DNA of 64,000 bases from Olleya namhaensis (GTDB lineage: Bacteria > Bacteroidota > Bacteroidia > Flavobacteriales > Flavobacteriaceae): the NCBI RefSeq assembly GCF_900114005.1, contig NZ_FORM01000009.1, positions 1 to 64,000 on the forward strand. Reading direction: 5' to 3'. Positions 1 through 64,000 of this stretch are shown in pieces; position 1 is the first letter of the stretch; every line of letters starts with the position of its first letter. The notes beneath the pieces were generated by a model that made no database searches, was not told the origin of the DNA, and saw nothing but the letters and a program-made list of their open reading frames with translations. The position numbers and the translations under genes were made by a program.

Positions 1-124
1 AACTATTTTTTTTACCTTCTAAACGTCTAAAAAAAATCTTTTGAACTAGAAAATATTAACAAAAAAAGGTCAACCTATATCAGTATAATACAAAACAGCA
101 TATTTCAAAATATATATATAATAG

Positions 125-142
125 TTGGAATAATCATTCCAA
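125..142. promoter_or_regulatory. Palindromic operator upstream of the TetR gene
   Basis: Perfect inverted repeat TTGGAAT-AATC-ATTCCAA ending 18 bases before the TetR GTG. The same half-site TGGAAT/ATTCCA recurs in the second palindrome at 731-750, so it is probably the binding site of the TetR protein encoded next to it. It lies where the -33 promoter element would be, which fits autorepression. The palindromes are seen directly; binding is inferred. Confidence 0.65.
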
Positions 143-148
143 TTATTA

Positions 149-156
149 TATATTTG
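149..156 (+). promoter_or_regulatory. Bacteroidetes -7 promoter box of the TetR gene
   Basis: TATATTTG matches the Bacteroidetes -7 consensus TAnnTTTG. The GTG start codon follows after only four bases, so transcription would begin at or next to the start codon, giving a leaderless or nearly leaderless mRNA. Confidence 0.5.
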
Positions 157-160
157 CAAA

Positions 161-712
161 GTGAATAAAAAACAAACCATATTATCATCTGCTCTTAAAA
201 TTCTTGTAAAAAAAGGTGTACATAACACACCTATGTCTGCTATTGGAAAAGCTGCAAAAACTGGAATGGGAACTATCTATAATTATTTCCCAAATAAAGA
301 TGCCTTAATTAATGAAATTTACACAGATATAAAAAAACAAGAAAAATTACTATTTGAAAAATTTGAAGCGGATAAGCCAATCAAAACTCAATTTGAAAAC
401 TATTTTACTATAGCAGTCGACTTTTTCATCGATAATCCTAATTATTTCCAATTTATGGAGCAACTGCAAGCTTCTCCTATTATAACGGAAAATAGTAAAG
501 AAGAAGGTAGAAAATCTATTACTCCTATTTTTGAACTTTTAACACTAGGAAAACAACAACGTATTATAAAAAACATTGACATCGAAGAAATTTTAATGTT
601 TATAGGTGGAGCTATTTTAGCTTATTTAAGATGGTATTTTAATCAAACAGAGAACAAACAAACCTCGCTTAAAAATCAAGTAATAATGGTTTGGGACGCA
701 ATCAAAGAATAA
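161..712 (+). CDS. TetR/AcrR family transcriptional regulator
   Basis: Encodes 183 residues. Residues about 8-54 form a TetR-type DNA-binding domain, recognisable by the T-x-M-x-x-I-G-K-A-A-K-T-G-M-G-T-I-Y-N-Y-F pattern. The remaining helical part would bind an unknown ligand. The only start giving a complete N-terminal helix is the GTG at 161; the next in-frame ATG lies inside the DNA-binding domain. It stands 52 bases before the SDR gene, and both are preceded by palindromes sharing the TGGAAT half-site, so it most likely represses itself and the SDR-DoxX pair. Family assignment is firm; the ligand is unknown. Confidence 0.9.
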   Translation: MNKKQTILSSALKILVKKGVHNTPMSAIGKAAKTGMGTIYNYFPNKDALINEIYTDIKKQEKLLFEKFEADKPIKTQFENYFTIAVDFFIDNPNYFQFMEQLQASPIITENSKEEGRKSITPIFELLTLGKQQRIIKNIDIEEILMFIGGAILAYLRWYFNQTENKQTSLKNQVIMVWDAIKE

Positions 713-730
713 AAAAATTTATCAATAATC

Positions 731-750
731 TGGAATGAACATTCATTCCA
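731..750. promoter_or_regulatory. Second TetR-type operator, in front of the SDR gene
   Basis: Perfect 9-base inverted repeat TGGAATGAA-CA-TTCATTCCA. It shares the TGGAAT...ATTCCA half-sites with the palindrome at 125-142, with a different internal spacing. It sits between the TetR stop and the SDR start at 765, so the SDR-DoxX genes may have their own TetR-controlled promoter. An ATG at 735 lies inside this palindrome, which argues against using it as the SDR start. Confidence 0.6.
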
Positions 751-764
751 AAAAGTTAACAATT

Positions 765-1625
765 ATGAAAAAAAACGTATTAATTACAGGAACGTCAACA
801 GGAGTAGGATTTGAAAGTGCTATTCTATTCGCTAAAAACAACTATAAGGTTTACGCTACAATGCGTAATCTTAAAAAAGCTGACAAGCTTAAACAAAGAA
901 TTTTGGAAGAAAATCTTAACATAGAAGTACTTCCTTTAGATGTAACTAAAGTAGCCTCTATAACATCTGTTGTAAAAACAATTATAGAAAAAGATGGAAA
1001 AATAGATGTATTAGTCAATAATGCAGGAGCTGGTTTTGCAAAAACAACAGAGCAGGCTTCAGAAGAAGAAATTAGATGGGTTACTGACGTAAATTATCAC
1101 GGAGTTGTATTTTGCACACAAGCAGTATTACCATATATGAGAAAACAAAAATCTGGTCAAATTATTAGTATTACTTCTGTTGGTGGTTTGGTTGGACAAC
1201 CTTTTAACGAATTATATTGTGGTGCTAAATTTGCTGTAGAAGGGTTTATGGAAGGACTTGCAACCTATGTTAGTGATGCTTTCAATATCAAAATTACTTG
1301 TGTTGAACCAGGAGGTATAGCTACAGAATTTATGACGTCTGCTATTGAAAAAACAGCTATTAAGGGACAATTTGCAACAGGAGAATACGCACCAATATTT
1401 GACAGATATATGGCAGGAAACCAAAAAAGAGCAAATGAAAGCAAAGAGCAAGTGTATCAAACAGGAATAGAAGTCGCAGAAGTTGCTTTAGGTATTGCTC
1501 AAAACGAAAATCCTCCTTTAAGAATCCGAACTTCACAATGGGCTGAAGATTTTTGTAAGTTAAAAACAAAAGCTGACCCAGATGGCCATAAAATAGTGAA
1601 ACAATTACAAGATAGTTTTTTATAA
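765..1625 (+). CDS. Short-chain dehydrogenase/reductase (SDR)
   Basis: A classical NAD(P)-dependent oxidoreductase of 286 residues. Visible motifs, numbered from the ATG at 765: the dinucleotide-binding T8-G-T-S-T-G-V-G15, the structural NNAG at 85-88, and the catalytic Ser138, Tyr151 and Lys155 in the Y-C-G-A-K motif. The upstream in-frame ATG at 735 lies inside the operator palindrome and adds a non-family extension, so 765 is preferred. The gene ends one base before the DoxX-like gene, so the two are co-transcribed. The substrate cannot be read from sequence. Induction by whatever the neighbouring TetR senses is an inference. Confidence 0.88.
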   Translation: MKKNVLITGTSTGVGFESAILFAKNNYKVYATMRNLKKADKLKQRILEENLNIEVLPLDVTKVASITSVVKTIIEKDGKIDVLVNNAGAGFAKTTEQASEEEIRWVTDVNYHGVVFCTQAVLPYMRKQKSGQIISITSVGGLVGQPFNELYCGAKFAVEGFMEGLATYVSDAFNIKITCVEPGGIATEFMTSAIEKTAIKGQFATGEYAPIFDRYMAGNQKRANESKEQVYQTGIEVAEVALGIAQNENPPLRIRTSQWAEDFCKLKTKADPDGHKIVKQLQDSFL

Positions 1626-1626
1626 T

Positions 1627-1980
1627 ATGAAAGTAATATATTGGTCTTCGACAGCAATATTATCCGCTTTTCTCTTCCTAAGCTCTTATAGCTATTTATT
1701 CAGTAAAAGTACAATTCAAGGAATTAAAAATTTAGGATTTCCTGACTTTTTCAGGGTAGAACTAGCTGTTTTAAAGTTGATAGCTGCAATAGTATTACTA
1801 ATACCTTTTGCTTCATTACAACTAAAAGAATGGACTTATGCAGGTGTTGGATTGTTTTTAATAACGGCTTTAGTCGCACATATCAAACATAAAGATTCTA
1901 TCTTTATTATGCTTCTACTTCTAATACTTTTGGCGATTCTAATAATATCCAACATATATATGAACAAGCTTTTAAAATAA
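1627..1980 (+). CDS. DoxX-like small membrane protein
   Basis: A 117-residue protein made almost entirely of four hydrophobic segments (about residues 5-22, 44-64, 69-86 and 90-110). The layout and the G-F-P-D-F-F-R-V-E-L stretch after the first helix resemble the DoxX-like (DoxX_2) family of small integral membrane proteins often found beside TetR regulators and oxidoreductases. It starts one base after the SDR stop, so translation is probably coupled. No enzymatic motif is visible and the role is unknown. A stem-loop followed by T residues at 2021-2049 probably ends the operon. Confidence 0.7.
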   Translation: MKVIYWSSTAILSAFLFLSSYSYLFSKSTIQGIKNLGFPDFFRVELAVLKLIAAIVLLIPFASLQLKEWTYAGVGLFLITALVAHIKHKDSIFIMLLLLILLAILIISNIYMNKLLK

Positions 1981-1990
1981 ATACTGTGGG

Positions 1991-2101
1991 TAACATTGTA
2001 TATAAAAAATAGCGAGGATAGCACAAATCATCAAGGTTTGTGCTTTTTTATATCTTTGTGTTTAACTGAAAAGTTAGTGAATTTAAATTCGCTACTTTTC
2101 A
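1991..2101 (+). repeat. 5' part of an attC-like palindromic element, split by the IS110 insertion
   Basis: Starts 10 bases after the DoxX stop with TAACATTGTATATAA, the counterpart of AACACCGTGTATAA at the start of the intact element at 4167-4298. The matching 3' arm, TATACAAAACCGTTGTGC, is found at 3403-3420 beyond the IS. Inside lies a near-perfect long palindrome at 2068-2100 (GAAAAGTTAGTGAATTT paired with AAATTCGCTACTTTTC). If the IS is removed, the outer arms TTGTATA/TATACAA and AAC/GTT fold on each other. Confidence 0.5.
2021..2049 (+). terminator. Rho-independent terminator of the TetR-SDR-DoxX operon
   Basis: Stem GCACAAA / TTTGTGC with a nine-base loop, followed directly by six T residues. 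It lies 40 bases downstream of the DoxX stop and inside the attC-like element. Confidence 0.65.
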
Positions 2102-2211
2102 AGAACTGTGTTAAAAACCTATTAAAAAAACAATTAATTTTTAAGCAATATTCCTCTATTACATTTTCATCCTTGAATAAAAACATATTGAAAATAATTA
2201 AAAACAAAGTA

Positions 2212-3180
2212 TTACCTAACTAATACACTCTTATAATTTTCGTCATACCATAAGTGAGATTTAGCAATTGCAAAGGACTGTTTCAATAGCTTATTACAAA
2301 CAGCTACTAAAGCTAGTTTTTTACTCTTACCCTTAGCTACAAGTCTACCATAGAGTTCGCGACAAGCTTTATTATGTTTACTAGTGGAGAAGCTGCAAAT
2401 AAATAATATTTTTCTCAATCGCCTATTCCACATTTTACTTATTCTAGGTCTTGACCGTATACTACTACCAGACTCTCTTATAATAGGTGTTAAACCAGCA
2501 AATGAACACAATTCTGATGCTGTATTAAAACGCTCAAATCCATCTGTCAAGACAATCAAAAGAGCACTAGCTTTAGCTCCTAAACCAGGGATACTTTTAA
2601 TCCGACTATGCAAGTCCTGATACTCTTCTTTTACCAATTTCAAAACGGTCATCTCTAAAGTTTCAATTTCTTTTTTATAATAATTTAAGCTCCGTTTTAT
2701 AGAGCGTATTACTCTAGGCACGGGACTGCCTTGAGCTTCTTCAGAGTGCAATTTATTTTTAAGAACAATAATCTCTTTAGTATATAAATTACTTAAACTT
2801 AATAAATGAGAGCATTCTATCTGACTCTTAGTCTGACCTGTCCATAACCTTGGAGTATTAATTAGAGCATACTCGTAAATCATTTTTGAATCACTCTTGT
2901 CTGTCTTAATTTTTGATAACTTCATCTGTATAAAACGTTTAACAGACAATGGATTCTCAACACTAACTTTAATGTTTTGTTCTATTAAAAAATAGGCCAA
3001 TCGTAGATGATACACACCTGTAGACTCCATAACACAATGAGAATTATCTTCCATAAGTTTAAGGAATTGCTTAAAACCTTTAAGATCATTGCTAAACTGA
3101 TGAAATAAATTATCATTGCCCATTACATCAAAAACATCCTTGCTAATGTCAATTCCAAAATAATTTGTATTTTCATTCAT
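2212..3180 (-). CDS. IS110-family transposase (DEDD recombinase)
   Basis: A 322-residue recombinase that catalyses excision and integration of the element. The N-terminal RuvC-like domain shows the four acidic residues D11 (G-I-D-I-S-K), E52 (M-E-S-T-G), D94 and D97 (T-D-K-S-D-S-K). A coiled linker follows (about 120-185), then the C-terminal Transposase_20 domain (about 190-280) with I-P-G-L-G and the serine-rich E-S-G-S-S motif. Length is normal and there is no frameshift, so it is probably active. Family knowledge: IS110 recombinases use a bridge RNA from the noncoding end, here upstream of the gene (3181-3401). Confidence 0.93.
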   Translation of the reverse strand: MNENTNYFGIDISKDVFDVMGNDNLFHQFSNDLKGFKQFLKLMEDNSHCVMESTGVYHLRLAYFLIEQNIKVSVENPLSVKRFIQMKLSKIKTDKSDSKMIYEYALINTPRLWTGQTKSQIECSHLLSLSNLYTKEIIVLKNKLHSEEAQGSPVPRVIRSIKRSLNYYKKEIETLEMTVLKLVKEEYQDLHSRIKSIPGLGAKASALLIVLTDGFERFNTASELCSFAGLTPIIRESGSSIRSRPRISKMWNRRLRKILFICSFSTSKHNKACRELYGRLVAKGKSKKLALVAVCNKLLKQSFAIAKSHLWYDENYKSVLVR

Positions 3181-3401
3181 AATTAAAATGTTATGAAAGA
3201 ACGTATCTACCGTGTTTTCTACAACTTAAAAACGAGATCCTTAGTCTCTTAGAACTGTACGAAATAATAGTAGAAAAGGGAGGGGATTCTCAAGAAAAAC
3301 GAGATCTAGTCTCAATATACAAAATAACCTTAATCCTCTCTTTTTGTTCTTTCTGATTATATACTTAAATTTAATACCTTTAATCAAAAATCAAACTTAA
3401 G
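3181..3401 (-). ncRNA. Candidate IS110 bridge RNA region
   Basis: About 220 noncoding bases upstream of the transposase, at the IS end. Read on the minus strand it has two related hairpins, each followed by CGTTTTT: GAGACTAGATCTC (plus positions 3301-3313) and GAGACTAAGGATCTC (3234-3248). Beside them lie likely guides. Plus-strand TATACAAAA at 3316-3324 equals the host flank at 3403-3411. AGAACTGT at 3251-3258 equals the IS terminus at 2102-2109. AACTTAA at 3223-3229 equals the other terminus at 3394-3400. This order (guide, hairpin, guide, twice) is that of the target- and donor-binding loops known for IS110 bridge RNAs. RNA ends are not determined. Confidence 0.55.
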
Positions 3402-3402
3402 T

Positions 3403-3420
3403 TATACAAAACCGTTGTGC
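3403..3420 (+). repeat. 3' arm of the split attC-like element
   Basis: TATACAAAACCGTTGTGC differs at one position in its first 17 bases from TACACAAAACCGTTGTG at 4281-4297. The GTTGTGC at 3414-3420 resembles an integron core site (GTTRRRY) and is the exact reverse complement of the GCACAAC that opens the next element at 4167. It lies 24 bases before the DUF6090 start codon. Confidence 0.5.
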
Positions 3421-3444
3421 TTCATTATGACTAATCACTAACCA

Positions 3445-4161
3445 ATGATAAAATTCTTTAGAAAAATTAGACAAAATTTACTTTCAGAGGGAAAAACTGG
3501 AAAGTATTTTAAATATGCCCTAGGAGAAATTGTGCTTGTCGTTATTGGAATTTTAATAGCATTACAAATCAACAATTGGAATGAAAATAGAAAGCAACAA
3601 GCTGAAATTACTGATATTTATAAGCAGATTGTACTTGATTTAGATAATGACATTGATGAATTTTCAAACGTTATCAAATATTACGATTCTATAAAACCCG
3701 TTTACGATGCTGTCATTTCAGATACTAGAACTATAGATTTATTGGACGACGGTTTGTCTCGATTAATGGTCGAAATTACAGCAACTAATATGAATAAAGG
3801 CGGTGTTGAACGCTTAAAATCAATTGCTTCTAAAGATAGTCTATCATTGTATTTGATTGAAATATATGATACTGGAACAGTCATTAATACTATGGAGAAA
3901 GAAATTACTGATGAAAGTTGGTTAATTGTAAATAAATTTAGAGATAATTACAGTTGGTATCCCGAATGGATAAGTAAAACAATAACAAAAGATAATAGCA
4001 GTAAGGAGCTACAAGATTATTTTGTAAATAGTCAAGAATATAGGCATTATGTTATTAGTAATTACCAGAAATTATATAATAATTATATACCGATTTTGGA
4101 ATATGGTATAGTAGAATTGGAAAATATAAAGAAATCAATTAATGAACGAATAGATAAATAA
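3445..4161 (+). CDS. DUF6090 family membrane-anchored protein
   Basis: A 238-residue protein of unknown function. The N-terminus (M-I-K-F-F-R-K-I-R) followed by G-K-Y-F-K-Y-A-L-G-E-I and one strong transmembrane helix (about residues 26-46, ending L-Q-I-N-N-W-N-E) is the hallmark of DUF6090, a family I know to be abundant in Flavobacteriaceae. The rest is a charged helical domain with no enzymatic motif, probably periplasmic. The gene stands alone between the attC-like arm at 3403-3420 and the intact element that begins five bases after its stop, an arrangement like a gene cassette. Whether it is mobile is inference. Confidence 0.75.
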   Translation: MIKFFRKIRQNLLSEGKTGKYFKYALGEIVLVVIGILIALQINNWNENRKQQAEITDIYKQIVLDLDNDIDEFSNVIKYYDSIKPVYDAVISDTRTIDLLDDGLSRLMVEITATNMNKGGVERLKSIASKDSLSLYLIEIYDTGTVINTMEKEITDESWLIVNKFRDNYSWYPEWISKTITKDNSSKELQDYFVNSQEYRHYVISNYQKLYNNYIPILEYGIVELENIKKSINERIDK

Positions 4162-4166
4162 CGAAA

Positions 4167-4298
4167 GCACAACACCGTGTATAATTAATTGCTGGTTTTA
4201 GCCAATTTACAAAAGTCCTCGCGGACTTTCTATCTGTAATTTATTTGCTAACTTAGTTCCTTAAATCACGCAACTTTCCATACACAAAACCGTTGTGT
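4167..4298 (+). repeat. Intact attC-like palindromic element
   Basis: About 132 bases bounded by GCACAAC (4167-4173) and GTTGTGT (4292-4298). The ends fold as a two-block stem: CACAAC pairs with GTTGTG, and GTGTAT with ATACAC, separated by unpaired ACC and AAAACC. The interior has the perfect hairpin AAAGTCC-TCGC-GGACTTT at 4212-4229. It begins five bases after the DUF6090 stop. The layout recalls integron attC sites, but the R boxes deviate from GTTRRRY at one position and no integrase gene is in the window, so a dispersed extragenic repeat remains possible. Confidence 0.5.
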
Positions 4299-4502
4299 AC
4301 AATTAAACCAATGAATTTTCCTGAAATAGGTTGACTAAAAATTAAGCAATTAATTACAGTCACTTATGAAAACAAAAAATGAATGGAAAAATCAGAAACA
4401 TACTAATACATTTTACACAACTTAATTTTCTTAAAAAAAACTACAAAACACCAACTATAAAGACCTTAAAACAGGTCGCTTAAAATATTACAAATTAGAA
4501 TT
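4299..4502. other. AT-rich intergenic stretch without a recognised feature
   Basis: Between the attC-like element and the next gene there are only very short open frames (19 codons or fewer) with no recognisable product, no clear TAnnTTTG promoter and no strong stem-loop. I see nothing I can name here. Confidence 0.5.
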
Positions 4503-4958
4503 ATGAAAATCAAACAGACAATTACTTTAATTATTATTTTAATAAGCGCAACCGTTTCCTTTGCCCAATCTACAGACTTAGATAAAGACATTACAGAAAT
4601 TAATATATTAATGAAAGAAAACGGAATAAATAATAAATACTACACCCAATTAAGTGTTAGTGATGATAAATTGATTTTTGAAAATGTTGGTAGTCAGTAC
4701 AAACTAAAAAACACTCAGAAAAGAGAGATCACAATTGAAAAAATAGTATTAAAAAAAATAAAACTAACATCTACCAACCGTCATAATAGAACATTAACAT
4801 CAACTATTGAAATTAAGACAAAAGGAAAACACATCTACAATGACGCTTTGAAAGGTAATTACTCCAATTGTTTTATCTTTTTAAAGGTGAAAAAAGAGGA
4901 AGTTGCTGAAACGGTTCAAAATAAAATTATTGAATTGATAACAAAGCTACAAGCTTAA
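4503..4958 (+). CDS. Small secreted protein of unknown function
   Basis: A 151-residue protein with a clear Sec signal peptide (about residues 1-21, ending V-S-F-A-Q). The mature part is charged and mixed alpha/beta in character; no domain or catalytic motif is recognised. It lies alone next to the cassette-like region and is followed by a good rho-independent terminator at 4986-5015. It may belong to the same accessory region as the preceding genes. Confidence 0.6.
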   Translation: MKIKQTITLIIILISATVSFAQSTDLDKDITEINILMKENGINNKYYTQLSVSDDKLIFENVGSQYKLKNTQKREITIEKIVLKKIKLTSTNRHNRTLTSTIEIKTKGKHIYNDALKGNYSNCFIFLKVKKEEVAETVQNKIIELITKLQA

Positions 4959-4985
4959 TATTTTTTTTCACAAATACGCCTAATT

Positions 4986-5015
4986 AAAAAAATCGCTGGT
5001 AAAGCGATTTTTTTT
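4986..5015. terminator. Stem-loop terminator between the secreted protein gene and gldD
   Basis: Stem AAAAAATCGCT / AGCGATTTTTT with loop GGTAA, flanked by A and T runs on both sides, so it could end transcription from both the plus-strand gene (stop 4958) and the convergent gldD (stop 5063). Confidence 0.75.
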
Positions 5016-5062
5016 AGTCCAATATCTTGTTTCTGCTATTTAAGCTATGGTTAATACTACAT

Positions 5063-5641
5063 TTACTTCCATTCTACACTTTCCATAATACGCTTAATAT
5101 CTTTTTGCAAGTAGTGTGCGGCAGGTAAAATAGAATCGTAATTTGGTTTAGCATAAAAATAAAGCGATCCTGTTAAAAAGTGATTAATGCTATCTGTAAT
5201 ATAAAACTGCGATTGTGATGCTGCGTTACCACCAACCTCATAAAACATACCATACACTTTATTAACTGGGTTCTCCCAAACGACTTCCTCAATAGCGTCC
5301 GCTTTTTTAGTATGCTCTTGTGTAAAGTTTTGTGCGTTTTTAAGATATTTAGTTAAGCGCTCTTGACCATCAATAGCCTTATAGGTTAAGTAAACCGTCC
5401 CTTTAAGCTTCTTGTACTCTATATTTAACCCAAAGCTTTCCACATCATCTTTTAATGGCTTAAAACGTATGGTATCACTTTGCGCATTTCTATCAAAAGT
5501 AAATGGTAAATCTTGATCATAGGTTTTGTATTGTGCCTGCGGATACTCTAACCTTAGATATCCGTTTGGTTTTGGAATTGGGTCACTTCCACAGCTTAAT
5601 AATACAATAAATGAGATAAGAATGACTATTGTTTTTTTCAT
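5063..5641 (-). CDS. gldD: Gliding motility lipoprotein GldD
   Basis: A 192-residue lipoprotein needed for gliding and T9SS function in Flavobacterium (family knowledge). It starts with a signal peptide and lipobox ending L-L-S-C-G, and the mature start P-K-P-N-G-Y-L-R-L-E-Y-P is typical of GldD. The ATG at 5641 is preferred over an in-frame ATG seven codons upstream because it puts the signal peptide right at the N-terminus. It is the last gene of the ssb-gldE-gldD cluster, 45 bases after gldE; gldE-gldD linkage is conserved in the phylum. Confidence 0.9.
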   Translation of the reverse strand: MKKTIVILISFIVLLSCGSDPIPKPNGYLRLEYPQAQYKTYDQDLPFTFDRNAQSDTIRFKPLKDDVESFGLNIEYKKLKGTVYLTYKAIDGQERLTKYLKNAQNFTQEHTKKADAIEEVVWENPVNKVYGMFYEVGGNAASQSQFYITDSINHFLTGSLYFYAKPNYDSILPAAHYLQKDIKRIMESVEWK

Positions 5642-5686
5642 AAAAAGAGCACTTAAACGCAATATTAGCGCCTATTTAGTTATTGT

Positions 5687-6991
5687 TTAAGGTAATGTAA
5701 CCTTGACACGTTTTATTCGTTTTTTATCTAATGCTTCTATAGTAAAAACGTATTTTTCAAAATTTATTTTACTATTACGTTTCGGAAATCCTCCAGAATT
5801 TTCTAAAATAAAACCAGCTAATGTTTCTGCTTCCCCTTTATGGTTTTCAAAAACAGTATCGTCTTCTATTTTAATAATCTTATAAAAATCTTTCAAGGCA
5901 GTTTTACCTTCAAAAGCATAATTTTTATCATCTAGTTTTGAGTAAATCAAATCTTCGTCATCAAACTCGTCACTAATATCACCTACTATTTCTTCTATTA
6001 TATCTTCTAAAGATACCAAGCCAGAAGTCCCACCATACTCATCTACTACCATCGCTAAATGGACTTTCTTTTCTTGAAACTCTGCCATTAAATCATCCAA
6101 TTTTTTGTTTTCTGGCACAAAAAACGGTTCTCTTAATAGTGTGGTCCAATCAAACCCTTTTTTATCTATATATGGCAATAAATCTTTTACATATAACACA
6201 CCAATAATAGTGTCCATATTATCTTTATAAACCGGAATTCTAGAATACCCATTATCAATAATTTCTGGTATAATCTCGCTATAGGGTTGCTCCACATTTA
6301 GAGCAAATACATCTATACGTGGTTGCATAACTTGTTTGGTATCTGTGTTACCAAAACTAACAATTCCTTGTAGTATTTTTTGTTCTTCTTTAGTGGTATC
6401 ATGCTCACTGGTTAACTCTAATGCTTGAGATAATTGATCAACACTTAAATTTGATTTTTGCTTTCCTAGTTTGTTATGTATCCCTAAAGTTATACTACGC
6501 ATAGGCAAACTTAAAGGCGAAAATAACACATCTAAAACACGCAGTGGATATGCCATAAACGTTGCAAATTTTAAGTTATTACGACTGGCATATATTTTTG
6601 GTAAAATTTCTCCAAATAATAATATTAAAAAGGTAATAACAACAACTTCTAATACAAACTTTGCTAAGGGAGAGGCAATACTTGCAAAAATATAATTACC
6701 TAAAAAGGCAAACAATATTACAATACCAATATTTATAAAATTATTAGCCACCAATATTGTTGCCAATAATTTTTTTGGACGCACTAATAGTTTTGAAATG
6801 ATCTGAATTTGTTTTTTACCTTTTAAATTTTCGTCTTCTAAATCTGATTTGGATAGTGAAAACAAGGCCACTTCTGCTCCTGATATCATTGCAGAGCATA
6901 TTAATAGTACTATTAATAGCACAAAACCAAGTACAACATTAATATTGTTGGTAACTAATAACGCTAAAAAACTCGAGGGTTCGGGATCCAT
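5687..6991 (-). CDS. gldE: Gliding motility-associated protein GldE (CNNM/CorC-type membrane protein)
   Basis: A 434-residue inner-membrane protein. Residues about 20-190 form a DUF21/CNNM transmembrane domain with several helices; about 205-330 hold two CBS domains (the stretch G-Y-S-R-I-P-V-Y-K-D is typical), and about 345-432 a CorC/HlyC C-terminal domain. Family knowledge links such proteins to divalent cation transport, and GldE to stabilising GldD. It starts nine bases after the ssb stop and is followed by gldD, so the three are probably one transcript. Confidence 0.9.
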   Translation of the reverse strand: MDPEPSSFLALLVTNNINVVLGFVLLIVLLICSAMISGAEVALFSLSKSDLEDENLKGKKQIQIISKLLVRPKKLLATILVANNFINIGIVILFAFLGNYIFASIASPLAKFVLEVVVITFLILLFGEILPKIYASRNNLKFATFMAYPLRVLDVLFSPLSLPMRSITLGIHNKLGKQKSNLSVDQLSQALELTSEHDTTKEEQKILQGIVSFGNTDTKQVMQPRIDVFALNVEQPYSEIIPEIIDNGYSRIPVYKDNMDTIIGVLYVKDLLPYIDKKGFDWTTLLREPFFVPENKKLDDLMAEFQEKKVHLAMVVDEYGGTSGLVSLEDIIEEIVGDISDEFDDEDLIYSKLDDKNYAFEGKTALKDFYKIIKIEDDTVFENHKGEAETLAGFILENSGGFPKRNSKINFEKYVFTIEALDKKRIKRVKVTLP

Positions 6992-7000
6992 AATTAATTA

Positions 7001-7438
7001 TTAAAACGGAAGATCGTCATCACTAGAAACAGGTTTAGGTGCTGCTGGTTTTTCAGCCATTGGATTAGCTTGTTGCTTTGCTGGAGCAGCTTCTGGATCA
7101 CGTTTTGTGTTTAAAAATGTAAAGTCCGAAACCTGTATTTCCGTACTATAACGCTCATTACCAGAGTCGTCTTGCCATTTTCTGTTTTTTATACGCCCTT
7201 CCACATATACTTTATCCCCTTTGGTTAAGTATTTTTCGCAAATTTCTGCTGCTTTATTACGCACCACTATATTATGCCAATCTGTATTAGTAACACGCTC
7301 ATTAGTTTGCTTACTAACATAAGTCTCGTTAGTTGCCAAAGGAAAACGTCCAACACAACCACCGCCTTCAAAGTAGTGCATCTTTACTTCATCTCCTAAA
7401 TGCCCTATAAGCATTACTTTATTTAATGTTCCTGACAT
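7001..7438 (-). CDS. ssb: Single-stranded DNA-binding protein
   Basis: A 145-residue SSB that coats single-stranded DNA during replication and repair. An N-terminal OB fold (about residues 4-104) includes N-K-V-M-L-I-G-H-L-G and the T-x-W-H-N-I-V core. A flexible Ala/Pro/Lys/Gln linker leads to the acidic tip D-D-D-L-P-F, which recruits partner proteins. The ATG at 7438 is the natural start. A candidate -7 box (TAATTTTG on the minus strand) lies at 7460-7467. It leads the ssb-gldE-gldD cluster. Confidence 0.95.
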   Translation of the reverse strand: MSGTLNKVMLIGHLGDEVKMHYFEGGGCVGRFPLATNETYVSKQTNERVTNTDWHNIVVRNKAAEICEKYLTKGDKVYVEGRIKNRKWQDDSGNERYSTEIQVSDFTFLNTKRDPEAAPAKQQANPMAEKPAAPKPVSSDDDLPF

Positions 7439-7529
7439 AAGTTATGGTTTTTACCGCTACAAAATTACAGCTTTAAGCTTCAATGTAAATAAATTTAATA
7501 AAAAATATTGAGGTGTTACGGTTTATAGT

Positions 7530-8570
7530 TTAAAAATTAAATTTTTCAATAAAATTTCCAATCAAAATAGGCACAGGATAGTCCTTAATTTGTTTTATAG
7601 ACACTCCTTTTGATAACTCTTGATCTAAAGTAACTATCCAAAATTTAGTATTTAAATGTTGATGTGATAATTTATGGACAATAACCTTATCATTATATAA
7701 AGACACATCAAACGTTGCGTCTTTTAAAATATCTAAATTTTCAATCTCGTTTACTATAACCTCATGCGTGGCTTCCTTTTCAGTTTCGATTAACGGAAAC
7801 TGATATAAGTTTTGCCAAATACCACTACCTTGACGTTGTTCAATAATAGTTTTGTTGTCTTTGGACAGCATGACTATAAAATTAAAATGTTTTTTAGTAA
7901 CCTTGTTGGCCTTCAGCTTGACTGGCAACTCACCTATTGTTCCTTTTTGTAATGCAACACACACCGTATTAAAAGGACATATATTACAATCCGGATTTTT
8001 GGGCTTACATAAACGTGCACCAAACTCCATTATAGCTTGATTAAAAGTCGCCGGTTGTTTAACATCTATTAATTGTTGTGCTAAAGCTTTAAACTCTTTA
8101 AACCCTTTTCCTGTATTTATGGCAGTTTCAATACCATATATTCTAGATAGTGCGCGATATACATTACCATCTACAACAGCGGTGATTTGGTTAAAACAAA
8201 TGGATGCTATGGCACTTGCCGTATAATCTCCAACACCCTTTAATTTTAAAATATCATCAAAAGTGTCTGGAAATTGCCCATTTAATACATTTACTATATA
8301 TTTGGCTGAAGCATGTAAGTTTCTGGCTCTAGAATAATAACCAAGTCCTTGCCATAACTTTAACACATCTTGCTCGTCTGCGTTTGCTAGGTCAAAAACA
8401 GTTGGGTAATAGGTTGTAAAAGCGGTATAATAAGGTAAACCTTGTACGACTTGTGTTTGTTGTAATATAATTTCGGAAAGCCAAATAAAATAAGGGTTAG
8501 TGGTGTTACGCCAAGGCAAATCACGCTTATTATCTGTGTACCAATTAATTAGTTGTTTTGAGAGATTCAT
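7530..8570 (-). CDS. mutY: A/G-specific adenine glycosylase MutY
   Basis: A 346-residue repair glycosylase that removes adenine mispaired with 8-oxoguanine. It shows the helix-hairpin-helix L-K-G-V-G-D-Y-T-A-S-A-I-A, the catalytic aspartate in A-V-V-D-G-N-V, and the four-cysteine iron-sulfur motif C-x6-C-x2-C-x5-C (about residues 187-203). The C-terminal about 120 residues are the NUDIX-like domain that reads 8-oxoG. A candidate -7 box (TACTTTTG on the minus strand) is at 8594-8601. Divergent from the HU gene. Confidence 0.95.
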   Translation of the reverse strand: MNLSKQLINWYTDNKRDLPWRNTTNPYFIWLSEIILQQTQVVQGLPYYTAFTTYYPTVFDLANADEQDVLKLWQGLGYYSRARNLHASAKYIVNVLNGQFPDTFDDILKLKGVGDYTASAIASICFNQITAVVDGNVYRALSRIYGIETAINTGKGFKEFKALAQQLIDVKQPATFNQAIMEFGARLCKPKNPDCNICPFNTVCVALQKGTIGELPVKLKANKVTKKHFNFIVMLSKDNKTIIEQRQGSGIWQNLYQFPLIETEKEATHEVIVNEIENLDILKDATFDVSLYNDKVIVHKLSHQHLNTKFWIVTLDQELSKGVSIKQIKDYPVPILIGNFIEKFNF

Positions 8571-8658
8571 TTATTAGAAAAAAGTAAGAAAAGCAAAAGT
8601 AAAGTTTATCACATTAAATTTTAATGAATTAGGTTTGAAATATTGAATAATAAATGAC

Positions 8659-8666
8659 TATATTTG
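8659..8666 (+). promoter_or_regulatory. Promoter -7 box of the HU gene
   Basis: TATATTTG matches TAnnTTTG. A TTTG at 8634-8637 lies 21 bases upstream, the right distance for the -33 element. The predicted leader to the ATG at 8708 is about 35-40 bases. Confidence 0.65.
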
Positions 8667-8707
8667 CCAACCCTTAGAAAAATTAATAACGCAAATAAGA
8701 AAAGAAA

Positions 8708-8998
8708 ATGACTAAAGCTGATTTAGTAGCAAAGATTTCTGAAAAACTAGGAATTGAAAAAGGAGATGTACAGGCAACTGTAGAGACTTTCATGGAAGAG
8801 GTTAAAACATCTTTAGAAGGAGGCGACAATGTATACCTTAGAGGTTTTGGTAGCTTCATTATTAAAACAAGAGCAGAAAAAACAGGAAGAAATATTTCGA
8901 AGAATACGACTATCAAGATTCCTGCTCACAATATCCCAGCGTTTAAACCTGCAAAAGTATTTGTAGAGGGTGTAAAAACTAACGTTGACGTAAAGTAA
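8708..8998 (+). CDS. HU-family DNA-binding protein
   Basis: A 96-residue nucleoid protein that bends and compacts DNA. The sequence opens with M-T-K-A-D-L-V and has the family signature R-G-F-G-S-F followed by the beta-arm with R-N-I-S-K-N-T-T-I-K-I-P-A. Length is normal for HU/IHF. A good promoter is upstream, and a 30-residue basic protein gene follows 41 bases downstream before the terminator at 9135-9166, so both are likely on one transcript. Confidence 0.93.
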   Translation: MTKADLVAKISEKLGIEKGDVQATVETFMEEVKTSLEGGDNVYLRGFGSFIIKTRAEKTGRNISKNTTIKIPAHNIPAFKPAKVFVEGVKTNVDVK

Positions 8999-9039
8999 AA
9001 ACAATATAATCGAATTATTAATTTAAAAAAATTAACCCT

Positions 9040-9132
9040 ATGCCAAGTGGTAAAAAACGTAAAAGACACAAGGTTGCAACGCATAAGCGTAAAAAACGTA
9101 GACGCGCTAACCGTCACAAGAAGAAAAAATAA
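9040..9132 (+). CDS. Very small Lys/Arg-rich protein, possibly ribosome-associated
   Basis: A 30-codon frame (M-P-S-G-K-K-R-K-R-H-K...) with about two thirds Lys, Arg or His and no acidic residue. It has an ATG, is followed by a terminator 3 bases after its stop, and sits between HU and rng. I recall near-identical small proteins conserved in Bacteroidetes genomes. The composition is that of a small ribosomal or nucleic-acid-binding protein; a novel small ribosomal protein (bL38) has been described in Flavobacterium ribosomes, but I cannot tell whether this is it. Coding status is likely, function inferred. Confidence 0.75.
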   Translation: MPSGKKRKRHKVATHKRKKRRRANRHKKKK

Positions 9133-9134
9133 TT

Positions 9135-9166
9135 CAAAAAAGTAGTTTTTATAAACTACTTTTTTG
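9135..9166 (+). terminator. Terminator after the HU/small basic protein transcript
   Basis: Stem AAAAAAGTAGTTT / AAACTACTTTTTT with a short AT-rich loop, ending in a T run, three bases after the small protein's stop codon. Confidence 0.8.
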
Positions 9167-9194
9167 GTTTATTAGAAACAAAGTTCTTTGAAAT

Positions 9195-9299
9195 AGAGTT
9201 TATCTATAACACGTAAAACCTTGCGTGATTATTAAACTCTACCGGATTTAAAAAATCCTGTGAAAAAAAAATACCTTAACTTATTACAAGTTAAGGTAT
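9195..9299 (+). promoter_or_regulatory. Two stem-loops in the leader of the RNase G/E gene
   Basis: First structure 9195-9240: AGAGTTTA pairs with TAAACTCT, and the inner ATAA-CACG pairs with CGTG-a-TTAT around a ten-base loop. Second structure 9271-9299: a perfect 12-bp stem ATACCTTAACTT / AAGTTAAGGTAT with loop ATTAC, lacking a T run and so not a typical terminator. Both lie within 155 bases before the rng start. RNase E in other bacteria is autoregulated through its structured 5' leader; the same here is inference. Confidence 0.4.
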
Positions 9300-9346
9300 A
9301 TGTATAATCCATCTGTACTTTATTGTATGGATAAAAATTAACCTAA

Positions 9347-10891
9347 ATGGATAAAGAATTAATTATTAGATCTAGTCCAGAAGCTGTTGATTTTGCCTTA
9401 TTAAAAGATGGAAAATTAATTGAATTACATAAAGAGGAAGATGGGAACAACTTTGCGGTTGGTGATGTGTTTATTGCCAAAGTAAGAAAAGCTGTTCCAG
9501 GTCTAAATGCTGCATTTGTTAATGTAGGTTATGAGAAAGATGCATTTTTGCATTATCATGATTTAGGTCCAAAAATGTCCTCCCTTTTAAAATTCACAAA
9601 AAGTGTAAGCACAGGTAAACTAAAAGATTTTTCTTTAAAAAATTACCCATTTGAAAAAGATATTGATAAAGACGGAAAGATAACTGACGTCTTAAAATCA
9701 AATCAGTCTATTTTAGTACAAATAGTAAAAGAACCAATATCTACTAAAGGCCCAAGGATTAGCTCTGAGCTGTCTATAGCTGGTAGATATATTGTTTTAG
9801 TACCATTTTCTGATCGTATTTCCATCTCTCAAAAGATAGAAAGCAAAGAAGAAAAAGAGCGCTTAAAACGTTTGGTTAGGAGTATAACTCCGCCAGGTTT
9901 TGGAGTTATTGTACGTACTGTAGCAGAAGGCAAAAAAGTAGCCGAACTAGATAAAGATTTACAAAACTTGCTTAGTCGTTGGACGGCAATGTGTAAAAAA
10001 TTACATAAAGCAAATCATCCTGCCAAAGTGCTGGGCGAATTAAATAAAGCCTCTTCAATGTTAAGAGATATATTTAATGACACCTTCACCGGAATTCATG
10101 TAGACGATGATGCTTTATATGTACAAGTAAAAGAATATGTGCAGCAAATTGCACCAAAAAAAGAATCAATAGTTAAATTACATCAGTCTACCGTTCCTAT
10201 TTTCGAAAAATTTGGAATAGAAAGACAAATCAAGACCGCTTTTGGTAAAACAGTCTCTATGTCTAAAGGTGCATACCTTGTTATAGAACATACAGAAGCA
10301 CTTCACGTCGTAGATGTAAATAGTGGTAATAGATCTAACAAAGCAAACTCTCAAGAAGACACCGCATTGGAAGTAAACTTAATATCAGCAACAGAAGTTG
10401 CAAGACAATTAAGATTACGTGATATGGGTGGGATTATTGTAGTAGATTTTATAGATTTAAACACTGCAGAACACAGGAAAAAACTTTTTAATCATCTTCG
10501 TGATGAGATGAAAGATGATCGTGCCAAACACAAAATATTACCTCCTAGTAAGTTTGGATTGATTCAGATAACACGTCAAAGAGTAAGACCAGAAATGAAC
10601 ATTAAAACCAGAGAGGATAATCCTAACGGTTTTAAAGGAGAAGAAGTCGAAGCGCCAATTAACATTGTGCCTAAAATAACTCATGACTTAGAACAATTAT
10701 TAAAAAAAGACTACAAAAAGGTGACCTTAAACACACATCCTTTTATAGCAGCCTTTTTAACAAAAGGTTTTCCATCGATTCGTTCAAAATGGTTTTTTGA
10801 ACACAAAAAATGGGTAAAGATACAACCAAGAGATGCTTACACATACCTTGAATATCATTTTAATGATCAAAATGGTAAACAAATTAAATAA
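9347..10891 (+). CDS. rng: Ribonuclease G/E family endoribonuclease
   Basis: A 514-residue endoribonuclease for RNA decay and rRNA maturation. An S1-like domain occupies about residues 35-130, with G-D-V-F-I-A-K-V and V-P-G-L-N-A-A-F-V-N-V-G. The catalytic DNase I-like region carries the metal-binding pair in V-D-V-N-S-G and V-V-D-F-I-D-L-N. There is no long RNase E-type scaffold tail, so it is the short RNase G form. It is preceded by two leader hairpins and followed by a strong terminator at 10893-10930. Confidence 0.92.
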   Translation: MDKELIIRSSPEAVDFALLKDGKLIELHKEEDGNNFAVGDVFIAKVRKAVPGLNAAFVNVGYEKDAFLHYHDLGPKMSSLLKFTKSVSTGKLKDFSLKNYPFEKDIDKDGKITDVLKSNQSILVQIVKEPISTKGPRISSELSIAGRYIVLVPFSDRISISQKIESKEEKERLKRLVRSITPPGFGVIVRTVAEGKKVAELDKDLQNLLSRWTAMCKKLHKANHPAKVLGELNKASSMLRDIFNDTFTGIHVDDDALYVQVKEYVQQIAPKKESIVKLHQSTVPIFEKFGIERQIKTAFGKTVSMSKGAYLVIEHTEALHVVDVNSGNRSNKANSQEDTALEVNLISATEVARQLRLRDMGGIIVVDFIDLNTAEHRKKLFNHLRDEMKDDRAKHKILPPSKFGLIQITRQRVRPEMNIKTREDNPNGFKGEEVEAPINIVPKITHDLEQLLKKDYKKVTLNTHPFIAAFLTKGFPSIRSKWFFEHKKWVKIQPRDAYTYLEYHFNDQNGKQIK

Positions 10892-10892
10892 C

Positions 10893-10930
10893 AAAAAAAA
10901 CCTTACTATTTATTTAGTAAGGTTTTTTTT
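10893..10930 (+). terminator. Terminator of rng
   Basis: Stem AAAAAACCTTACTA / TAGTAAGGTTTTTT with a short ATTTAT-type loop and a run of eight T residues; it begins two bases after the rng stop. Confidence 0.85.
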
Positions 10931-10952
10931 ATGCCCAAAAACTAGCACTTTT

Positions 10953-11131
10953 TAGGGCGTTACCTTTGTCCTGATTTTTAATATCAGCACAAAGGTCAGG
11001 CTATCCGTTATATCTTTTTAGAATACTTGTAATACAAATATACAACAAGTTAAAAACCAACCACATTTCTACTAACAACCCCTTAGTTTGCATTACTAAA
11101 AAGGATGCCACTACTATCCTTAACGCAAACC
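10953..11131 (+). repeat. Structured dispersed repeat, copy 1
   Basis: Opens with TAGGGCGTTACC and closes with a block containing GGATGCCACTACTATCC followed by TAACGCAAACC. The same modules, including GGCTATCCGTTATATCTTTTT, occur in copy 2 (20833-20928, opposite strand). The ends GGGCGTTA and TAACGC are inverted repeats. Internal hairpin: ACCTTTGT/ACAAAGGT with CTGAT/ATCAG (10962-10995). Between 11020 and 11100 is unrelated AT-rich sequence absent from copy 2. It lies 3' of rng in the sense orientation. Confidence 0.65.
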
Positions 11132-11225
11132 AAAACCCCCTAAAACCAATTAAAAAGCCATATAATTAGTCAAAAACAAGATACTATTACTTAAATAGTA
11201 ATAAAAAACCAAACATAATATATCA

Positions 11226-11256
11226 AAAAAGCCCCACTTAACAGTGGGGCTTTTTA
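11226..11256 (-). terminator. Terminator of the adhesin-PorP-OmpA operon
   Basis: Stem AAAAGCCCCACT / AGTGGGGCTTTTT with loop TAAC, flanked by A and T runs. It lies 44 bases past the stop of the minus-strand OmpA gene. Confidence 0.8.
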
Positions 11257-11299
11257 TCGGTTTTTTTGGTTTATTCTGGTTGTATAACTTGTAATATAT

Positions 11300-13210
11300 T
11301 TATTGCTGTGGTCCTCCACTAATAATAAAAAATTGACTTCTTCTATTAAGATCATGATCTTGATCCGTACAAGGATTACAATCAATAGCCGGCTCTGTCT
11401 CTCCTCTACCTGATGCAGAAATTCTACTAGCAGCAATTCCTTTAGAAATCACGTACTGTGTCGTTGTTTGTGCACGTCTTTCTGATAAGCGTTGGTTGTA
11501 TTGATTAGACCCTCTAAAATCTGTATGTGATGTTGCTTGTATTACCATATTAGGATACTTATTCATCACTTGTACTAAATTATCTAATTCAAACGCAGCA
11601 CGAGCTGTTATGTTTGACTTATCATAGTCAAAGTAAATTGGGTTAAGTATAACACGTTCTGGCGTTACAATAGCCTCTATAGGCTTCAAACTAACTGTTA
11701 CAGCAACTTCTTCTTCGTTACTTGCAGCTATTGTTACTTTGTTACTTTCATAACCATCCATAGTAACTTGTAATTCAGTTCCAGTTTCGCACTCTACAAT
11801 ATATTCCACTACACCCTTTGCATTTGCAGGCTTAGAAGCTAATACGTTTCCTTGAGCGTCTACTAATGTTGTTAATGCCCCTGCTAATGGCGTTCCTGTT
11901 TTTTCGTCTAAAACAGTTCCAACAATTAACACATCACATAACGGTTGTAACTTTTTGATACCATAGATATCATCACTACCTTTTCCTCCTTCACGGTTTG
12001 AAGATACAAATCCCTCTCCCGTTTCTTCATTCATTCTAAAAGCAAAATCATCTCCATTACTGTTAATAGGGATTCCTACATTACGTATTGGCGCCAATTT
12101 ACCATCAATTTCCTTAGTATAAAACACATCCATTCCTCCAAGACCTAAATGTCCTGTTGAAGAAAAGTAAAGTGTATTATTATCACTAATGTATGGAAAC
12201 ATCTCTTGTCCTTCCGTATTTACTTTCTGCCCCATATTTACAGGTGTACCAACTTTTCCATTACCATCTAAAGATGCTTTGTAAATATCAAAATTTCCAA
12301 AACCTCCAGGCATATCACTAGCAAAGTAAATTGTACTTCCGTCAGCGCTAATAGTAGGGTTTTTAATAGAATAATTCTGACTGTTAATTGGTAAAGCTTC
12401 TACTTGAGAGAATCCATTTGCTCCTTTGTTTGCTTTAAATAAGTGTAAAACACTATACTTTGTATTAGATAAACTGTCTTTTTCGTAAATGTTTTCAAAG
12501 AAACTTTCTCTTGAAAAATACATTGTTTTACCATCTGGAGTAAAACTTGTAAGACCTTCATGATACTTAGTATTAATCTTTCCGTCTAAAAGTGTTTCTC
12601 CTTGATAAGACCCATCTTCCGCTGCTGTGTATGAGTAGATATCTAAAAATGGCTCTTCATTCCAACCATAGTTTTTTCTACTTGCATTTCTTGAAGACGT
12701 AATGTATAATTTACCATCTTGAAGTGTTCCTCCAAAATCAGACATTTTACTGTTAAGATCTAAGTTTTGCACATTAAACTTTTTTCCTTTATCTAATATT
12801 TTAGATAAATACTCAGGGTTAGCTTTGTACATTACTGCACGATCATCTCCAGGTCTCATAGACGCAAACTTGTCCATTTGCTTATTAGACGCATCGTATT
12901 TACCGTTAGCTTTTAACATCTCAGAATACTTAAAAAGCATTTCTGGTTGAGATGCTCCAGCCTCTAAAGCTTTAGCATACCATTTTTCAGATTCGATTGT
13001 ACTAAAAATATTATAGTTAGCTTCTGCTAATCTAGAATATACGTAGGCATCACCCTCCCCTTTTTCTACTAATTTATTGTAGGCCTCAATAGCATCTACA
13101 AATTTATATTTAGCAAATAATTTATCGGCTTTTTTGGTCGCATCACTTTGAGCAAACACACTTGTGCTGCTTATTAAAATGGCGAATATAAATAGTTGTA
13201 TTTTTTTCAT
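11300..13210 (-). CDS. PorE-like OmpA family protein (TPR, PD40 propeller, carboxypeptidase-regulatory-like, OmpA)
   Basis: A 636-residue exported protein. Signal peptide 1-20 (ends F-A-Q). TPR-like repeats about 22-125. A beta-propeller of PD40-type repeats about 150-425, with motifs such as F-T-P-D-G-K-T-M-Y-F-S and I-S-A-D-G-S-T-I-Y-F-A. A carboxypeptidase-regulatory-like domain about 432-510, then an OmpA peptidoglycan-binding domain about 525-634 with the A-T-S-H-T-D and N-Q-R-L-S-E-R-R-A motifs. This is the domain order described for PorE of the T9SS, so it probably tethers an outer-membrane complex to the cell wall. Last gene of the operon, 20 bases after the PorP/SprF gene. Confidence 0.85.
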   Translation of the reverse strand: MKKIQLFIFAILISSTSVFAQSDATKKADKLFAKYKFVDAIEAYNKLVEKGEGDAYVYSRLAEANYNIFSTIESEKWYAKALEAGASQPEMLFKYSEMLKANGKYDASNKQMDKFASMRPGDDRAVMYKANPEYLSKILDKGKKFNVQNLDLNSKMSDFGGTLQDGKLYITSSRNASRKNYGWNEEPFLDIYSYTAAEDGSYQGETLLDGKINTKYHEGLTSFTPDGKTMYFSRESFFENIYEKDSLSNTKYSVLHLFKANKGANGFSQVEALPINSQNYSIKNPTISADGSTIYFASDMPGGFGNFDIYKASLDGNGKVGTPVNMGQKVNTEGQEMFPYISDNNTLYFSSTGHLGLGGMDVFYTKEIDGKLAPIRNVGIPINSNGDDFAFRMNEETGEGFVSSNREGGKGSDDIYGIKKLQPLCDVLIVGTVLDEKTGTPLAGALTTLVDAQGNVLASKPANAKGVVEYIVECETGTELQVTMDGYESNKVTIAASNEEEVAVTVSLKPIEAIVTPERVILNPIYFDYDKSNITARAAFELDNLVQVMNKYPNMVIQATSHTDFRGSNQYNQRLSERRAQTTTQYVISKGIAASRISASGRGETEPAIDCNPCTDQDHDLNRRSQFFIISGGPQQ

Positions 13211-13230
13211 TGTTTGGTTAGCTTATTGGA

Positions 13231-14136
13231 TTAGAAATAACGTGGTGAACGAGAAACTTTTCTTGGTAAATTGATATCAAAATTGATAAAAATCTCGTGA
13301 GAAGAATTAGTTACCACATCTAATTGAGATTGGATTGTGTCATACGCATAACCAATTCTTAAATTAGGCGCAACTAAAAAGTTGATCATCCCACTAAAAG
13401 AATCGTCTAAACGGTATCCCGCTCCTACCTCAACAAAATCATACATAAATAAATTTAAATTAACATCAAAACTTACTGGAGCGTCAAACGCCACCTTAGC
13501 TAAAGCATGTGGCTTTAGCTTAAAGTCTTCTGATAAATCAAACACATATCCAACTGCACCAAAAAAGTGCTGCGTTTCTGACCCAATCTTAAACCCGTTA
13601 GCATCTAAATGTACCGAGTTTAAAATATTTGGCATAGACGCCGAGATATAGAATTTATTTGGCTTATAAAAATATAATCCTGCTCCAATATTTGGAGTTG
13701 TTTCATTAATATTCTGTGCAAAGAAAGGATCATTAGGATCTACTAAATCAATTTGTGTTAATCCAATATCATGAAACGTTGCTCCTGCCTTTAATCCAAA
13801 CGCTAATTTAGTAGTTGTCCCTACTGGAATAGTGTATGAAAAATCAACATAAGCATTAGTCTCTTTTACTGGTCCTACCTCATCACTTATTAAAGATAGT
13901 CCTAAACCTACATTCTTTCCTACTGGAGAGTGTATCGCTAAAGTACCTGTCGTTGGTGCACCTTCTAACCCGACCCACTGACTTCTATAAAGTGCTCCAA
14001 TAGCAACACCTTCTGTAGAACCTGCATAGGCTGGATTTACCACATTCATGTTATACATGTACTGTGTGTACTGCGGATCTTGTTGGGCTTGTACGCCTAT
14101 AAACACTAGGAATACGATATATACTAATTTTTTCAT
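13231..14136 (-). CDS. PorP/SprF family type IX secretion outer-membrane protein
   Basis: A 301-residue beta-barrel with a signal peptide (ends V-Q-A-Q). The opening Q-D-P-Q-Y-T-Q-Y-M-Y-N and N-P-A-Y-A-G-S are the PorP/SprF family signature, followed by alternating beta-strands to the C-terminus. Family knowledge: SprF-like proteins serve secretion and surface attachment of one cognate partner with a type B C-terminal domain. Here that partner is the adhesin encoded 28 bases upstream. It may be named sprF- or porP-like; which cannot be decided because many paralogues exist. Confidence 0.88.
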   Translation of the reverse strand: MKKLVYIVFLVFIGVQAQQDPQYTQYMYNMNVVNPAYAGSTEGVAIGALYRSQWVGLEGAPTTGTLAIHSPVGKNVGLGLSLISDEVGPVKETNAYVDFSYTIPVGTTTKLAFGLKAGATFHDIGLTQIDLVDPNDPFFAQNINETTPNIGAGLYFYKPNKFYISASMPNILNSVHLDANGFKIGSETQHFFGAVGYVFDLSEDFKLKPHALAKVAFDAPVSFDVNLNLFMYDFVEVGAGYRLDDSFSGMINFLVAPNLRIGYAYDTIQSQLDVVTNSSHEIFINFDINLPRKVSRSPRYF

Positions 14137-14164
14137 CTGTTATCTTATTGGTTTTCTAGTTAGT

Positions 14165-17100
14165 TTATTTGTTTATGTATACCCAAGCGGCTTTTGTTTT
14201 TGTTCCTTGATACTTCATAACATAGTAGTAAGTTCCTACCGGAAGCATATCTCCATTGTCTGCTTGACCACCCCATTCTGATGTATAATTGTTTTTAGAA
14301 TATACTAAAGTACCATTACGGTTATAAATCTCTAAACTTTGTACATCAAAACTACTTAAATCAAAACGGTCATTAATACCATCTCCGTTTGGAGATATTC
14401 CCTGAGGAATTATACATGTTTCTAACTCGTCTACAGTAACAAATGCAGAACTAGTACATCCTGAATCATTAAAGGTAACTTCTATTTCATAATCACCAGC
14501 TAATAAAACCGTTGGTAATTCAATTCCTGTTTGACCAGTAATTTCACCACCTTCATAGTACCATTTGATACTAACTTCACTTAAAGTATAATTTGCAGGT
14601 TCTGCTGTAACTATAATTGGAGTGGTTGCATTTGGACAAACTTCAAAAGCCATATCAGCACTAAACGTTGTTTCTGGTGCTGGATTATATGAGATACCAA
14701 AACTTGTTGTTGCAAAACAATCACTTGCAGTAGCATTCTCTACTCTAACATAAATTGTCTCTGAGTTTGCTGTTAAAGTGTAAGTTGCTGGAGTAGCAAT
14801 AGCATTATCTCCACTTAAAGCGTCAGCTTCAGTTGTATGATATGTTACTAACACACCTGTTTGAGTACCTATTATTGTAGCTTCGTCAGCTGTTAAATCA
14901 AATACATTACTTCCTGTTCCGTCATCACACACTTCCATATCCATTGGCTGTGTCGCTTCTGGAGACGTACTTACCACTAAATTAAAAGTCGTATTAGTAG
15001 AGGCACAACCAGAATTAGAACCTACAGCGTCAACATCCTCCACTCTAACATAAATAGTTGTTCCGTCTGTAGCTGTGTAAGGAGATGTTAATGCTCCTGT
15101 ACCTGCTTGTGCATCTGACAAAGCACTGTAATATGTTACAGAGAACTCACTAGGATCTTGTGTCCCTAAGATTGTTGCTGTTTGAGTTTCTAAATCAAAC
15201 ACTCCGTTTCCTGCTCCATCATCACAAACTTCCATATCTAAAGCTTGATCTGCTGTTGCTGCGTCATAGAAATTAATAGTTGCTAATATTGAGAATGTAA
15301 AATCATCACAAATACCACCACCTACAACACACTGGTAAGTTCCTGTTTCTGTCGCAACAAAAGTAGGAGCGTTTATACCGTCTTGATAAATACCATTCAC
15401 GTACCAATCATAAGAATCAACTGCATAAGCAGTATCCGCTGTTAATGTTACAGAATCATTTCCACATAAATTAATAGGATCACTTGATCCTTCTGCAGCA
15501 GTTACCCCTTGTTCTATTAGGATTCCGTCGTAATCTAAAGCTACGTCACAAACAACATCACAATTTGTTCCATCTAATGGGCCTGACTCTTGAGTAAATA
15601 CATATGTTCCATCTTGTTGAGAGAAATTAGTAATTAATATTATATAAATCGAGTTAGCTGGAACTCCTGTTAACGTAATAGTCTCTGTTGCTGTAGCAGA
15701 ATAACTACAGTCTGCGATAGCTTCTGGTAACAGTTCAAAACATCCTGCTTCTTGACCTGGAAATGGTCCCCAAACTATAAAGTCAATATCTAACCCTACA
15801 CCAGCATCATTGGTTTGTGCTAATTGGAATACATAATCTCCTGCATCATCAAACTGAATCGTGTTCCATTGTGGATCTGGCTGACTTCCTAAACAATCGT
15901 AATCGATATAAGAAGGTGCTACTTGATCACCAACTATACTCGGGTAAAAAATTGTTGGATCTGCACAAATTGGTAATGCTTCTGTACAATACGTTGGCAC
16001 ACCTAAAGTTTGGATACATAAATCAAAAGTTATAGTTGTTGCAGTTGTACCTGCAGAGAACACTCTAATATAATATACATTTCCTACAGTTAATGTTGGT
16101 GTTATACTTGAATCGTCCGTAGTACAATATAACTGCGTTAAATCGTTACAATCAGCACCTTCTTCATAAAGTGCATGGTCTACGTTAAATCCTCCAGCAA
16201 CATTTAAGATTTGAATTATTTGTTGCTCTCCTAATGCTGTAAACTGATACCAAACGTCATCGTCTGTACCTGTAGCACAAGAACCTGCTGGCACTCCAGA
16301 ATCTGTTGCTTCTGCTAAAGTTCCAGAATTAACATCGATACAAGACTCACCATTATTAACTAAAGCCACTGTTGCATCGCAAGGGTTATCATTACTTGGT
16401 GGACAAGCTGCTAATGATATTGTATTACTTGTAATAACACAATTAACATCGTCTACATTAGACACTGTAAAAACAACATCTGTATTAAAAGCGTATGGTC
16501 CAAATTGACTAACACCTGCAGCAGTTACCGTTACCGGTGCGCCACCTTGATTATCTTCTATTTCTAAAGTAGTAGCATCTCCTATTGACGTTACATCCAC
16601 ATCGACTAAAAACTGATCACCGTTTGCACAATCGTCAACAACTACAAATGTTGCTGTTGGATTAATACAAGTTGCACAAGTTACTGTTACAGAAAGTGAT
16701 GTAAATGTCGTACTACTTAGACAGCTAACACTTCCATCAGATTCGATAGCAAAAGAAATAGTATCTCCTGATGATTGGAATGTTAAACCACCAATTTGTC
16801 CACTTGCACCATAAGGTGTTGCAGCGTTTAAGTTAGTAACTCCGTCAGAATCTAACACGATTAGCTCATCAAAATTATTTTCAACTTGTCCCGCGTTAAT
16901 TGTTAAATTAAGTGGCGTACCATCTGTTGATGTAAATGTAAATACATTAGTATCATTACTGTCATAACAGTAATCTATAGTTTGAGGTCCATCTGTTGCA
17001 CAATCTAAAATAAAATTAAATTGTAGTAATGTTGAAAATGTGAATGGACCAGCCCATGTACTATTTTCTGCCCCACAAACTGCTTGAACATAAACTTCAT

Positions 17101-19579
17101 AATCTGTTGCAGGATTTAAACCAGACACTGGTATGGTTGTAGTACTTGATAAAGTACCTGAAGTAGGTGTCCCTGTTCCTGCTAATTGCACTACATAATT
17201 CCATTGTGTCTCTGCTCCATTTGGAGTCCAAGAAATATCAGCTGAAGTTTCTGTTATTGATGTCGCGGTAATACCACTTGGTGCAACGCAAAAATCTCCA
17301 CAAGATTCTACTCTTACTTGATCTAAAGCTAAATCTCCTTCAAAACCTGCACCAGTTCCTCCGTAACTATATTCGACATATATAACTTGTCCTAAATAGG
17401 CGTCTAAATTAACTCCTATTGGAACCCATGCTTCATCTGCTGTTGATTGATAATCTCCACTCCAAGTATATTCTGTTGTAAATGGTCCTGTTGCGGATGT
17501 ACTAACCCCAACATTTAATGTTCCTATATCATCTCCAAAAGCATGCATGTAAAAAGATAATTCTGCACCATCTAAAGCTGTTGTTAAATCTATTGCTGGC
17601 GAAATTGCTGATGCTATATCTGATGAATTACCTGATGCTTCATATTCCAAATGTACTCCAGCATTACCATCCCAACTAACATTTGGCCCTGTTCCACCAG
17701 AATTTCCATTTGGATTAGTAATTCTCCAATTACCATTACTAGCGTCAAAACCAGTACCTGTCCATCCTGAAGGCGCTACGCCGGGAGTTGAACCGAAGTC
17801 TTCAGTAAATATAAATGTTGAATCTCCAGTTGCACAAGTAACCCCTAATGGTGCAGGTGGCGGAGTATTAAATGTTGTAAAGTTTACTGGTCCAATCCAA
17901 GCACTAAACCCATCTGTTCCACAATTTCCTCTAACATATACCTCGTAAGGTGTGCTAGGTGTTAATCCTGTTGCCGGATATGGCGCATTTAAACTAGTAA
18001 CAACACCATCTGTTGTTGGTACTCCTGTTCCTGCTGCCTGAATCCATATTTGCCATTCTGTTTCTGTACTTCCTGCATCCCAAGTAATATCTGCAGTTGT
18101 ATCTCCAGTAACCACTGCTGCTATAGCCAATGGATCTGGACAAGAAGGTACTGCTCTTACTTGAAAATTATCTACAAATACATCATTATCTGCTGCGTCA
18201 TCAATTGTTCCTTCTGAAGCTCTAATTCCAAATTGAGCAGTAGCTCCAGAATACGCTGATAAATCTTGTACAACATGTAAACCTGAGTCAGGAATTACTG
18301 ATGAAGCATCAAAGGTTTGTAATACTGTCCAAGTTGTTCCACTATCCGTAGTTATCATTAACTCAACTGTATCATCAGATCCTAAAGTCCCTGCTACTGT
18401 TGAACCTCCAAATGGCATTACACCAAAATCAAACTCTACTTGAAAAGGAACACCTGTTAAATCAAAAAGCGGACTTAACAACCAGTCACTTTTAGTAGCA
18501 ACCCATAAGTTAATCTTATATGCTCCTGTTGTACCATTGTTTAAATAACCATCTTGTGTCCAAGAAGAAGTCCCTAAGTCTCCGGGACCTGTAGTTGAAT
18601 CACCACTATCTGCTACCTCCCAACAAATTGCTGGAATCGCTGTAAAATCTTGTAAATAATCAGGTGTAAAAACAGCACAAGCTGTAGTAAAAGTTACTGG
18701 ACCAGCCCAAACACTGAAGTCTCCACCGCAATCTGCTCTAACATATACTTCATAATCTGTTGCAGGTGATAATGATCCCACCGTATATCCTGTATTAGTC
18801 GTTACAGCGGTACCTGACGTTGGCAATCCTGTTCCCGCAGTTTGCACTACGACTTCCCAAGCCGCTTCTGCATCACCTAAAGACCATGACAAATCAACAG
18901 AGTCAGATGTTATTGCGTTTGCCATTAATCCTGAAGGACTAGGACAATCTGTATTAAAAATTGAAACATCGTCAAAAGCAAAACCTTCACTTTGAACAGA
19001 TCCATCAGAACCAAATGCAAATCTAAACATTACATTAGCCTCTCCCGCTAAACCTATTAAAGCATGATTAGCACTCACCCAACCGTTAGAACCTGTACCA
19101 TTTCGCCCTGTCCAACCTTCTTGTTGACCACCCGGATTACCACTGATTGTGTCATCCGTATACCAGTTATTTGGATCTCCTAATGCTCCTACGTTAACCC
19201 AAGTTGTACCACCATCGATAGAACTTTGAAAAACTGCACCATCCCAACTAGTTTCCGCTTCCCACCAAATATTAAATGATACTGTCGGCGCTGTTAATGC
19301 TGATAAATCAAATACAGGACTAGTTACAGATGAATTATCTGAACTGTTATAATCTCCTGTTAAATTTGTTGCCCATGAGTTTGCTCCGGATGCTGCACTG
19401 TTAATGACTGTAGACGCAGGCAAACCAAGTGCCCAGGTACCGTCAGTTCCATTGTCTGCTACCCAACCTCCGTCGCCAGCTTCAAAATCTTCCGTGTAAG
19501 GATAAGTTGTAATTTGTGAATTAGCTTGCCACCCAATAGAGAATAGTAACAAGGCTAAAATGAACGTAGTTTTTTTCAT
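14165..19579 (-). CDS. Giant modular adhesin with T9SS type B sorting domain
   Basis: An 1804-residue surface protein. Signal peptide 1-21. Then three tandem modules, each a MAM/cleaved-adhesin-like jelly roll followed by a fibronectin type III domain (about 25-300, 307-575 and 587-853); the FN3 units share phrases such as A-T-D-Y-E-V-Y-V. CUB-like and pre-peptidase-like beta domains span about 855-1330. Two approximately 100-residue repeats begin M-E-V-C-D-D-G (about 1440 and 1540). The C-terminal about 80 residues, with S-P-N-G-D-G-I-N-D and the final W-V-Y-I-N-K, are the gliding motility-associated (CHU_C, type B) sorting domain. First gene of an operon with PorP/SprF and PorE-like genes. 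Confidence 0.9.
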   Translation of the reverse strand: MKKTTFILALLLFSIGWQANSQITTYPYTEDFEAGDGGWVADNGTDGTWALGLPASTVINSAASGANSWATNLTGDYNSSDNSSVTSPVFDLSALTAPTVSFNIWWEAETSWDGAVFQSSIDGGTTWVNVGALGDPNNWYTDDTISGNPGGQQEGWTGRNGTGSNGWVSANHALIGLAGEANVMFRFAFGSDGSVQSEGFAFDDVSIFNTDCPSPSGLMANAITSDSVDLSWSLGDAEAAWEVVVQTAGTGLPTSGTAVTTNTGYTVGSLSPATDYEVYVRADCGGDFSVWAGPVTFTTACAVFTPDYLQDFTAIPAICWEVADSGDSTTGPGDLGTSSWTQDGYLNNGTTGAYKINLWVATKSDWLLSPLFDLTGVPFQVEFDFGVMPFGGSTVAGTLGSDDTVELMITTDSGTTWTVLQTFDASSVIPDSGLHVVQDLSAYSGATAQFGIRASEGTIDDAADNDVFVDNFQVRAVPSCPDPLAIAAVVTGDTTADITWDAGSTETEWQIWIQAAGTGVPTTDGVVTSLNAPYPATGLTPSTPYEVYVRGNCGTDGFSAWIGPVNFTTFNTPPPAPLGVTCATGDSTFIFTEDFGSTPGVAPSGWTGTGFDASNGNWRITNPNGNSGGTGPNVSWDGNAGVHLEYEASGNSSDIASAISPAIDLTTALDGAELSFYMHAFGDDIGTLNVGVSTSATGPFTTEYTWSGDYQSTADEAWVPIGVNLDAYLGQVIYVEYSYGGTGAGFEGDLALDQVRVESCGDFCVAPSGITATSITETSADISWTPNGAETQWNYVVQLAGTGTPTSGTLSSTTTIPVSGLNPATDYEVYVQAVCGAENSTWAGPFTFSTLLQFNFILDCATDGPQTIDYCYDSNDTNVFTFTSTDGTPLNLTINAGQVENNFDELIVLDSDGVTNLNAATPYGASGQIGGLTFQSSGDTISFAIESDGSVSCLSSTTFTSLSVTVTCATCINPTATFVVVDDCANGDQFLVDVDVTSIGDATTLEIEDNQGGAPVTVTAAGVSQFGPYAFNTDVVFTVSNVDDVNCVITSNTISLAACPPSNDNPCDATVALVNNGESCIDVNSGTLAEATDSGVPAGSCATGTDDDVWYQFTALGEQQIIQILNVAGGFNVDHALYEEGADCNDLTQLYCTTDDSSITPTLTVGNVYYIRVFSAGTTATTITFDLCIQTLGVPTYCTEALPICADPTIFYPSIVGDQVAPSYIDYDCLGSQPDPQWNTIQFDDAGDYVFQLAQTNDAGVGLDIDFIVWGPFPGQEAGCFELLPEAIADCSYSATATETITLTGVPANSIYIILITNFSQQDGTYVFTQESGPLDGTNCDVVCDVALDYDGILIEQGVTAAEGSSDPINLCGNDSVTLTADTAYAVDSYDWYVNGIYQDGINAPTFVATETGTYQCVVGGGICDDFTFSILATINFYDAATADQALDMEVCDDGAGNGVFDLETQTATILGTQDPSEFSVTYYSALSDAQAGTGALTSPYTATDGTTIYVRVEDVDAVGSNSGCASTNTTFNLVVSTSPEATQPMDMEVCDDGTGSNVFDLTADEATIIGTQTGVLVTYHTTEADALSGDNAIATPATYTLTANSETIYVRVENATASDCFATTSFGISYNPAPETTFSADMAFEVCPNATTPIIVTAEPANYTLSEVSIKWYYEGGEITGQTGIELPTVLLAGDYEIEVTFNDSGCTSSAFVTVDELETCIIPQGISPNGDGINDRFDLSSFDVQSLEIYNRNGTLVYSKNNYTSEWGGQADNGDMLPVGTYYYVMKYQGTKTKAAWVYINK

Positions 19580-19717
19580 TTTTTGAGAAGTAGTTAGTTA
19601 ATTAGAGACCTAAACTAAAAAAAAAACGTCTTGAAAAACTGTTAAAAATACTATTATAGACTAAAAGCAAAAAACGTCGACAAAAAGCACAAAAATAGAA
19701 GATAAAACCTACATTAC

Positions 19718-20752
19718 CTATGGCGCAGGGTTTGGTATTTTTGCATGAATCGCATCTATTTGTTGCATTAACTCTGTATTTAATGTTAAATTTATAGAAT
19801 CTATATTCTCTTTTAGTTGATTTACGGAAGTTGCCCCAATAATATTACCGGTCACAAATCGTCGTTGATTGACAAAAGCAAGAGCCATTTGAGCCAGTGT
19901 TAAGCCATTGTTTTCGGCTAATTGCAGATACTGTTTTGTAGCCTCTGTAGCTTGTTGACTACTGTATCTAGCAAATCTTGGAAAAAGATGTAAACGAGCC
20001 TTTTGCCCTTCTATTCCTTTAATATATTTTCCAGAAAGGACACCAAATGCCATAGGAGAATAGACTAACAACCCAATATTTTCCCTAATAGACACCTCCG
20101 CCATATCCCCTTCAAAAACGCGATTTAAAAGTGAGTATGCATTTTGGATGGTTACCGGTCGTGGTAAATTATTGTTTTTAGACTCTTCTAGATAGCGCAT
20201 CGTTCCCCATGCCTTTTCGTTTGACAACCCTATTTGTCTAATTTTACCTTCTTTTTTTACTTGATCTAAAGCCTCTAGAACTTCTCTAAAATTATCTGTC
20301 CAAGGGTCATTTGGATTATGACTATAATCTCTAACACCAAAAGTGTTAGTTTCACGCTCTGGCCAATGCAATTGGTACAAATCTATATAATCTGTTTGTA
20401 GTCTTTTTAATTCTAGATTAACTGCTTCTCTAATAGACGCTGCTGTAAACCCTGTTGTGCGTATATGTGCTGTATAATCTCCTGTTCCAGCAATTTTAGA
20501 AGCAACAACAAGCGCTTCCCTTTTTTGATGTTTAAGCCAAGTCCCAATAATCTCACTAGTCCTACCAGATGTCTCTGCTGTTGCTGGCACGGGATATAAC
20601 TCTGCTGTATCAATAAAATTAACACCATGCTCTACTGCGTAATTTAATTGGGCATGTCCTTCTGCTTCTGTATTTTGATTACCAAAGGTCATGGTACCCA
20701 AGCAAATTTTACTGACTTTAATATCTGTATTTGGTAGTGTAGTGTATTTCAT
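19718..20752 (-). CDS. tas: Tas-like aldo/keto reductase
   Basis: A 344-residue NADPH-dependent oxidoreductase with a TIM barrel. It closely follows the E. coli Tas pattern: I-C-L-G-T-M-T-F-G-N-Q-N-T-E-A at the start, F-I-D-T-A-E-L-Y-P-V-P-A with the catalytic Asp and Tyr, V-A-S-K with the catalytic Lys, L-Y-Q-L-H-W-P with the His, and a C-terminus N-P-A-P. The natural substrate is not clear for this family. A candidate -7 box (TATATTTG on the minus strand) is at 20776-20783. Probably a single-gene unit. Confidence 0.87.
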   Translation of the reverse strand: MKYTTLPNTDIKVSKICLGTMTFGNQNTEAEGHAQLNYAVEHGVNFIDTAELYPVPATAETSGRTSEIIGTWLKHQKREALVVASKIAGTGDYTAHIRTTGFTAASIREAVNLELKRLQTDYIDLYQLHWPERETNTFGVRDYSHNPNDPWTDNFREVLEALDQVKKEGKIRQIGLSNEKAWGTMRYLEESKNNNLPRPVTIQNAYSLLNRVFEGDMAEVSIRENIGLLVYSPMAFGVLSGKYIKGIEGQKARLHLFPRFARYSSQQATEATKQYLQLAENNGLTLAQMALAFVNQRRFVTGNIIGATSVNQLKENIDSINLTLNTELMQQIDAIHAKIPNPAP

Positions 20753-20832
20753 TTTAATGTGGTTTAGCTTTCTAACAAATATAAAAAAGACCTTTAATTA
20801 TTGTTAGTAACTAAAGGTCAAATGTTTGTTAA

Positions 20833-20928
20833 GGTTTGCGTTAGGGATAGTAGTGGCATCCTTTTTTTGCTGCCATATATGGCAAAAAAAGATATAACGG
20901 ATAGCCCGACCCTTGTGGTAACGCCCTA
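20833..20928 (-). repeat. Structured dispersed repeat, copy 2
   Basis: On the minus strand it reads TAGGGCGTTACC, then GGGCTATCCGTTATATC, a hairpin GCCATATATGGC, then GGATGCCACTACTATCC and TAACGCAAACC. These are the modules of copy 1 (10953-11131) in the same order. It begins one base after the stop codon of the OmpA lipoprotein gene and is in sense orientation to it, as copy 1 is to rng. The short GGAT...ATCC hairpin and the GCGTTA/TAACGC ends suggest a folded RNA or DNA. Confidence 0.65.
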
Positions 20929-20929
20929 A

Positions 20930-21883
20930 TTAATTATTTAAAAGATTGGTAATCTTATCCAATTTTGGCGTTAAAATAACTTCAATACGACGGTTTTTAG
21001 CCTTCCCTTCTGGTGTTGTGTTTGGTGCAATTGGTGCAAACTCTCCACGACCAGCAGCTGTTAAATTATCTGCTTTTATATTATTGTTTTCTTGTAATAT
21101 AGACACAATTGCTGTGGCACGTTTTGTGGATAAATCCCAGTTATTACTAATGTTTCCTTTTGCTGGGTAAGGTGCATTATCTGTATGCCCTTCTATTAAT
21201 ACTGAGATTTCTGGATTGTCACCTAACACGGTTCCTAATTGTTTAACCGCCCTGCGACCTTGTGTCCCGACTGCCCAACTACCTGACTCAAACAATAATT
21301 TGTTTTCCATAGACACGTATACTTTACCGTTACGCTGCTCTACAGTTAACCCTTTACCTTCAAAGTCAGTTAACGCACTTGAGATTGCATTTTTAAGCGC
21401 CGTCATCTCAGCTTCTTTAGACGCAATAATGCTTTCTAAATCTGCAACACGTTGTGAGCGTGACTCTAACTCTTTTTTAAGTTGTTCTAATCTTGCATTT
21501 TCTGCAGCTAAAGCCTGCTCTTTAGTTTCTAGCTGTGCTAATAACTCTCTGTTTTTTTGTGTATTTGCTGCAATGGCAGAACTACTATTTGCATCCAATG
21601 CATCATAAGATGCTTTTAATGCGTCATATTTACTTTTAGCTATTGTGTAATCGGTATTTAACTGATCACGTCGTTTTACCGCACTATCATACTTTGCTTG
21701 TAATTCCGCTAAGTCATTTGCTGCTTTATTTTTAGCTTTTAACAAATCACCGTTTTCATCTTTTAAATTTCTATTTTCCTTTTTTAAAGTCGCGTATTTG
21801 CTTTCTAACTCTTTATACACTTTTGGCGACACACAACTGGTAGCTATAAGCACTAATAGGATAACTGTTATTCTGTTTTTCAT
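20930..21883 (-). CDS. OmpA family lipoprotein with long coiled coil
   Basis: A 317-residue lipoprotein: signal peptide with lipobox ending A-T-S-C, a long heptad-rich coiled coil (about residues 20-165), and a C-terminal OmpA peptidoglycan-binding domain (about 195-310) with I-E-G-H-T-D-N and N-R-R-I-E-V. It would link the outer membrane to peptidoglycan through a rod. It starts 21 bases after the xth stop and may be co-transcribed with it. The dispersed repeat at 20833-20928 begins right after its stop. Confidence 0.85.
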   Translation of the reverse strand: MKNRITVILLVLIATSCVSPKVYKELESKYATLKKENRNLKDENGDLLKAKNKAANDLAELQAKYDSAVKRRDQLNTDYTIAKSKYDALKASYDALDANSSSAIAANTQKNRELLAQLETKEQALAAENARLEQLKKELESRSQRVADLESIIASKEAEMTALKNAISSALTDFEGKGLTVEQRNGKVYVSMENKLLFESGSWAVGTQGRRAVKQLGTVLGDNPEISVLIEGHTDNAPYPAKGNISNNWDLSTKRATAIVSILQENNNIKADNLTAAGRGEFAPIAPNTTPEGKAKNRRIEVILTPKLDKITNLLNN

Positions 21884-21904
21884 TTTACTAATTACTATTT
21901 GGGA

Positions 21905-22666
21905 TTATGATTCAATTTCTACTAAAATAGGACAATGGTCACTATGTTTAGCTTCAGGTAGTATAACTGCTCTTTTTATTTTTTGTTGTAATGACTGACT
22001 AACCATTGCATAATCTAAACGCCATCCTTTATTATTAGCTCTAGAATTGGCACGGTAACTCCACCAAGAATATTCTTGACGCTCCGGGTGCAAAAATCTA
22101 AACGAGTCTATAAATCCAGAATCTATAAAATTACCTAACCACTCGCGCTCTTCTGGTAAAAACCCAGAAACACCTTTCATTTTTGGGTTATGGATATCAA
22201 TAGCTTCGTGGCATATATTATAGTCTCCACAAACCACTAAATTGGGTAACGTATCCGTTAACTTATTTAAATATTTTTGGATTAAGTCCATGTAATCAAA
22301 CTTATGTTCTAATCGTGCTGCGTTTGTACCTGACGGTAAATACATGCTCATAACAGACACCGTGTCATAATCTACACGAATATTTCTACCTTCAAAATCC
22401 ATAGATTCTATTCCGGTACCATATTCTATATGATTAGGTTCTGTTTTACACAATACAGCCACACCACTATAGCCTTTTTTCTGAGCACTAAACCAGTAAT
22501 TATAATGGTAACCTGCCTCTTTAAACAACTCTAAATCCAACTGCTCCTCCATTGCTTTTATCTCTTGCAAACAAATCACATCCGGATCTGCGCTTTGTAG
22601 CCATTCTATAAACCCTTTATTGATTGCTGCCCTAATTCCGTTGACGTTATATGAGATAATTTTCAT
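21905..22666 (-). CDS. xth: Exodeoxyribonuclease III
   Basis: A 253-residue AP endonuclease/3'-5' exonuclease of base excision repair. It has the endonuclease/exonuclease/phosphatase fold: M-K-I-I-S-Y-N-V-N-G-I-R-A, the metal-binding Glu in C-L-Q-E-I-K, the N-x-H pocket V-C-G-D-Y-N-I, W-R-L-D-Y, and the catalytic S-D-H-C-P near the C-terminus. Full length for the family. Confidence 0.94.
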   Translation of the reverse strand: MKIISYNVNGIRAAINKGFIEWLQSADPDVICLQEIKAMEEQLDLELFKEAGYHYNYWFSAQKKGYSGVAVLCKTEPNHIEYGTGIESMDFEGRNIRVDYDTVSVMSMYLPSGTNAARLEHKFDYMDLIQKYLNKLTDTLPNLVVCGDYNICHEAIDIHNPKMKGVSGFLPEEREWLGNFIDSGFIDSFRFLHPERQEYSWWSYRANSRANNKGWRLDYAMVSQSLQQKIKRAVILPEAKHSDHCPILVEIES

Positions 22667-22874
22667 GCGTGTTTAATAATTGTTTTAATAGCTCACAAAA
22701 TGTTTGCTATTGATTATAGTTAAAAAAACAACCTTTTTACCAAGCTTGTTTAATGCTTAAAACATTTGTTTCGGCTAAATTAAATAATGCTTTACTTTTA
22801 CAAGATAAATCACTTCACTTTTACTGAAAAAATATTAACAAAATAATATAGTAATATTAGTGTTATAAATAGAG

Positions 22875-25800
22875 ATGAAACTTACCATTAGCTGTTTTTT
22901 GTTTTTCTTCGGAATTTTTGCATTTGCGCAAGAACAGACTAACGGGTTAAACCGAAAGACTGTTGCTACCAACAAAACCATACAAATTGACAGCGTCAGT
23001 ATTAATACTAATGGTTTTAAAATTGAAACTACGACCGGTGCAACAATAGACTCTAGTTATTACACTGTTGATTTTGGTAAATCCATACTTACCTTGATAA
23101 AACCGATAACAACCGATTCTATAATTATTAACTATCAAAATTATCCTGAGTTTTTAACTAGAACCTACACACAATTTGATAAAAATGTGATTGTAGAAAA
23201 TACAGATAACATTAACAAACTGGTTAAACTTACACAACCCAATACCAATAAAACATACACCCCTTTTGATGGATTAACAACTTCAGGAAGTATTAGTCGT
23301 GGGGTCACCATTGGAAACAATCAAAACTCAGTGTTAAACAGTGAGCTTGATTTACAAATTACCGGAAAACTAAGCGACAAAGTATCACTTAGAGCAAGTA
23401 TCCAAGATGCTAATATCCCGTTACAAGAAACCGGTTATTCTCAGCGTTTAGATGAGTTTGACCAAGTGTTTTTAGAACTATTTTCAGACGATTGGGCCAT
23501 CCGAGCAGGAGATATAGATTTGGTAAACAATCAATCCTATTTTGCATCCTTTACAAAGCGTGTGCAAGGTATGCAAGTAAAAGCCAAGTTTGGAGACGAC
23601 GATCAGCAAACTAATGTATTTGCATCAGGTGCTATTGTCCGTGGTCAATTTGCAAATTTCCAATTTACTGCGCAAGAAGGAAATCAAGGTCCTTATAAAT
23701 TACAAGGCCCCAACGGAGAATTATTTGTACTAATTGTGTCCGGAAGTGAAACTGTTTTTGTTAATGGTGTTGCACTAAAACGTGGCGAGAACGAAGACTA
23801 TATCATTGATTATAATGCAGGTGAAATTATCTTCAACCCGACCTACCCTGTTACTTCAGAAATGAGAATCAGTATAGATTTTCAATACTCAGAAAGAAAC
23901 TACTCTAGAATTGTAGCCTATGGCGGTGGGACTCATGAAAGCGAAAAACTAAAACTAGGCGTCTCTGTTTATTCTGAAAACGACTCTAAAAACAACCCAT
24001 TGCAGCAAAATCTATCTGAAGACCAAGTCTTAATTTTAAGTACTGCAGGAGATGACACGCAACAAATGGTAACATCTTCTGAGGTACCAGAACCCTTTAA
24101 TGAAAATCGGATCTTATACAAAAAAGAGCTTTTTAATGGGGAAGATATCTATGTGTTTTCTAACAATCCAGACGACACCTTATTTGGCGTCACTTTTACA
24201 TTAGTTGGAGACAATCAAGGGGATTACACGCTAACGTCTAGTAATGCCATAAATAATATCTATCAATTTACCGCGCCTATCGCAGGCATAAAACAAGGTA
24301 ACTACGCTCCGATTGTACAATTGGTAGCGCCTACATTATTACAAATAGCGACACTAAACGGTGCTTACAAACCCACTAAAAAAACTAACGTTGGTTTTGA
24401 ACTGGCAGCCAGTAAAAATGATCTTAACTTATTCTCTAGTGCAGATGACACTAACAACACCGGTTTTGCAGGTAAATTAAACGTCGAACAAAACATTATA
24501 AAAAACGATAGTCTTTGGAATTTAAATGCGGTTTTGGATGCAGATTATATTCAGCAAAACTTTAAAACCATACAACGTTTATATGCGCCAGAGTTTAACC
24601 GTGATTGGAATTTAAGCCAAACTAATTCTAACCTTTTAAACACAAACTTTGGTGACCAAACATTAGTATCGGTTGGCCTACAAAGTTTTCATCATAAAAA
24701 AGGCTATATTAATTATAGCTTTCAGCATTTAGATTATTCCGAAAATTTTTCGGGAAGCAAACACAATATTTTAGCAAATATTAATATTGGTAATTTACGA
24801 TTATCAACCAACACCAATATATTAAAGGCTGATGGTAGCGATAACTCCTCTAAATTTTTTAGAACGTATAACAAAGCCATATACACTCTAAAAAAACAAT
24901 GGATTGGAACTGGTTTTTCTGCTGAAGAAAATAAAGAACGTATTAACCAAACACAGCAATTTACAGACTTAACACAACGTTTTACTGCTTACGAAGCTTT
25001 TACTGGTATTGGAGACAGCACTAATATTTATGCGGAAGTTGGTTACAAATATCGTGTAAATGACAGCTTGCGTAACGGTAAACTAGATCGCGTCAATAGC
25101 TCTAACACGTATTACTTAGATTCTAGATTACTTAAAAACGAAAAAAACAATCTGTCTTTATATGTTAATTACAGAACATTAAAAAATGAAGACCAAGAGC
25201 AAGCAAATGAAAACTCATTAAACTCTCGCCTATTATTTAATCAACGTTTTTTAAAAAATGGTATTATTTGGAACACCGCTTTCGAAACTAATTCCGGAAC
25301 CTTACCACAGCAAGACTTTACTTATGTCCAAGTTGAGCCTGGTCAAGGTGCATACACATGGATTGACTATAACGAAAATGGCATCCAAGAATTAGAAGAG
25401 TTTGAAATAGCACAATTCCAAGATCAAGGTGAATATATTAGAGTCTTATTACCTAATCAAGTTTTTATTAAAACACATCAAAATAGATTAAGTCAAACCG
25501 TTACCCTAAATCCTATAGATTGGGTAAACGCTGAGAGTAAAACCAAAAAAATATTCTCCAAATTTTATAATCAAAGTAGCTATCTAATAGACCGAAAAAT
25601 TATACGTAACGATAATGACTTCGACTTAAATCCATTCAAGCAAGGCGAAGACAACCAACTAGGACTAACGCTTAATTTTAGAAATGTGTTGTTTTTTAAT
25701 CGCGGAAAACAACGCTACACCACTTCTTACACCTATTTATGGAATAGTAGCGAAAACACACTAAGCTTTGGATTTATTGAAAACAATCTTAAGAGTCATC

Positions 25801-26318
25801 AGTTAAATTTTATCCATAAAATTAAAAATAGTTGGCTAGTGACTTTGACCTCTGCTTTAGAGCAACAGTTTAGTAATAGCGAAAATTTTAGTAGTAAAAA
25901 CTTTGACATTGACACTAATAAATTAAATCCTAAATTATCCTATTTACTAAACGACAATGTGCAATTTGATGTCTTTTATCAATTTACAAACAAAGACAAT
26001 ACCATCAATAATCTAGAGTCCTTAAAACAGCAAAAATATGGTCTATCTTTTGCGTTTTCTCCTAAAGGCAACGCGCAAGTCGGTGCCATTTCTGGCGAAT
26101 TTAATGTCTTTAATAACAATTTTGAAGGTAATGCCAACAGTCCTGTTGCTTTCCAAATGCTAGAAGGTTTACAACCCGGAAAAAACTTTACTTGGACCTT
26201 ACTAGCACAAAAAAAACTAACCAAATTTTTAGATTTAAACCTAACTTATTTTGGACGTAAGACCGAAACTAGCAAGACCATCCATACCGGAAACGTGCAA
26301 CTAAAAGCTTATTTTTAA
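22875..26318 (+). CDS. Large outer-membrane beta-barrel protein of unknown function
   Basis: An 1147-residue exported protein with a signal peptide (about 1-18, ends F-A-Q). Residues about 25-115 look like a small beta domain. The region about 135-360 contains a repeated barrel-like pattern (S-G-S-I-S-R-G-V-T-I-G-N-N-Q, L-R-A-S-I-Q-D, R-A-G-D-I-D-L). From about 480 to the end, alternating short beta-strands and loops are typical of a large outer-membrane barrel. An acidic stretch near residue 830 (D-Y-N-E-N-G-I-Q-E-L-E-E-F-E) could bind calcium. No plug or TonB box is recognised and I do not recognise a named family. Confidence 0.6.
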   Translation: MKLTISCFLFFFGIFAFAQEQTNGLNRKTVATNKTIQIDSVSINTNGFKIETTTGATIDSSYYTVDFGKSILTLIKPITTDSIIINYQNYPEFLTRTYTQFDKNVIVENTDNINKLVKLTQPNTNKTYTPFDGLTTSGSISRGVTIGNNQNSVLNSELDLQITGKLSDKVSLRASIQDANIPLQETGYSQRLDEFDQVFLELFSDDWAIRAGDIDLVNNQSYFASFTKRVQGMQVKAKFGDDDQQTNVFASGAIVRGQFANFQFTAQEGNQGPYKLQGPNGELFVLIVSGSETVFVNGVALKRGENEDYIIDYNAGEIIFNPTYPVTSEMRISIDFQYSERNYSRIVAYGGGTHESEKLKLGVSVYSENDSKNNPLQQNLSEDQVLILSTAGDDTQQMVTSSEVPEPFNENRILYKKELFNGEDIYVFSNNPDDTLFGVTFTLVGDNQGDYTLTSSNAINNIYQFTAPIAGIKQGNYAPIVQLVAPTLLQIATLNGAYKPTKKTNVGFELAASKNDLNLFSSADDTNNTGFAGKLNVEQNIIKNDSLWNLNAVLDADYIQQNFKTIQRLYAPEFNRDWNLSQTNSNLLNTNFGDQTLVSVGLQSFHHKKGYINYSFQHLDYSENFSGSKHNILANINIGNLRLSTNTNILKADGSDNSSKFFRTYNKAIYTLKKQWIGTGFSAEENKERINQTQQFTDLTQRFTAYEAFTGIGDSTNIYAEVGYKYRVNDSLRNGKLDRVNSSNTYYLDSRLLKNEKNNLSLYVNYRTLKNEDQEQANENSLNSRLLFNQRFLKNGIIWNTAFETNSGTLPQQDFTYVQVEPGQGAYTWIDYNENGIQELEEFEIAQFQDQGEYIRVLLPNQVFIKTHQNRLSQTVTLNPIDWVNAESKTKKIFSKFYNQSSYLIDRKIIRNDNDFDLNPFKQGEDNQLGLTLNFRNVLFFNRGKQRYTTSYTYLWNSSENTLSFGFIENNLKSHQLNFIHKIKNSWLVTLTSALEQQFSNSENFSSKNFDIDTNKLNPKLSYLLNDNVQFDVFYQFTNKDNTINNLESLKQQKYGLSFAFSPKGNAQVGAISGEFNVFNNNFEGNANSPVAFQMLEGLQPGKNFTWTLLAQKKLTKFLDLNLTYFGRKTETSKTIHTGNVQLKAYF

Positions 26319-26360
26319 GACATTTGTAACCTTTGTTACCTATTGACATTTCTAATTGTG

Positions 26361-26368
26361 TAAATTTG
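26361..26368 (+). promoter_or_regulatory. Promoter -7 box of the metal efflux operon
   Basis: TAAATTTG matches TAnnTTTG and lies nine bases before the ATG at 26378. It also argues against the in-frame TTG at 26333 as a start, since that would be upstream of the promoter. Confidence 0.5.
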
Positions 26369-26377
26369 TATATAATT

Positions 26378-26767
26378 ATGAGCAAAATTTTAGCAATCAC
26401 TTATTCACTTTTGATTCTCGTTCAGAGTTTCAACATAAACTTGGAAGATATTTCTAAGTTTAGTGTGTTGTTAGAACATGCAGAATTTCATGAAGAAATG
26501 TATGGTGACACGTTTTTTCAGTTTTTAGCAGAACATTACGGAGACGCTAGAGACACGCATGATAATGATCATCAAGAACACAAAGACCTTCCGTTTAAGG
26601 ATAATCACCACATGTGTACACACATCAATACCTCTTTTATAAGTATTGCAAATAATTTTGACTTTAACCAGTACGAATTTATTGAAATCCCTTTTAATTT
26701 TCATTACAACGAAACGGTAACAGACTCTGAAAAAACTTCTGTTTTTCAGCCGCCCAAGCACGCATAA
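26378..26767 (+). CDS. Small His-rich exported protein leading the metal efflux operon
   Basis: A 129-residue protein with an N-terminal hydrophobic segment (about 4-17). A His/Asp-rich stretch (H-D-N-D-H-Q-E-H-K-D) and the motif H-H-M-C-T-H in the middle suggest metal binding outside the cytoplasm. The in-frame TTG 15 codons upstream is rejected because it lies before the promoter box. It precedes the RND pump gene by 66 bases, with a stem-loop between. I do not recognise the family; a role in metal sensing or delivery to the pump is inference from composition and position. Confidence 0.65.
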   Translation: MSKILAITYSLLILVQSFNINLEDISKFSVLLEHAEFHEEMYGDTFFQFLAEHYGDARDTHDNDHQEHKDLPFKDNHHMCTHINTSFISIANNFDFNQYEFIEIPFNFHYNETVTDSEKTSVFQPPKHA

Positions 26768-26785
26768 TTCATTTTAGATCTTAAT

Positions 26786-26810
26786 CCTGTTTGCTTCAAA
26801 CAGGCATTTA
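26786..26810 (+). terminator. Stem-loop between the His-rich protein and the RND pump genes
   Basis: Perfect 8-bp stem CCTGTTTG / CAAACAGG with loop CTT, followed by an AT-rich but not pure T tract. It lies 30 bases before the pump's ATG. It may be a weak terminator or attenuator that lowers pump expression relative to the small protein. Confidence 0.45.
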
Positions 26811-26833
26811 TTATTTCTTAAATATTATGAATT

Positions 26834-29800
26834 ATGTTAGAAAACATCATAAGATTCAGCTTAAAAAATAAGCTGATCATATTTCTATTTACAGCCTTTA
26901 TTATAGGCTTTGGTATTTTTTCATTAACTAAAATACCAATTGGCGCAGTGCCAGATATTACCAATAACCAAGTACAGGTTATTACAACATCGCAAAACTT
27001 ATCTACGCAAGATGTAGAGCAATTTATAACCTATCCCGTAGAGCTAGAAATGGCTAATTTACCTGGAGTAGAAGAGATTCGTTCTGTTTCAAAGTTTGGA
27101 TTATCCGTAGTAACCATCGTTTTTAATGACGACATGGGAACCTTTTTACCTAGACAGCTTATTGCCGAAAAAATCAAATCGGCTTCCGAACAAATTCCAG
27201 AAGGTTTTGGCACACCCGAAATGGGACCTATAACCACTGGGTTGGGCGAGATTTACCAATACATTTTAGATGTCAAACCGGGCTACAAAGACCAATACAG
27301 CACAATGGATCTACGTACCATCCAAGATTGGATTGTAAAGCGTCAATTGTCCGGAATTCCTGGCGTGGTTGAAGTGAATACTTGGGGCGGATTTTTAAAG
27401 CAATATGAGGTTGCTATAAATCCTAACAAGCTTACTGCCATGAACATTTCTATTGCAGAAGTTTACGAAGCTTTAGAAAAAAACAACAGTGTTTCTGGTG
27501 GTGGTTATATTGAAAAAAATGACAAAGCTTTTTTTATTCGTGGCGAAGGTCTAGTTGGCTCTTTAGAAGATATAGAAAATAGTGTTGTTAAAAATGATGG
27601 TTCACCAATATACATAAAAGACGTGGCTACTGTCGGCTTTGGAAGCGCCACACGTTTTGGAGCCATTACAGGAAATGGTGAAGGCGAAAAAGTATTAGGA
27701 CAAATCATGATGCTTAAAGATGGCAACTCTAAAGAAGTTATTGATACGGTTAAAAAACGTGTCGCATCCATACAAAACACATTACCAGAAGGTGTGTATA
27801 TAAATGGCTTTTTAGAACGAAGCGAACTGATTGCAAAAACAACATTCACCGTTGCCGAAAACCTAATACTAGGATCGCTAATCGTTATTTTCGTGGTCGT
27901 CTTACTACTTGGTAATTGGCGCTCTGGTTTAGTCGTAGCTTCTGTTATCCCGTTAAGCTTAATGTTTGCCATTATATTGATGCGTCAATTTGGTGTCGAT
28001 GCTAACTTAATGAGTTTAGGCGCTATAGATTTTGGAATTATCATTGATGGCGCAGTTATTATTGTCGAGTTTATTGCGTTTCAAATCATGTCCAAAGCAT
28101 CGCATCTTTCTGAAATTAATAAAACCGAAAAACAAGCAGAAATTGACCAAATAACACTAAAAAGCGCATCAAAAATGATGAATTCAGCGATTTTTGGGCA
28201 ATTAATAATCTTAATCGTGTTTATTCCAATTCTGTCTTTAAGTGGTATTGAAGGAAAAATGTTTAAGCCTATGGCAATGACGTTCAGCTTTGCTTTAATA
28301 GGCGCCATGATTTTATGCTTAACCTATGTTCCTGTAGTCTCATCTTTGTTTTTAAAACCTAGTACACAGTCTGCAAAAAACATGTCGGTTAGATTAATGA
28401 CCTTTTTAAATAAAGCCTACCAACCTATTATTAATTGGGCATTGTCTAATAAAAGAATAGTTGTTGTGTTATCAGCATTATTACTAACCTCTAGTATTTA
28501 TGTTTTTAGTAGAATGGGTGGCGAATTTATACCCACTTTAGATGAAGGTGATTTTGTTATTCAGCCGGTTTTAAAAACAGGAACGTCACTAGGCAAAACC
28601 ATAGAAATCACTACTAGAATAGAACAAATCCTACTAGACAACTTTCCTGAAGTAGACCAAGTAGTCAGTAGGATCGGAGCTGCAGAAGTACCAACAGACC
28701 CCATGTCCATGGAGCAAAGCGATGTAATTATAAAGCTTAAGCCTAAAAACGAATGGACTTCTGCTAAAAACAAAGACGCGTTAGCAGATAAATTTAAAGA
28801 AGCTTTAACCGTAATTCCAGGTATGGAAGTTGAATTTACACAACCTATAGAAATGCGATTTAACGAGCTTGTTACTGGAGTTCGAGCAGATGTAGCCATT
28901 AAAATTTTTGGTGATGACCTATCGATATTAGCAAGCAAAGCAAATGAAATCAAAGAACTTATTGAAAACGTTGAAGGCGCTGTAGATCTTTCGGTTGAAA
29001 AAGTAGAAGGCTTACCTCAAATGAGTGTAAAATTCAACAGAAGTAAAATTGCACGATATGGGCTTAATATTTCAGATTTAAATGATGTTATCTCTATGGG
29101 ATTTGCGGGTAAAACATCTGGAAGTGTTTTTGAAGGCGAAAAACGTTTCGACTTAGTCCTACGTTTAAAAGAAAACAACAGAAAAGATATAGGAAGTCTT
29201 GAAAACCTTTACATCGACACCCCTAACGGAAATAAAATTCCGCTTAGCGAATTAGCAGAAATCAGCTATACAACTGGTCCTGCTCAAATATCTCGAGACG
29301 ACACCAAACGTCGTATTGTAGTTGGTATAAATGTTAGAAACAGAGATTTACAATCTGTAGTAAATGACGTGCAAAACATTATAGACAGTAAATTAAAGTT
29401 ACCTGTTGGTTACAGTATTACGTATGGCGGACAATTTGAGAATCTTCAAAGTGCAAAAGACCGTTTATTATTAGCCGTTCCATTGGCTTTAGTTTTAATT
29501 TTTATTCTACTCTATTTTGCATTTAACTCTGTAAAAGAAGCACTAATCGTCTATTCTGCAATTCCGTTATCCGCAGTTGGTGGTATACTATTATTATGGG
29601 CTAGAGATTTACCATTTAGCATATCTGCAGGCGTTGGTTTTATTGCATTATTTGGAATTGCAGTACTAAACGGAATTGTATTAATCGAGCATTTTAAAGC
29701 GCTTAAAGCGGAAGGTTTTAGTAACATAAACCAACGTATAAAAAAAGGAACCACAGAACGTTTACGCCCCGTTTTACTTACAGCCGCAGCTGCTGCTTTA

Positions 29801-31147
29801 GGCTTTTTACCTATGGCTATTTCTACAAATGCAGGTGCAGAAGTACAACGCCCTTTAGCAACGGTTGTTATTGGTGGTTTAGTAACTGCAACCTTATTAA
29901 CCTTAGTGGTATTACCTGTTTTATATGCTTGGTACGAAGAAAAAAAAGCGCTTAAAATGAATAAGAAAACTATTATTTCTGTGATTGTCTTGCTATTAAC
30001 TATTAGTATTCAAGCACAAAACAAACCATTAAATATTGAACAAACAATAGCATTAGCAATTGACAATAATGCGAATTTAAAAGCTGAAAACTTAAAAATT
30101 GAGCAATCCAACGCTTTAGTTGGCTCAGCTTTTACGTTTGATAAAACGAGCGTTTATTATAATTATGACGAAAGTAATTTAGCTATAAACAATGTACCTC
30201 TTAAGGTTTTTGGCATCTCACAGGACTTTAAATTTCCAACGGTTTATTTTGCTGAAAAGAAAGTAAACGAATCTAAAGTAAGTTTACAAGAAGCTAATTT
30301 TAGTTTACAATTACAGCAATTGACAAAACAAGTTTACGCCAATTATTACCAGTTAAGTTATGCTAAAAACAAAGCTAAAAACTATAAATATTTAGACAGC
30401 TTGTATAAAGATTTTGCACAAAAAGCAAAGCGTCGTTTTGAGTTAGGTGAAACTAATTATCTAGAAATGATTACCGCACAATCCAAACAGAAACAATTGG
30501 AAACACTTTATAAACAATCACTGCAAGAGGTGACTTTATATAACCAACAGCTTAAAAAGATAGTGCAAGTAGATTCTCTTACTATTAAAGACGGATTACT
30601 ACAAAAATTAGAAGTAGAACAATTGTCTGTTAATCAAAATGTCGGATTATCCGTTTTTGACGCTACTATTAATTATCAAAAAGCACAAACTAAATTAGAA
30701 AAACAAAAGTTACTTCCAGATTTAAATGCGGAATACTTTCAAGGTACAAACAGTACTCTAAACGATAATATTAAAGGCTATCAATTGGGTCTTAAAATTC
30801 CTGTTTTATTTGGTGGTCAACGCTCAAAAATTAAAGCTTCAAAAATTGCACAAGATATTATTGCCGAACAAAAACAAGATTATCAGGCTAAATTAAATGC
30901 CGAATATCAATCGTTATTGGCAAAGCTTCAGCAGTATGAAGACGCTATTAATTATTACGAAACGCAAGGTAAAACCCTTTCCGAAGAAATAATAAAAACA
31001 GCAAATAGAACTTTTAAAGAAGGTGAAATTGATTTCTTTCAATACATACAGAGTTTAGAAACTGCGAAAGATATTCAGCTTAGCTATTTAGAACAATTAA
31101 ATCAATACAACCAAACCGTAATCACCATCAATCATTTAACACTATAA
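26834..31147 (+). CDS. czcA: CzcA-type heavy-metal RND efflux pump fused to a TolC/CzcC-type channel
   Basis: A 1437-residue fusion. Residues 1 to about 1035 form a heavy-metal RND pump: N-terminal helix, porter loops and twelve membrane helices. The helix-4 motif D399-F-G-I-I-I-D405-G-A-V-I-I-V-E412 is the proton-relay pattern of the Co/Zn/Cd/Ni (CzcA/CnrA) branch rather than the copper (CusA) branch. From Met1042 to the end is an outer-membrane efflux protein (TolC/CzcC-like) with its own signal peptide ending I-Q-A-Q. The adaptor gene starts four bases after the stop. Fusions of this kind are known in Bacteroidetes; how the two halves separate is not clear from sequence. Confidence 0.9.
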   Translation: MLENIIRFSLKNKLIIFLFTAFIIGFGIFSLTKIPIGAVPDITNNQVQVITTSQNLSTQDVEQFITYPVELEMANLPGVEEIRSVSKFGLSVVTIVFNDDMGTFLPRQLIAEKIKSASEQIPEGFGTPEMGPITTGLGEIYQYILDVKPGYKDQYSTMDLRTIQDWIVKRQLSGIPGVVEVNTWGGFLKQYEVAINPNKLTAMNISIAEVYEALEKNNSVSGGGYIEKNDKAFFIRGEGLVGSLEDIENSVVKNDGSPIYIKDVATVGFGSATRFGAITGNGEGEKVLGQIMMLKDGNSKEVIDTVKKRVASIQNTLPEGVYINGFLERSELIAKTTFTVAENLILGSLIVIFVVVLLLGNWRSGLVVASVIPLSLMFAIILMRQFGVDANLMSLGAIDFGIIIDGAVIIVEFIAFQIMSKASHLSEINKTEKQAEIDQITLKSASKMMNSAIFGQLIILIVFIPILSLSGIEGKMFKPMAMTFSFALIGAMILCLTYVPVVSSLFLKPSTQSAKNMSVRLMTFLNKAYQPIINWALSNKRIVVVLSALLLTSSIYVFSRMGGEFIPTLDEGDFVIQPVLKTGTSLGKTIEITTRIEQILLDNFPEVDQVVSRIGAAEVPTDPMSMEQSDVIIKLKPKNEWTSAKNKDALADKFKEALTVIPGMEVEFTQPIEMRFNELVTGVRADVAIKIFGDDLSILASKANEIKELIENVEGAVDLSVEKVEGLPQMSVKFNRSKIARYGLNISDLNDVISMGFAGKTSGSVFEGEKRFDLVLRLKENNRKDIGSLENLYIDTPNGNKIPLSELAEISYTTGPAQISRDDTKRRIVVGINVRNRDLQSVVNDVQNIIDSKLKLPVGYSITYGGQFENLQSAKDRLLLAVPLALVLIFILLYFAFNSVKEALIVYSAIPLSAVGGILLLWARDLPFSISAGVGFIALFGIAVLNGIVLIEHFKALKAEGFSNINQRIKKGTTERLRPVLLTAAAAALGFLPMAISTNAGAEVQRPLATVVIGGLVTATLLTLVVLPVLYAWYEEKKALKMNKKTIISVIVLLLTISIQAQNKPLNIEQTIALAIDNNANLKAENLKIEQSNALVGSAFTFDKTSVYYNYDESNLAINNVPLKVFGISQDFKFPTVYFAEKKVNESKVSLQEANFSLQLQQLTKQVYANYYQLSYAKNKAKNYKYLDSLYKDFAQKAKRRFELGETNYLEMITAQSKQKQLETLYKQSLQEVTLYNQQLKKIVQVDSLTIKDGLLQKLEVEQLSVNQNVGLSVFDATINYQKAQTKLEKQKLLPDLNAEYFQGTNSTLNDNIKGYQLGLKIPVLFGGQRSKIKASKIAQDIIAEQKQDYQAKLNAEYQSLLAKLQQYEDAINYYETQGKTLSEEIIKTANRTFKEGEIDFFQYIQSLETAKDIQLSYLEQLNQYNQTVITINHLTL

Positions 31148-31151
31148 AGAG

Positions 31152-32297
31152 ATGAACAAGATATATATCCTATTATTTTCACTGGTTTTAGTAGCCTGCG
31201 GAAATTCAGAAAAAAAAGTAGAAATAGTTCCTGAAACGGAAACACATAATGACGAAATAACCATTACAAAAGCACAGTTTGAAGGCGAAAAAATGGCATT
31301 TGGAACGTTAGCGGAATATGCTTTTAATGAAACCGTAAAAGTAAACGGAATGATTGATGTACCGCCTCACAACAAATCAAGCATCACTACTTTTAGCGGT
31401 GGTTATATTACAAAAACACCATTATTAATCGGGGATCAAGTAAAAAAAGGACAACTATTAGTCACTCTAAAAAATCCAGAATTTGTTGAGCTGCAGCAAA
31501 ATTATTTAGAAGTTTCAGAGCAATTAAATTACTTAAAATCTGAATTTAACAGACAAAAAACATTGTTTGAAGAAAAAATTACTTCAGAAAAAAACTACTT
31601 AAAAGCTGAAAGTGCGTATAAAAGTAACCGCGCCCATTATAATGGACTACGCAAAAAATTACAAATGCTAAATATTAATCCGAGTAATGTAGAACAAGGA
31701 CGCATAACTTCGACTATAAATTTATACGCCCCAATTTCTGGTCACGTTACAAAGGTTAATGTTAGCAACGGAACCTATGTTTCGCCTAGCGATGTTATCA
31801 TGGAAATTGTAGATATTGACCACATTCATTTAGAATTATCGGTCTTCGAAAAAGACATTATGCAAATTAAGAAAGATCAAAAAATTACATTCAAAATTCC
31901 AGAAGCTTCAGATAAAACCTTTGAAGCAGAAGTCCATCTTGTTGGAACTACTATTGACGAGCAAACTAGACGCGTAAAAGTACATGGACACGTAGATAAT
32001 GACAAAGAGCATTTTATTGTTGGGATGTTTGTTGATGCTGATATTATTATTAATAGCATCAAAAGTATTGGACTGCCTAAAGAAGCTATTATTGAGGTTG
32101 GAAATGACTTTTATGTTTTAATTTTAGAAGAAGCTCATGGAGACGAGTTTCTTTTAGAAAAAGTTAAATTAGAGCTTGGAAAGCAAACAGAAAATACTGT
32201 TGAAATTTTAAACACTAGCCTTTTAAAAGACAAACAAATTCTAGTAAAAGGAAATAGTATGCTATTAAATGAGAGTGACGATGGGCATAATCATTAA
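31152..32297 (+). CDS. czcB: RND efflux periplasmic adaptor (CzcB-like) lipoprotein
   Basis: A 381-residue membrane fusion protein that bridges the pump and the outer-membrane channel. It has a lipobox ending L-V-A-C-G, a barrel-sandwich (lipoyl-like) domain about 60-115 and 190-225 (with A-P-I-S-G-H-V-T), a helical hairpin between, and a beta-barrel about 230-300. It ends in a His/Asp-rich tail (D-D-G-H-N-H) that could bind metal. It lies four bases after the RND gene and 21 before the ATPase. Confidence 0.9.
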   Translation: MNKIYILLFSLVLVACGNSEKKVEIVPETETHNDEITITKAQFEGEKMAFGTLAEYAFNETVKVNGMIDVPPHNKSSITTFSGGYITKTPLLIGDQVKKGQLLVTLKNPEFVELQQNYLEVSEQLNYLKSEFNRQKTLFEEKITSEKNYLKAESAYKSNRAHYNGLRKKLQMLNINPSNVEQGRITSTINLYAPISGHVTKVNVSNGTYVSPSDVIMEIVDIDHIHLELSVFEKDIMQIKKDQKITFKIPEASDKTFEAEVHLVGTTIDEQTRRVKVHGHVDNDKEHFIVGMFVDADIIINSIKSIGLPKEAIIEVGNDFYVLILEEAHGDEFLLEKVKLELGKQTENTVEILNTSLLKDKQILVKGNSMLLNESDDGHNH

Positions 32298-32318
32298 TTA
32301 AGATTTAAAACAACTACT

Positions 32319-34295
32319 ATGGAAAACCATAATAACAACGGACACAACCACAGTCATAATTTGATTTTTGGAAAAAAAACAGAACTCTATTTTGCTATAC
32401 TTTGCGGTATTTTTTTAATAACTGGTTTTACTATTGAAAAACTAACCGATTTACCAGCTTGGGCATCATTAATAAGCTACATGGTTTCATACTTTTTTGG
32501 TGGTTATTTCATTTCTATTGAAGCGTTAAAAAAAATACCAAAAGGCCAATTTGATATCGATTTTCTAATGATTGCTGCTGCTATTGGAGCTGCATACATT
32601 GGCAGTTGGGCAGAAGGTGCTTTGCTTCTATTTTTATTTAGTTTAGGTCACGCGTTAGAGCATTACGCTATGAATAAAGCTAAAAAATCTATTGAAGCAT
32701 TAAGTGATTTATCTCCAAAAACAGCAATAGTTAAAAATGGAAATCAGCTTATTGAAACCCCAATTGAAAATTTAAAAATTGGTGATATTATTGTTATAAA
32801 ACCAAGTACTAAAATTGCTGCAGATGGTGTAATAATTAGTGGAAACAGCAGTATAAATCAAGCACCAATTACAGGAGAAAGTATGCCTGTTGATAAAACA
32901 GCGATTGCAACTTTAGATAATTTACCGGAATTTAAACACATCGATAAAAAACATATTGCATTTACAGGTACTATAAATGGAGATAGCACCATTGAAGTAC
33001 ATGTTTTAAAACTTAGTCACGACTCAACAGTGGCACGATTAATTAAAATGGTGAGTGAGGTAGAAACACAAAAATCGCCAACCCAACGCTTAACCAAAAA
33101 GTTTGAAAAATGGTATGTCCCAATAGTAATCATAGTGGTTGTTTTACTCTGTTTTGCCTACTTAATTATTGACGAAACGTTTAACGAAAGTTTATACAGA
33201 GCCATAACTGTTTTGGTAGCAGCAAGTCCTTGTGCTTTGGCCATATCTACACCAAGTGCAGTCCTTAGCGGAATTGCAAGAGCAGCACAAAAAGGGGTTT
33301 TAATTAAAGGCGGAAAAGCGTTAGAAGATTTAGGGAGCATTACCACAATTGCGTTTGATAAAACAGGAACGTTAACTGAAGGAAAGCCAAAATTAACCAA
33401 TGTGATTGCTATAAATAATTTTGATGAAAATGAATTTCTACAAATTATTTTAGAAGTCGAAAGTTTAAGCAATCATCCACTAGCAAAAGCAATAGCAAAG
33501 GACATTGAAAAGCTACATAACATACGTTTTAAAGGCGTTGCTAAAAGTATTGAAGCCATACAAGGAAAAGGAGTTACAGCCTCTTACAATAATGCCAAAG
33601 TGTTTATTGGTAATCTAAAATTAATGCAAGATGAAGGTGTCATTTTTGAAGATTCTGTAATCACAAAAATGGAAAGCCTTTTAAAACATGGTCATACCGT
33701 TATGTTGGTTGCTTTAAAAAACAAAGTAATAGGTATAATAAGCGTTATGGATACACCAAGACAAACTGCAGAAAGCACATTAAAAAGGCTAAAAGCAATT
33801 GGTATTAAACGTATGATTATGCTAACAGGAGATCATCAAAATGTTGGTGATGCCATTGCAAAACAAATAGGTTTAACAGAAGCAAAAGGAAATTTATTAC
33901 CAGAAGATAAAGTTAAAGCTATTAAAGATTTGTTAGCAACAGACGGGAAAATCGCCATGATTGGAGATGGCGTAAATGATGCACCAGCAATGGCATTAAG
34001 CACCGTTAGTATTGCTATGGGAGCAGCAGGAAGCGATGTGGCTTTAGAAACTGCAGACGTTGCGTTAATGTCTGATAAAATAGAAAATCTACCTTTTGTT
34101 ATTGGGTTAAGTAGAGCGTCTAAACGCATTATTAAAGAAAATATTTTTATTAGCCTAAGCGTTGTCGCTATACTTGTTCCTGTTACAATTCTTGGATTAA
34201 CTAATATTGGATTAGCTGTATTATTTCATGAAGGATCAACCATAGTGGTTGTTTTGAATGCTTTACGTTTACTAGGTTATAAAGAACATTTATAA
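32319..34295 (+). CDS. P1B-type heavy-metal translocating ATPase (P1B-4-like)
   Basis: A 658-residue inner-membrane pump that would expel metal ions from the cytoplasm. The N-terminus is His-rich (G-H-N-H-S-H) and has no CxxC metal domain. Visible are T185-G-E-S, the membrane motif S303-P-C305, the phosphorylated D347-K-T-G-T, the nucleotide-binding H-P, G-D-G-V-N-D, and H637-E-G-S-T in the last helix. SPC together with HEG(G/S)T marks the P1B-4 subgroup, known for Co(II), Zn(II) or Fe(II). With the RND pump it forms a two-step route: cytoplasm to periplasm, then out. Confidence 0.9.
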   Translation: MENHNNNGHNHSHNLIFGKKTELYFAILCGIFLITGFTIEKLTDLPAWASLISYMVSYFFGGYFISIEALKKIPKGQFDIDFLMIAAAIGAAYIGSWAEGALLLFLFSLGHALEHYAMNKAKKSIEALSDLSPKTAIVKNGNQLIETPIENLKIGDIIVIKPSTKIAADGVIISGNSSINQAPITGESMPVDKTAIATLDNLPEFKHIDKKHIAFTGTINGDSTIEVHVLKLSHDSTVARLIKMVSEVETQKSPTQRLTKKFEKWYVPIVIIVVVLLCFAYLIIDETFNESLYRAITVLVAASPCALAISTPSAVLSGIARAAQKGVLIKGGKALEDLGSITTIAFDKTGTLTEGKPKLTNVIAINNFDENEFLQIILEVESLSNHPLAKAIAKDIEKLHNIRFKGVAKSIEAIQGKGVTASYNNAKVFIGNLKLMQDEGVIFEDSVITKMESLLKHGHTVMLVALKNKVIGIISVMDTPRQTAESTLKRLKAIGIKRMIMLTGDHQNVGDAIAKQIGLTEAKGNLLPEDKVKAIKDLLATDGKIAMIGDGVNDAPAMALSTVSIAMGAAGSDVALETADVALMSDKIENLPFVIGLSRASKRIIKENIFISLSVVAILVPVTILGLTNIGLAVLFHEGSTIVVVLNALRLLGYKEHL

Positions 34296-34390
34296 AACCG
34301 TATTTATTTACGCAACCTTTTACTACATTTAACATCTAATAATGGTATAGCTTTTGATAAGTTATACGCTTTAATCAATCAACCAAATTT

Positions 34391-34972
34391 ATGAAAAAAA
34401 CACATTTATTATTCGTTTTATTATTGACATCCTTTTATGGATTTGCTCAAAAAGACATTGAAACAACTACAAAAAAAAATGAAATTTCATCAAATTTATT
34501 TGACTTAGTAGTCGCAGGATCATTTAACGTTAATTACGAACGTTATTTAGAAAAAAATCAGTCGCTTTTTATTGGAGCAACGTTTTTTGACACTTATGCT
34601 TACTATGATACTGGATATATAAAAGACTCTGATGCTATTAGTCTTAAAGCAGCATATGTTATCTATTTTTCAAAGAAAAAAGATCATGCTGGTTTTTACT
34701 TTTATCCGCAAGCCAAACTTAGAACAGGAACTGTAACTGTAGAAGATTATTACTATTACGACTATATTAGTGACACTAATGTAGAAGAAGAATATACGTA
34801 TGATGTAGACGGTTTTTCTTTAGGCTTTGGTATTGGTCATAAATGGGTGTTTAATGACACTTTTACGTTGGGAATTAACGGAGAAATAGCAAGAAATCTT
34901 GGTAGTATTGATGATGATTACTTGGATAATGTTGAGCCAAGATTTGGAATTAATTTTGGAATTAGATTCTAA
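34391..34972 (+). CDS. Predicted small outer-membrane beta-barrel protein
   Basis: A 193-residue protein with a signal peptide (ends F-A-Q) and alternating beta-strands finishing in F-G-I-N-F-G-I-R-F, a typical barrel C-terminus with terminal Phe. The strand starting N-L-F-D-L-V-V-A-G-S-F-N-V-N-Y-E-R resembles DUF3575-type proteins. A Tyr/Asp-rich loop lies at about 115-140. It follows the ATPase gene by 95 bases and may or may not belong to the metal operon. Confidence 0.65.
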   Translation: MKKTHLLFVLLLTSFYGFAQKDIETTTKKNEISSNLFDLVVAGSFNVNYERYLEKNQSLFIGATFFDTYAYYDTGYIKDSDAISLKAAYVIYFSKKKDHAGFYFYPQAKLRTGTVTVEDYYYYDYISDTNVEEEYTYDVDGFSLGFGIGHKWVFNDTFTLGINGEIARNLGSIDDDYLDNVEPRFGINFGIRF

Positions 34973-34987
34973 CATTTAAATTAAAAA

Positions 34988-35025
34988 ATAAAAAGCCCAA
35001 ACTAATTAGTTTGGGCTTTTTATTT
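34988..35025. terminator. Bidirectional terminator between the barrel gene and glyS
   Basis: A perfect 30-base palindrome, AAAAGCCCAAACTAA / TTAGTTTGGGCTTTT (34991-35020), flanked by A and T runs, between two convergent genes. Confidence 0.88.
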
Positions 35026-35051
35026 TTTATTACATCTACTTTTGAAAGCTA

Positions 35052-36593
35052 TTACATCTTCATTAGCCACTCTTTTACATCAACTTCTTTTTTGATGATG
35101 TCTTTAAGATCTGAGATAGCAACACGTTTTTGTTCCATTGTGTCTCTATGTCTAATAGTAACCGTATTATCCGTTAAAGTGTCGTGGTCTACTGTAATAC
35201 AAAATGGTGTACCATTAGCATCTTGACGTCTGTAACGTTTACCAACCGCATCTTTTTCGTCATAAAATACATTAAAGTCCCATTTAAGATCTTCAACAAT
35301 TTGTTTTGCTACTTCTGGTAAACCATCCTTTTTTACTAAAGGAAAAATAGCTGCTTTTACTGGCGCTAAAACCGCTGGTAATTTCAATACAGTTCTTGTT
35401 GTATTGTTATCTAATTCTTCTTCAACTAAAGCATTAGAAAATACTGCTAAAAACATACGGTCTAAACCAATAGACGTTTCTAAAACGTATGGTGTATAAC
35501 TTGCGTTGTCTTCGTGGTCAAAGTATTGTAGTTTTTTACCAGAAAATTCTTCGTGTTGTTTTAAATCAAAATCTGTACGAGAATGTATTCCTTCTAATTC
35601 TTTAAAACCAAAAGGGAATTTAAACTCGATATCTGTAGCTGCATCAGCATAATGTGCTAATTTTTCGTGATCATGGAAACGGTAATTATCTTGCCCCATT
35701 CCAAGAGAAAGGTGCCATTTCATTCTAGTTTCTTTCCAATGTTCAAACCATTTTTTCTGAGTCCCAGGTTTGATAAAAAATTGCATTTCCATTTGTTCAA
35801 ACTCACGCATTCTAAAAATAAATTGTCTTGCAACAATCTCATTTCTAAACGCTTTACCTGTTTGCGCGATACCAAAAGGAATTTTCATTCTTCCTGTTTT
35901 TTGAACATTCAAGAAGTTTACAAATATACCTTGTGCTGTTTCTGGACGTAAATATAAATCCATTGCAGTCTCTGCTGTTGCACCAAGTTTGGTACCAAAC
36001 ATTAAGTTAAACTGCTTAACATCCGTCCAGTTTCTGCTTCCGCTTAAAGGACAAGCTATTTCTAACTCTTCTATTAATGCTTTAACATCTGCTAAATCTT
36101 CAGCTTCTAAAGATTTTCCTAAACGTTTTAAGATGGTATCAATTTTTTCTTGATATCCTAAAACTCTACCGTTAGTTGCTAAAAATTCTTCTTTATTAAA
36201 AGTTTCTCCAAAACGTTTTGCAGCTTTAGCAACTTCTTTATCTATTTTTGCTTCTATTTTAAGGCAGTAATCCTCTACCAAAACATCAGCTCTGTAACGT
36301 TTTTTAGAATCTTTGTTGTCAATTAAAGGGTCGCTAAATGCATCTACGTGTCCTGAAGCCTTCCAAGTGGTTGGATGCATAAATATTGCAGCATCAATAC
36401 CTACAATATTGTCGTGCATTTGCACCATTGCTTTCCACCAGTAGTCGCGTATATTTTTCTTTAATTCTGCTCCGTTTTGAGCGTAGTCGTAAACTGCGCT
36501 AAGTCCATCGTAGATTTCACTACTTTGGAATACGTAACCATACTCCTTTGCGTGAGAGATTACTTTTTTAAATTGATCGTCGTTGTTTGCCAT
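35052..36593 (-). CDS. glyS: Glycine-tRNA ligase (dimeric type)
   Basis: A 513-residue class II aminoacyl-tRNA synthetase that charges tRNA-Gly. It is the single-chain alpha2 type. Motif 2 is seen around F-R-N-E-I and F-I-F-R-M-R-E-F-E-Q-M-E-M-Q, motif 3 around G-L-D-R-M, with a C-terminal anticodon-binding domain (about 410-505). On the minus strand a -7 box TATCTTTG is at 36601-36608 with TTG about 19 bases upstream of it. Confidence 0.95.
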   Translation of the reverse strand: MANNDDQFKKVISHAKEYGYVFQSSEIYDGLSAVYDYAQNGAELKKNIRDYWWKAMVQMHDNIVGIDAAIFMHPTTWKASGHVDAFSDPLIDNKDSKKRYRADVLVEDYCLKIEAKIDKEVAKAAKRFGETFNKEEFLATNGRVLGYQEKIDTILKRLGKSLEAEDLADVKALIEELEIACPLSGSRNWTDVKQFNLMFGTKLGATAETAMDLYLRPETAQGIFVNFLNVQKTGRMKIPFGIAQTGKAFRNEIVARQFIFRMREFEQMEMQFFIKPGTQKKWFEHWKETRMKWHLSLGMGQDNYRFHDHEKLAHYADAATDIEFKFPFGFKELEGIHSRTDFDLKQHEEFSGKKLQYFDHEDNASYTPYVLETSIGLDRMFLAVFSNALVEEELDNNTTRTVLKLPAVLAPVKAAIFPLVKKDGLPEVAKQIVEDLKWDFNVFYDEKDAVGKRYRRQDANGTPFCITVDHDTLTDNTVTIRHRDTMEQKRVAISDLKDIIKKEVDVKEWLMKM

Positions 36594-36600
36594 AATAGTA

Positions 36601-36608
36601 CAAAGATA
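36601..36608 (-). promoter_or_regulatory. Promoter -7 box of glyS
   Basis: CAAAGATA on the plus strand is TATCTTTG on the minus strand, matching TAnnTTTG. It ends seven bases before the ATG, implying a very short leader. A TTG at 36628-36630 (minus strand) could be the -33 element. Confidence 0.55.
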
Positions 36609-36641
36609 AACGATAAATAAAAGTGTACAACCAAAAATTGA

Positions 36642-37199
36642 TTAGTCTTTTTGACAAGTATAAACAAAAGCTGGAGGAACGTTTAAAGGCTCGAAACCTA
36701 AATCTACGTTGCCCTTAAAAATTTCTTTTAATGCAGAATAATAGGTAAGACTATATTGGTATTGAAAGAAATACCCTTTTGGGTTTAAACTTTTGTAAGC
36801 GCTATCTAAAATAACAGCCGAAATTGGCTTAGGAATATTAGTTAATGGCAAACTAGAAACAATGTAATCTGTAGATGAAAAACCATGTTGTTTAATCACC
36901 TCTAATACTTTATCTGCGGATTGGTTAGACACAATTAATCTTGAATCTTCAATTTTAAGCAAAGCCTTATAAAAACTATCATTTATTTCAAAAGTAATTA
37001 AAGTAGCATCCGGTTTTAATCTTGCTAAAATCTCTTTAGTTATAATCCCATTTCCAGGTCCAAACTCTACTACTAATTTTGTTGTTTCAAAATCTATACT
37101 CTTCAATAATTTTGACGCCAAGAATCTAGAACTAGGAAACAATGTCCCAGAAGTTTTTAAACTTTTAAGTGATTCTTTTAAAAAGTTGATTTTGTTCAA
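36642..37199 (-). CDS. Class I SAM-dependent methyltransferase (phospholipid N-methyltransferase-like)
   Basis: A 185-residue methyltransferase. The SAM-binding motif V-V-E-F-G-P-G-N-G-I-I-T lies at about residues 43-54, followed by F-E-I-N and S-L-P-L-T-N-I, resembling rRNA adenine dimethylase and PmtA-type phospholipid N-methyltransferases. The opening F-L-K-E-S-L-K and S-G-T-L-F-P-S-S-R-F also fits the PmtA-like group. The only start giving the full fold is a TTG at 37199. The substrate is unknown. Confidence 0.7.
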   Translation of the reverse strand: MNKINFLKESLKSLKTSGTLFPSSRFLASKLLKSIDFETTKLVVEFGPGNGIITKEILARLKPDATLITFEINDSFYKALLKIEDSRLIVSNQSADKVLEVIKQHGFSSTDYIVSSLPLTNIPKPISAVILDSAYKSLNPKGYFFQYQYSLTYYSALKEIFKGNVDLGFEPLNVPPAFVYTCQKD

Positions 37200-37262
37200 A
37201 AAAGGATTTTTTAGAGATAATTTTAACGAATATATGATTTTTATTTATTCGTGTAAACGCAA

Positions 37263-37296
37263 AAATAAAACCATTACGAATGTAACGGTTTTATTT
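37263..37296 (-). terminator. Terminator of the coiled-coil paralogue genes
   Basis: Stem AAATAAAACC-a-TTAC / GTAA-c-GGTTTTATTT with loop GAAT, ending in a T-rich tract on the minus strand, 16 bases past the stop at 37312. Confidence 0.7.
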
Positions 37297-37311
37297 GTAT
37301 AATATTTAACG

Positions 37312-38217
37312 CTATTTAAGTGTTACAGAAGTACTTCCAAGCCTAGTATTATCGTGGAAAATATTTACAAAATACACACCTTTAGTTAAAGGCTGATCAA
37401 CATCTGTAGTAATTATTGCATCTAGGTTTATGTCTTCATTTTTATAATCCAAAATGATTTTCTTACTATAAATTAAAGATTGTTTACCAAAAGATACAGA
37501 CCCTTGATCTGCAACAACATTGTTACTAGGACTTAAAATTTGTATGTAAATATCCTTTTTACCTTCGTTAACAAACTTATTTTTAGATACAGTAAATGCT
37601 ACATGAAGTTTATTAGACTTATAAGACTTATTAGTCCCTACAATACGATTTTTGGTAATACGTTTTACAGCTTTTGCATTAAGCTTACCTATCTCTAAAT
37701 GGCTAGCAGCTTCAATTTTTTTAGAAAGTTGCGTATTATTAAAAGCTAAATCTTTATTCTCAGATTTTAAAGCATTTGTTATGCTTCTAGCTCCTTGAAG
37801 ATCCTCTTCAACTTTGGCTGTTTTTATGGATAAGCGTTGGTTTTCGTTTTCAAGTTTAGATACTAAAGCTAGGACCTCTGCTTTTTCTTTTTGCAGAAGT
37901 TTAATTTTAGATCTATAAACAGTTAATAAAGATGCACTTGGTTTTAATACTCTTATGGAATCTAAAATACGTTCTATTTTAAATTTAGACTGTTCAAGTT
38001 TGTCATTTAGCACAACACTATTAACTTCAACTTCGTCATAACGTACTATCATTTCTGATAATTCAATCTCTAAAAGTTTTTTTTCTTGAATGACATAAGT
38101 ATTATAACTTTCTAACTTATCTAAGTTAAAATAGCTAAAAGCACCTAAAGACACCAAAGCAATAACCAAGCAACCAATTACTAATCTATAGTTGTAAGTA
38201 TGAGGGATAACTATCAT
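37312..38217 (-). CDS. Membrane-anchored coiled-coil protein, paralogue 2
   Basis: A 301-residue protein: one transmembrane helix (about residues 11-29), a long coiled coil (about 35-170) and a C-terminal beta-rich domain (about 200-301) ending in T-S-V-T-L-K. It is about the same length and plan as the gene upstream (38382-39290); shared phrases include R-I-L-D-S, L-K-P, Q-G, L-I-Y-S-K-K-I and V-D-Y/L-D-Y-K-N. The pair arose by tandem duplication. No function is recognised; the shape suggests a periplasmic rod or scaffold anchored in the inner membrane. Confidence 0.75.
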   Translation of the reverse strand: MIVIPHTYNYRLVIGCLVIALVSLGAFSYFNLDKLESYNTYVIQEKKLLEIELSEMIVRYDEVEVNSVVLNDKLEQSKFKIERILDSIRVLKPSASLLTVYRSKIKLLQKEKAEVLALVSKLENENQRLSIKTAKVEEDLQGARSITNALKSENKDLAFNNTQLSKKIEAASHLEIGKLNAKAVKRITKNRIVGTNKSYKSNKLHVAFTVSKNKFVNEGKKDIYIQILSPSNNVVADQGSVSFGKQSLIYSKKIILDYKNEDINLDAIITTDVDQPLTKGVYFVNIFHDNTRLGSTSVTLK

Positions 38218-38381
38218 GTATAAATTAATTACAAATAAAATTATTGATTTAAAATATGGTTTACTGTTAAATACCGATGAAGAGGTGAAAAAATTGTTAA
38301 AGTAACCTTTTAAGCTAAAAAAAAGACTTCAATATAATTTTCAAACCCCTTTAAAATAAGAGTTTTCGTACGGTTTTAATA

Positions 38382-39290
38382 TTATTTAAGGGTCATTGTT
38401 GTTTTACCAATTAATCTACTTTTATGGTACACAGTAACATAGTAATCGCCTTTTTGTAAAGACTGATCCTCAGATGGTTTAACAAACAAACACTGCTCTA
38501 AGTTTTTGTTTTTATAGTCCACCATTATTTTCTTACTGTAAATTAAAGAGGATGCTTCTGTATTAAACACCCCTTGATCTCCAACAACATTATTTAAAGG
38601 GTCTACTATTTGTACATAAAGTTCCTTTTTACCTTTTACTGCAAACTTATTTTCAGGAATAGTAAAGCACACATTAATTTGTTTTGCTCGTCTTGCTGTG
38701 GTAGTACTTTTAATATCCCCGTTGTTAGTCACACGCCTAACACCTTGCATAGCAATACTGGAAACACTTAAGACCTTAGCCTTATTTATCTTTTCTTGGT
38801 ACTTACTGTTAATAATAGATAAAGTTGAGTTTTTGCTTTCTAAATGCTCAGAAAATGAAATAGTTTGATCAAGCTCTGCGCCTACGCGGATGGCTTCTTG
38901 TTTTAAAAATTCGTTTTCAGCGTTTAATTTCTCAACTAACGCTAAAATACTATTGTTTTCATTTTTTAAGACTTGCAATTGCTTCTTGTAGTGAGACACT
39001 AAATAAACATCTGGTTTTAGATATTTAACAGAATCTAAGATGCGTGCAATTCTAATTCTAGAATTATCCAATTTAGTTTGCAAATCTCTATTATCAAAAC
39101 GCAATGAATCGTAGCTAGCTACCATTTGACTAAGCTCTGATTCTACCATAGCATTTTCGTCAATTAGAAACTCATGATACTCGTTTAAAGACGAATAATT
39201 ATTATAAGCGTAATAACCTAAAGCGCACATTAATGTTGATAGCGCAACAATAACTAACCTTAGATTATAGATTTGGGATTTTATAATCAT
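38382..39290 (-). CDS. Membrane-anchored coiled-coil protein, paralogue 1
   Basis: A 302-residue protein with the same layout as its downstream neighbour: membrane helix about 11-29, coiled coil about 35-170, beta-rich C-terminal domain ending T-T-M-T-L-K. The C-terminal domain has P-E-N-K-F-A-V-K-G-K-K-E-L-Y-V-Q where the neighbour has S-K-N-K-F-V-N-E-G-K-K-D-I-Y-I-Q. A minus-strand -7 box TAGTTTTG is at 39308-39315. There are 164 bases between the two genes with no clear terminator, so they may be co-transcribed. Confidence 0.75.
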   Translation of the reverse strand: MIIKSQIYNLRLVIVALSTLMCALGYYAYNNYSSLNEYHEFLIDENAMVESELSQMVASYDSLRFDNRDLQTKLDNSRIRIARILDSVKYLKPDVYLVSHYKKQLQVLKNENNSILALVEKLNAENEFLKQEAIRVGAELDQTISFSEHLESKNSTLSIINSKYQEKINKAKVLSVSSIAMQGVRRVTNNGDIKSTTTARRAKQINVCFTIPENKFAVKGKKELYVQIVDPLNNVVGDQGVFNTEASSLIYSKKIMVDYKNKNLEQCLFVKPSEDQSLQKGDYYVTVYHKSRLIGKTTMTLK

Positions 39291-39446
39291 TAGTTTAATA
39301 TTTGATGCAAAACTATTGCTAATATATCTATATGTAATAATTTTTCGATAACTTGATTAAAATCCGTGCTAAAGTAATTTTGAAAGTTTTTAAAAGGATT
39401 TATATGCACTTCATCTAAGTTACAACCCGCATTAAACCAATATTTT

Positions 39447-40130
39447 ATGAGCTTTAAAGCCTTAGCTGATTTATTTTTCCCAAAGGTCTGCAACGCGTGT
39501 AAAAGCCTCCTATCCGATAATGAATCCTTTTTATGCACCACCTGTAGACACGTCTTGCCAACCACAGATTATCACACCTCTAAAGACCCCTTTGTAAAAA
39601 ACGTGTTTTACGGTAGGGCACAAATAGAAGCAGCTACAGCTTTACTAAGGTTTGAAAAAAAAGGTATTGTACAACACCTACTCCACCAACTTAAATACGG
39701 AAAAAATGAAGAAGTAAGTAGTTTTCTAGGCGAATGGCTAGGAGAAGAACTAAAACAATGTACCGATTACAAAGCTATAGACTTGGTTATCCCTGTGCCA
39801 TTACATCCAAAAAAGATAAAAAAAAGAGGCTATAATCAATGTGCAGAATTTGGTAAAAAAATTGCCCAAGCCTTGCAAACCATTTATAATGATGATCTTT
39901 TAATTAAGGTAACAACAACCGCAAGCTCTCAAGCTTCTAAAAAAAGACTGGAACGATGGCAATTAAATAACGAAACCTTTGCAGTAACACAATTGTCACA
40001 ACTTAAAAACAAACACATCTTATTGGTGGATGATATTATTACCACCGGAAACACATTAGAAGCTTGTATAATAGAATTAAAAAAAGCTGAAAATGTAAAA
40101 ATAAGTGTCGCTACAATGGCAATAGCCTAG
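39447..40130 (+). CDS. comF: ComF family protein (phosphoribosyltransferase-like)
   Basis: A 227-residue protein. An N-terminal zinc finger has C-N-A-C and C-T-T-C (about residues 15-35), followed by a phosphoribosyltransferase fold with R-G-Y-N-Q-C and the PRPP-binding L-L-V-D-D-I-I-T-T-G-N-T (about 193-204). The family is required for DNA uptake in naturally competent bacteria (ComF/GntX), but is also widespread in non-competent ones. Divergent from the coiled-coil genes. Confidence 0.9.
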   Translation: MSFKALADLFFPKVCNACKSLLSDNESFLCTTCRHVLPTTDYHTSKDPFVKNVFYGRAQIEAATALLRFEKKGIVQHLLHQLKYGKNEEVSSFLGEWLGEELKQCTDYKAIDLVIPVPLHPKKIKKRGYNQCAEFGKKIAQALQTIYNDDLLIKVTTTASSQASKKRLERWQLNNETFAVTQLSQLKNKHILLVDDIITTGNTLEACIIELKKAENVKISVATMAIA

Positions 40131-40187
40131 TGCATTTTTCGTTAAAACATAAATATGTTGTTAATTTGTAACCACATTTAAAATCAT

Positions 40188-41801
40188 ATGCAAAACCGTC
40201 TCTTAAATTTTTGTTTTTATTGCGTTTTAGCGCTTACTTTTATTAATTGCGCCAATAGAGGTAATATTACTGGAGGAGAAAAAGATGTTACACCTCCTAA
40301 AATCAGATATTCTGAGCCTGCTAACTTCTCGACAAATTTTAATAGTAAAGAGATTAAAATATATTTTGACGAATATATTAAAACAAAAGATCTAACCAAA
40401 CAACTGGTTATATCGCCTCCAATGAACACAAAACCGGACATTACACCTTTAGGAAGTCCAAGTGAGTACATCAAAATCAAGATTCTTGACACGTTAGCGC
40501 CTAACACAACTTACGCCATTAACTTTGGTAATAGTATTGTGGATAATAACGAAGAAAACCCTTATCCTTATTATAGGTATGTGTTTTCAACAGGAGATTA
40601 CATAGATTCGTTATCTGTAAAAGGAAGCGTTATGGATGCAATAAAAAGAACAACAGACCCTTTTATCTCTATTCATTTATACGAAGCAGATTCGACTTAC
40701 ACAGATTCTATTGTATATAAAGAAAATCCAAAATACATTACTAACACTTTAGATAGCACCACTAATTTTAAACTAGAAAACTTAAAAGCAGGAGCTTACA
40801 AGCTTATTGCTTTAAAGGATAATAATTCCAATAATAAGTTTGACCAAAAATCAGACGAAATTGGTTTTTACGAAGAATTTATAACCGTATCTGCAGATAC
40901 TTCTGCGTTTTACGAATTAAAAATATTTAAAGAAGAAATAGACTATAAAGCAGAAAGTGCTCGTTTAGTTTCTGGCGAAAAAATAGCATTTGGTTTTGAA
41001 GGTGAAGACTACAAAGACATGACAATTGATTTATTGTCTGACGCGCCTAAAGACTATAGTTACAGTTATTTTAAAGATGAAAAAACAGATACACTAAACT
41101 ATTTTTACAAACCAAAATTAGAGGTGGACTCATTAGTGTTTAAAGTAACTAACAGAACTAAAATAGACACTTTTACAGTTAGAATAAAAGATAACAAACG
41201 CGACTCGTTACTAGTAAAAGCTAGTCCAAGTAGTAATATTGACTTTTTTGAAACCTTAAAGCTATCGGCTAATATTCCGATATCAAAATTTGACAAAAGC
41301 AAAATAACCATATTAGACAAAGATTCTACAAAGGTTAGTTTCACTACTAAATTAGATACTTTACAAAACACAATAGAGGTCGACTTTGATAAAACGGAAG
41401 ACAATTTATACAAGATCCAATTACTACCAAGTACAATTACGGACTTTTACAACTTACCTAATGACACTTTAAATTTTAATTTAAGAACCGTTAAAGAATC
41501 TGGTCTTGGTAATGCCAGAGTTATTCTAAAAAATGCAACTTACCCACTAATCGTTCAGTTTTTAAACAAAACAGGTGAAGTAAAATATGAGCAATATGCC
41601 ACAACGCCAAAACCATTAGATTTTTTCTTTTTAAAACCAGGAGAATACTATGTTAGAGTTATCTACGATACTAATAAAAATAGAAAATACGATTCAGGAA
41701 ACTTTCTTAAAAAGCAACAAGCAGAACGTGTAAGTTATGCTAAAAAAGTAGAAGAAATTAGATCAGGTTGGGAAGTTATTATAGATTTTACTCTAAACTA
41801 A
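40188..41801 (+). CDS. Ig-like domain (Big_5) lipoprotein
   Basis: A 537-residue lipoprotein with a lipobox ending F-I-N-C. The start of the mature part, G-G-E-K-D-V-T-P-P-K, leads into an Ig-like Big_5 domain (about 35-135) with E-I-K-I-Y-F-D-E-Y-I and A-P-N-T-T-Y-A-I-N-F-G, followed by several beta-sandwich segments. D-x-N-x-N-x-K-x-D calcium-type loops occur at about 212 and near the C-terminus (D-T-N-K-N-R-K-Y-D). The role is unknown. Its last 14 bases overlap the 3' end of the convergent amidohydrolase gene. Confidence 0.8.
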   Translation: MQNRLLNFCFYCVLALTFINCANRGNITGGEKDVTPPKIRYSEPANFSTNFNSKEIKIYFDEYIKTKDLTKQLVISPPMNTKPDITPLGSPSEYIKIKILDTLAPNTTYAINFGNSIVDNNEENPYPYYRYVFSTGDYIDSLSVKGSVMDAIKRTTDPFISIHLYEADSTYTDSIVYKENPKYITNTLDSTTNFKLENLKAGAYKLIALKDNNSNNKFDQKSDEIGFYEEFITVSADTSAFYELKIFKEEIDYKAESARLVSGEKIAFGFEGEDYKDMTIDLLSDAPKDYSYSYFKDEKTDTLNYFYKPKLEVDSLVFKVTNRTKIDTFTVRIKDNKRDSLLVKASPSSNIDFFETLKLSANIPISKFDKSKITILDKDSTKVSFTTKLDTLQNTIEVDFDKTEDNLYKIQLLPSTITDFYNLPNDTLNFNLRTVKESGLGNARVILKNATYPLIVQFLNKTGEVKYEQYATTPKPLDFFFLKPGEYYVRVIYDTNKNRKYDSGNFLKKQQAERVSYAKKVEEIRSGWEVIIDFTLN

Positions 41802-42567
41802 ATTCATCTTTATCTTCTAAAAATCTAAGTTTGTTTCTAGTGTTGTCCACATGAGATTTAGACAACACGACTTCTGTTACACCTTCTGTATTTGGCTTTA
41901 AGTTAGCAAGCACATTTCCTAACACATTATAAGCAGCAGAATGTCCTGGATATTCGTAATTATTAGCGTCTAAACCAACCCTATTTACACCAATGCAATA
42001 GCACATGTTTTCAATTGCTCTAGCCTGCAACAAGGTATCCCAAGCGGTAATACGTTTTGTTGGCCAATTAGCGACGTATAATAGTATATCAAAATTGTCT
42101 TGTACCCTAGCCCATACAGGAAAACGCAAATCATAACATACCAAAGGTTTAATTTTAAATCCCTTGTAATCTACTATCACTACTTGGTCTCCTTTAGCAT
42201 ACACCTTGTCTTCTCCCGCTAAAGTAAAGGTGTGACGCTTGTTATAACTATCTATTTTACCATCGGGATGCACAAACACTAATCGATTATAGTATTGCCC
42301 GCTATCTTCAATAACGACACTCCCAACAATAGCAGCCGTTTTCTGTTTGGCCAAAGCTAACATCCATTGCACGGTAGCACCATCCATAGTTTCTGCAACC
42401 AATTGCGGAGACATTGTAAATCCAGAAGTAAACATTTCTGGCAACACAATAAGATCAACAGTATTGGTTAAGTTTTCAATTTTTTGTGTGAAGTTTAGCC
42501 TATTCTGAATTGGGTTTTCCCAAGCCAAGTTAGCCTGAATAATTGCTACGTTTAATTTATTATCCAA
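41788..42567 (-). CDS. Omega-amidase/nitrilase-family amidohydrolase (YafV-like)
   Basis: A 259-residue carbon-nitrogen hydrolase. The Glu-Lys-Cys triad is seen in L-P-E-M-F-T-S-G-F, Y-N-K-R-H-T-F and V-C-Y-D-L-R-F-P. The F-T-S-G-F and G-E-D pattern matches the omega-amidase group that clears 2-oxoglutaramate/2-oxosuccinamate from transamination. The only start that gives the full domain is a TTG at 42567; an in-frame stop lies upstream with no ATG between. The 3' end overlaps the convergent Ig-like lipoprotein gene by 14 bases. Confidence 0.87.
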   Translation of the reverse strand: MDNKLNVAIIQANLAWENPIQNRLNFTQKIENLTNTVDLIVLPEMFTSGFTMSPQLVAETMDGATVQWMLALAKQKTAAIVGSVVIEDSGQYYNRLVFVHPDGKIDSYNKRHTFTLAGEDKVYAKGDQVVIVDYKGFKIKPLVCYDLRFPVWARVQDNFDILLYVANWPTKRITAWDTLLQARAIENMCYCIGVNRVGLDANNYEYPGHSAAYNVLGNVLANLKPNTEGVTEVVLSKSHVDNTRNKLRFLEDKDEFSLE

Positions 42568-42650
42568 TTTGTATGATTTAAGATCTTGTTATGACTGTGC
42601 GATTAACTTTACTCTAAAAATAAACAGAAATTACAACAAATGGACACCCA

Positions 42651-43355
42651 TTAAACAATTCTTAATTTTTTAAGCAAATCCGCTTTATAAGTTCTTCCTA
42701 TAGGCAAACGTTGCGTATTAATAAAGACCTCATTTCCTGATATTTTACTCACGTAAGTAGCGTTAATTATATATGATTTGTGAATTTGAATAAAGTCTTG
42801 CTTCGGTAGTTTTTCTACCCAATTTTTAAGAGAATCTATATAAGACAGTTTTTGTGTTTTAGTAACTACAGTAATATAGTTTCTATCAGATTCTAAATAC
42901 AAAATTTCACTTAATACAATTTTATGTAGTGTTTTATCCACATTCAAAAAAATAGAATCCTCAACCACTTTAGTATCTACTGTATTAATATCTATGTTGT
43001 TATTTGCTCTGTCTTCCGCTTTGTTTACAGCTTTTAAAAAACGATCAAAACCAAAAGGTTTCACTAAATAATCGACAATTGTATCTAACTCAAAACAGCT
43101 CACTGCATAATCTGGATAAGCAGTTGTCATTATAATTGCAGGTGGACTTTTTACCGTTTTTATAAAATCTAAACCAGATATATCTGGTAAATTAACATCC
43201 AAAAACACAACATCCGCTGTGCTTGTTTTAAAGTAATTATGAGCCTGAATAGCAGATTGAAATGTACCTAACAATTGCACATTAGGTAATTTACTTAAAT
43301 AGTTTTTAAGTAAATTCTGGGCAGGTATTTCGTCTTCAATAATTATACAAGTCAT
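42651..43355 (-). CDS. LytTR family response regulator
   Basis: A 234-residue regulator. The receiver domain (about 1-120) has the phospho-acceptor Asp in V-V-F-L-D-V-N-L-P, Thr in M-T-T-A-Y, and Lys in V-K-P. The LytTR DNA-binding domain (about 135-232) has L-Y-L-E-S-D-R-N-Y and I-Q-I-H-K-S-Y-I. Its ATG overlaps the stop of the histidine kinase gene by four bases (ATGA), so the two are translationally coupled. Confidence 0.93.
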   Translation of the reverse strand: MTCIIIEDEIPAQNLLKNYLSKLPNVQLLGTFQSAIQAHNYFKTSTADVVFLDVNLPDISGLDFIKTVKSPPAIIMTTAYPDYAVSCFELDTIVDYLVKPFGFDRFLKAVNKAEDRANNNIDINTVDTKVVEDSIFLNVDKTLHKIVLSEILYLESDRNYITVVTKTQKLSYIDSLKNWVEKLPKQDFIQIHKSYIINATYVSKISGNEVFINTQRLPIGRTYKADLLKKLRIV

Positions 43356-44323
43356 GATAGATCTAAGGTTAAAATTACTTTAAACTGCTCTGTCTTTTCA
43401 ATTTGTAACTGATGCTTATTAGGATACAACAAATCCAATCGCTTTTTTAGATTTTTGAATCCAATTTTAGAGTGGTTATCGTCCGTATTATTATGTTCAA
43501 AATCGTTGATGCACGTACAAATCAACGTGTTTTTTTCTTCAGTAATTTGTATAAAAATAGTGCTATGTAATGTACTGTGTTTAAATGCATTTTCAATAAT
43601 GGTAATTAACAATAAAGGTCCAATTTTAATGTAATCTGATTTTACATTAGTAGTATACTTGATATGCTTAACACCTTCTGTTCTTATCTTCTGAAACTTA
43701 ATATAATTATCTAAAAATTGAAGTTCCTTATTTAAATCGACAAACTGAGCATTACTCTCATATAAGACATGCTTCAAATTGTCTGACAACATCAAAATAA
43801 GCTCAGGTGTTTCGTTTGGTTTTTCTATTGAATACGAATAAATAGTATTCAAATTATTAAACAAGACATGTGGGTTTATTTGAGATTTCAAAAACTTTAA
43901 TTCCATTTTCTCATGCTGTTGTATCATGTATTCCTTTTGACTTTGCTCGTCCAAAAACCGAAATAACATCCAAATAAAAGAGAAAAATATTAATGGCACC
44001 AATGTCTGCCAAAGGTAGTCACTTAAGCATTTCATTATAGAACAACCACATTGTGCAAAGACATTACAATACAATTGCGTAGCAAAAAAAGATATTGCTA
44101 TAAAAACTAAGCCATACCATTTATACCATTTTCGTTTTACAAAAAAGGGTAATAACACAAAATGGTTAACATATACAATGACACCTAAAATGGATAAATA
44201 TTGCAAAAATGGGTTTTCGGCCCAATAATATCTGGAAAAGATAAATAAAGACACAAATACAAATAGCATCCAAAACAGCAGATGTACTAAGATTTGCGAC
44301 GTATGTTTTTTTAAGTTTATCAT
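43352..44323 (-). CDS. LytS-type sensor histidine kinase
   Basis: A 323-residue membrane kinase. About four transmembrane helices (residues 10-130) precede a His_kinase domain with the L-K-S-Q-I-N-P-H-V-L-F-N-N-L-N motif holding the phosphorylated His, and an ATPase domain with I-E-N-A-F-K-H and a G-F-K-N-L-K-K-R-L motif. No large sensor domain, so the signal is probably sensed in the membrane. Co-transcribed with the LytTR regulator; divergent from the thioredoxin-like gene. Confidence 0.92.
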   Translation of the reverse strand: MINLKKHTSQILVHLLFWMLFVFVSLFIFSRYYWAENPFLQYLSILGVIVYVNHFVLLPFFVKRKWYKWYGLVFIAISFFATQLYCNVFAQCGCSIMKCLSDYLWQTLVPLIFFSFIWMLFRFLDEQSQKEYMIQQHEKMELKFLKSQINPHVLFNNLNTIYSYSIEKPNETPELILMLSDNLKHVLYESNAQFVDLNKELQFLDNYIKFQKIRTEGVKHIKYTTNVKSDYIKIGPLLLITIIENAFKHSTLHSTIFIQITEEKNTLICTCINDFEHNNTDDNHSKIGFKNLKKRLDLLYPNKHQLQIEKTEQFKVILTLDLS

Positions 44324-44474
44324 AATTTAGCTTGAAAGTAAACCAAAAAGCTAAAACCATCAAAAAACAAAGTACAAAAACCATTAAAAGCAATGCAAAC
44401 TGCAAAAAGTGTGTTGTTTATAAGCTTAAGTGTGTTGTTGGTTTAAATAATTACTAATCAATTAAAATTAAAGA

Positions 44475-44482
44475 TAGATTTG
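44475..44482 (+). promoter_or_regulatory. Candidate promoter -7 box of the thioredoxin-like gene
   Basis: TAGATTTG matches TAnnTTTG, 25 bases before the ATG at 44508. No convincing -33 element is seen at the expected distance. Confidence 0.4.
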
Positions 44483-44507
44483 AGTATATCAATCAAAAAC
44501 AACACTT

Positions 44508-45401
44508 ATGAAATTACTTGTATCCATTGCCCTTTTTTTAGTAACCCTTACCACCACAATTGCCCAAACAATAAATACTGAAGTTATGGATGGCAAGGGG
44601 CAGCCAAAGTTATTAGGAAAGATTAATAAAGATGGTCTTTTAAAAGACGGTTATAAAACGTGGTTTAATAAAAATCATGACGAGTATATAGCCAACGAAA
44701 AACTAATAAACACCTTTAAAGACTCGCTAAACAACTACACCATTAAAGTCTTTTTAGGTACTTGGTGTGGAGATAGTAAAAAAGAAGTTCCACGTTTTTA
44801 CAAAGTACTAGAATTAGCTAATTTTAATATGGACAACTTAGAGGTCTTTGCTTTAGACAACACAAAAGAAAGCTACAAAAAAGGACCTAATGGAGAAGAA
44901 AAAGGATTTAACATCCATCGTGTACCAACTTTTATTTTTTATAAAGATGGAAAAGAAATTAATAGAATAGTAGAGCATCCTGTTGAAACTTTAGAACGCG
45001 ACATTGAGAAAATAGTCACTAACCAACGTTATTTTGCTAAGTATTATGTTGCTAACATTACATTTTACAACATGAATGAAAAACCATTAGAAGACTTGAT
45101 TGCGTTAGAATCTAACTTTTTAACGTATTTCCCAGACTACTCAGAAGGAAGCAAAGAATTAAATACATTGGGATACTGGCATTTAAAGGACAAGCAATTT
45201 GACAAAGCGTTGTATCTTTTTGATTTAAACACTAAAATGTTCCCTAATAACCCCAACGTTTTTGATAGTTTAGGCGAAGCTTTTTATATGACTAAAAACT
45301 ATAAGGAGGCTACAAAAAATTACAATAAAGTACTCCAATTTAAGCCTGAAGATAAAAACGCATTGGAGATGTTGGATAAAATAAGGGCTGAACAAAAATA
45401 G
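44508..45401 (+). CDS. Exported thioredoxin-fold protein with C-terminal TPR
   Basis: A 297-residue protein with a signal peptide (ends I-A-Q). The thioredoxin-like domain (about 60-165) has W86-C-G-D-S90 in place of W-C-x-x-C, so the second active-site cysteine is replaced by Ser. R-V-P-T-F with the cis-proline is kept. The C-terminal part (about 200-295) holds two TPR units (K-Q-F-D-K-A-L-Y-L-F and K-N-Y-K-E-A-T-K-N-Y). With one cysteine it cannot form the usual disulfide; a chaperone, monothiol or binding role is inferred. Confidence 0.8.
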   Translation: MKLLVSIALFLVTLTTTIAQTINTEVMDGKGQPKLLGKINKDGLLKDGYKTWFNKNHDEYIANEKLINTFKDSLNNYTIKVFLGTWCGDSKKEVPRFYKVLELANFNMDNLEVFALDNTKESYKKGPNGEEKGFNIHRVPTFIFYKDGKEINRIVEHPVETLERDIEKIVTNQRYFAKYYVANITFYNMNEKPLEDLIALESNFLTYFPDYSEGSKELNTLGYWHLKDKQFDKALYLFDLNTKMFPNNPNVFDSLGEAFYMTKNYKEATKNYNKVLQFKPEDKNALEMLDKIRAEQK

Positions 45402-45421
45402 CCGTAATGACATTATAGATT

Positions 45422-45450
45422 AAATCCCTTTTGATCAAAAAGGGATTATA
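45422..45450. terminator. Stem-loop between the thioredoxin-like and MutS-like genes
   Basis: Stem AATCCCTTTT / AAAAGGGATT around GATCA, between the convergent stops at 45401 and 45466; it could serve both directions. Confidence 0.65.
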
Positions 45451-45465
45451 TTTATTATATCACAC

Positions 45466-47235
45466 CTACACAATCTCCATCTTTTTAAGTAAGAAACTAG
45501 CATTCATATTTTGACAAATCCCTTTTTTAAAGGTGTAATCAAAATACAATTCATCATCAATGATTTGCGCATCAAAATAGTGGTTTTTTACTTCTGATAA
45601 ATGCTTTTCAATTTCGCATAAACTTAGATCGTGTGTAGCAATTATCCCGGTAGCATGACTGGCTACCAATTTTTCGACAAACTTGCGCGACCCAATAGCT
45701 TTATCTGTACTATTTGTTCCTTTTAGGATTTCGTCTAAAATAATAAAGTAATTATCCTGCTTAATAGCATCTACGATGTATTTTAAGCGTGTTAACTCTG
45801 AGAAGAAGTAACTACTGTCATCCGTTAAAGAATCGCTGGTACGCATGCTTGTAATTAATTTTACAGGACTATACACCGATGCTGTTGCACAAACTGGCAA
45901 ACCAACATTAGCCATAACAATATGTAAAGACACTGTGCGCAAAAACGTACTTTTCCCTGCCATATTTGCACCAGTAATAATAAAAAACTGCTTGTTTTTT
46001 ATTTCAAAATCATTATCCACACGTTTGGCAGATTTTAATAAAGGATGTCCTAATTGCGTGACTTTAGTATCTTCATTTTTATCTACTATTTGAGGATAGA
46101 CATATTCTTGATGATTAAAAGCATAGTTTCCTAAACTGTTATAAGCATCAAAAAAAGCAACGACTTCAAACCAATCTTCAACTTTGTCTTTATAATTTTC
46201 TAACCACTGTTCTATTGTATACGTATGCTTTATGTCAGTTAAAAAATACCCATTCCCAAAAATAGCCGAGATTAAATTACTTCTGTTATCTAAAGCGTCC
46301 ATTGCTTTTGATAGTTCTTTTAAAATCTGAGACGCTTTTTTGTCTTTTAATTGAATTTGAGCCTGCTTGCTAATTAGTAATTGTGACGTAAATGTTTCGG
46401 TTTCGATAGCTTTTAACAAAGAGGTGTATTGACGAAAAGTGTCTCGCATTTTATCTGCATTAGCACTCAGCCCATTTATTTTTTTGACATAACGTCCAGT
46501 AACAAACAAGCCGACAAATAACCAATATCCAATAGTAATTGGAGGTGTTATTTTAGCAATTGCTAAACCAATAATTATAATAGTCAATACTGAAACCACT
46601 AAAGGTAATATCTTTATGTTTTTAGGTAATATGGACTCGTGCGCTTTTAAAAACTTTAGAATTGTAGCTCCTTTGGTCTCTACTTTAATTAAACTAGCAT
46701 TAGCTTGAAATTGCTGTCTCCAATCTGATTTGTTAGCTAACTCTTTAATAGCGTCTTGCCTAAGTACAATATCATCTGTGACGTTAGCTTTTAAACTAGT
46801 TGCTAACTTTTCCGAACCTTCCTCTATTGCTGTTCTATTTATAAATTGAAAGAAACTACCTCTACCAAATAAATCAATATCTAAAGCATAATTATGGTTA
46901 GCCTCCTGAAACGTAAGACCATCCGGTTTTTCAAAAAAATCTCCAGAAGCAATCTTTAGCTCATCCTGATTAATTGTGATTAGCTCTTTTTTTAAATTGT
47001 AAACGGATTTAATATTGGTATAACGCGATAATAACACTATAAACAAGACAATGACAAGTATTATAATAACAGAAAACAAGCCCCAATTACCAAACGTAAA
47101 ATAGGCCCCAACCGCAGTGATTAGAAACACTAAAAGTCTAGCAATACTTAAAGAGGTTAGCTGCTTGTAAAGCTTAGAAACTTCTGTTGTATAGTTTACA
47201 ATATTACTGTTGTAATAAGAATTAGAATCCGTCAT
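45466..47235 (-). CDS. Membrane-associated MutS-like ATPase
   Basis: A 589-residue protein. Hydrophobic segments at about 33-49, 52-70, 208-228 and 234-250 predict four membrane spans. The C-terminal ATPase has Walker A G422-A-N-M-A-G-K-S, Walker B F-I-I-L-D-E, K-G-T-N-S and a T-H-D signature, all typical of the MutS superfamily. The N-terminal mismatch-recognition domain of MutS is absent. It is therefore not classical MutS; annotation as mismatch repair would be misleading. It starts five bases after the M28 peptidase stop and is co-transcribed with it. Confidence 0.82.
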   Translation of the reverse strand: MTDSNSYYNSNIVNYTTEVSKLYKQLTSLSIARLLVFLITAVGAYFTFGNWGLFSVIIILVIVLFIVLLSRYTNIKSVYNLKKELITINQDELKIASGDFFEKPDGLTFQEANHNYALDIDLFGRGSFFQFINRTAIEEGSEKLATSLKANVTDDIVLRQDAIKELANKSDWRQQFQANASLIKVETKGATILKFLKAHESILPKNIKILPLVVSVLTIIIIGLAIAKITPPITIGYWLFVGLFVTGRYVKKINGLSANADKMRDTFRQYTSLLKAIETETFTSQLLISKQAQIQLKDKKASQILKELSKAMDALDNRSNLISAIFGNGYFLTDIKHTYTIEQWLENYKDKVEDWFEVVAFFDAYNSLGNYAFNHQEYVYPQIVDKNEDTKVTQLGHPLLKSAKRVDNDFEIKNKQFFIITGANMAGKSTFLRTVSLHIVMANVGLPVCATASVYSPVKLITSMRTSDSLTDDSSYFFSELTRLKYIVDAIKQDNYFIILDEILKGTNSTDKAIGSRKFVEKLVASHATGIIATHDLSLCEIEKHLSEVKNHYFDAQIIDDELYFDYTFKKGICQNMNASFLLKKMEIV

Positions 47236-47240
47236 TTATA

Positions 47241-48197
47241 TTAAAAATCTAAATTATCAAATTGAGTAAACACAGTTATAATAGTTTGTACTGCATCCTT
47301 ATAAAATTGTTGATCAATGTTTTCAAAATCATCTGTTGGCTTGTGATAATCTTTATGATCTGCTACTCCAAAATAAATAAAAGGGATCTTAGCTTTATGA
47401 AACGCTGCATGATCACTTGAATAGGTCCAATCATCTCCCTTTGTAACACCTTCGTGCCCTATTATTAGATCTGTAGTTCCAATATCTTTAAAATTAGCTA
47501 TGATTGGTTTTAAAATTGGATAATGGTGACTCCCGACAGCAAATAACTGCTTGTCTTCACTTCTACTAATCATATCCATATTAAGATTCAATACGATATT
47601 TCTTTTTTGGATAGTATTGTCTTCAACAAAATGATAAGCCCCTTTTAAACCTAATTCTTCAGCATCAAAAGCTGCTAAAATAACATTATGTTTTGGCGGA
47701 TACTTGGCAAAAAATTCCGCGAAAGCGAACAATGCACTAATACCCGATGCATCGTCATCTGCTCCATTATATATCTTTCCGTTTTTAACGCCTTCATGAT
47801 CATAATGCGCAGATAATACAATGTATTTATCAGTGCTTTCTGTTCCTTTTATTAACCCTAAAATATTAACCGCATCGTAGCTTTTAGTTATTTTAAATGT
47901 AAAAGGTTGCGTATAATCTGGCACTAATGGAGTAACACCACGTGCAATAAATTGTTTAATTACAAATGCTCTTGCTAGCTCGCCACCTTTGGTTCCAGTT
48001 CTGCGACCTTGATAGGTGTCTGAAGATAATTCTTTTACATTATCTAATAACGCAGTGGTATCAAACTGATAGTCCACAGTAACCTGATTAGCATTGCTAG
48101 TTTTAGAAACATCAGTTACCGCTATGTCTCGCGTTGCTTTGTTATCTGATTTACAGCTAACTATTAGCACTAAAAGTAATAGATATATAGATTTCAT
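47241..48197 (-). CDS. M28 family metallopeptidase lipoprotein
   Basis: A 318-residue lipoprotein (lipobox ends I-V-S-C) with a zinc aminopeptidase domain. Metal ligands are seen in S-A-H-Y-D-H, G-A-D-D-D-A-S-G, D-A-E-E-L-G, N-M-D-M, and the late S-D-H. It would sit in the periplasm or outer membrane and trim peptides. Upstream of, and probably co-transcribed with, the membrane MutS-like gene. Confidence 0.88.
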   Translation of the reverse strand: MKSIYLLLLVLIVSCKSDNKATRDIAVTDVSKTSNANQVTVDYQFDTTALLDNVKELSSDTYQGRRTGTKGGELARAFVIKQFIARGVTPLVPDYTQPFTFKITKSYDAVNILGLIKGTESTDKYIVLSAHYDHEGVKNGKIYNGADDDASGISALFAFAEFFAKYPPKHNVILAAFDAEELGLKGAYHFVEDNTIQKRNIVLNLNMDMISRSEDKQLFAVGSHHYPILKPIIANFKDIGTTDLIIGHEGVTKGDDWTYSSDHAAFHKAKIPFIYFGVADHKDYHKPTDDFENIDQQFYKDAVQTIITVFTQFDNLDF

Positions 48198-48228
48198 ATA
48201 AGGGATATTTACATTATAAAAGTAACTA

Positions 48229-48258
48229 AAAAACCCAAGCTTATCGCTTGGGTTTTTA
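48229..48258 (-). terminator. Terminator of the sdhCAB operon
   Basis: Stem AAAACCCAAGC / GCTTGGGTTTT with loop TTATC, flanked by A and T runs, about 50 bases past the sdhB stop. Confidence 0.8.
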
Positions 48259-48306
48259 TTTATTTAAGACGCTTTGCTAATGCAAAGCGTGACAATTATG
48301 TCTTTT

Positions 48307-49053
48307 TTATCCTTTTAAACTTGCAGATAAATACTCACGATTCATACGTGCAATATTCTCTAAAGAAATTCCTTTAGGACATTCCACCTCACATGCTCCA
48401 GTGTTGGTACAGTTACCAAAACCTTCTTCATCCATTTGTTTAACCATGTTTAAAACACGCTCTGTAGCTTCTACTTTACCTTGAGGTAATAATGCAAATT
48501 GTGATACTTTAGCACCAACAAATAACATTGCAGAAGAGTTTTTACAAGAGGCTACACAAGCACCACACCCAATACAAGTTGCTGCTGAAAAAGCGTCATC
48601 TGCGTCTTGTTTATTTACAGGTATCGTGTTAGCATCAATTGTGTTTCCAGATGTATTTACAGAAATAAATCCACCTGCATGTTGTATACGATCAAATGCT
48701 GTTCTGTCTACAACTAAATCCTTAATTACAGGAAAAGCACTAGCTCTCCAAGGCTCAATAGTTATAGTTTCACCATCTTTAAACGTACGCATGTGTAACT
48801 GACATGTTGTAATTAAACGGTCAGGACCATGTGCTTCACCATTAATATATAATGAGCATGACCCACAAATTCCTTCACGACAATCGTGATCGAAAGATAC
48901 TGGCGACTCACCTTTTTCTATTAATTCGTTATTTAAAACGTCTAACATTTCTAGAAAAGACATATCCGGAGATATATTGCTGATTGGATAATCAACCATT
49001 TTCCCCTTATCGTTAGCGTTTGCTTGACGCCAAATTTTTAACGTTAAATTCAT
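48307..49053 (-). CDS. sdhB: Succinate dehydrogenase/fumarate reductase iron-sulfur subunit
   Basis: A 248-residue electron-transfer subunit. The [2Fe-2S] ligands lie in C-R-E-G-I-C-G-S-C and the later cysteine in I-T-T-C. The [4Fe-4S] motif is [11 protein letters not shown], and the third cluster uses [12 protein letters not shown]. It passes electrons from SdhA to quinone at the membrane subunit. Third gene of sdhCAB, nine bases after sdhA. Confidence 0.95.
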
Positions 49054-49062
49054 AGCTTTTCT

Positions 49063-51060
49063 TTATTTATAACTTCTTTCTTTTACTTCAATATTCTCAT
49101 ATGCTAATTCTTCTTTATGAAGTATAGCATCTTTTGGTTCTCCTTTGTATTCCCAAGCTGATACGTATTGAAACTCTTTGCGACGCATCGCTTCACCTTC
49201 AGGTGTTTGATACTCTTCTCTAAAGTGACCACCTGCAGACTCTTCACGTTGTAAAGCATCTTTAGCAAACAGCTCTCCTAATTCAAGGAAATCTGCTACA
49301 CGACCTGCTTTAGCTAGTTCTTCGTTAAATTCATTCTGTGTTCCTGGTACACGTACGTCTTTCCAAAATTCTGCTCTAAGTTCAGAAATCTCAGTAATTG
49401 CAGACTTTAAATCCTCTGCGTTTCTAGCCATTCCACATTTATTCCACATGATTTTACCTAAACGCTTATGGAAATAATCAACAGAATGTGTCCCGTTGTT
49501 ATTTATTAAATGATCGATATTCTTTCTTACTTCAGCTTCAGCTTCAACAAATTCTTTTGTATCTGTAGAAATTGGACCTGTTCTAATATCATCAGACAAG
49601 TAATCTCCAATAGTATAAGGTAACACAAAATATCCATCTGCAAGACCTTGCATTAAAGCAGAGGCACCTAAACGGTTAGCACCATGATCAGAGAAGTTTG
49701 CTTCTCCAATTGCATATAATCCAGGAACAGTTGTCATTAAGTTATAATCAACCCAAACACCACCCATTGTATAGTGTACTGCTGGATAAATCATCATTGG
49801 TGTGTTGTATGGATCTTGATCTACGATCTTCTCATACATTTGGAATAAGTTTCCGTATTTATTCTTGATTACTTCTTGTCCTAATTTTTTAACAAGTGCA
49901 GCATCGTTTTCGTCTAAACCTTTAACGTGAGCAGCTTCTTTACCGTAACGTTGAATTGCCGAAGCAAAATCTAAGAATACAGCTTCTCCTGTTGCATTAA
50001 CTCCAAAACCAGCATCACAACGTTCTTTTGCTGCACGAGAGGCAACATCACGAGGTACTAAGTTTCCGAATGCAGGATAACGACGCTCTAGGTAGTAATC
50101 TCTATCTTCTTCAGCTAATTGTACAGGCTTTAATTTACCTGCTTTAATAGCCTCAACATCTTTCATGTGTTTTGGCACCCAAATACGTCCATCATTACGT
50201 AAAGACTCAGACATTAACGTTAGTTTAGACTGATGATCTCCAGAAACCGGGATACATGTTGGGTGAATTTGTGTGTAACAAGGGTTTGCAAAGTAAGCCC
50301 CACGTTTGTGTGCTTTCCATGCTGCTGTTACATTACTTCCCATCGCGTTAGTTGATAAGAAGAAAACGTTACCATAACCACCAGTTCCAAGAACTACAGC
50401 ATGTGCTGAATGTCTTTCAATTTCTCCAGTAATTAAGTTACGTGTTATAATTCCACGAGCTTTTCCATCAACCTTAACAACGTCTAACATTTCGTGACGG
50501 TTGTACATTTTGATTTTACCACGACCAATTTGACGGTTCATAGCAGAATACGCTCCTAATAATAATTGTTGTCCTGTCTGTCCAGCTGCGTAAAAAGTAC
50601 GTGATACTAATACACCCCCAAATGAACGGTTATCTAATAATCCACCATACTCACGTGCAAAAGGAACTCCTTGAGCAACACATTGGTCAATTATATTTGC
50701 AGATACCTCAGCCAAACGGTATACGTTTGCTTCACGAGAACGGTAATCTCCTCCTTTTACAGTATCGTAAAATAATCTGTAAGTTGAGTCACCATCACCT
50801 TGGTAATTTTTTGCTGCGTTAATTCCTCCTTGTGCCGCAATTGAATGCGCACGTCTTGGAGAATCTTGAAAGCAAAATGCTTTTACGTTATATCCTAGCT
50901 CTGCTAAAGTTGCAGCAGCAGATCCACCAGCTAATCCTGTACCAACAACAATAACATCAATGTTACGTTTGTTAGCAGGGTTTACTAAATCGATATGATT
51001 TTTATAATCTGTCCACTTATCTTTAATTGGACCTTGAGGTACTTTTGAATCTAAACTCAT
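49063..51060 (-). CDS. sdhA: Succinate dehydrogenase/fumarate reductase flavoprotein subunit
   Basis: A 665-residue FAD subunit that oxidises succinate to fumarate. The FAD-binding motif [11 protein letters not shown] lies at about 38-48; the covalent-flavin region [10 protein letters not shown] follows. Active-site segments include H-P-T-C-I-P and H-Y-T-M-G-G-V. Length and motifs fit the Bacteroidetes B-type complex II with one membrane subunit. Fourteen bases after sdhC. Confidence 0.95.
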
Positions 51061-51074
51061 AGTAACTATATTTT

Positions 51075-51761
51075 TTAGTGGTTTAAAAAGTGAAAAACAG
51101 CAATAAAAATGAATCCTAATGGAATCCCGATTGCGTAGATTTTACTAAATCTTTTTAACCCTTTTGTGTATTTGTTATTTGCTCCAACAGACTGAAAAGC
51201 CGAATCAAAACCGTGTAATAAGTGTAGTGCTAAGAATACAAAAGCAATCACATAAAGTGCTACTCTCCATAAATCTACAAATTTGTGTTGTAGCTCTTCG
51301 TAGTATCTAAACCCACTTTCTGCATTGTTTGGATCCATAAGACCTGACATGTCACCAACAATAAATTTGGTGTTTATTTCTGGAAACCAGAAATCGTAAA
51401 AGTGAAGGCAAACAAATGCTAAAATTGCAGCACCACTCCAAATCATGTTTCTGCTCATCCAAGAAGAATTTGCTCCTCCATTGTTTTTTGCATAACTAAT
51501 TTGTCTTGCTTTGTTGTTTTTAATTTCTAAAACAAATCCCATTACAAAGTGAAACACAACACCAAAAATTAATACAGGTTGTAATACATATTGCACTAAC
51601 GGAAAAGTTCCCATAAAGTGAGATACCTCGTTAAAAGTATCTGGACTAAATACCGATAGTATGTTTATTGAAAAATGTTGAAGTAAAAAAAACATTAGAA
51701 AGAATGCTGAAAGTGCCATCGCAAACTTTCTTCCTATTGAAGAATTTAAAATTCCGCTCAT
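51075..51761 (-). CDS. sdhC: Succinate dehydrogenase cytochrome b subunit
   Basis: A 228-residue integral membrane protein with five hydrophobic helices and His residues suited to haem binding (Q-H-F in helix 1, V-F-H-F in helix 2, L-H-F, L-H-L-L-H-G). This single-anchor di-haem form is the B-type complex II seen across Bacteroidetes. First gene of sdhCAB, with a strong promoter at 51789-51820. Confidence 0.92.
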
Positions 51762-51788
51762 TATAGTTGAAGTTAATTATTTGTTATA

Positions 51789-51820
51789 CAAAGATAAGCC
51801 ACAAGCGATATACTAACAAA
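51789..51820 (-). promoter_or_regulatory. Promoter of sdhCAB
   Basis: On the minus strand: -33 element TTTG (51817-51820), a 20-base spacer, and -7 box TATCTTTG (51789-51796), a near-ideal Bacteroidetes promoter. The leader to the ATG at 51761 would be about 20-25 bases. Confidence 0.75.
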
Positions 51821-51868
51821 TTTTAAAACTTTTTTGTACTATTTAGAATGGGTTTAAGTAACAACCCG

Positions 51869-54679
51869 CTACTCTACTTCAAAGTTTTTTTCTACACCTT
51901 CAATTTTAATTTTATATTGTCCTTTAATCAGATAATACTTACCATTTTTAGCTTTATTGATATCGATAGCCGTATTTTCTTTCATTAAAGATTTTCTTCC
52001 TTTTTCATTAATCGTCAGATCGTAAACAATAAAATTAAACCCTTTATTTAGCATTACAGAAAAACGTTGCACTTCCTTACCGCTTTCCGTCAAGACCTCA
52101 ACTTCTTTGTTACCAGAGACATCACTAAACACTTGAATTGTTGTGCTTGGTTCAAACGGTTGCATCCATTTACTCCAAGAGTTACCCCAACGTGAATAAT
52201 ATCTAATGGCATCCAAATCAAAAATGGTCATTTTACTATTTTGAGTCATTTGGGAATCAAACTTTTGCAAAGCAGCCACGTTTGTTTTATAAATTCCACG
52301 TCCGTGCGTACCTAACAACAAATCGTTACTTTCTTTGTGCATTTTAATATCATGAACAGCGACAGCAGGCAGGTTTTTAGAAAATGCTTCCCATTGCCCT
52401 CCATTATTAAAACTTACATAAGCCCCGTTATCGGTACCTAAATATAGAATATTGTCTTTAACTTCATCCTCTGCAATCACATTTACTGGCGAAGTAGGTA
52501 TGTTAGCACTTATTGACTTCCAAGTTTGACCGTAATCATCGCTCATGTACACATACGTTGCAAAATCGTCAAATCTATAACCATTTAACGTAGCGTAAAC
52601 ACGTTCTTTTTTATGCTTAGAAGCCACGACACGTGTCACCCATAAATCATCAGGCAAATTACCAGAGATGTTTTCCCATGTTGCGCCTTGATTTTTTGTA
52701 ACATGTATTAACCCATCATCACTACCCACGTACATTAAACCAAACTCAAAAGGAGACTCGCTTATAGTCGCGATTGTACCGTAAGCTACATTTCCTTTTT
52801 TTCCGCCTTGTGTTAAGTCTTTACTTATCGCTTCCCAAGTATTACCCTGATCTAAAGATCGCATCAACTTATTACCACCTAAATACAAAATATCCTGATT
52901 ATGACGTGATAAATGTATTGGTGTTTGCCAATTAAAACGGTACGGCTTTTCTCCTAACTCATGCTTTGGCTGGATGTATGTTTGTTCTCCCGTATCCCTA
53001 TTTAATCTAAAATAATTACCAAATTGGTATCCCGTGTAAACAATGTCTGGGTTACGATTATCAATCTCAATTTGCATACCATCACCTCCCATTATACTTC
53101 TCCATGGATACTCTCCGCTTTGATGCCAACTCTTGTCTTCCAGAGCATTATTTGCACCAACCCAAACACCATTATCCTGCAAACCGCCATACACACGATA
53201 TGGTTTTTGATTGTCCACATTTATAGCATAAAATTGTCCAACAGAAGGCGAATTATTTTTTATCCAATTAATACCATCATCGTAAGTTATATTAACACCA
53301 CCATCATTACCATTAATTAAATGATCAGGGTTTTTAGGATTTATCCAAAGCGCGTGATGATCTGCATGCACATTTTCTGCACTTATCGACGTAAATGTTT
53401 TTCCACCATCTTTAGATTTTAAAATAGGCACACCATAAACATAAATATCATTTTGATCTGCAGGAGACACATAAACATGCCCAAAATAGTAACCATAACT
53501 ATAGTACAAATCATCCAGATAATCAGCATGTGTTTTAGACCATGTTTTACCACCATCTATACTTTTATAAACCTCCGCTCCAATAACCGGCGTGTCAAAC
53601 AACATAGAATTAGCATCCTCTAAATAATGCGCTAAATCAATTGGTTTCACGTTTCCGCTACGCACCATTTGTTTTACATTTTCGGCTCTGTACTTTTCTT
53701 GAAACCCATTGGTCTTCAAAAAACTGTTCAGTTTTTTATCCTCTAAACTTAAAAACTCAGACGTAGTCATTGTTTTAAAATCGTTCTTTTGTAAACCTCT
53801 TGTATTTGTTTTATTTCCGCTTGACGGTCTTCTAAACTGACTATCATGAATCGCATAAATAATATTATTATCGTAAATAGCCAATCCTATTCTACCAACA
53901 CCATCACCTGTAGGAAACCCACTGTTTTTTGTAGACACTCTTACCCAAGACTCTCCTGCGTCTGTACTCTTATAGATTGCTGAGTTATTTCCACTTCCAT
54001 CAAAGTTCCACGCTTTTCTATCCTTAGTCCATGAGGTTGCAAACATGGTGTTATAATCGCCAGAAACATGCTGCATGTCAATAATCCCACTGACATCATC
54101 AATATATAACGTCTTAGTCCAAGTATCACCGCCATCTTTAGTTTTATAAACCCCTCTATCTTCAGAACTAGAATACAAAGCACCCGTTACACCAACCGTT
54201 ACTTCGTTAACATTATTTGGATTAATTAAAATACGACCAATATGTTGCGAATTTGACAACCCAACATGCTGCCACGTCTTTCCGTTATCTGTAGATTTTA
54301 ACATCCCGACACCAGAATATGAAGATCTAGACGCATTATTCTCTCCCGTACCAACCCATATAGTTTTAGACTGCCAATGCACTGCAATATCACCAACATT
54401 TTGTGTTTGAGAACTATCTAAAATAGGCACAAACGTCGTCCCATTATTAGTTGTATGCCAAACACCACCAGAAGCATACCCAACATAAAACTCCGTAGGG
54501 TCTTCGGGGTTTACTGCTAAATCCACAACACGCCCACTCATAACCGTTGGCCCAATGTTTTGGAACGCTACATTTTTAACTATTGAGTTGGTTTGTAATA
54601 GTGCTTTTTGCGTTAGTAAATCTTGTTGCGCGCTAACCGAACAAACAATAAATAGGGATAATATAAATCTTAGTTTCAT
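51869..54679 (-). CDS. Exported BNR/sortilin-like beta-propeller protein
   Basis: A 936-residue exported protein (signal peptide ends V-S-A-Q). Many Asp-box/BNR repeats of the form S-x-D-x-G-x-T-W are visible (for example S-T-D-N-G-K-T-W, T-K-D-G-G-D-T-W, S-I-D-G-G-K-T-W, S-L-D-Q-G-N-T-W and S-D-D-Y-G-Q-T-W), forming VPS10/sortilin-type propellers up to about residue 770. A beta domain follows (about 780-936). There is no T9SS sorting domain at the C-terminus. Family members are often called glycosyl hydrolase, but no catalytic motif is visible here. Confidence 0.8.
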   Translation of the reverse strand: MKLRFILSLFIVCSVSAQQDLLTQKALLQTNSIVKNVAFQNIGPTVMSGRVVDLAVNPEDPTEFYVGYASGGVWHTTNNGTTFVPILDSSQTQNVGDIAVHWQSKTIWVGTGENNASRSSYSGVGMLKSTDNGKTWQHVGLSNSQHIGRILINPNNVNEVTVGVTGALYSSSEDRGVYKTKDGGDTWTKTLYIDDVSGIIDMQHVSGDYNTMFATSWTKDRKAWNFDGSGNNSAIYKSTDAGESWVRVSTKNSGFPTGDGVGRIGLAIYDNNIIYAIHDSQFRRPSSGNKTNTRGLQKNDFKTMTTSEFLSLEDKKLNSFLKTNGFQEKYRAENVKQMVRSGNVKPIDLAHYLEDANSMLFDTPVIGAEVYKSIDGGKTWSKTHADYLDDLYYSYGYYFGHVYVSPADQNDIYVYGVPILKSKDGGKTFTSISAENVHADHHALWINPKNPDHLINGNDGGVNITYDDGINWIKNNSPSVGQFYAINVDNQKPYRVYGGLQDNGVWVGANNALEDKSWHQSGEYPWRSIMGGDGMQIEIDNRNPDIVYTGYQFGNYFRLNRDTGEQTYIQPKHELGEKPYRFNWQTPIHLSRHNQDILYLGGNKLMRSLDQGNTWEAISKDLTQGGKKGNVAYGTIATISESPFEFGLMYVGSDDGLIHVTKNQGATWENISGNLPDDLWVTRVVASKHKKERVYATLNGYRFDDFATYVYMSDDYGQTWKSISANIPTSPVNVIAEDEVKDNILYLGTDNGAYVSFNNGGQWEAFSKNLPAVAVHDIKMHKESNDLLLGTHGRGIYKTNVAALQKFDSQMTQNSKMTIFDLDAIRYYSRWGNSWSKWMQPFEPSTTIQVFSDVSGNKEVEVLTESGKEVQRFSVMLNKGFNFIVYDLTINEKGRKSLMKENTAIDINKAKNGKYYLIKGQYKIKIEGVEKNFEVE

Positions 54680-54895
54680 GGTTGATTATTATAAGTTTTG
54701 AAGATACTGATAAAACTAATATTGCCAAAGTAAAAACCCAAAACGCATCAGATTTTAAGAAACATTTATAAGTTATCTCTCTTAAAGTTATTACTTTTAC
54801 GACTACTTATACTTTCCGCTTGACGGAAAAAAATAATTATAAAATATCTATACTATTTTGACTTACGTCGAAATAAAAAATAATCTTATCCTATT

Positions 54896-56188
54896 ATGAA
54901 ATACCATAAAATAGACGCCTCACTTTTTGTAAAAAACCGTAAAAACTTTGCGTCTCAAATGAAGCCGAAAAGTATTGCTTTTTTTAACTCAAATGACATT
55001 TACCCAGTTAGTGCTGACAGCACTTTACCTTTTGAGCAACACCGTGATATCTTTTATTTAAGTGGTGTTGATCAAGAAGAAAGTATTTTAGTTTTATTTC
55101 CGGACTGTCCAAATCCTAAAAACAGAGAAGTTTTATTTTTAAAAGAAACTAACGCACATATTGCTGTTTGGGAAGGCGAAAAATTAACTAAAGACGCTGC
55201 ATTAACAACTAGTGGAATTAAAACAGTTTACTGGTTACAAGACTTAGAAAAAGTAGTGTTTGAAATGATGACACAAGCCGAAACAGTTTACATCAACACA
55301 AACGAGCATTACAGAGCTAACGTAGAAACGGAGACAAGAGAAGACCGTTTTACAACTTGGATCAGAAATAAATACCCAGCACATAGCGTTGCTAAAAGTA
55401 ATCCTATTTTACAACGTTTAAGATCTGTAAAAGACCAAATAGAATTAGACTTAATCCAAACGGCTTGCGATATAACAAATAAAGGTTTTAGACGTGTGTT
55501 AAGTTTTGTAAAGCCCGGCGTTATGGAATATAATATTGAAGCCGAGTTTATGCATGAGTTTTTAAACAACCGCTCTGATGGTTTTGCTTACACGCCAATT
55601 ATTGGTTCTGGAAACAACGCCAACGTATTGCACTATATAGAAAACAACCAAGAATGTAAAGCTGGAGATTTAATATTGATTGATGCAGGAGCAAAATATG
55701 CCAATTACGCAAGTGATATGACACGTACAATTCCTGTCTCTGGTAAATATAACGACAGACAAAAAGCGGTTTACAATGCTGTTTTAAGAGTAAAAAACGA
55801 AGCAACTAAACTACTAGTTCCCGGAACTATTTGGGCAGATTACCATATTGAAGTTGGTAAATTAATGACTAGCGAGCTTTTAGGTCTAGGCTTACTTGAC
55901 AAAGCAGATGTGCAAAATGAAAATCCAGACTGGCCTGCTTATAAAAAATACTTCATGCACGGAACCTCTCACCATATGGGATTAGACACGCATGATTATG
56001 GTATTTTAACTGAGCCAATGCAAGCTAACAATGTATTTACAGTAGAACCTGGAATCTACATTCCTGCAGAAGGTTTTGGTATTAGATTAGAAGATGATGT
56101 GGTTATCCAAAAATCTGGAGCTCCTTTTAATTTAATGAGAGACATCCCCATTGAAATTGAGGAAATTGAAGATATAATGAATAAGTAA
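54896..56188 (+). CDS. pepP: Xaa-Pro aminopeptidase (aminopeptidase P)
   Basis: A 430-residue metallopeptidase that removes N-terminal residues before proline. The N-terminal creatinase-like domain (about 1-165) is followed by a pita-bread domain whose metal ligands are seen in I-D-A-G-A-K, S-D-M-T-R-T, H-G-T-S-H-H-M-G, V-E-P-G-I-Y and R-L-E-D-D. Full length for the family. Followed by a strong terminator at 56205-56237. Confidence 0.93.
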   Translation: MKYHKIDASLFVKNRKNFASQMKPKSIAFFNSNDIYPVSADSTLPFEQHRDIFYLSGVDQEESILVLFPDCPNPKNREVLFLKETNAHIAVWEGEKLTKDAALTTSGIKTVYWLQDLEKVVFEMMTQAETVYINTNEHYRANVETETREDRFTTWIRNKYPAHSVAKSNPILQRLRSVKDQIELDLIQTACDITNKGFRRVLSFVKPGVMEYNIEAEFMHEFLNNRSDGFAYTPIIGSGNNANVLHYIENNQECKAGDLILIDAGAKYANYASDMTRTIPVSGKYNDRQKAVYNAVLRVKNEATKLLVPGTIWADYHIEVGKLMTSELLGLGLLDKADVQNENPDWPAYKKYFMHGTSHHMGLDTHDYGILTEPMQANNVFTVEPGIYIPAEGFGIRLEDDVVIQKSGAPFNLMRDIPIEIEEIEDIMNK

Positions 56189-56204
56189 AAGTTGTAATTT
56201 TTTT

Positions 56205-56237
56205 AAAGAAAAGCGAGCGTAAGGTTCGCTTTTCTTT
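56205..56237 (+). terminator. Terminator of pepP
   Basis: Stem AAAGAAAAGCGA / TCGCTTTTCTTT (12 bp) with a nine-base loop, 16 bases past the pepP stop. Confidence 0.8.
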
Positions 56238-56276
56238 ATTACACTAACACCTAGTTTTTATAAACAGACAAAACAA

Positions 56277-56927
56277 ATGAAAACACTTAAAGAACAAACT
56301 GATGCTAAAATCGCATCAGGCAGACAAAATAATCCCGAATTCATGAAAGGTGTTGACGCTATTATTAATAAAGCAAAAGACTTTGAATACGGAAAAAACG
56401 CAATAAAAATTGGACATAAAGCTCCTGATTTTAAGTTACCAAATCCTGAAGGGCAAGACGTAATCCTGGCAAACTTACTAGATAAAGGTCCGGTTGTTAT
56501 TACCTTTTATCGTGGTAGTTGGTGCCCGTATTGCAACTTACAACTTAGAGCATTGCAAGCTAAATTAAGCACCATTAAAGCTTTATGCGCAACTTTAGTA
56601 GCTATTAGCCCTGAAGTGCCAGACGGATCATTGACAAAAAATGAAATTAATGACATGGAATTTATTGTATTGTCTGACCAAGATGCTAGAATTGCCACAC
56701 AATATGGTGTTGCTTGGGAAGTCCCAGAATTTTTAATGGAGCATATGCGTGTAGATCGAAATCTTGATTTGAAAAAAATTAACAATGGTAATAGCAGCAT
56801 ACTTCCAATTCCTGCCACCTTTATAATAGCAAAGGACGGAATAGTTAAATGGAACTATGTTAATGTAGATTACCGAACGCGATCTGAACCAGATGAAATA
56901 ATTGAAGCTTTGAAAAAATTGTCTTAA
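56277..56927 (+). CDS. Peroxiredoxin-like (AhpC/TSA) family protein
   Basis: A 216-residue protein with a thioredoxin fold. The A-P-D-F-K-L-P-N segment is followed by F-Y-R-G-S-W-C-P-Y-C, so unlike most peroxiredoxins (with T-x-x-C) it has a W-C-P-Y-C motif that could act as a redox pair. The N-terminal about 40 residues are helical and charged; no signal peptide, so it is cytoplasmic. It probably reduces peroxides or disulfides; the exact substrate is unknown. Confidence 0.82.
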   Translation: MKTLKEQTDAKIASGRQNNPEFMKGVDAIINKAKDFEYGKNAIKIGHKAPDFKLPNPEGQDVILANLLDKGPVVITFYRGSWCPYCNLQLRALQAKLSTIKALCATLVAISPEVPDGSLTKNEINDMEFIVLSDQDARIATQYGVAWEVPEFLMEHMRVDRNLDLKKINNGNSSILPIPATFIIAKDGIVKWNYVNVDYRTRSEPDEIIEALKKLS

Positions 56928-56960
56928 AAAAAAAGCAAGCCCTAAAGCTTGCTTTTTCTC
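56928..56960. terminator. Bidirectional terminator between the peroxiredoxin-like gene and lysC
   Basis: Stem AAAAAGCAAGC / GCTTGCTTTTT with loop CCTAAA, between convergent stops at 56927 and 56964. Confidence 0.85.
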
Positions 56961-56963
56961 ATT

Positions 56964-58292
56964 TTAAACCAAAACGGTATGACTCTCAAAAACATAACGC
57001 TGTAGCTTTTTCAAGGTTTCATTTTTATCACTAGTATTTATTAGTAGTGAGATGTTGTTATTACTTCCGCCGTAAGAAATCATACGCACAGTAACATCTT
57101 GTAAAATCTGGAATAGATTAGGCGTATCTGGATGAAATATAATGGCATGACCAACCAAACAGACGATACTCATATAATTATCAACCTCAACTACAGAAAA
57201 GCGCTCTAACTCTTCAACTATACTTTCTAAATGCGTGGTATTATCAATAGTTAAAGACACTGCGATTTCTGATGTTGTAATCATATCTATGGACGTTTCG
57301 TAACGCTCAAAAATCTCAAAAACCTTCTTTAAAAAACCATGTGCCAATAACATTCTAGCAGATTTTATTTTTATAGCCGTAATATTATCTTTTGCAGCAA
57401 TTGCTTTTATCCCTTCTCCATGGACTTGATTAGTAATCAACGTACCGTGTGCTTCTGGAGCCATTGTGTTTTTTAATCGCACCGGAATATCCAATGCACG
57501 CACAGGCATAACCGTTTGCGGGTGCAATATTTTAGCTCCAAAATAAGCCAACTCTGCAGACTCATCAAAAGACAAATTAGAAATAGCGGTTGTATTATCT
57601 ACAAAACGTGGATCGTTATTATGAAAACCATCAATATCTGTCCAAATTTGCACTTCTTCTACCTTTAAAACAGACCCAATTATAGTCGCCGTATAATCAC
57701 TTCCTCCGCGCTGCAAATTAGCAATATTACCCTCTGCGTCGCGACTTATAAAACCTTGTGTGATATAAATATCTGCTTGTGCGGTTTCTTTTAAAATACG
57801 ATTTAAATTCTGCTGAATGTAATAATTATCAGGCTCGTTAGATTTATCAATACGCATAAAATCTAAAGCAGGTAACAACACTGCATTTATATTTTCTTGT
57901 TGTAAATAGTGACTAAAAATAAAGGTGGACAACAATTCACCTTGAGACACAATTTGATTATATAATATGTCATCATACAATCTATTAACCAGTGATTCTA
58001 GCGTATTAAAAACATCGTTAACATAAACAAAGACCGTTTTATGCAATTCCGGATTAGTAATTAATTTTTTTATGGTCTTGTTGTACGTGTTTCTAAGTGC
58101 ATCAATAACAATCAAAGCATCATCAGACTTATGGTTTTTAATATAATCTGTAATTTTTACTAAAGCATTAGTTGTTCCAGACATTGCTGATAAAACTACT
58201 ACTTTTTGCTGCCCATTGTTAATAATGTTTTTAACATTAATCATGTTTTCAATAGACCCTACAGATGTTCCTCCAAACTTTAGTACTAACAT
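56964..58292 (-). CDS. lysC: Aspartate kinase (monofunctional)
   Basis: A 442-residue enzyme that phosphorylates aspartate, the first step towards lysine, threonine and methionine. The N-terminal kinase domain has K-F-G-G-T-S-V-G-S, the substrate segment G-F-I-S-R and R-G-G-S-D-Y-T-A; two ACT domains (about 315-440) provide feedback control. No homoserine dehydrogenase is fused. Divergent from a small protein whose C-terminus looks like an ACT domain. Confidence 0.92.
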   Translation of the reverse strand: MLVLKFGGTSVGSIENMINVKNIINNGQQKVVVLSAMSGTTNALVKITDYIKNHKSDDALIVIDALRNTYNKTIKKLITNPELHKTVFVYVNDVFNTLESLVNRLYDDILYNQIVSQGELLSTFIFSHYLQQENINAVLLPALDFMRIDKSNEPDNYYIQQNLNRILKETAQADIYITQGFISRDAEGNIANLQRGGSDYTATIIGSVLKVEEVQIWTDIDGFHNNDPRFVDNTTAISNLSFDESAELAYFGAKILHPQTVMPVRALDIPVRLKNTMAPEAHGTLITNQVHGEGIKAIAAKDNITAIKIKSARMLLAHGFLKKVFEIFERYETSIDMITTSEIAVSLTIDNTTHLESIVEELERFSVVEVDNYMSIVCLVGHAIIFHPDTPNLFQILQDVTVRMISYGGSNNNISLLINTSDKNETLKKLQRYVFESHTVLV

Positions 58293-58395
58293 AATATTTA
58301 AATTTTATAAGGCTAAATTACTTAGAGACTAAGAGATAGCCATAAAAATGAAAAAATTGTACTATTTTTACACAAATTGTTAAATAATTAACAGA

Positions 58396-59052
58396 ATGAA
58401 AACTATCGCCTCTTGCGTAGAAGACATATTAATCACGCAACCGTTTTTAGAAGAAGCATTGTCTAGAAGCATTATTAACTACTCTGCCTTAGCCGAAGAA
58501 TTGAACGCGCCAATTAGTGCCATGTTGCGTAAACCCGTAAAATCTGGAGCTATTATGATGGCTTTACGCAGATACAACACACCAAATACGTTGCGTCATT
58601 CTTTAAAACTAAAAAGCACGCTACAAAATTTAGGAGATATCACGGTACGCTCTAACTTAAGTGATTTTACATTTCAGAATTCTGAAACCCTAATACAAAG
58701 TCACACCAAAATTTTAGATCAAGTAGAAGCTAATAAAGATATTTTTTACGCCTTTACACGAGGAATTTTTGAAAGTAATATTATTATATCGAATTCTGAA
58801 AACAAGAAAATATTAAAATGTTTTATTAACGAAAAACAGATTGGATTACAAGAAAACTTATCCGCAATCAGTATCCGTTTACCAAAAGACAACTCTAAAA
58901 TATCAGGTTTATATTACCAAATATTTAAACGATTAGCTTGGGAAAACATTCCGTTATACGAAGTTGTTTCTACCACCAATGAATTTACGGTATTAGTAGA
59001 AGACCACGTGGTTGACAAAGCATTTTCAGTAATTAAAAACCTGAAGAATTAA
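58396..59052 (+). CDS. ACT-domain-like protein divergent from aspartate kinase
   Basis: A 218-residue protein. The N-terminal about 60 residues are helical and DNA-binding-like in character (L-A-E-E-L-N-A-P-I-S-A-M-L-R-K). Two halves follow: about 75-140, and about 145-215 containing E-V-V-S-T-T-N-E-F-T-V-L-V-E-D and A-F-S-V-I-K-N-L, close to the ACT regulatory domain of aspartokinases. It has no kinase domain. It sits 103 bases from lysC on the opposite strand, so a regulatory role on aspartate-family synthesis is plausible but inferred. It overlaps the next convergent gene by four bases. Confidence 0.6.
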   Translation: MKTIASCVEDILITQPFLEEALSRSIINYSALAEELNAPISAMLRKPVKSGAIMMALRRYNTPNTLRHSLKLKSTLQNLGDITVRSNLSDFTFQNSETLIQSHTKILDQVEANKDIFYAFTRGIFESNIIISNSENKKILKCFINEKQIGLQENLSAISIRLPKDNSKISGLYYQIFKRLAWENIPLYEVVSTTNEFTVLVEDHVVDKAFSVIKNLKN

Positions 59053-60071
59053 TTATTTTTTATATATTCTTGAAGCTTACTATTTAAGACTAGATATAAT
59101 TGACTAGGTCTAATGTCTATGTACTTTGTCTTTAATCGAATTGGAGAATCAAATCTTTTATAACTAGCATCACCTATTCTTCTTTTTAATGACCCTGACT
59201 CGTATTTGCTTACAAATTCCTCGGGGTTTTTCAACACCAAAATAATAGCTTTTTGGTTAAGTAGTAAAGACCTTACTTCTATTTTTTTAATATCAGACCA
59301 AGGTACAAACCCAGCTGATAATTCAGAGCAATTGTCAGTAACACCATTCTCGTCTATTACTAACCCAAATTTTCTTATAAAAACTTTAGTTATTATTTTA
59401 TTTAACCAATAAGCGCAAATTTTAACCATCAAAACATCCAACAAAATAGCTGTCCAATCCAAATTAGAGAAATCCCATAACACTTGATCATTCAAAAAAT
59501 AAAAGTGTAATAAAAAAGCTGTTAAAAGTGCAAAATAATAAATTAATACCCCTAGTAATTTTAACAAACTATAGCCAACACTAATGATATCTTTGTTCTC
59601 TAACTGTTTTTCTAAAACATGTTTTTTTCTTCTTTCAAAATATCCTGCAGAAAAAGTGAAAGTAAAATATGAGAAAAAACCTGTAATCAAAATAAATAGC
59701 ACTAGATTTTTAAGAAAAAAATCTTCTAATTTGAAAACACTAAGAGTTAGATAAGTAAACGAAAACAATAAAAAAGGTGCAATTATAACAAAATATTTCT
59801 CTTGACTTTCTTGAAACCAATTTGCTTTAAAAGTTTCTAAAGATTTTTCAAAAGATGAAGATTGATCATCTTCGTATTGCATCTGACTTAAGTCATAATC
59901 TAATACATGTAAGATTGTTTTAAGAGTATAACTTCTTGGTGTTACTTCTCCTGCTTCAATACGCTGAATTGTTCTAACACTTATATTACATTTTTCTATT
60001 AACTCTTCTTGTGTTAGTCCTTTTTGTTTTCTTAATTGCGAGATCTTCTCACCTAATTTTGGCTGCTTCAT
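59049..60071 (-). CDS. HTH (XRE) regulator with membrane spans and PH-like domain
   Basis: A 340-residue protein. Residues 1 to about 65 form an XRE helix-turn-helix (L-R-K-Q-K-G-L-T-Q-E-E-L and I-S-V-R-T-I-Q-R-I-E-A-G). About four membrane helices lie between about 105 and 230, then a C-terminal segment (about 245-335) with V-P-W-S-D-I-K-K-I-E-V-R resembling bacterial PH-like domains. The ATG at 60071 is preferred over an in-frame ATG 11 codons upstream because it begins at the HTH domain. A DNA-binding domain fixed to the membrane suggests it senses membrane state; this is inference. Confidence 0.72.
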   Translation of the reverse strand: MKQPKLGEKISQLRKQKGLTQEELIEKCNISVRTIQRIEAGEVTPRSYTLKTILHVLDYDLSQMQYEDDQSSSFEKSLETFKANWFQESQEKYFVIIAPFLLFSFTYLTLSVFKLEDFFLKNLVLFILITGFFSYFTFTFSAGYFERRKKHVLEKQLENKDIISVGYSLLKLLGVLIYYFALLTAFLLHFYFLNDQVLWDFSNLDWTAILLDVLMVKICAYWLNKIITKVFIRKFGLVIDENGVTDNCSELSAGFVPWSDIKKIEVRSLLLNQKAIILVLKNPEEFVSKYESGSLKRRIGDASYKRFDSPIRLKTKYIDIRPSQLYLVLNSKLQEYIKNN

Positions 60072-60163
60072 AATATAAATATTTTCAAGCAAATCTACTC
60101 TCATGAAGCTATTTTTTAAAATTTCTAGACCGCTTTAAACCCGACATTTACCCGTCAAAGCCC

Positions 60164-61465
60164 TTAAATAGCTTGTGTTCTTGATTTTTTAGTAATTATA
60201 TTAATAAAGAGAAATAAAATTAAAGCGGGTAACACCCAACCTAAACTATGCTTTGCAAACGGAATTAAGTTTACAATAGTTGTTAAACCTTCTGATGGAC
60301 TTAAAAACCCAATAACATCAGGAATACTAAAAACAAAAGTCACTAAAACCACCACTCTAAACACTAATTTAGAAGCATATTTATTCGGAATTGCATTTAA
60401 CAAAATCAATACAATAGTAATAGGATAAATAAACAATAACACTGGTAACGCATAGACTATAATAGTATTAAAATCTAATTGCCCAACCACAACACCAAAG
60501 ACACATGCAATTGTCGCGGTAACCGCATATACGGTTTGAGAATTATTAATTAAGCCTTTAAAATAATCTGCAGTTCCAGTTACAATACCAACAGCTGTAG
60601 TAAAACATGCCAAAGCAATTAATACACTTAAAACCGAATACCCAAAAGCACCAAGCGCTTTAACGCTAATCCCAGTTAATAAGTTAGCACGTTGCATATC
60701 GCTATTTAAACTACTGTTTATGTCTATTTCTGCACCATAAGAAGCACCAACCGCAATAAGACCAGCGTAAATTATAAACAAACCAAAACCCGCAATTAAT
60801 CCTGATTTTTTAATCAGGTCCTTTTTAGCTTCAAAAGAAGCCTCTGTTTTTAAATTAATAGAAATTATAATTACTGCTCCTACTACTACTGCCGCAATCG
60901 CGTCAAAGGTTTGATACCCTTCCAAAATACCAGATACAATTGGTGTATCCATTGTTGTTGGATTAGTAATCATTTGTGTAGAATATAATCCGATACCAAT
61001 AACCAGTAATAAAATAATAACAATAAAAGGCGTCAAATACTTACCTATTATATTTAAAATCTTAGAACGGTTTAAGGCAAAAATCAGCACTAAAATAAAG
61101 TATATACTACTTGTTAATAAAGGCGAGGTTCCAAAATTTGGATGTATCGCTATCTCATGAGTTGCTGCTGCGGTACGTGGCGACGGAATAGCAACCGCTA
61201 TTAAATAAATTAGTATGCAATAAATAAAACTAAAAGTTGGAGATACTTTTTTTCCAAAATCATATAACGTCCCTTGTAATTTAGCATGTGCATAAATACC
61301 TATAATAGGAATTGCCACTGCTGTAATAATAAAGCCTAAGGTTACCCAAAACCAATTCTCACCTGCATTATATCCTAAAAGCGGTGGTAATAATAAATTT
61401 CCTGCACCAAAAAACAGAGAAAACAAAGCAAAGCTTGTTATTAGAAGATCTTTTGTTCTATTCAA
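60164..61465 (-). CDS. brnQ: Branched-chain amino acid transporter (BrnQ/LIVCS family)
   Basis: A 433-residue inner-membrane carrier with about twelve hydrophobic helices. The start F-F-G-A-G-N-L-L-L-P-P and internal A-A-A-T-H-E-I-A fit BrnQ, which imports leucine, isoleucine and valine with Na+ or H+. The start codon appears to be a TTG at 61465, two bases past the stop of the serine hydrolase gene, so the two are co-transcribed. Confidence 0.9.
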   Translation of the reverse strand: MNRTKDLLITSFALFSLFFGAGNLLLPPLLGYNAGENWFWVTLGFIITAVAIPIIGIYAHAKLQGTLYDFGKKVSPTFSFIYCILIYLIAVAIPSPRTAAATHEIAIHPNFGTSPLLTSSIYFILVLIFALNRSKILNIIGKYLTPFIVIILLLVIGIGLYSTQMITNPTTMDTPIVSGILEGYQTFDAIAAVVVGAVIIISINLKTEASFEAKKDLIKKSGLIAGFGLFIIYAGLIAVGASYGAEIDINSSLNSDMQRANLLTGISVKALGAFGYSVLSVLIALACFTTAVGIVTGTADYFKGLINNSQTVYAVTATIACVFGVVVGQLDFNTIIVYALPVLLFIYPITIVLILLNAIPNKYASKLVFRVVVLVTFVFSIPDVIGFLSPSEGLTTIVNLIPFAKHSLGWVLPALILFLFINIITKKSRTQAI

Positions 61466-61467
61466 AA

Positions 61468-63015
61468 TTAGTCTTGTTTAATTAGTTTTAAGTCTTCAAA
61501 GTCAAAGCTAAAATCTGTTACAGGTGCAATAGGCTTTAAGGTAGCACCTACTGCCTTACCTGTTTCGTCAAAGCTAAATTGCACATAGCAATCTGCATCG
61601 TAACTTCTATTATCCCATTTAACAATAAATGTTGTGGCATTATACGGTAATAAACTTCCTTTTAGTGTTTGAGATTTATCTGAAAGCAACCTTAAATTAG
61701 TTCCGCTTTGCGTAATACTAACCTTTCCAAACCATACATCTTTATATGCTCCTACAATAGCATCCGCCTTTGGAATAATAGCACTGTTTTTCATTTTAGC
61801 TACTTGATCAAAAACTGCTATTTTTAAACTGTCATTATATGTATACCATTCGGTATTGTTTCTTCCTAATTTATCTAACCAATTACGATCTTCGTAGCCT
61901 AAATAACTATCTTTAATAGTATTAGTTATCGTTGTAAAAGCAGACCCATTCATCTGATTAGTTAATACCACAATTGCTAAATCTAAATCCGGAATCATAG
62001 TAAATTGCGTTACCGTTCCTAATAATCCACCTGTGTGATATACTTGCTTATAACCACCTTTTACATCTGTTAAAAACCAGCCTAAACCGTAGCCTTTAAA
62101 GTTTGAATTATAACTATCGTTAGCACTTACTTTTAAAGGCGTCTGTAATTGCCAAAGCTCATGGAATTGTTTTTCACTTAACAAACGCTCGCCTTTTGCA
62201 GTCACAGCATCATTCATTAAAAACTGTGCCCAAGTTAACATATCATCCACGTTACTCATAATCCCTCCTGCTGGATTTGCCAATGGACTCCAATCATGCG
62301 GAATCTGAACCAATTTACCATCAGCAAGCGTATGGGCTTCAATAATATTAGACTTATCTGTCACACGATTATAAGATGCTTTACTGTTAGTCATCCCAAC
62401 CGGTTTCATTATTTTAGTTTCAATAAATTCTTCCCAAGACAATCCACTAACTCGTTTTAAAACCTCTCCTGCAATAATAAACATGTTGTTATTGTAAGCA
62501 AATTGACTTCTAAAAGAGCTCTCTGCTTCTAAATGACCAACATTTTTAAGCACATCACTAACATTAAAATCGGCTTCCGGGAAAAACATTAAATCTCCTG
62601 CACCAAGTCCCATTCCGCTTCTATGCGTAACCAAATCTCTAACCGTAAACTGCTCCGTTACCCAAGCATCTTTTAATTTAAATTCAGGAATATGCTGTCT
62701 TACTTTATCATCCCAATTAAGCTTACCTTGATCCACAAGCATTGCTAATGCAAAACAAGTAAATCCTTTACTGTTAGAAGCCACACCAACTAAAGTGCTA
62801 TTATCCATCTCTTTTTTATTAGACATAGCGCGCACACCATGACCTTTAGCATACACCACTTTTCCGTCTTTAATTACACCAACGGAAATCCCTGGAACGT
62901 TAAAGGTTTTTAAAGTGCTCTCAACAAGTTGATCTAGTTTAGCCTCTTCAATTTGAGCAGACAAAGTCATGCTTGTAAAAAAAGCTATAGTATAAAGGAA
63001 AGGTTTTAATCTCAT
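61468..63015 (-). CDS. Serine hydrolase of the beta-lactamase/class C family
   Basis: A 515-residue exported enzyme (signal peptide ends L-S-A-Q). The catalytic motifs are S80-N-S-K83, Y174-N-N176 and H-T-G-G. A DUF3471-like beta domain makes up the C-terminal about 110 residues (about 400-510). This family covers beta-lactamases, D-Ala carboxypeptidases and esterases; the substrate cannot be fixed. A minus-strand -7 box TATATTTG is at 63043-63050. Co-transcribed with brnQ, so a role in peptide or amino acid turnover is possible. Confidence 0.87.
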   Translation of the reverse strand: MRLKPFLYTIAFFTSMTLSAQIEEAKLDQLVESTLKTFNVPGISVGVIKDGKVVYAKGHGVRAMSNKKEMDNSTLVGVASNSKGFTCFALAMLVDQGKLNWDDKVRQHIPEFKLKDAWVTEQFTVRDLVTHRSGMGLGAGDLMFFPEADFNVSDVLKNVGHLEAESSFRSQFAYNNNMFIIAGEVLKRVSGLSWEEFIETKIMKPVGMTNSKASYNRVTDKSNIIEAHTLADGKLVQIPHDWSPLANPAGGIMSNVDDMLTWAQFLMNDAVTAKGERLLSEKQFHELWQLQTPLKVSANDSYNSNFKGYGLGWFLTDVKGGYKQVYHTGGLLGTVTQFTMIPDLDLAIVVLTNQMNGSAFTTITNTIKDSYLGYEDRNWLDKLGRNNTEWYTYNDSLKIAVFDQVAKMKNSAIIPKADAIVGAYKDVWFGKVSITQSGTNLRLLSDKSQTLKGSLLPYNATTFIVKWDNRSYDADCYVQFSFDETGKAVGATLKPIAPVTDFSFDFEDLKLIKQD

Positions 63016-63094
63016 AATTTGATAGTTTATAATCTAGGCAATCAAATATAGTAAATAGTTAATCAAAACAACTTACTAAAAACAGTACAAATCT

Positions 63095-63102
63095 TATCTT
63101 TG
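63095..63102 (+). promoter_or_regulatory. Promoter -7 box of the alpha/beta hydrolase gene
   Basis: TATCTTTG matches TAnnTTTG and ends six bases before the ATG at 63109, implying an almost leaderless mRNA. It rules out the in-frame TTG at 63100 as a start, since that lies in the box itself. Confidence 0.55.
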
Positions 63103-63108
63103 CAGGCT

Positions 63109-63882
63109 ATGATTTTAACTTACAAAGGTATATCCATTTCTTATTCTGTTTCTGGACAAGGTAAAACAGTCACCTTATTACACGGTTTTTTAGAAAACAG
63201 TACTATGTGGAAGGATACCGTTGCCAGTCTAGAACGCACACATCAGGTCATTACTATAGATTTGTTAGGACATGGTTTAACAGACGCTTTAGGTTACGTG
63301 CACACCATGGAAGACTTTGCAGATGCAGTAGATGCAGTACTTACCCACTTAAACATTACAAGTACTACGCTAGTTGGCCACTCACTTGGTGGTTATGTTG
63401 CTTTGGCTTTCGCCGAAAAAAAGCCGCATACTATTGAGGGACTGTGTTTAATGAACTCGACACCTTTTGCAGACAGCCAAGAACGCATCATACTTAGAAA
63501 CAGAGCCTTAAAAGTCGCAAAGACTAACTACAAAAACTTAGTTAGCATGTCTATTAGTAATTTGTTTTTTGAAGACAATAGAATTCGTTTTGAGGACGCT
63601 ATTGAAAATATTAAAACCGAAGCTCTAAAAACACCACTTCAAGGTTACGTTGCCACACAAGAAGGCATGAAAATTAGAACTGACAGAACTAAAACATTAG
63701 AAAATTTAAACTGCAAAAAACTAATTATTGCTGGTAAAAACGATCCCATTTTATCTAAAACAGACCTGCATCAATTAGAAAAATTAAATGGTGTTACGGT
63801 TACTATTCTAGAAGGTGGACACATGTCTCACATCGAAAACAAAGAAGAATTCTTACAAGCAATAATACGTTTCATCGAATAA
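63109..63882 (+). CDS. Alpha/beta hydrolase
   Basis: A 257-residue cytoplasmic hydrolase. The oxyanion region L-L-H-G-F-L-E-N, nucleophile elbow G-H-S-L-G-G with the catalytic Ser, a late Asp (N-D-P-I-L) and His (G-G-H-M-S-H-I-E) give a complete triad. The pattern resembles MhpC/MenH-type esterases. Substrate unknown. Divergent from the serine hydrolase-brnQ operon. Confidence 0.87.
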   Translation: MILTYKGISISYSVSGQGKTVTLLHGFLENSTMWKDTVASLERTHQVITIDLLGHGLTDALGYVHTMEDFADAVDAVLTHLNITSTTLVGHSLGGYVALAFAEKKPHTIEGLCLMNSTPFADSQERIILRNRALKVAKTNYKNLVSMSISNLFFEDNRIRFEDAIENIKTEALKTPLQGYVATQEGMKIRTDRTKTLENLNCKKLIIAGKNDPILSKTDLHQLEKLNGVTVTILEGGHMSHIENKEEFLQAIIRFIE

Positions 63883-64000
63883 ATAGTGCTTTTTGACGTT
63901 TAATTGGTTTTTTATCCTACTTTCGGTAAACGCTATATATCAGATTTTTACAAAATGTATAAAATCTAACAAAAAAACGAATCATGCACAAAGTACCACA

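What the first reader, a model, noticed from the sequence alone, without database searches (positions are those of the whole stretch)
3181..3401. IS110 noncoding end reads like a bridge RNA with guides matching its own insertion site
Seen: on the transposase strand two similar hairpins are each flanked by short segments. One segment beside the first hairpin contains TTTTGTATA, identical on the same strand to the host sequence abutting the IS (3403-3411). Segments around the second hairpin contain ACAGTTCT, identical to the other IS terminus (2102-2109), and TTAAGTT, matching the near terminus around the palindrome CTTAAG (3394-3401). The ACAGTTCT match includes the candidate core CT. After the first hairpin, TTTTTC could pair, with one wobble, with the other host flank GAAAAG. 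This is the guide-hairpin-guide order known for target- and donor-binding loops of IS110 bridge RNAs. Known: IS110 recombinases use such RNAs. Caveat: bases next to the core in the target loop do not match fully, and AT-rich sequence gives chance matches.
Basis: partly seen in the sequence, partly recalled or inferred. Interest (0 to 1): 0.8.

Follow-up and report, generated by a model that had tools for sequence, protein, structure and literature searches.

The report
RNA-guided jumping gene targeting integron-like sites
A small bacterial jumping gene carries an RNA that reads both its own ends and its landing site, and the landing site looks like the recombination site of integron gene cassettes; the mechanism is of a known kind, but two short crossover words that are identical in the studied example differ here.

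Summary
The finding is right in substance. The noncoding end of this IS110-group element (IS = 2101-3401, minus strand) encodes a two-loop bridge RNA. On a 42-sequence alignment 95.9% of cells pair, with 113 compensatory cells against 24.4 in shuffles. The left target guide follows the host flank across 29 RNA types (6.93 of 8 matches against 4.54 permuted, 0 of 5000); the right target guide and left donor guide behave likewise.

Without CTT the right guide pairs 9 of 9, two of them G-U.

New points. (1) The target is one arm of a ~125-bp site that behaves like integron attC; most relatives fetched insert in the opposite arm. (2) Core dinucleotides differ: right end TT in 74 of 75, left end TT in 2 of 86. 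The donor-loop guide base at core position 8 fits the target in 77 of 86 and the donor in 2 of 86. A known kind of system with a variant core rule. Nothing was tested at the bench.

The parts
2101..3401 (-). whole IS110-group insertion sequence, 1301 bp, from CTTAAG (left end) to CAGTTCTT (right end)
   Evidence: ends set by unoccupied targets in the same genome, by relatives and by two tandem right-end/left-end junctions in relatives L076 and L093
2212..3180 (-). IS110-family recombinase gene, 322 aa; D11, E52, D94, D97, S237 line up with IS621 D11, E60, D102, D105, S241
   Evidence: Pfam PF01548 and PF02371 over cut-off; phmmer to IS621 chain 8wt6_A E 1.1e-30 and ISCro4 9t56_A 3.3e-29; residue numbers of IS621 from passages in PMC11208158; window numbers counted by hand on the alignment
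3195..3353 (-). bridge RNA core region
   Evidence: conserved fold with compensatory changes, 42 sequences
3346..3353 (-). 5' strand of an outer stem (GAAAGAAC) that encloses both loops
   Evidence: pairs with 3195-3202; 90.4% of cells paired, 2 of 8 pairs with changes on both sides
3195..3202 (-). 3' strand of the outer stem (GTTCTTTC)
3328..3340 (-). target-binding loop, 5' stem side
   Evidence: helices 2 and 3
3316..3324 (-). left target guide TTTTGTATA
   Evidence: identical to host flank; flank-following in relatives
3301..3313 (-). target-loop hairpin GAGACTAGATCTC
   Evidence: helix 4: 3 of 4 pairs with changes on both sides
3291..3299 (-). right target guide UUUUUCUUG (UU = core guide, last G = first handshake base)
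   Evidence: 9 of 9 pairs with TAAGAAAAG, 7 Watson-Crick and 2 G-U
3278..3285 (-). target-binding loop, 3' stem side
3251..3258 (-). left donor guide ACAGTTCT
   Evidence: identical to the right end of the IS; first letter A or T follows the right end in 73 of 77 copies
3234..3248 (-). donor-loop hairpin GAGACTAAGGATCTC
   Evidence: helix 7
3225..3231 (-). right donor guide UUUUAAG, its UUAAG pairing with CTTAA at the left end
3223..3224 (-). core guide UU of the donor loop; matches the target core AA, not the donor core TT
3221..3222 (-). handshake guide GU of the donor loop
   Evidence: register by comparison with IS621; covariation with target positions 7 and 6 of IS621 numbering (labelled there pos 5 and 4)
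3392..3399 (-). TAAGTTTG, resembles the Bacteroidetes -7 promoter word TAnnTTTG (recalled); would be completed by the right end in the circle
   Evidence: TTG lies 20 nt 5' of TAAG in 71 of 84 right-end/left-end junctions built; the window's own junction has TAG there
3402..3416 (-). host flank, left half of target AACGGTTTTGTATAA
   Evidence: same in unoccupied sites L198 and L208 of the same genome
2088..2100 (-). host flank, right half of target GAAAAGTAGCGAA
   Evidence: unoccupied sites
4165..4298 (+). intact attC-like site next to the interrupted one; its left box AAGCACAAC (4165-4173) is complementary to GTTGTGCTT (3414-3422) at the start of the DUF6090 cassette
   Evidence: right boundary approximate

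Best explanation
The window holds an IS110-group insertion sequence whose left end encodes a bridge RNA. The recombinase binds this RNA. The first loop pairs with the target (left guide with the bottom strand of TTTTGTATA, right guide with the top strand of TAAGAAAAG). The second loop pairs with the joined IS ends (left guide ACAGTTCT with the right end, right guide UUAAG with the left end). The top strands are cut after the core dinucleotide and exchanged, so the IS goes in between TTGTATAA and GAAAAG without duplicating bases. Shown here: anatomy, conserved fold, guide-to-flank and guide-to-end covariation, intact unoccupied targets. Inferred from IS621: RNA binding, cleavage chemistry, circle intermediate. 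The target is one arm of an attC-like site in integron-like cassette arrays. In the group at 48% protein identity and above, the donor core is TT, whereas the target core varies and is matched by the core guides of both loops.
For: Pfam and PDB matches to IS621/ISCro4. Conserved two-loop fold: 95.9% of cells paired, 113 compensatory cells against 24.4 shuffled, 0 of 500, and about 50% paired when slid. Left target guide 6.93 of 8 against 4.54 permuted over 29 types, 0 of 5000. Right target guide positions 10-14: 4.06 of 5 against 3.13, 0 of 5000; core positions 8-9: 1.02 against 0.64, 0 of 5000 (75 of 86 copies, 17 guide types). Left donor guide first letter tracks the right end in 73 of 77. 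Unoccupied targets: 20 in the own genome at up to 1 mismatch, in 10 of 10 genomes of the genus, reversed-pattern control 1 in all, against one coding-sequence hit when CTT is included. Corrected register gives the window 9 of 9 pairs.
Against: No RNA, circle or transposition was observed. Rfam has no matching family at E 1 or better in window 1-8000. The own genome has one copy only. By the window alone the matches are not decisive (20 of 5000 shuffles). Guide matches are not perfect: left guide position 9 fits in 26 of 86, position 8 in 54 of 86 by identity (there pos 7 and 6), and the Algibacter copy L003 has two mismatches in its right guide at positions 12-13. Most targets belong to one repeat family, so the permutation null is high and the 29 types are related by descent. 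The outer stem rests on few both-side changes.
Confidence: 0.94

Rival explanations
1. The upstream region is an attenuator or structured 5' leader of the recombinase gene, and the resemblances to flanks are chance in AT-rich DNA.
For: The region lies directly upstream of the gene; 20 of 5000 shuffles of it give both kinds of flank match.
Against: Guides follow flanks across 29 RNA types and 17 right-guide types, while the loops' stems covary. A leader has no reason to track the host flank.
Confidence: 0.02
2. The protein alone picks the target; the RNA guide matches are remnants of copying the flank when the IS lands.
For: Most relatives sit in the same repeat family, which alone would give matching flanks (permuted mean already 4.54 of 8).
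Against: Copies of one IS at different sites of a genome share their guide while outer flanks differ (G366, G145, G153), so the guide is not copied at landing. Proteins 48-61% identical use different guides with matching different targets (TCTACC, TTAACCG, AAACC, TTAAGCA, TTACCA).
Confidence: 0.03
3. The unequal core dinucleotides are not a property of the reaction: true targets had TT cores and the left-end dinucleotides drifted or were repaired later.
For: TT-core sites exist: TATACACTTTGTTG once in each of 5 of 6 genomes searched, and 1 of 24 opposite-arm sites in the own genome has TT. TT is at the left end in 2 of 86 copies.
Against: Most unoccupied sites are not TT (own genome: GG 17, GT 3, TA 2, AG 1, TT 1 of 24). 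Left-end dinucleotides vary among copies of one IS in one genome while the right end stays TT in 74 of 75. The four exact unoccupied sites of the window type carry AA, as the window's left end does.
Confidence: 0.15

Closest known systems
IS621 and its bridge RNA (IS110 group; PMC11208160, PMC11208158: passages and single sections read)
   Same: DEDD plus Ser recombinase of like length, RNA in the left end upstream of the gene, target loop then donor loop, left guides copy the top strand and right guides are its complement, top-strand cut placed after the core, two-base handshake guide, promoter-like word at the junction
   Different: donor core TT differs from the target core, whereas IS621 has CT in both; core guides of both loops fit the target core; outer stem joining the two RNA ends, where IS621 is described with a 5' stem-loop; promoter words of Bacteroidetes type; no RNA experiment here
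ISEc21 (IS110 family; PMC11187229, passages read)
   Same: left-end noncoding RNA region, insertion without target duplication, natural redirection to a new target by changed guide
   Different: its target lies in IS3-family transposase genes; protein 358 aa; core relation not compared here
IS1111-attC group: ISKpn4, ISPst6 (PMC11187229, passages read)
   Same: RNA-guided insertion at one end of attC sites of integron cassettes
   Different: IS1111 family with the RNA downstream of the gene and subterminal inverted repeats; here IS110 group with the RNA upstream, and two lineages that use opposite arms of the site

Membership tests
IS110 group of the IS110/IS1111 family | DEDD RuvC-like domain plus C-terminal domain with catalytic serine | tested here: met
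   PF01548 and PF02371 over cut-off; residues align with IS621
IS110 group of the IS110/IS1111 family | long noncoding end upstream of the gene (left end), not downstream | tested here: met
   221 bp upstream (3181-3401) against 111 bp downstream (2101-2211)
IS110 group of the IS110/IS1111 family | no long subterminal inverted repeats (those mark IS1111) | not tested
   no dedicated search run
bridge RNA | two internal loops, each guide-hairpin-guide, conserved by covariation | tested here: met
bridge RNA | first loop complementary to the target on both strands, tracking it across elements | tested here: met
bridge RNA | second loop complementary to the joined IS ends | tested here: met
   left donor guide; right donor guide UUAAG against CTTAA by inspection
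bridge RNA | RNA is made, binds the recombinase and directs recombination | not testable with these tools
   needs experiments
IS621-type core rule (a property of IS621, not of the whole family) | same core dinucleotide in donor and target | tested here: not met
   right end TT 74 of 75; left end TT 2 of 86
integron attC site (the target) | left box complementary to the start of its own cassette | tested here: met
   19 of 34 neighbouring pairs share 4 or more bases, 3.1 expected; 17 of 17 pairs less than 1000 bases apart share 5 or more
integron attC site (the target) | array next to an IntI-type integrase | tested here: inconclusive
   a tyrosine recombinase lies 0.4-2.5 kb from listed sites in 5 of 8 genomes, one of them with a stop codon, but integrase_gron is below its cut-off in all 8, rings in all 14 controls, and profile positions of about 183-238 are unmatched in the best hits

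The most novel reading that the evidence does not exclude
In this clade the bridge RNA writes the core for the target alone. The right-hand guides of both loops carry the same core guide (mostly UU), which fits the variable target core, whereas the donor core is fixed as TT and faces a U-U mismatch in its own loop until the target strand enters. Such a built-in donor mismatch could act as a one-way aid to strand exchange, extending the handshake idea from two to four bases. The left and right ends keep different dinucleotides, which gives a natural marker for how the bottom strands are resolved. It would also mean that RNA-guided IS110 elements colonised both arms of integron-like sites in Flavobacteriaceae.
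Probability: 0.4. Interest if true: 0.65.

Novelty: new variant of a known kind. Interest (0 to 1): 0.5.

Why it matters
Bridge recombinases are being developed as programmable DNA-insertion tools, and the rule that donor and target share a core limits their targets. A natural clade in which the two cores differ offers a way to test whether that rule can be relaxed, and lets one follow which strand's letters survive at each end. The attC-like target shows an IS110-group counterpart of the IS1111-attC elements, with natural retargeting between the two arms of one site.

Tried and rejected
Extended handshake. For a while I read four to six bases 3' of the right donor guide as an extended handshake guide (notes). 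The unoccupied sites moved the register by two, after which these bases are the core guide plus the ordinary two-base handshake; position 3 of the old numbering is not significant (112 of 2000) and positions 2 and 1 show nothing.

Target guide leaving the core unpaired. Rejected with the same register change.

Empty-site patterns that included CTT: none in the own genome at 3 mismatches, one coding hit at 1 mismatch. Viral contigs: no relative. PLSDB plasmids: no megablast match. Rfam: nothing relevant in the window or in four relatives. A search with the protein of the L021 clade gave only 3 of 397 genomes.

A first right-end count of 82 of 84 TT used a search pattern that forced the first T, so I recounted without it: 74 of 75, with 23 of 98 not found by that anchor. 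A still earlier count listed 70 of 77 TT; six of the seven others were false anchors and L102 is a true TA.

One apparent attC unit in L237 overlaps the integrase gene and was discarded.

The clade at 35-42% identity was left out of the statistics; its equal cores (AT at both ends in L104, L105, L106, L110, L116; L107 not obviously so) were read by eye and not checked against unoccupied sites.

Full report
What is there. The window holds one IS110-group element on the minus strand, 2101-3401 (1301 bp), single copy in its genome. Its gene (2212-3180, 322 aa) has both IS110 Pfam domains over cut-off and aligns over nearly its whole length with IS621 (E 1.1e-30) and ISCro4 (E 3.3e-29) in the PDB; D11, E52, D94, D97 and S237 (counted by hand) fall on the IS621 catalytic residues (IS621 numbers from passages of PMC11208158). 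The named close relatives are Mariniflexile and Algibacter, so the host is most likely a member of Flavobacteriaceae (inference).

Relatives used. Protein searches gave 12 of 60 near genomes at E 1e-60, 48 of 397 family genomes at E 1e-75 and 19 of 395 class genomes at E 1e-45. From 104 tblastn hits of at least 43% identity, duplicate loci already removed, 98 gave a left end; six were dropped for short upstream DNA or no left end. These make 89 distinct combinations of flank and left target guide; L076 and L093 (flank is the right end of another copy) and L090 (no real left end) were dropped, leaving 86.

The RNA. RNAalifold on 42 thinned sequences (window included) predicts 32 pairs, 19 with a change on both sides. 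Counting that structure plus an outer stem: 95.9% of 1677 cells pair; 21 pairs and 113 cells have both sides changed, against 9.7 and 24.4 in shuffles (0 of 500); sliding the 3' partners by 1 to 3 columns drops pairing to 47-53%. The order is target loop (stem, left guide, hairpin, right guide, stem) and donor loop (the same), enclosed by GAAAGAAC/GUUCUUUC. IS621 is described with a 5' stem-loop instead (PMC11208158, passages).

Guides against flanks. For each copy the left guide sits at a fixed distance from its hairpin. Over 29 RNA types identity with the flank at eight positions is 6.93 of 8, against 4.54 (sd 0.23) when targets are permuted among types, 0 of 5000. Examples: window TTTTGTATA with flank TTTTGTATA; L006 TATACACG with TATACACG; L025 TCTACC with TCTACC; L028 TTAACCG with TTAACCG; L037 TTAAGCA with TTAAGCA; L016 GGTTACCA with GGTTACCA. 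Imperfect fits exist and are in the counts. The right guide pairs at positions 10-14 of IS621 numbering with 4.06 of 5 against 3.13 permuted (0 of 5000; 75 of 86 copies with both ends, 17 guide types). The left donor guide's first letter is A with A (24) or T with T (49) at the right end in 73 of 77 copies; three of the four exceptions are misparsed guides.

The register. Unoccupied sites decide otherwise. TTGTATNNGANNAGTNGCG, without CTT, occurs 20 times in the own genome at up to one mismatch (four exact) and in 10 of 10 genomes of the genus, with one match of the reversed pattern in all. With CTT there is a single hit at one mismatch, in coding sequence. Sites L198 and L208 read AACGGTTTTGTATAA|GAATAGTTGCG, the same left half as the window flank. 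So the IS is CTTAAG...CAGTTCTT. The junctions between tandem copies, CAGTTCTT-CTTAAG (L076, L093), agree. With CTT removed the window's right guide UUUUUCUUG pairs TAAGAAAAG at all nine positions. This is the IS621 layout: core at positions 8-9, cut after 9, handshake at 7 and 6 (PMC11208158).

Unequal cores. The right end reads TT in 74 of 75 copies when anchored only on donor positions 1-7 (23 of 98 not found). The left end, which is the target's own dinucleotide, reads GT 24, AT 20, AA 12, GG 12, GA 4, GC 3 and seven others, TT 2 of 86. In the own genome opposite-arm sites carry GG 17, GT 3, TA 2, AG 1, TT 1 of 24. The donor-loop core guide pairs with target position 8 in 77 of 86 (48 Watson-Crick, 29 G-U) and with a donor T there in 2 of 86; at position 9 it pairs with the target in 46 of 86 and with a donor T in 12 of 86. 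The target-loop core guide behaves the same way (76 and 46 of 86 with the target; 6 and 12 of 86 with the donor). In IS621 pairing with both strands of a CT core was strongly preferred (PMC11208160, passages), and handshake pairing with the loop's own DNA blocked exchange while pairing with the other DNA helped it (PMC11208158 section 11). The unequal core may be an extension of that principle; this is inference. Distant relatives (35-42%) show AT at both ends in the copies read by eye, and L021 shows CA at both, so equality looks lost in this group. Insertion without duplication is reported for ISEc21 (PMC11187229, passages), so absence of a duplication as such is not new.

The target. Units of about 125 bp lie in directional arrays. 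For neighbouring units the bases after the right box of one are complementary to those before the left box of the next in 19 of 34 pairs (four bases or more), 3.1 expected; mean 4.06 against 1.16, 0 of 5000. All 17 pairs less than 1000 bases apart share five or more; of the 17 wider ones two share four or more, probably because units between were missed. This is what integron cassettes show, because attC's left box is complementary to the start of its own cassette (recalled). The longer ORF lies on the attC strand in 20 of 24 gaps. In the window the DUF6090 gene (3445-4161) lies between the interrupted site and an intact one whose box AAGCACAAC (4165-4173) is complementary to GTTGTGCTT (3414-3422). 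A tyrosine recombinase lies 0.4-2.5 kb from listed sites in G145, G153, G366 (twice), G093 and G005 (there with a stop codon), 5 of the 8 genomes searched; in G000 it is at a contig end, and G189 and G030 could not be judged from the capped or missing site lists. It is closer to XerA-type proteins than to IntI: NF040815 is over cut-off in one of two, integrase_gron below cut-off in both; PDB best matches are XerC-like and XerA, then IntI4. I therefore say attC-like. The window's lineage uses one arm; most relatives fetched use the opposite arm (TATACACnn|TGTTG). IS1111-family ISKpn4 and ISPst6 also target one end of attC sites (PMC11187229, passages).

Promoter. In 71 of 84 junctions TTG stands 20 nt before TAAGTTT, which fits the Bacteroidetes promoter words (recalled). 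The window's junction has TAG there, so its RNA promoter may be weak.

In print. Searches of the held library on bridge RNA and IS110, seekRNA, Flavobacteria with IS110 or repeats and integrons in Bacteroidetes showed no description of this element, of unequal cores, or of these arrays in titles and abstract starts; integrons in Bacteroidota as a phylum are reported (PMC2426708 and PMC8618304, passages). Subscription journals are mostly not held.

Noticed in passing
window 1984-2100 plus 3402-3424, and 4165-4298; L236, L238-L243: Integron-like cassette arrays in Flavobacteriaceae: ~125-bp attC-like sites, cassettes with matching start and end boxes, and an array-end tyrosine recombinase nearer to XerA than to IntI with an N-terminal extension.
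   Followed up: partly
   Followed up: partly
L009, L019, L025 (G030): Three IS copies share more than 150 bp of identical left flank but have different right flanks, as if the left flank moved or was duplicated with the IS.
   Followed up: no
L055: Bridge RNA with extra hairpin inserts in the target loop and after the left donor guide, probably inserted small repeats.
   Followed up: no
window 2080-2112: The -33 TTG of the putative junction promoter is missing in the window copy (TAG instead), so this copy may express its RNA poorly.
   Followed up: partly
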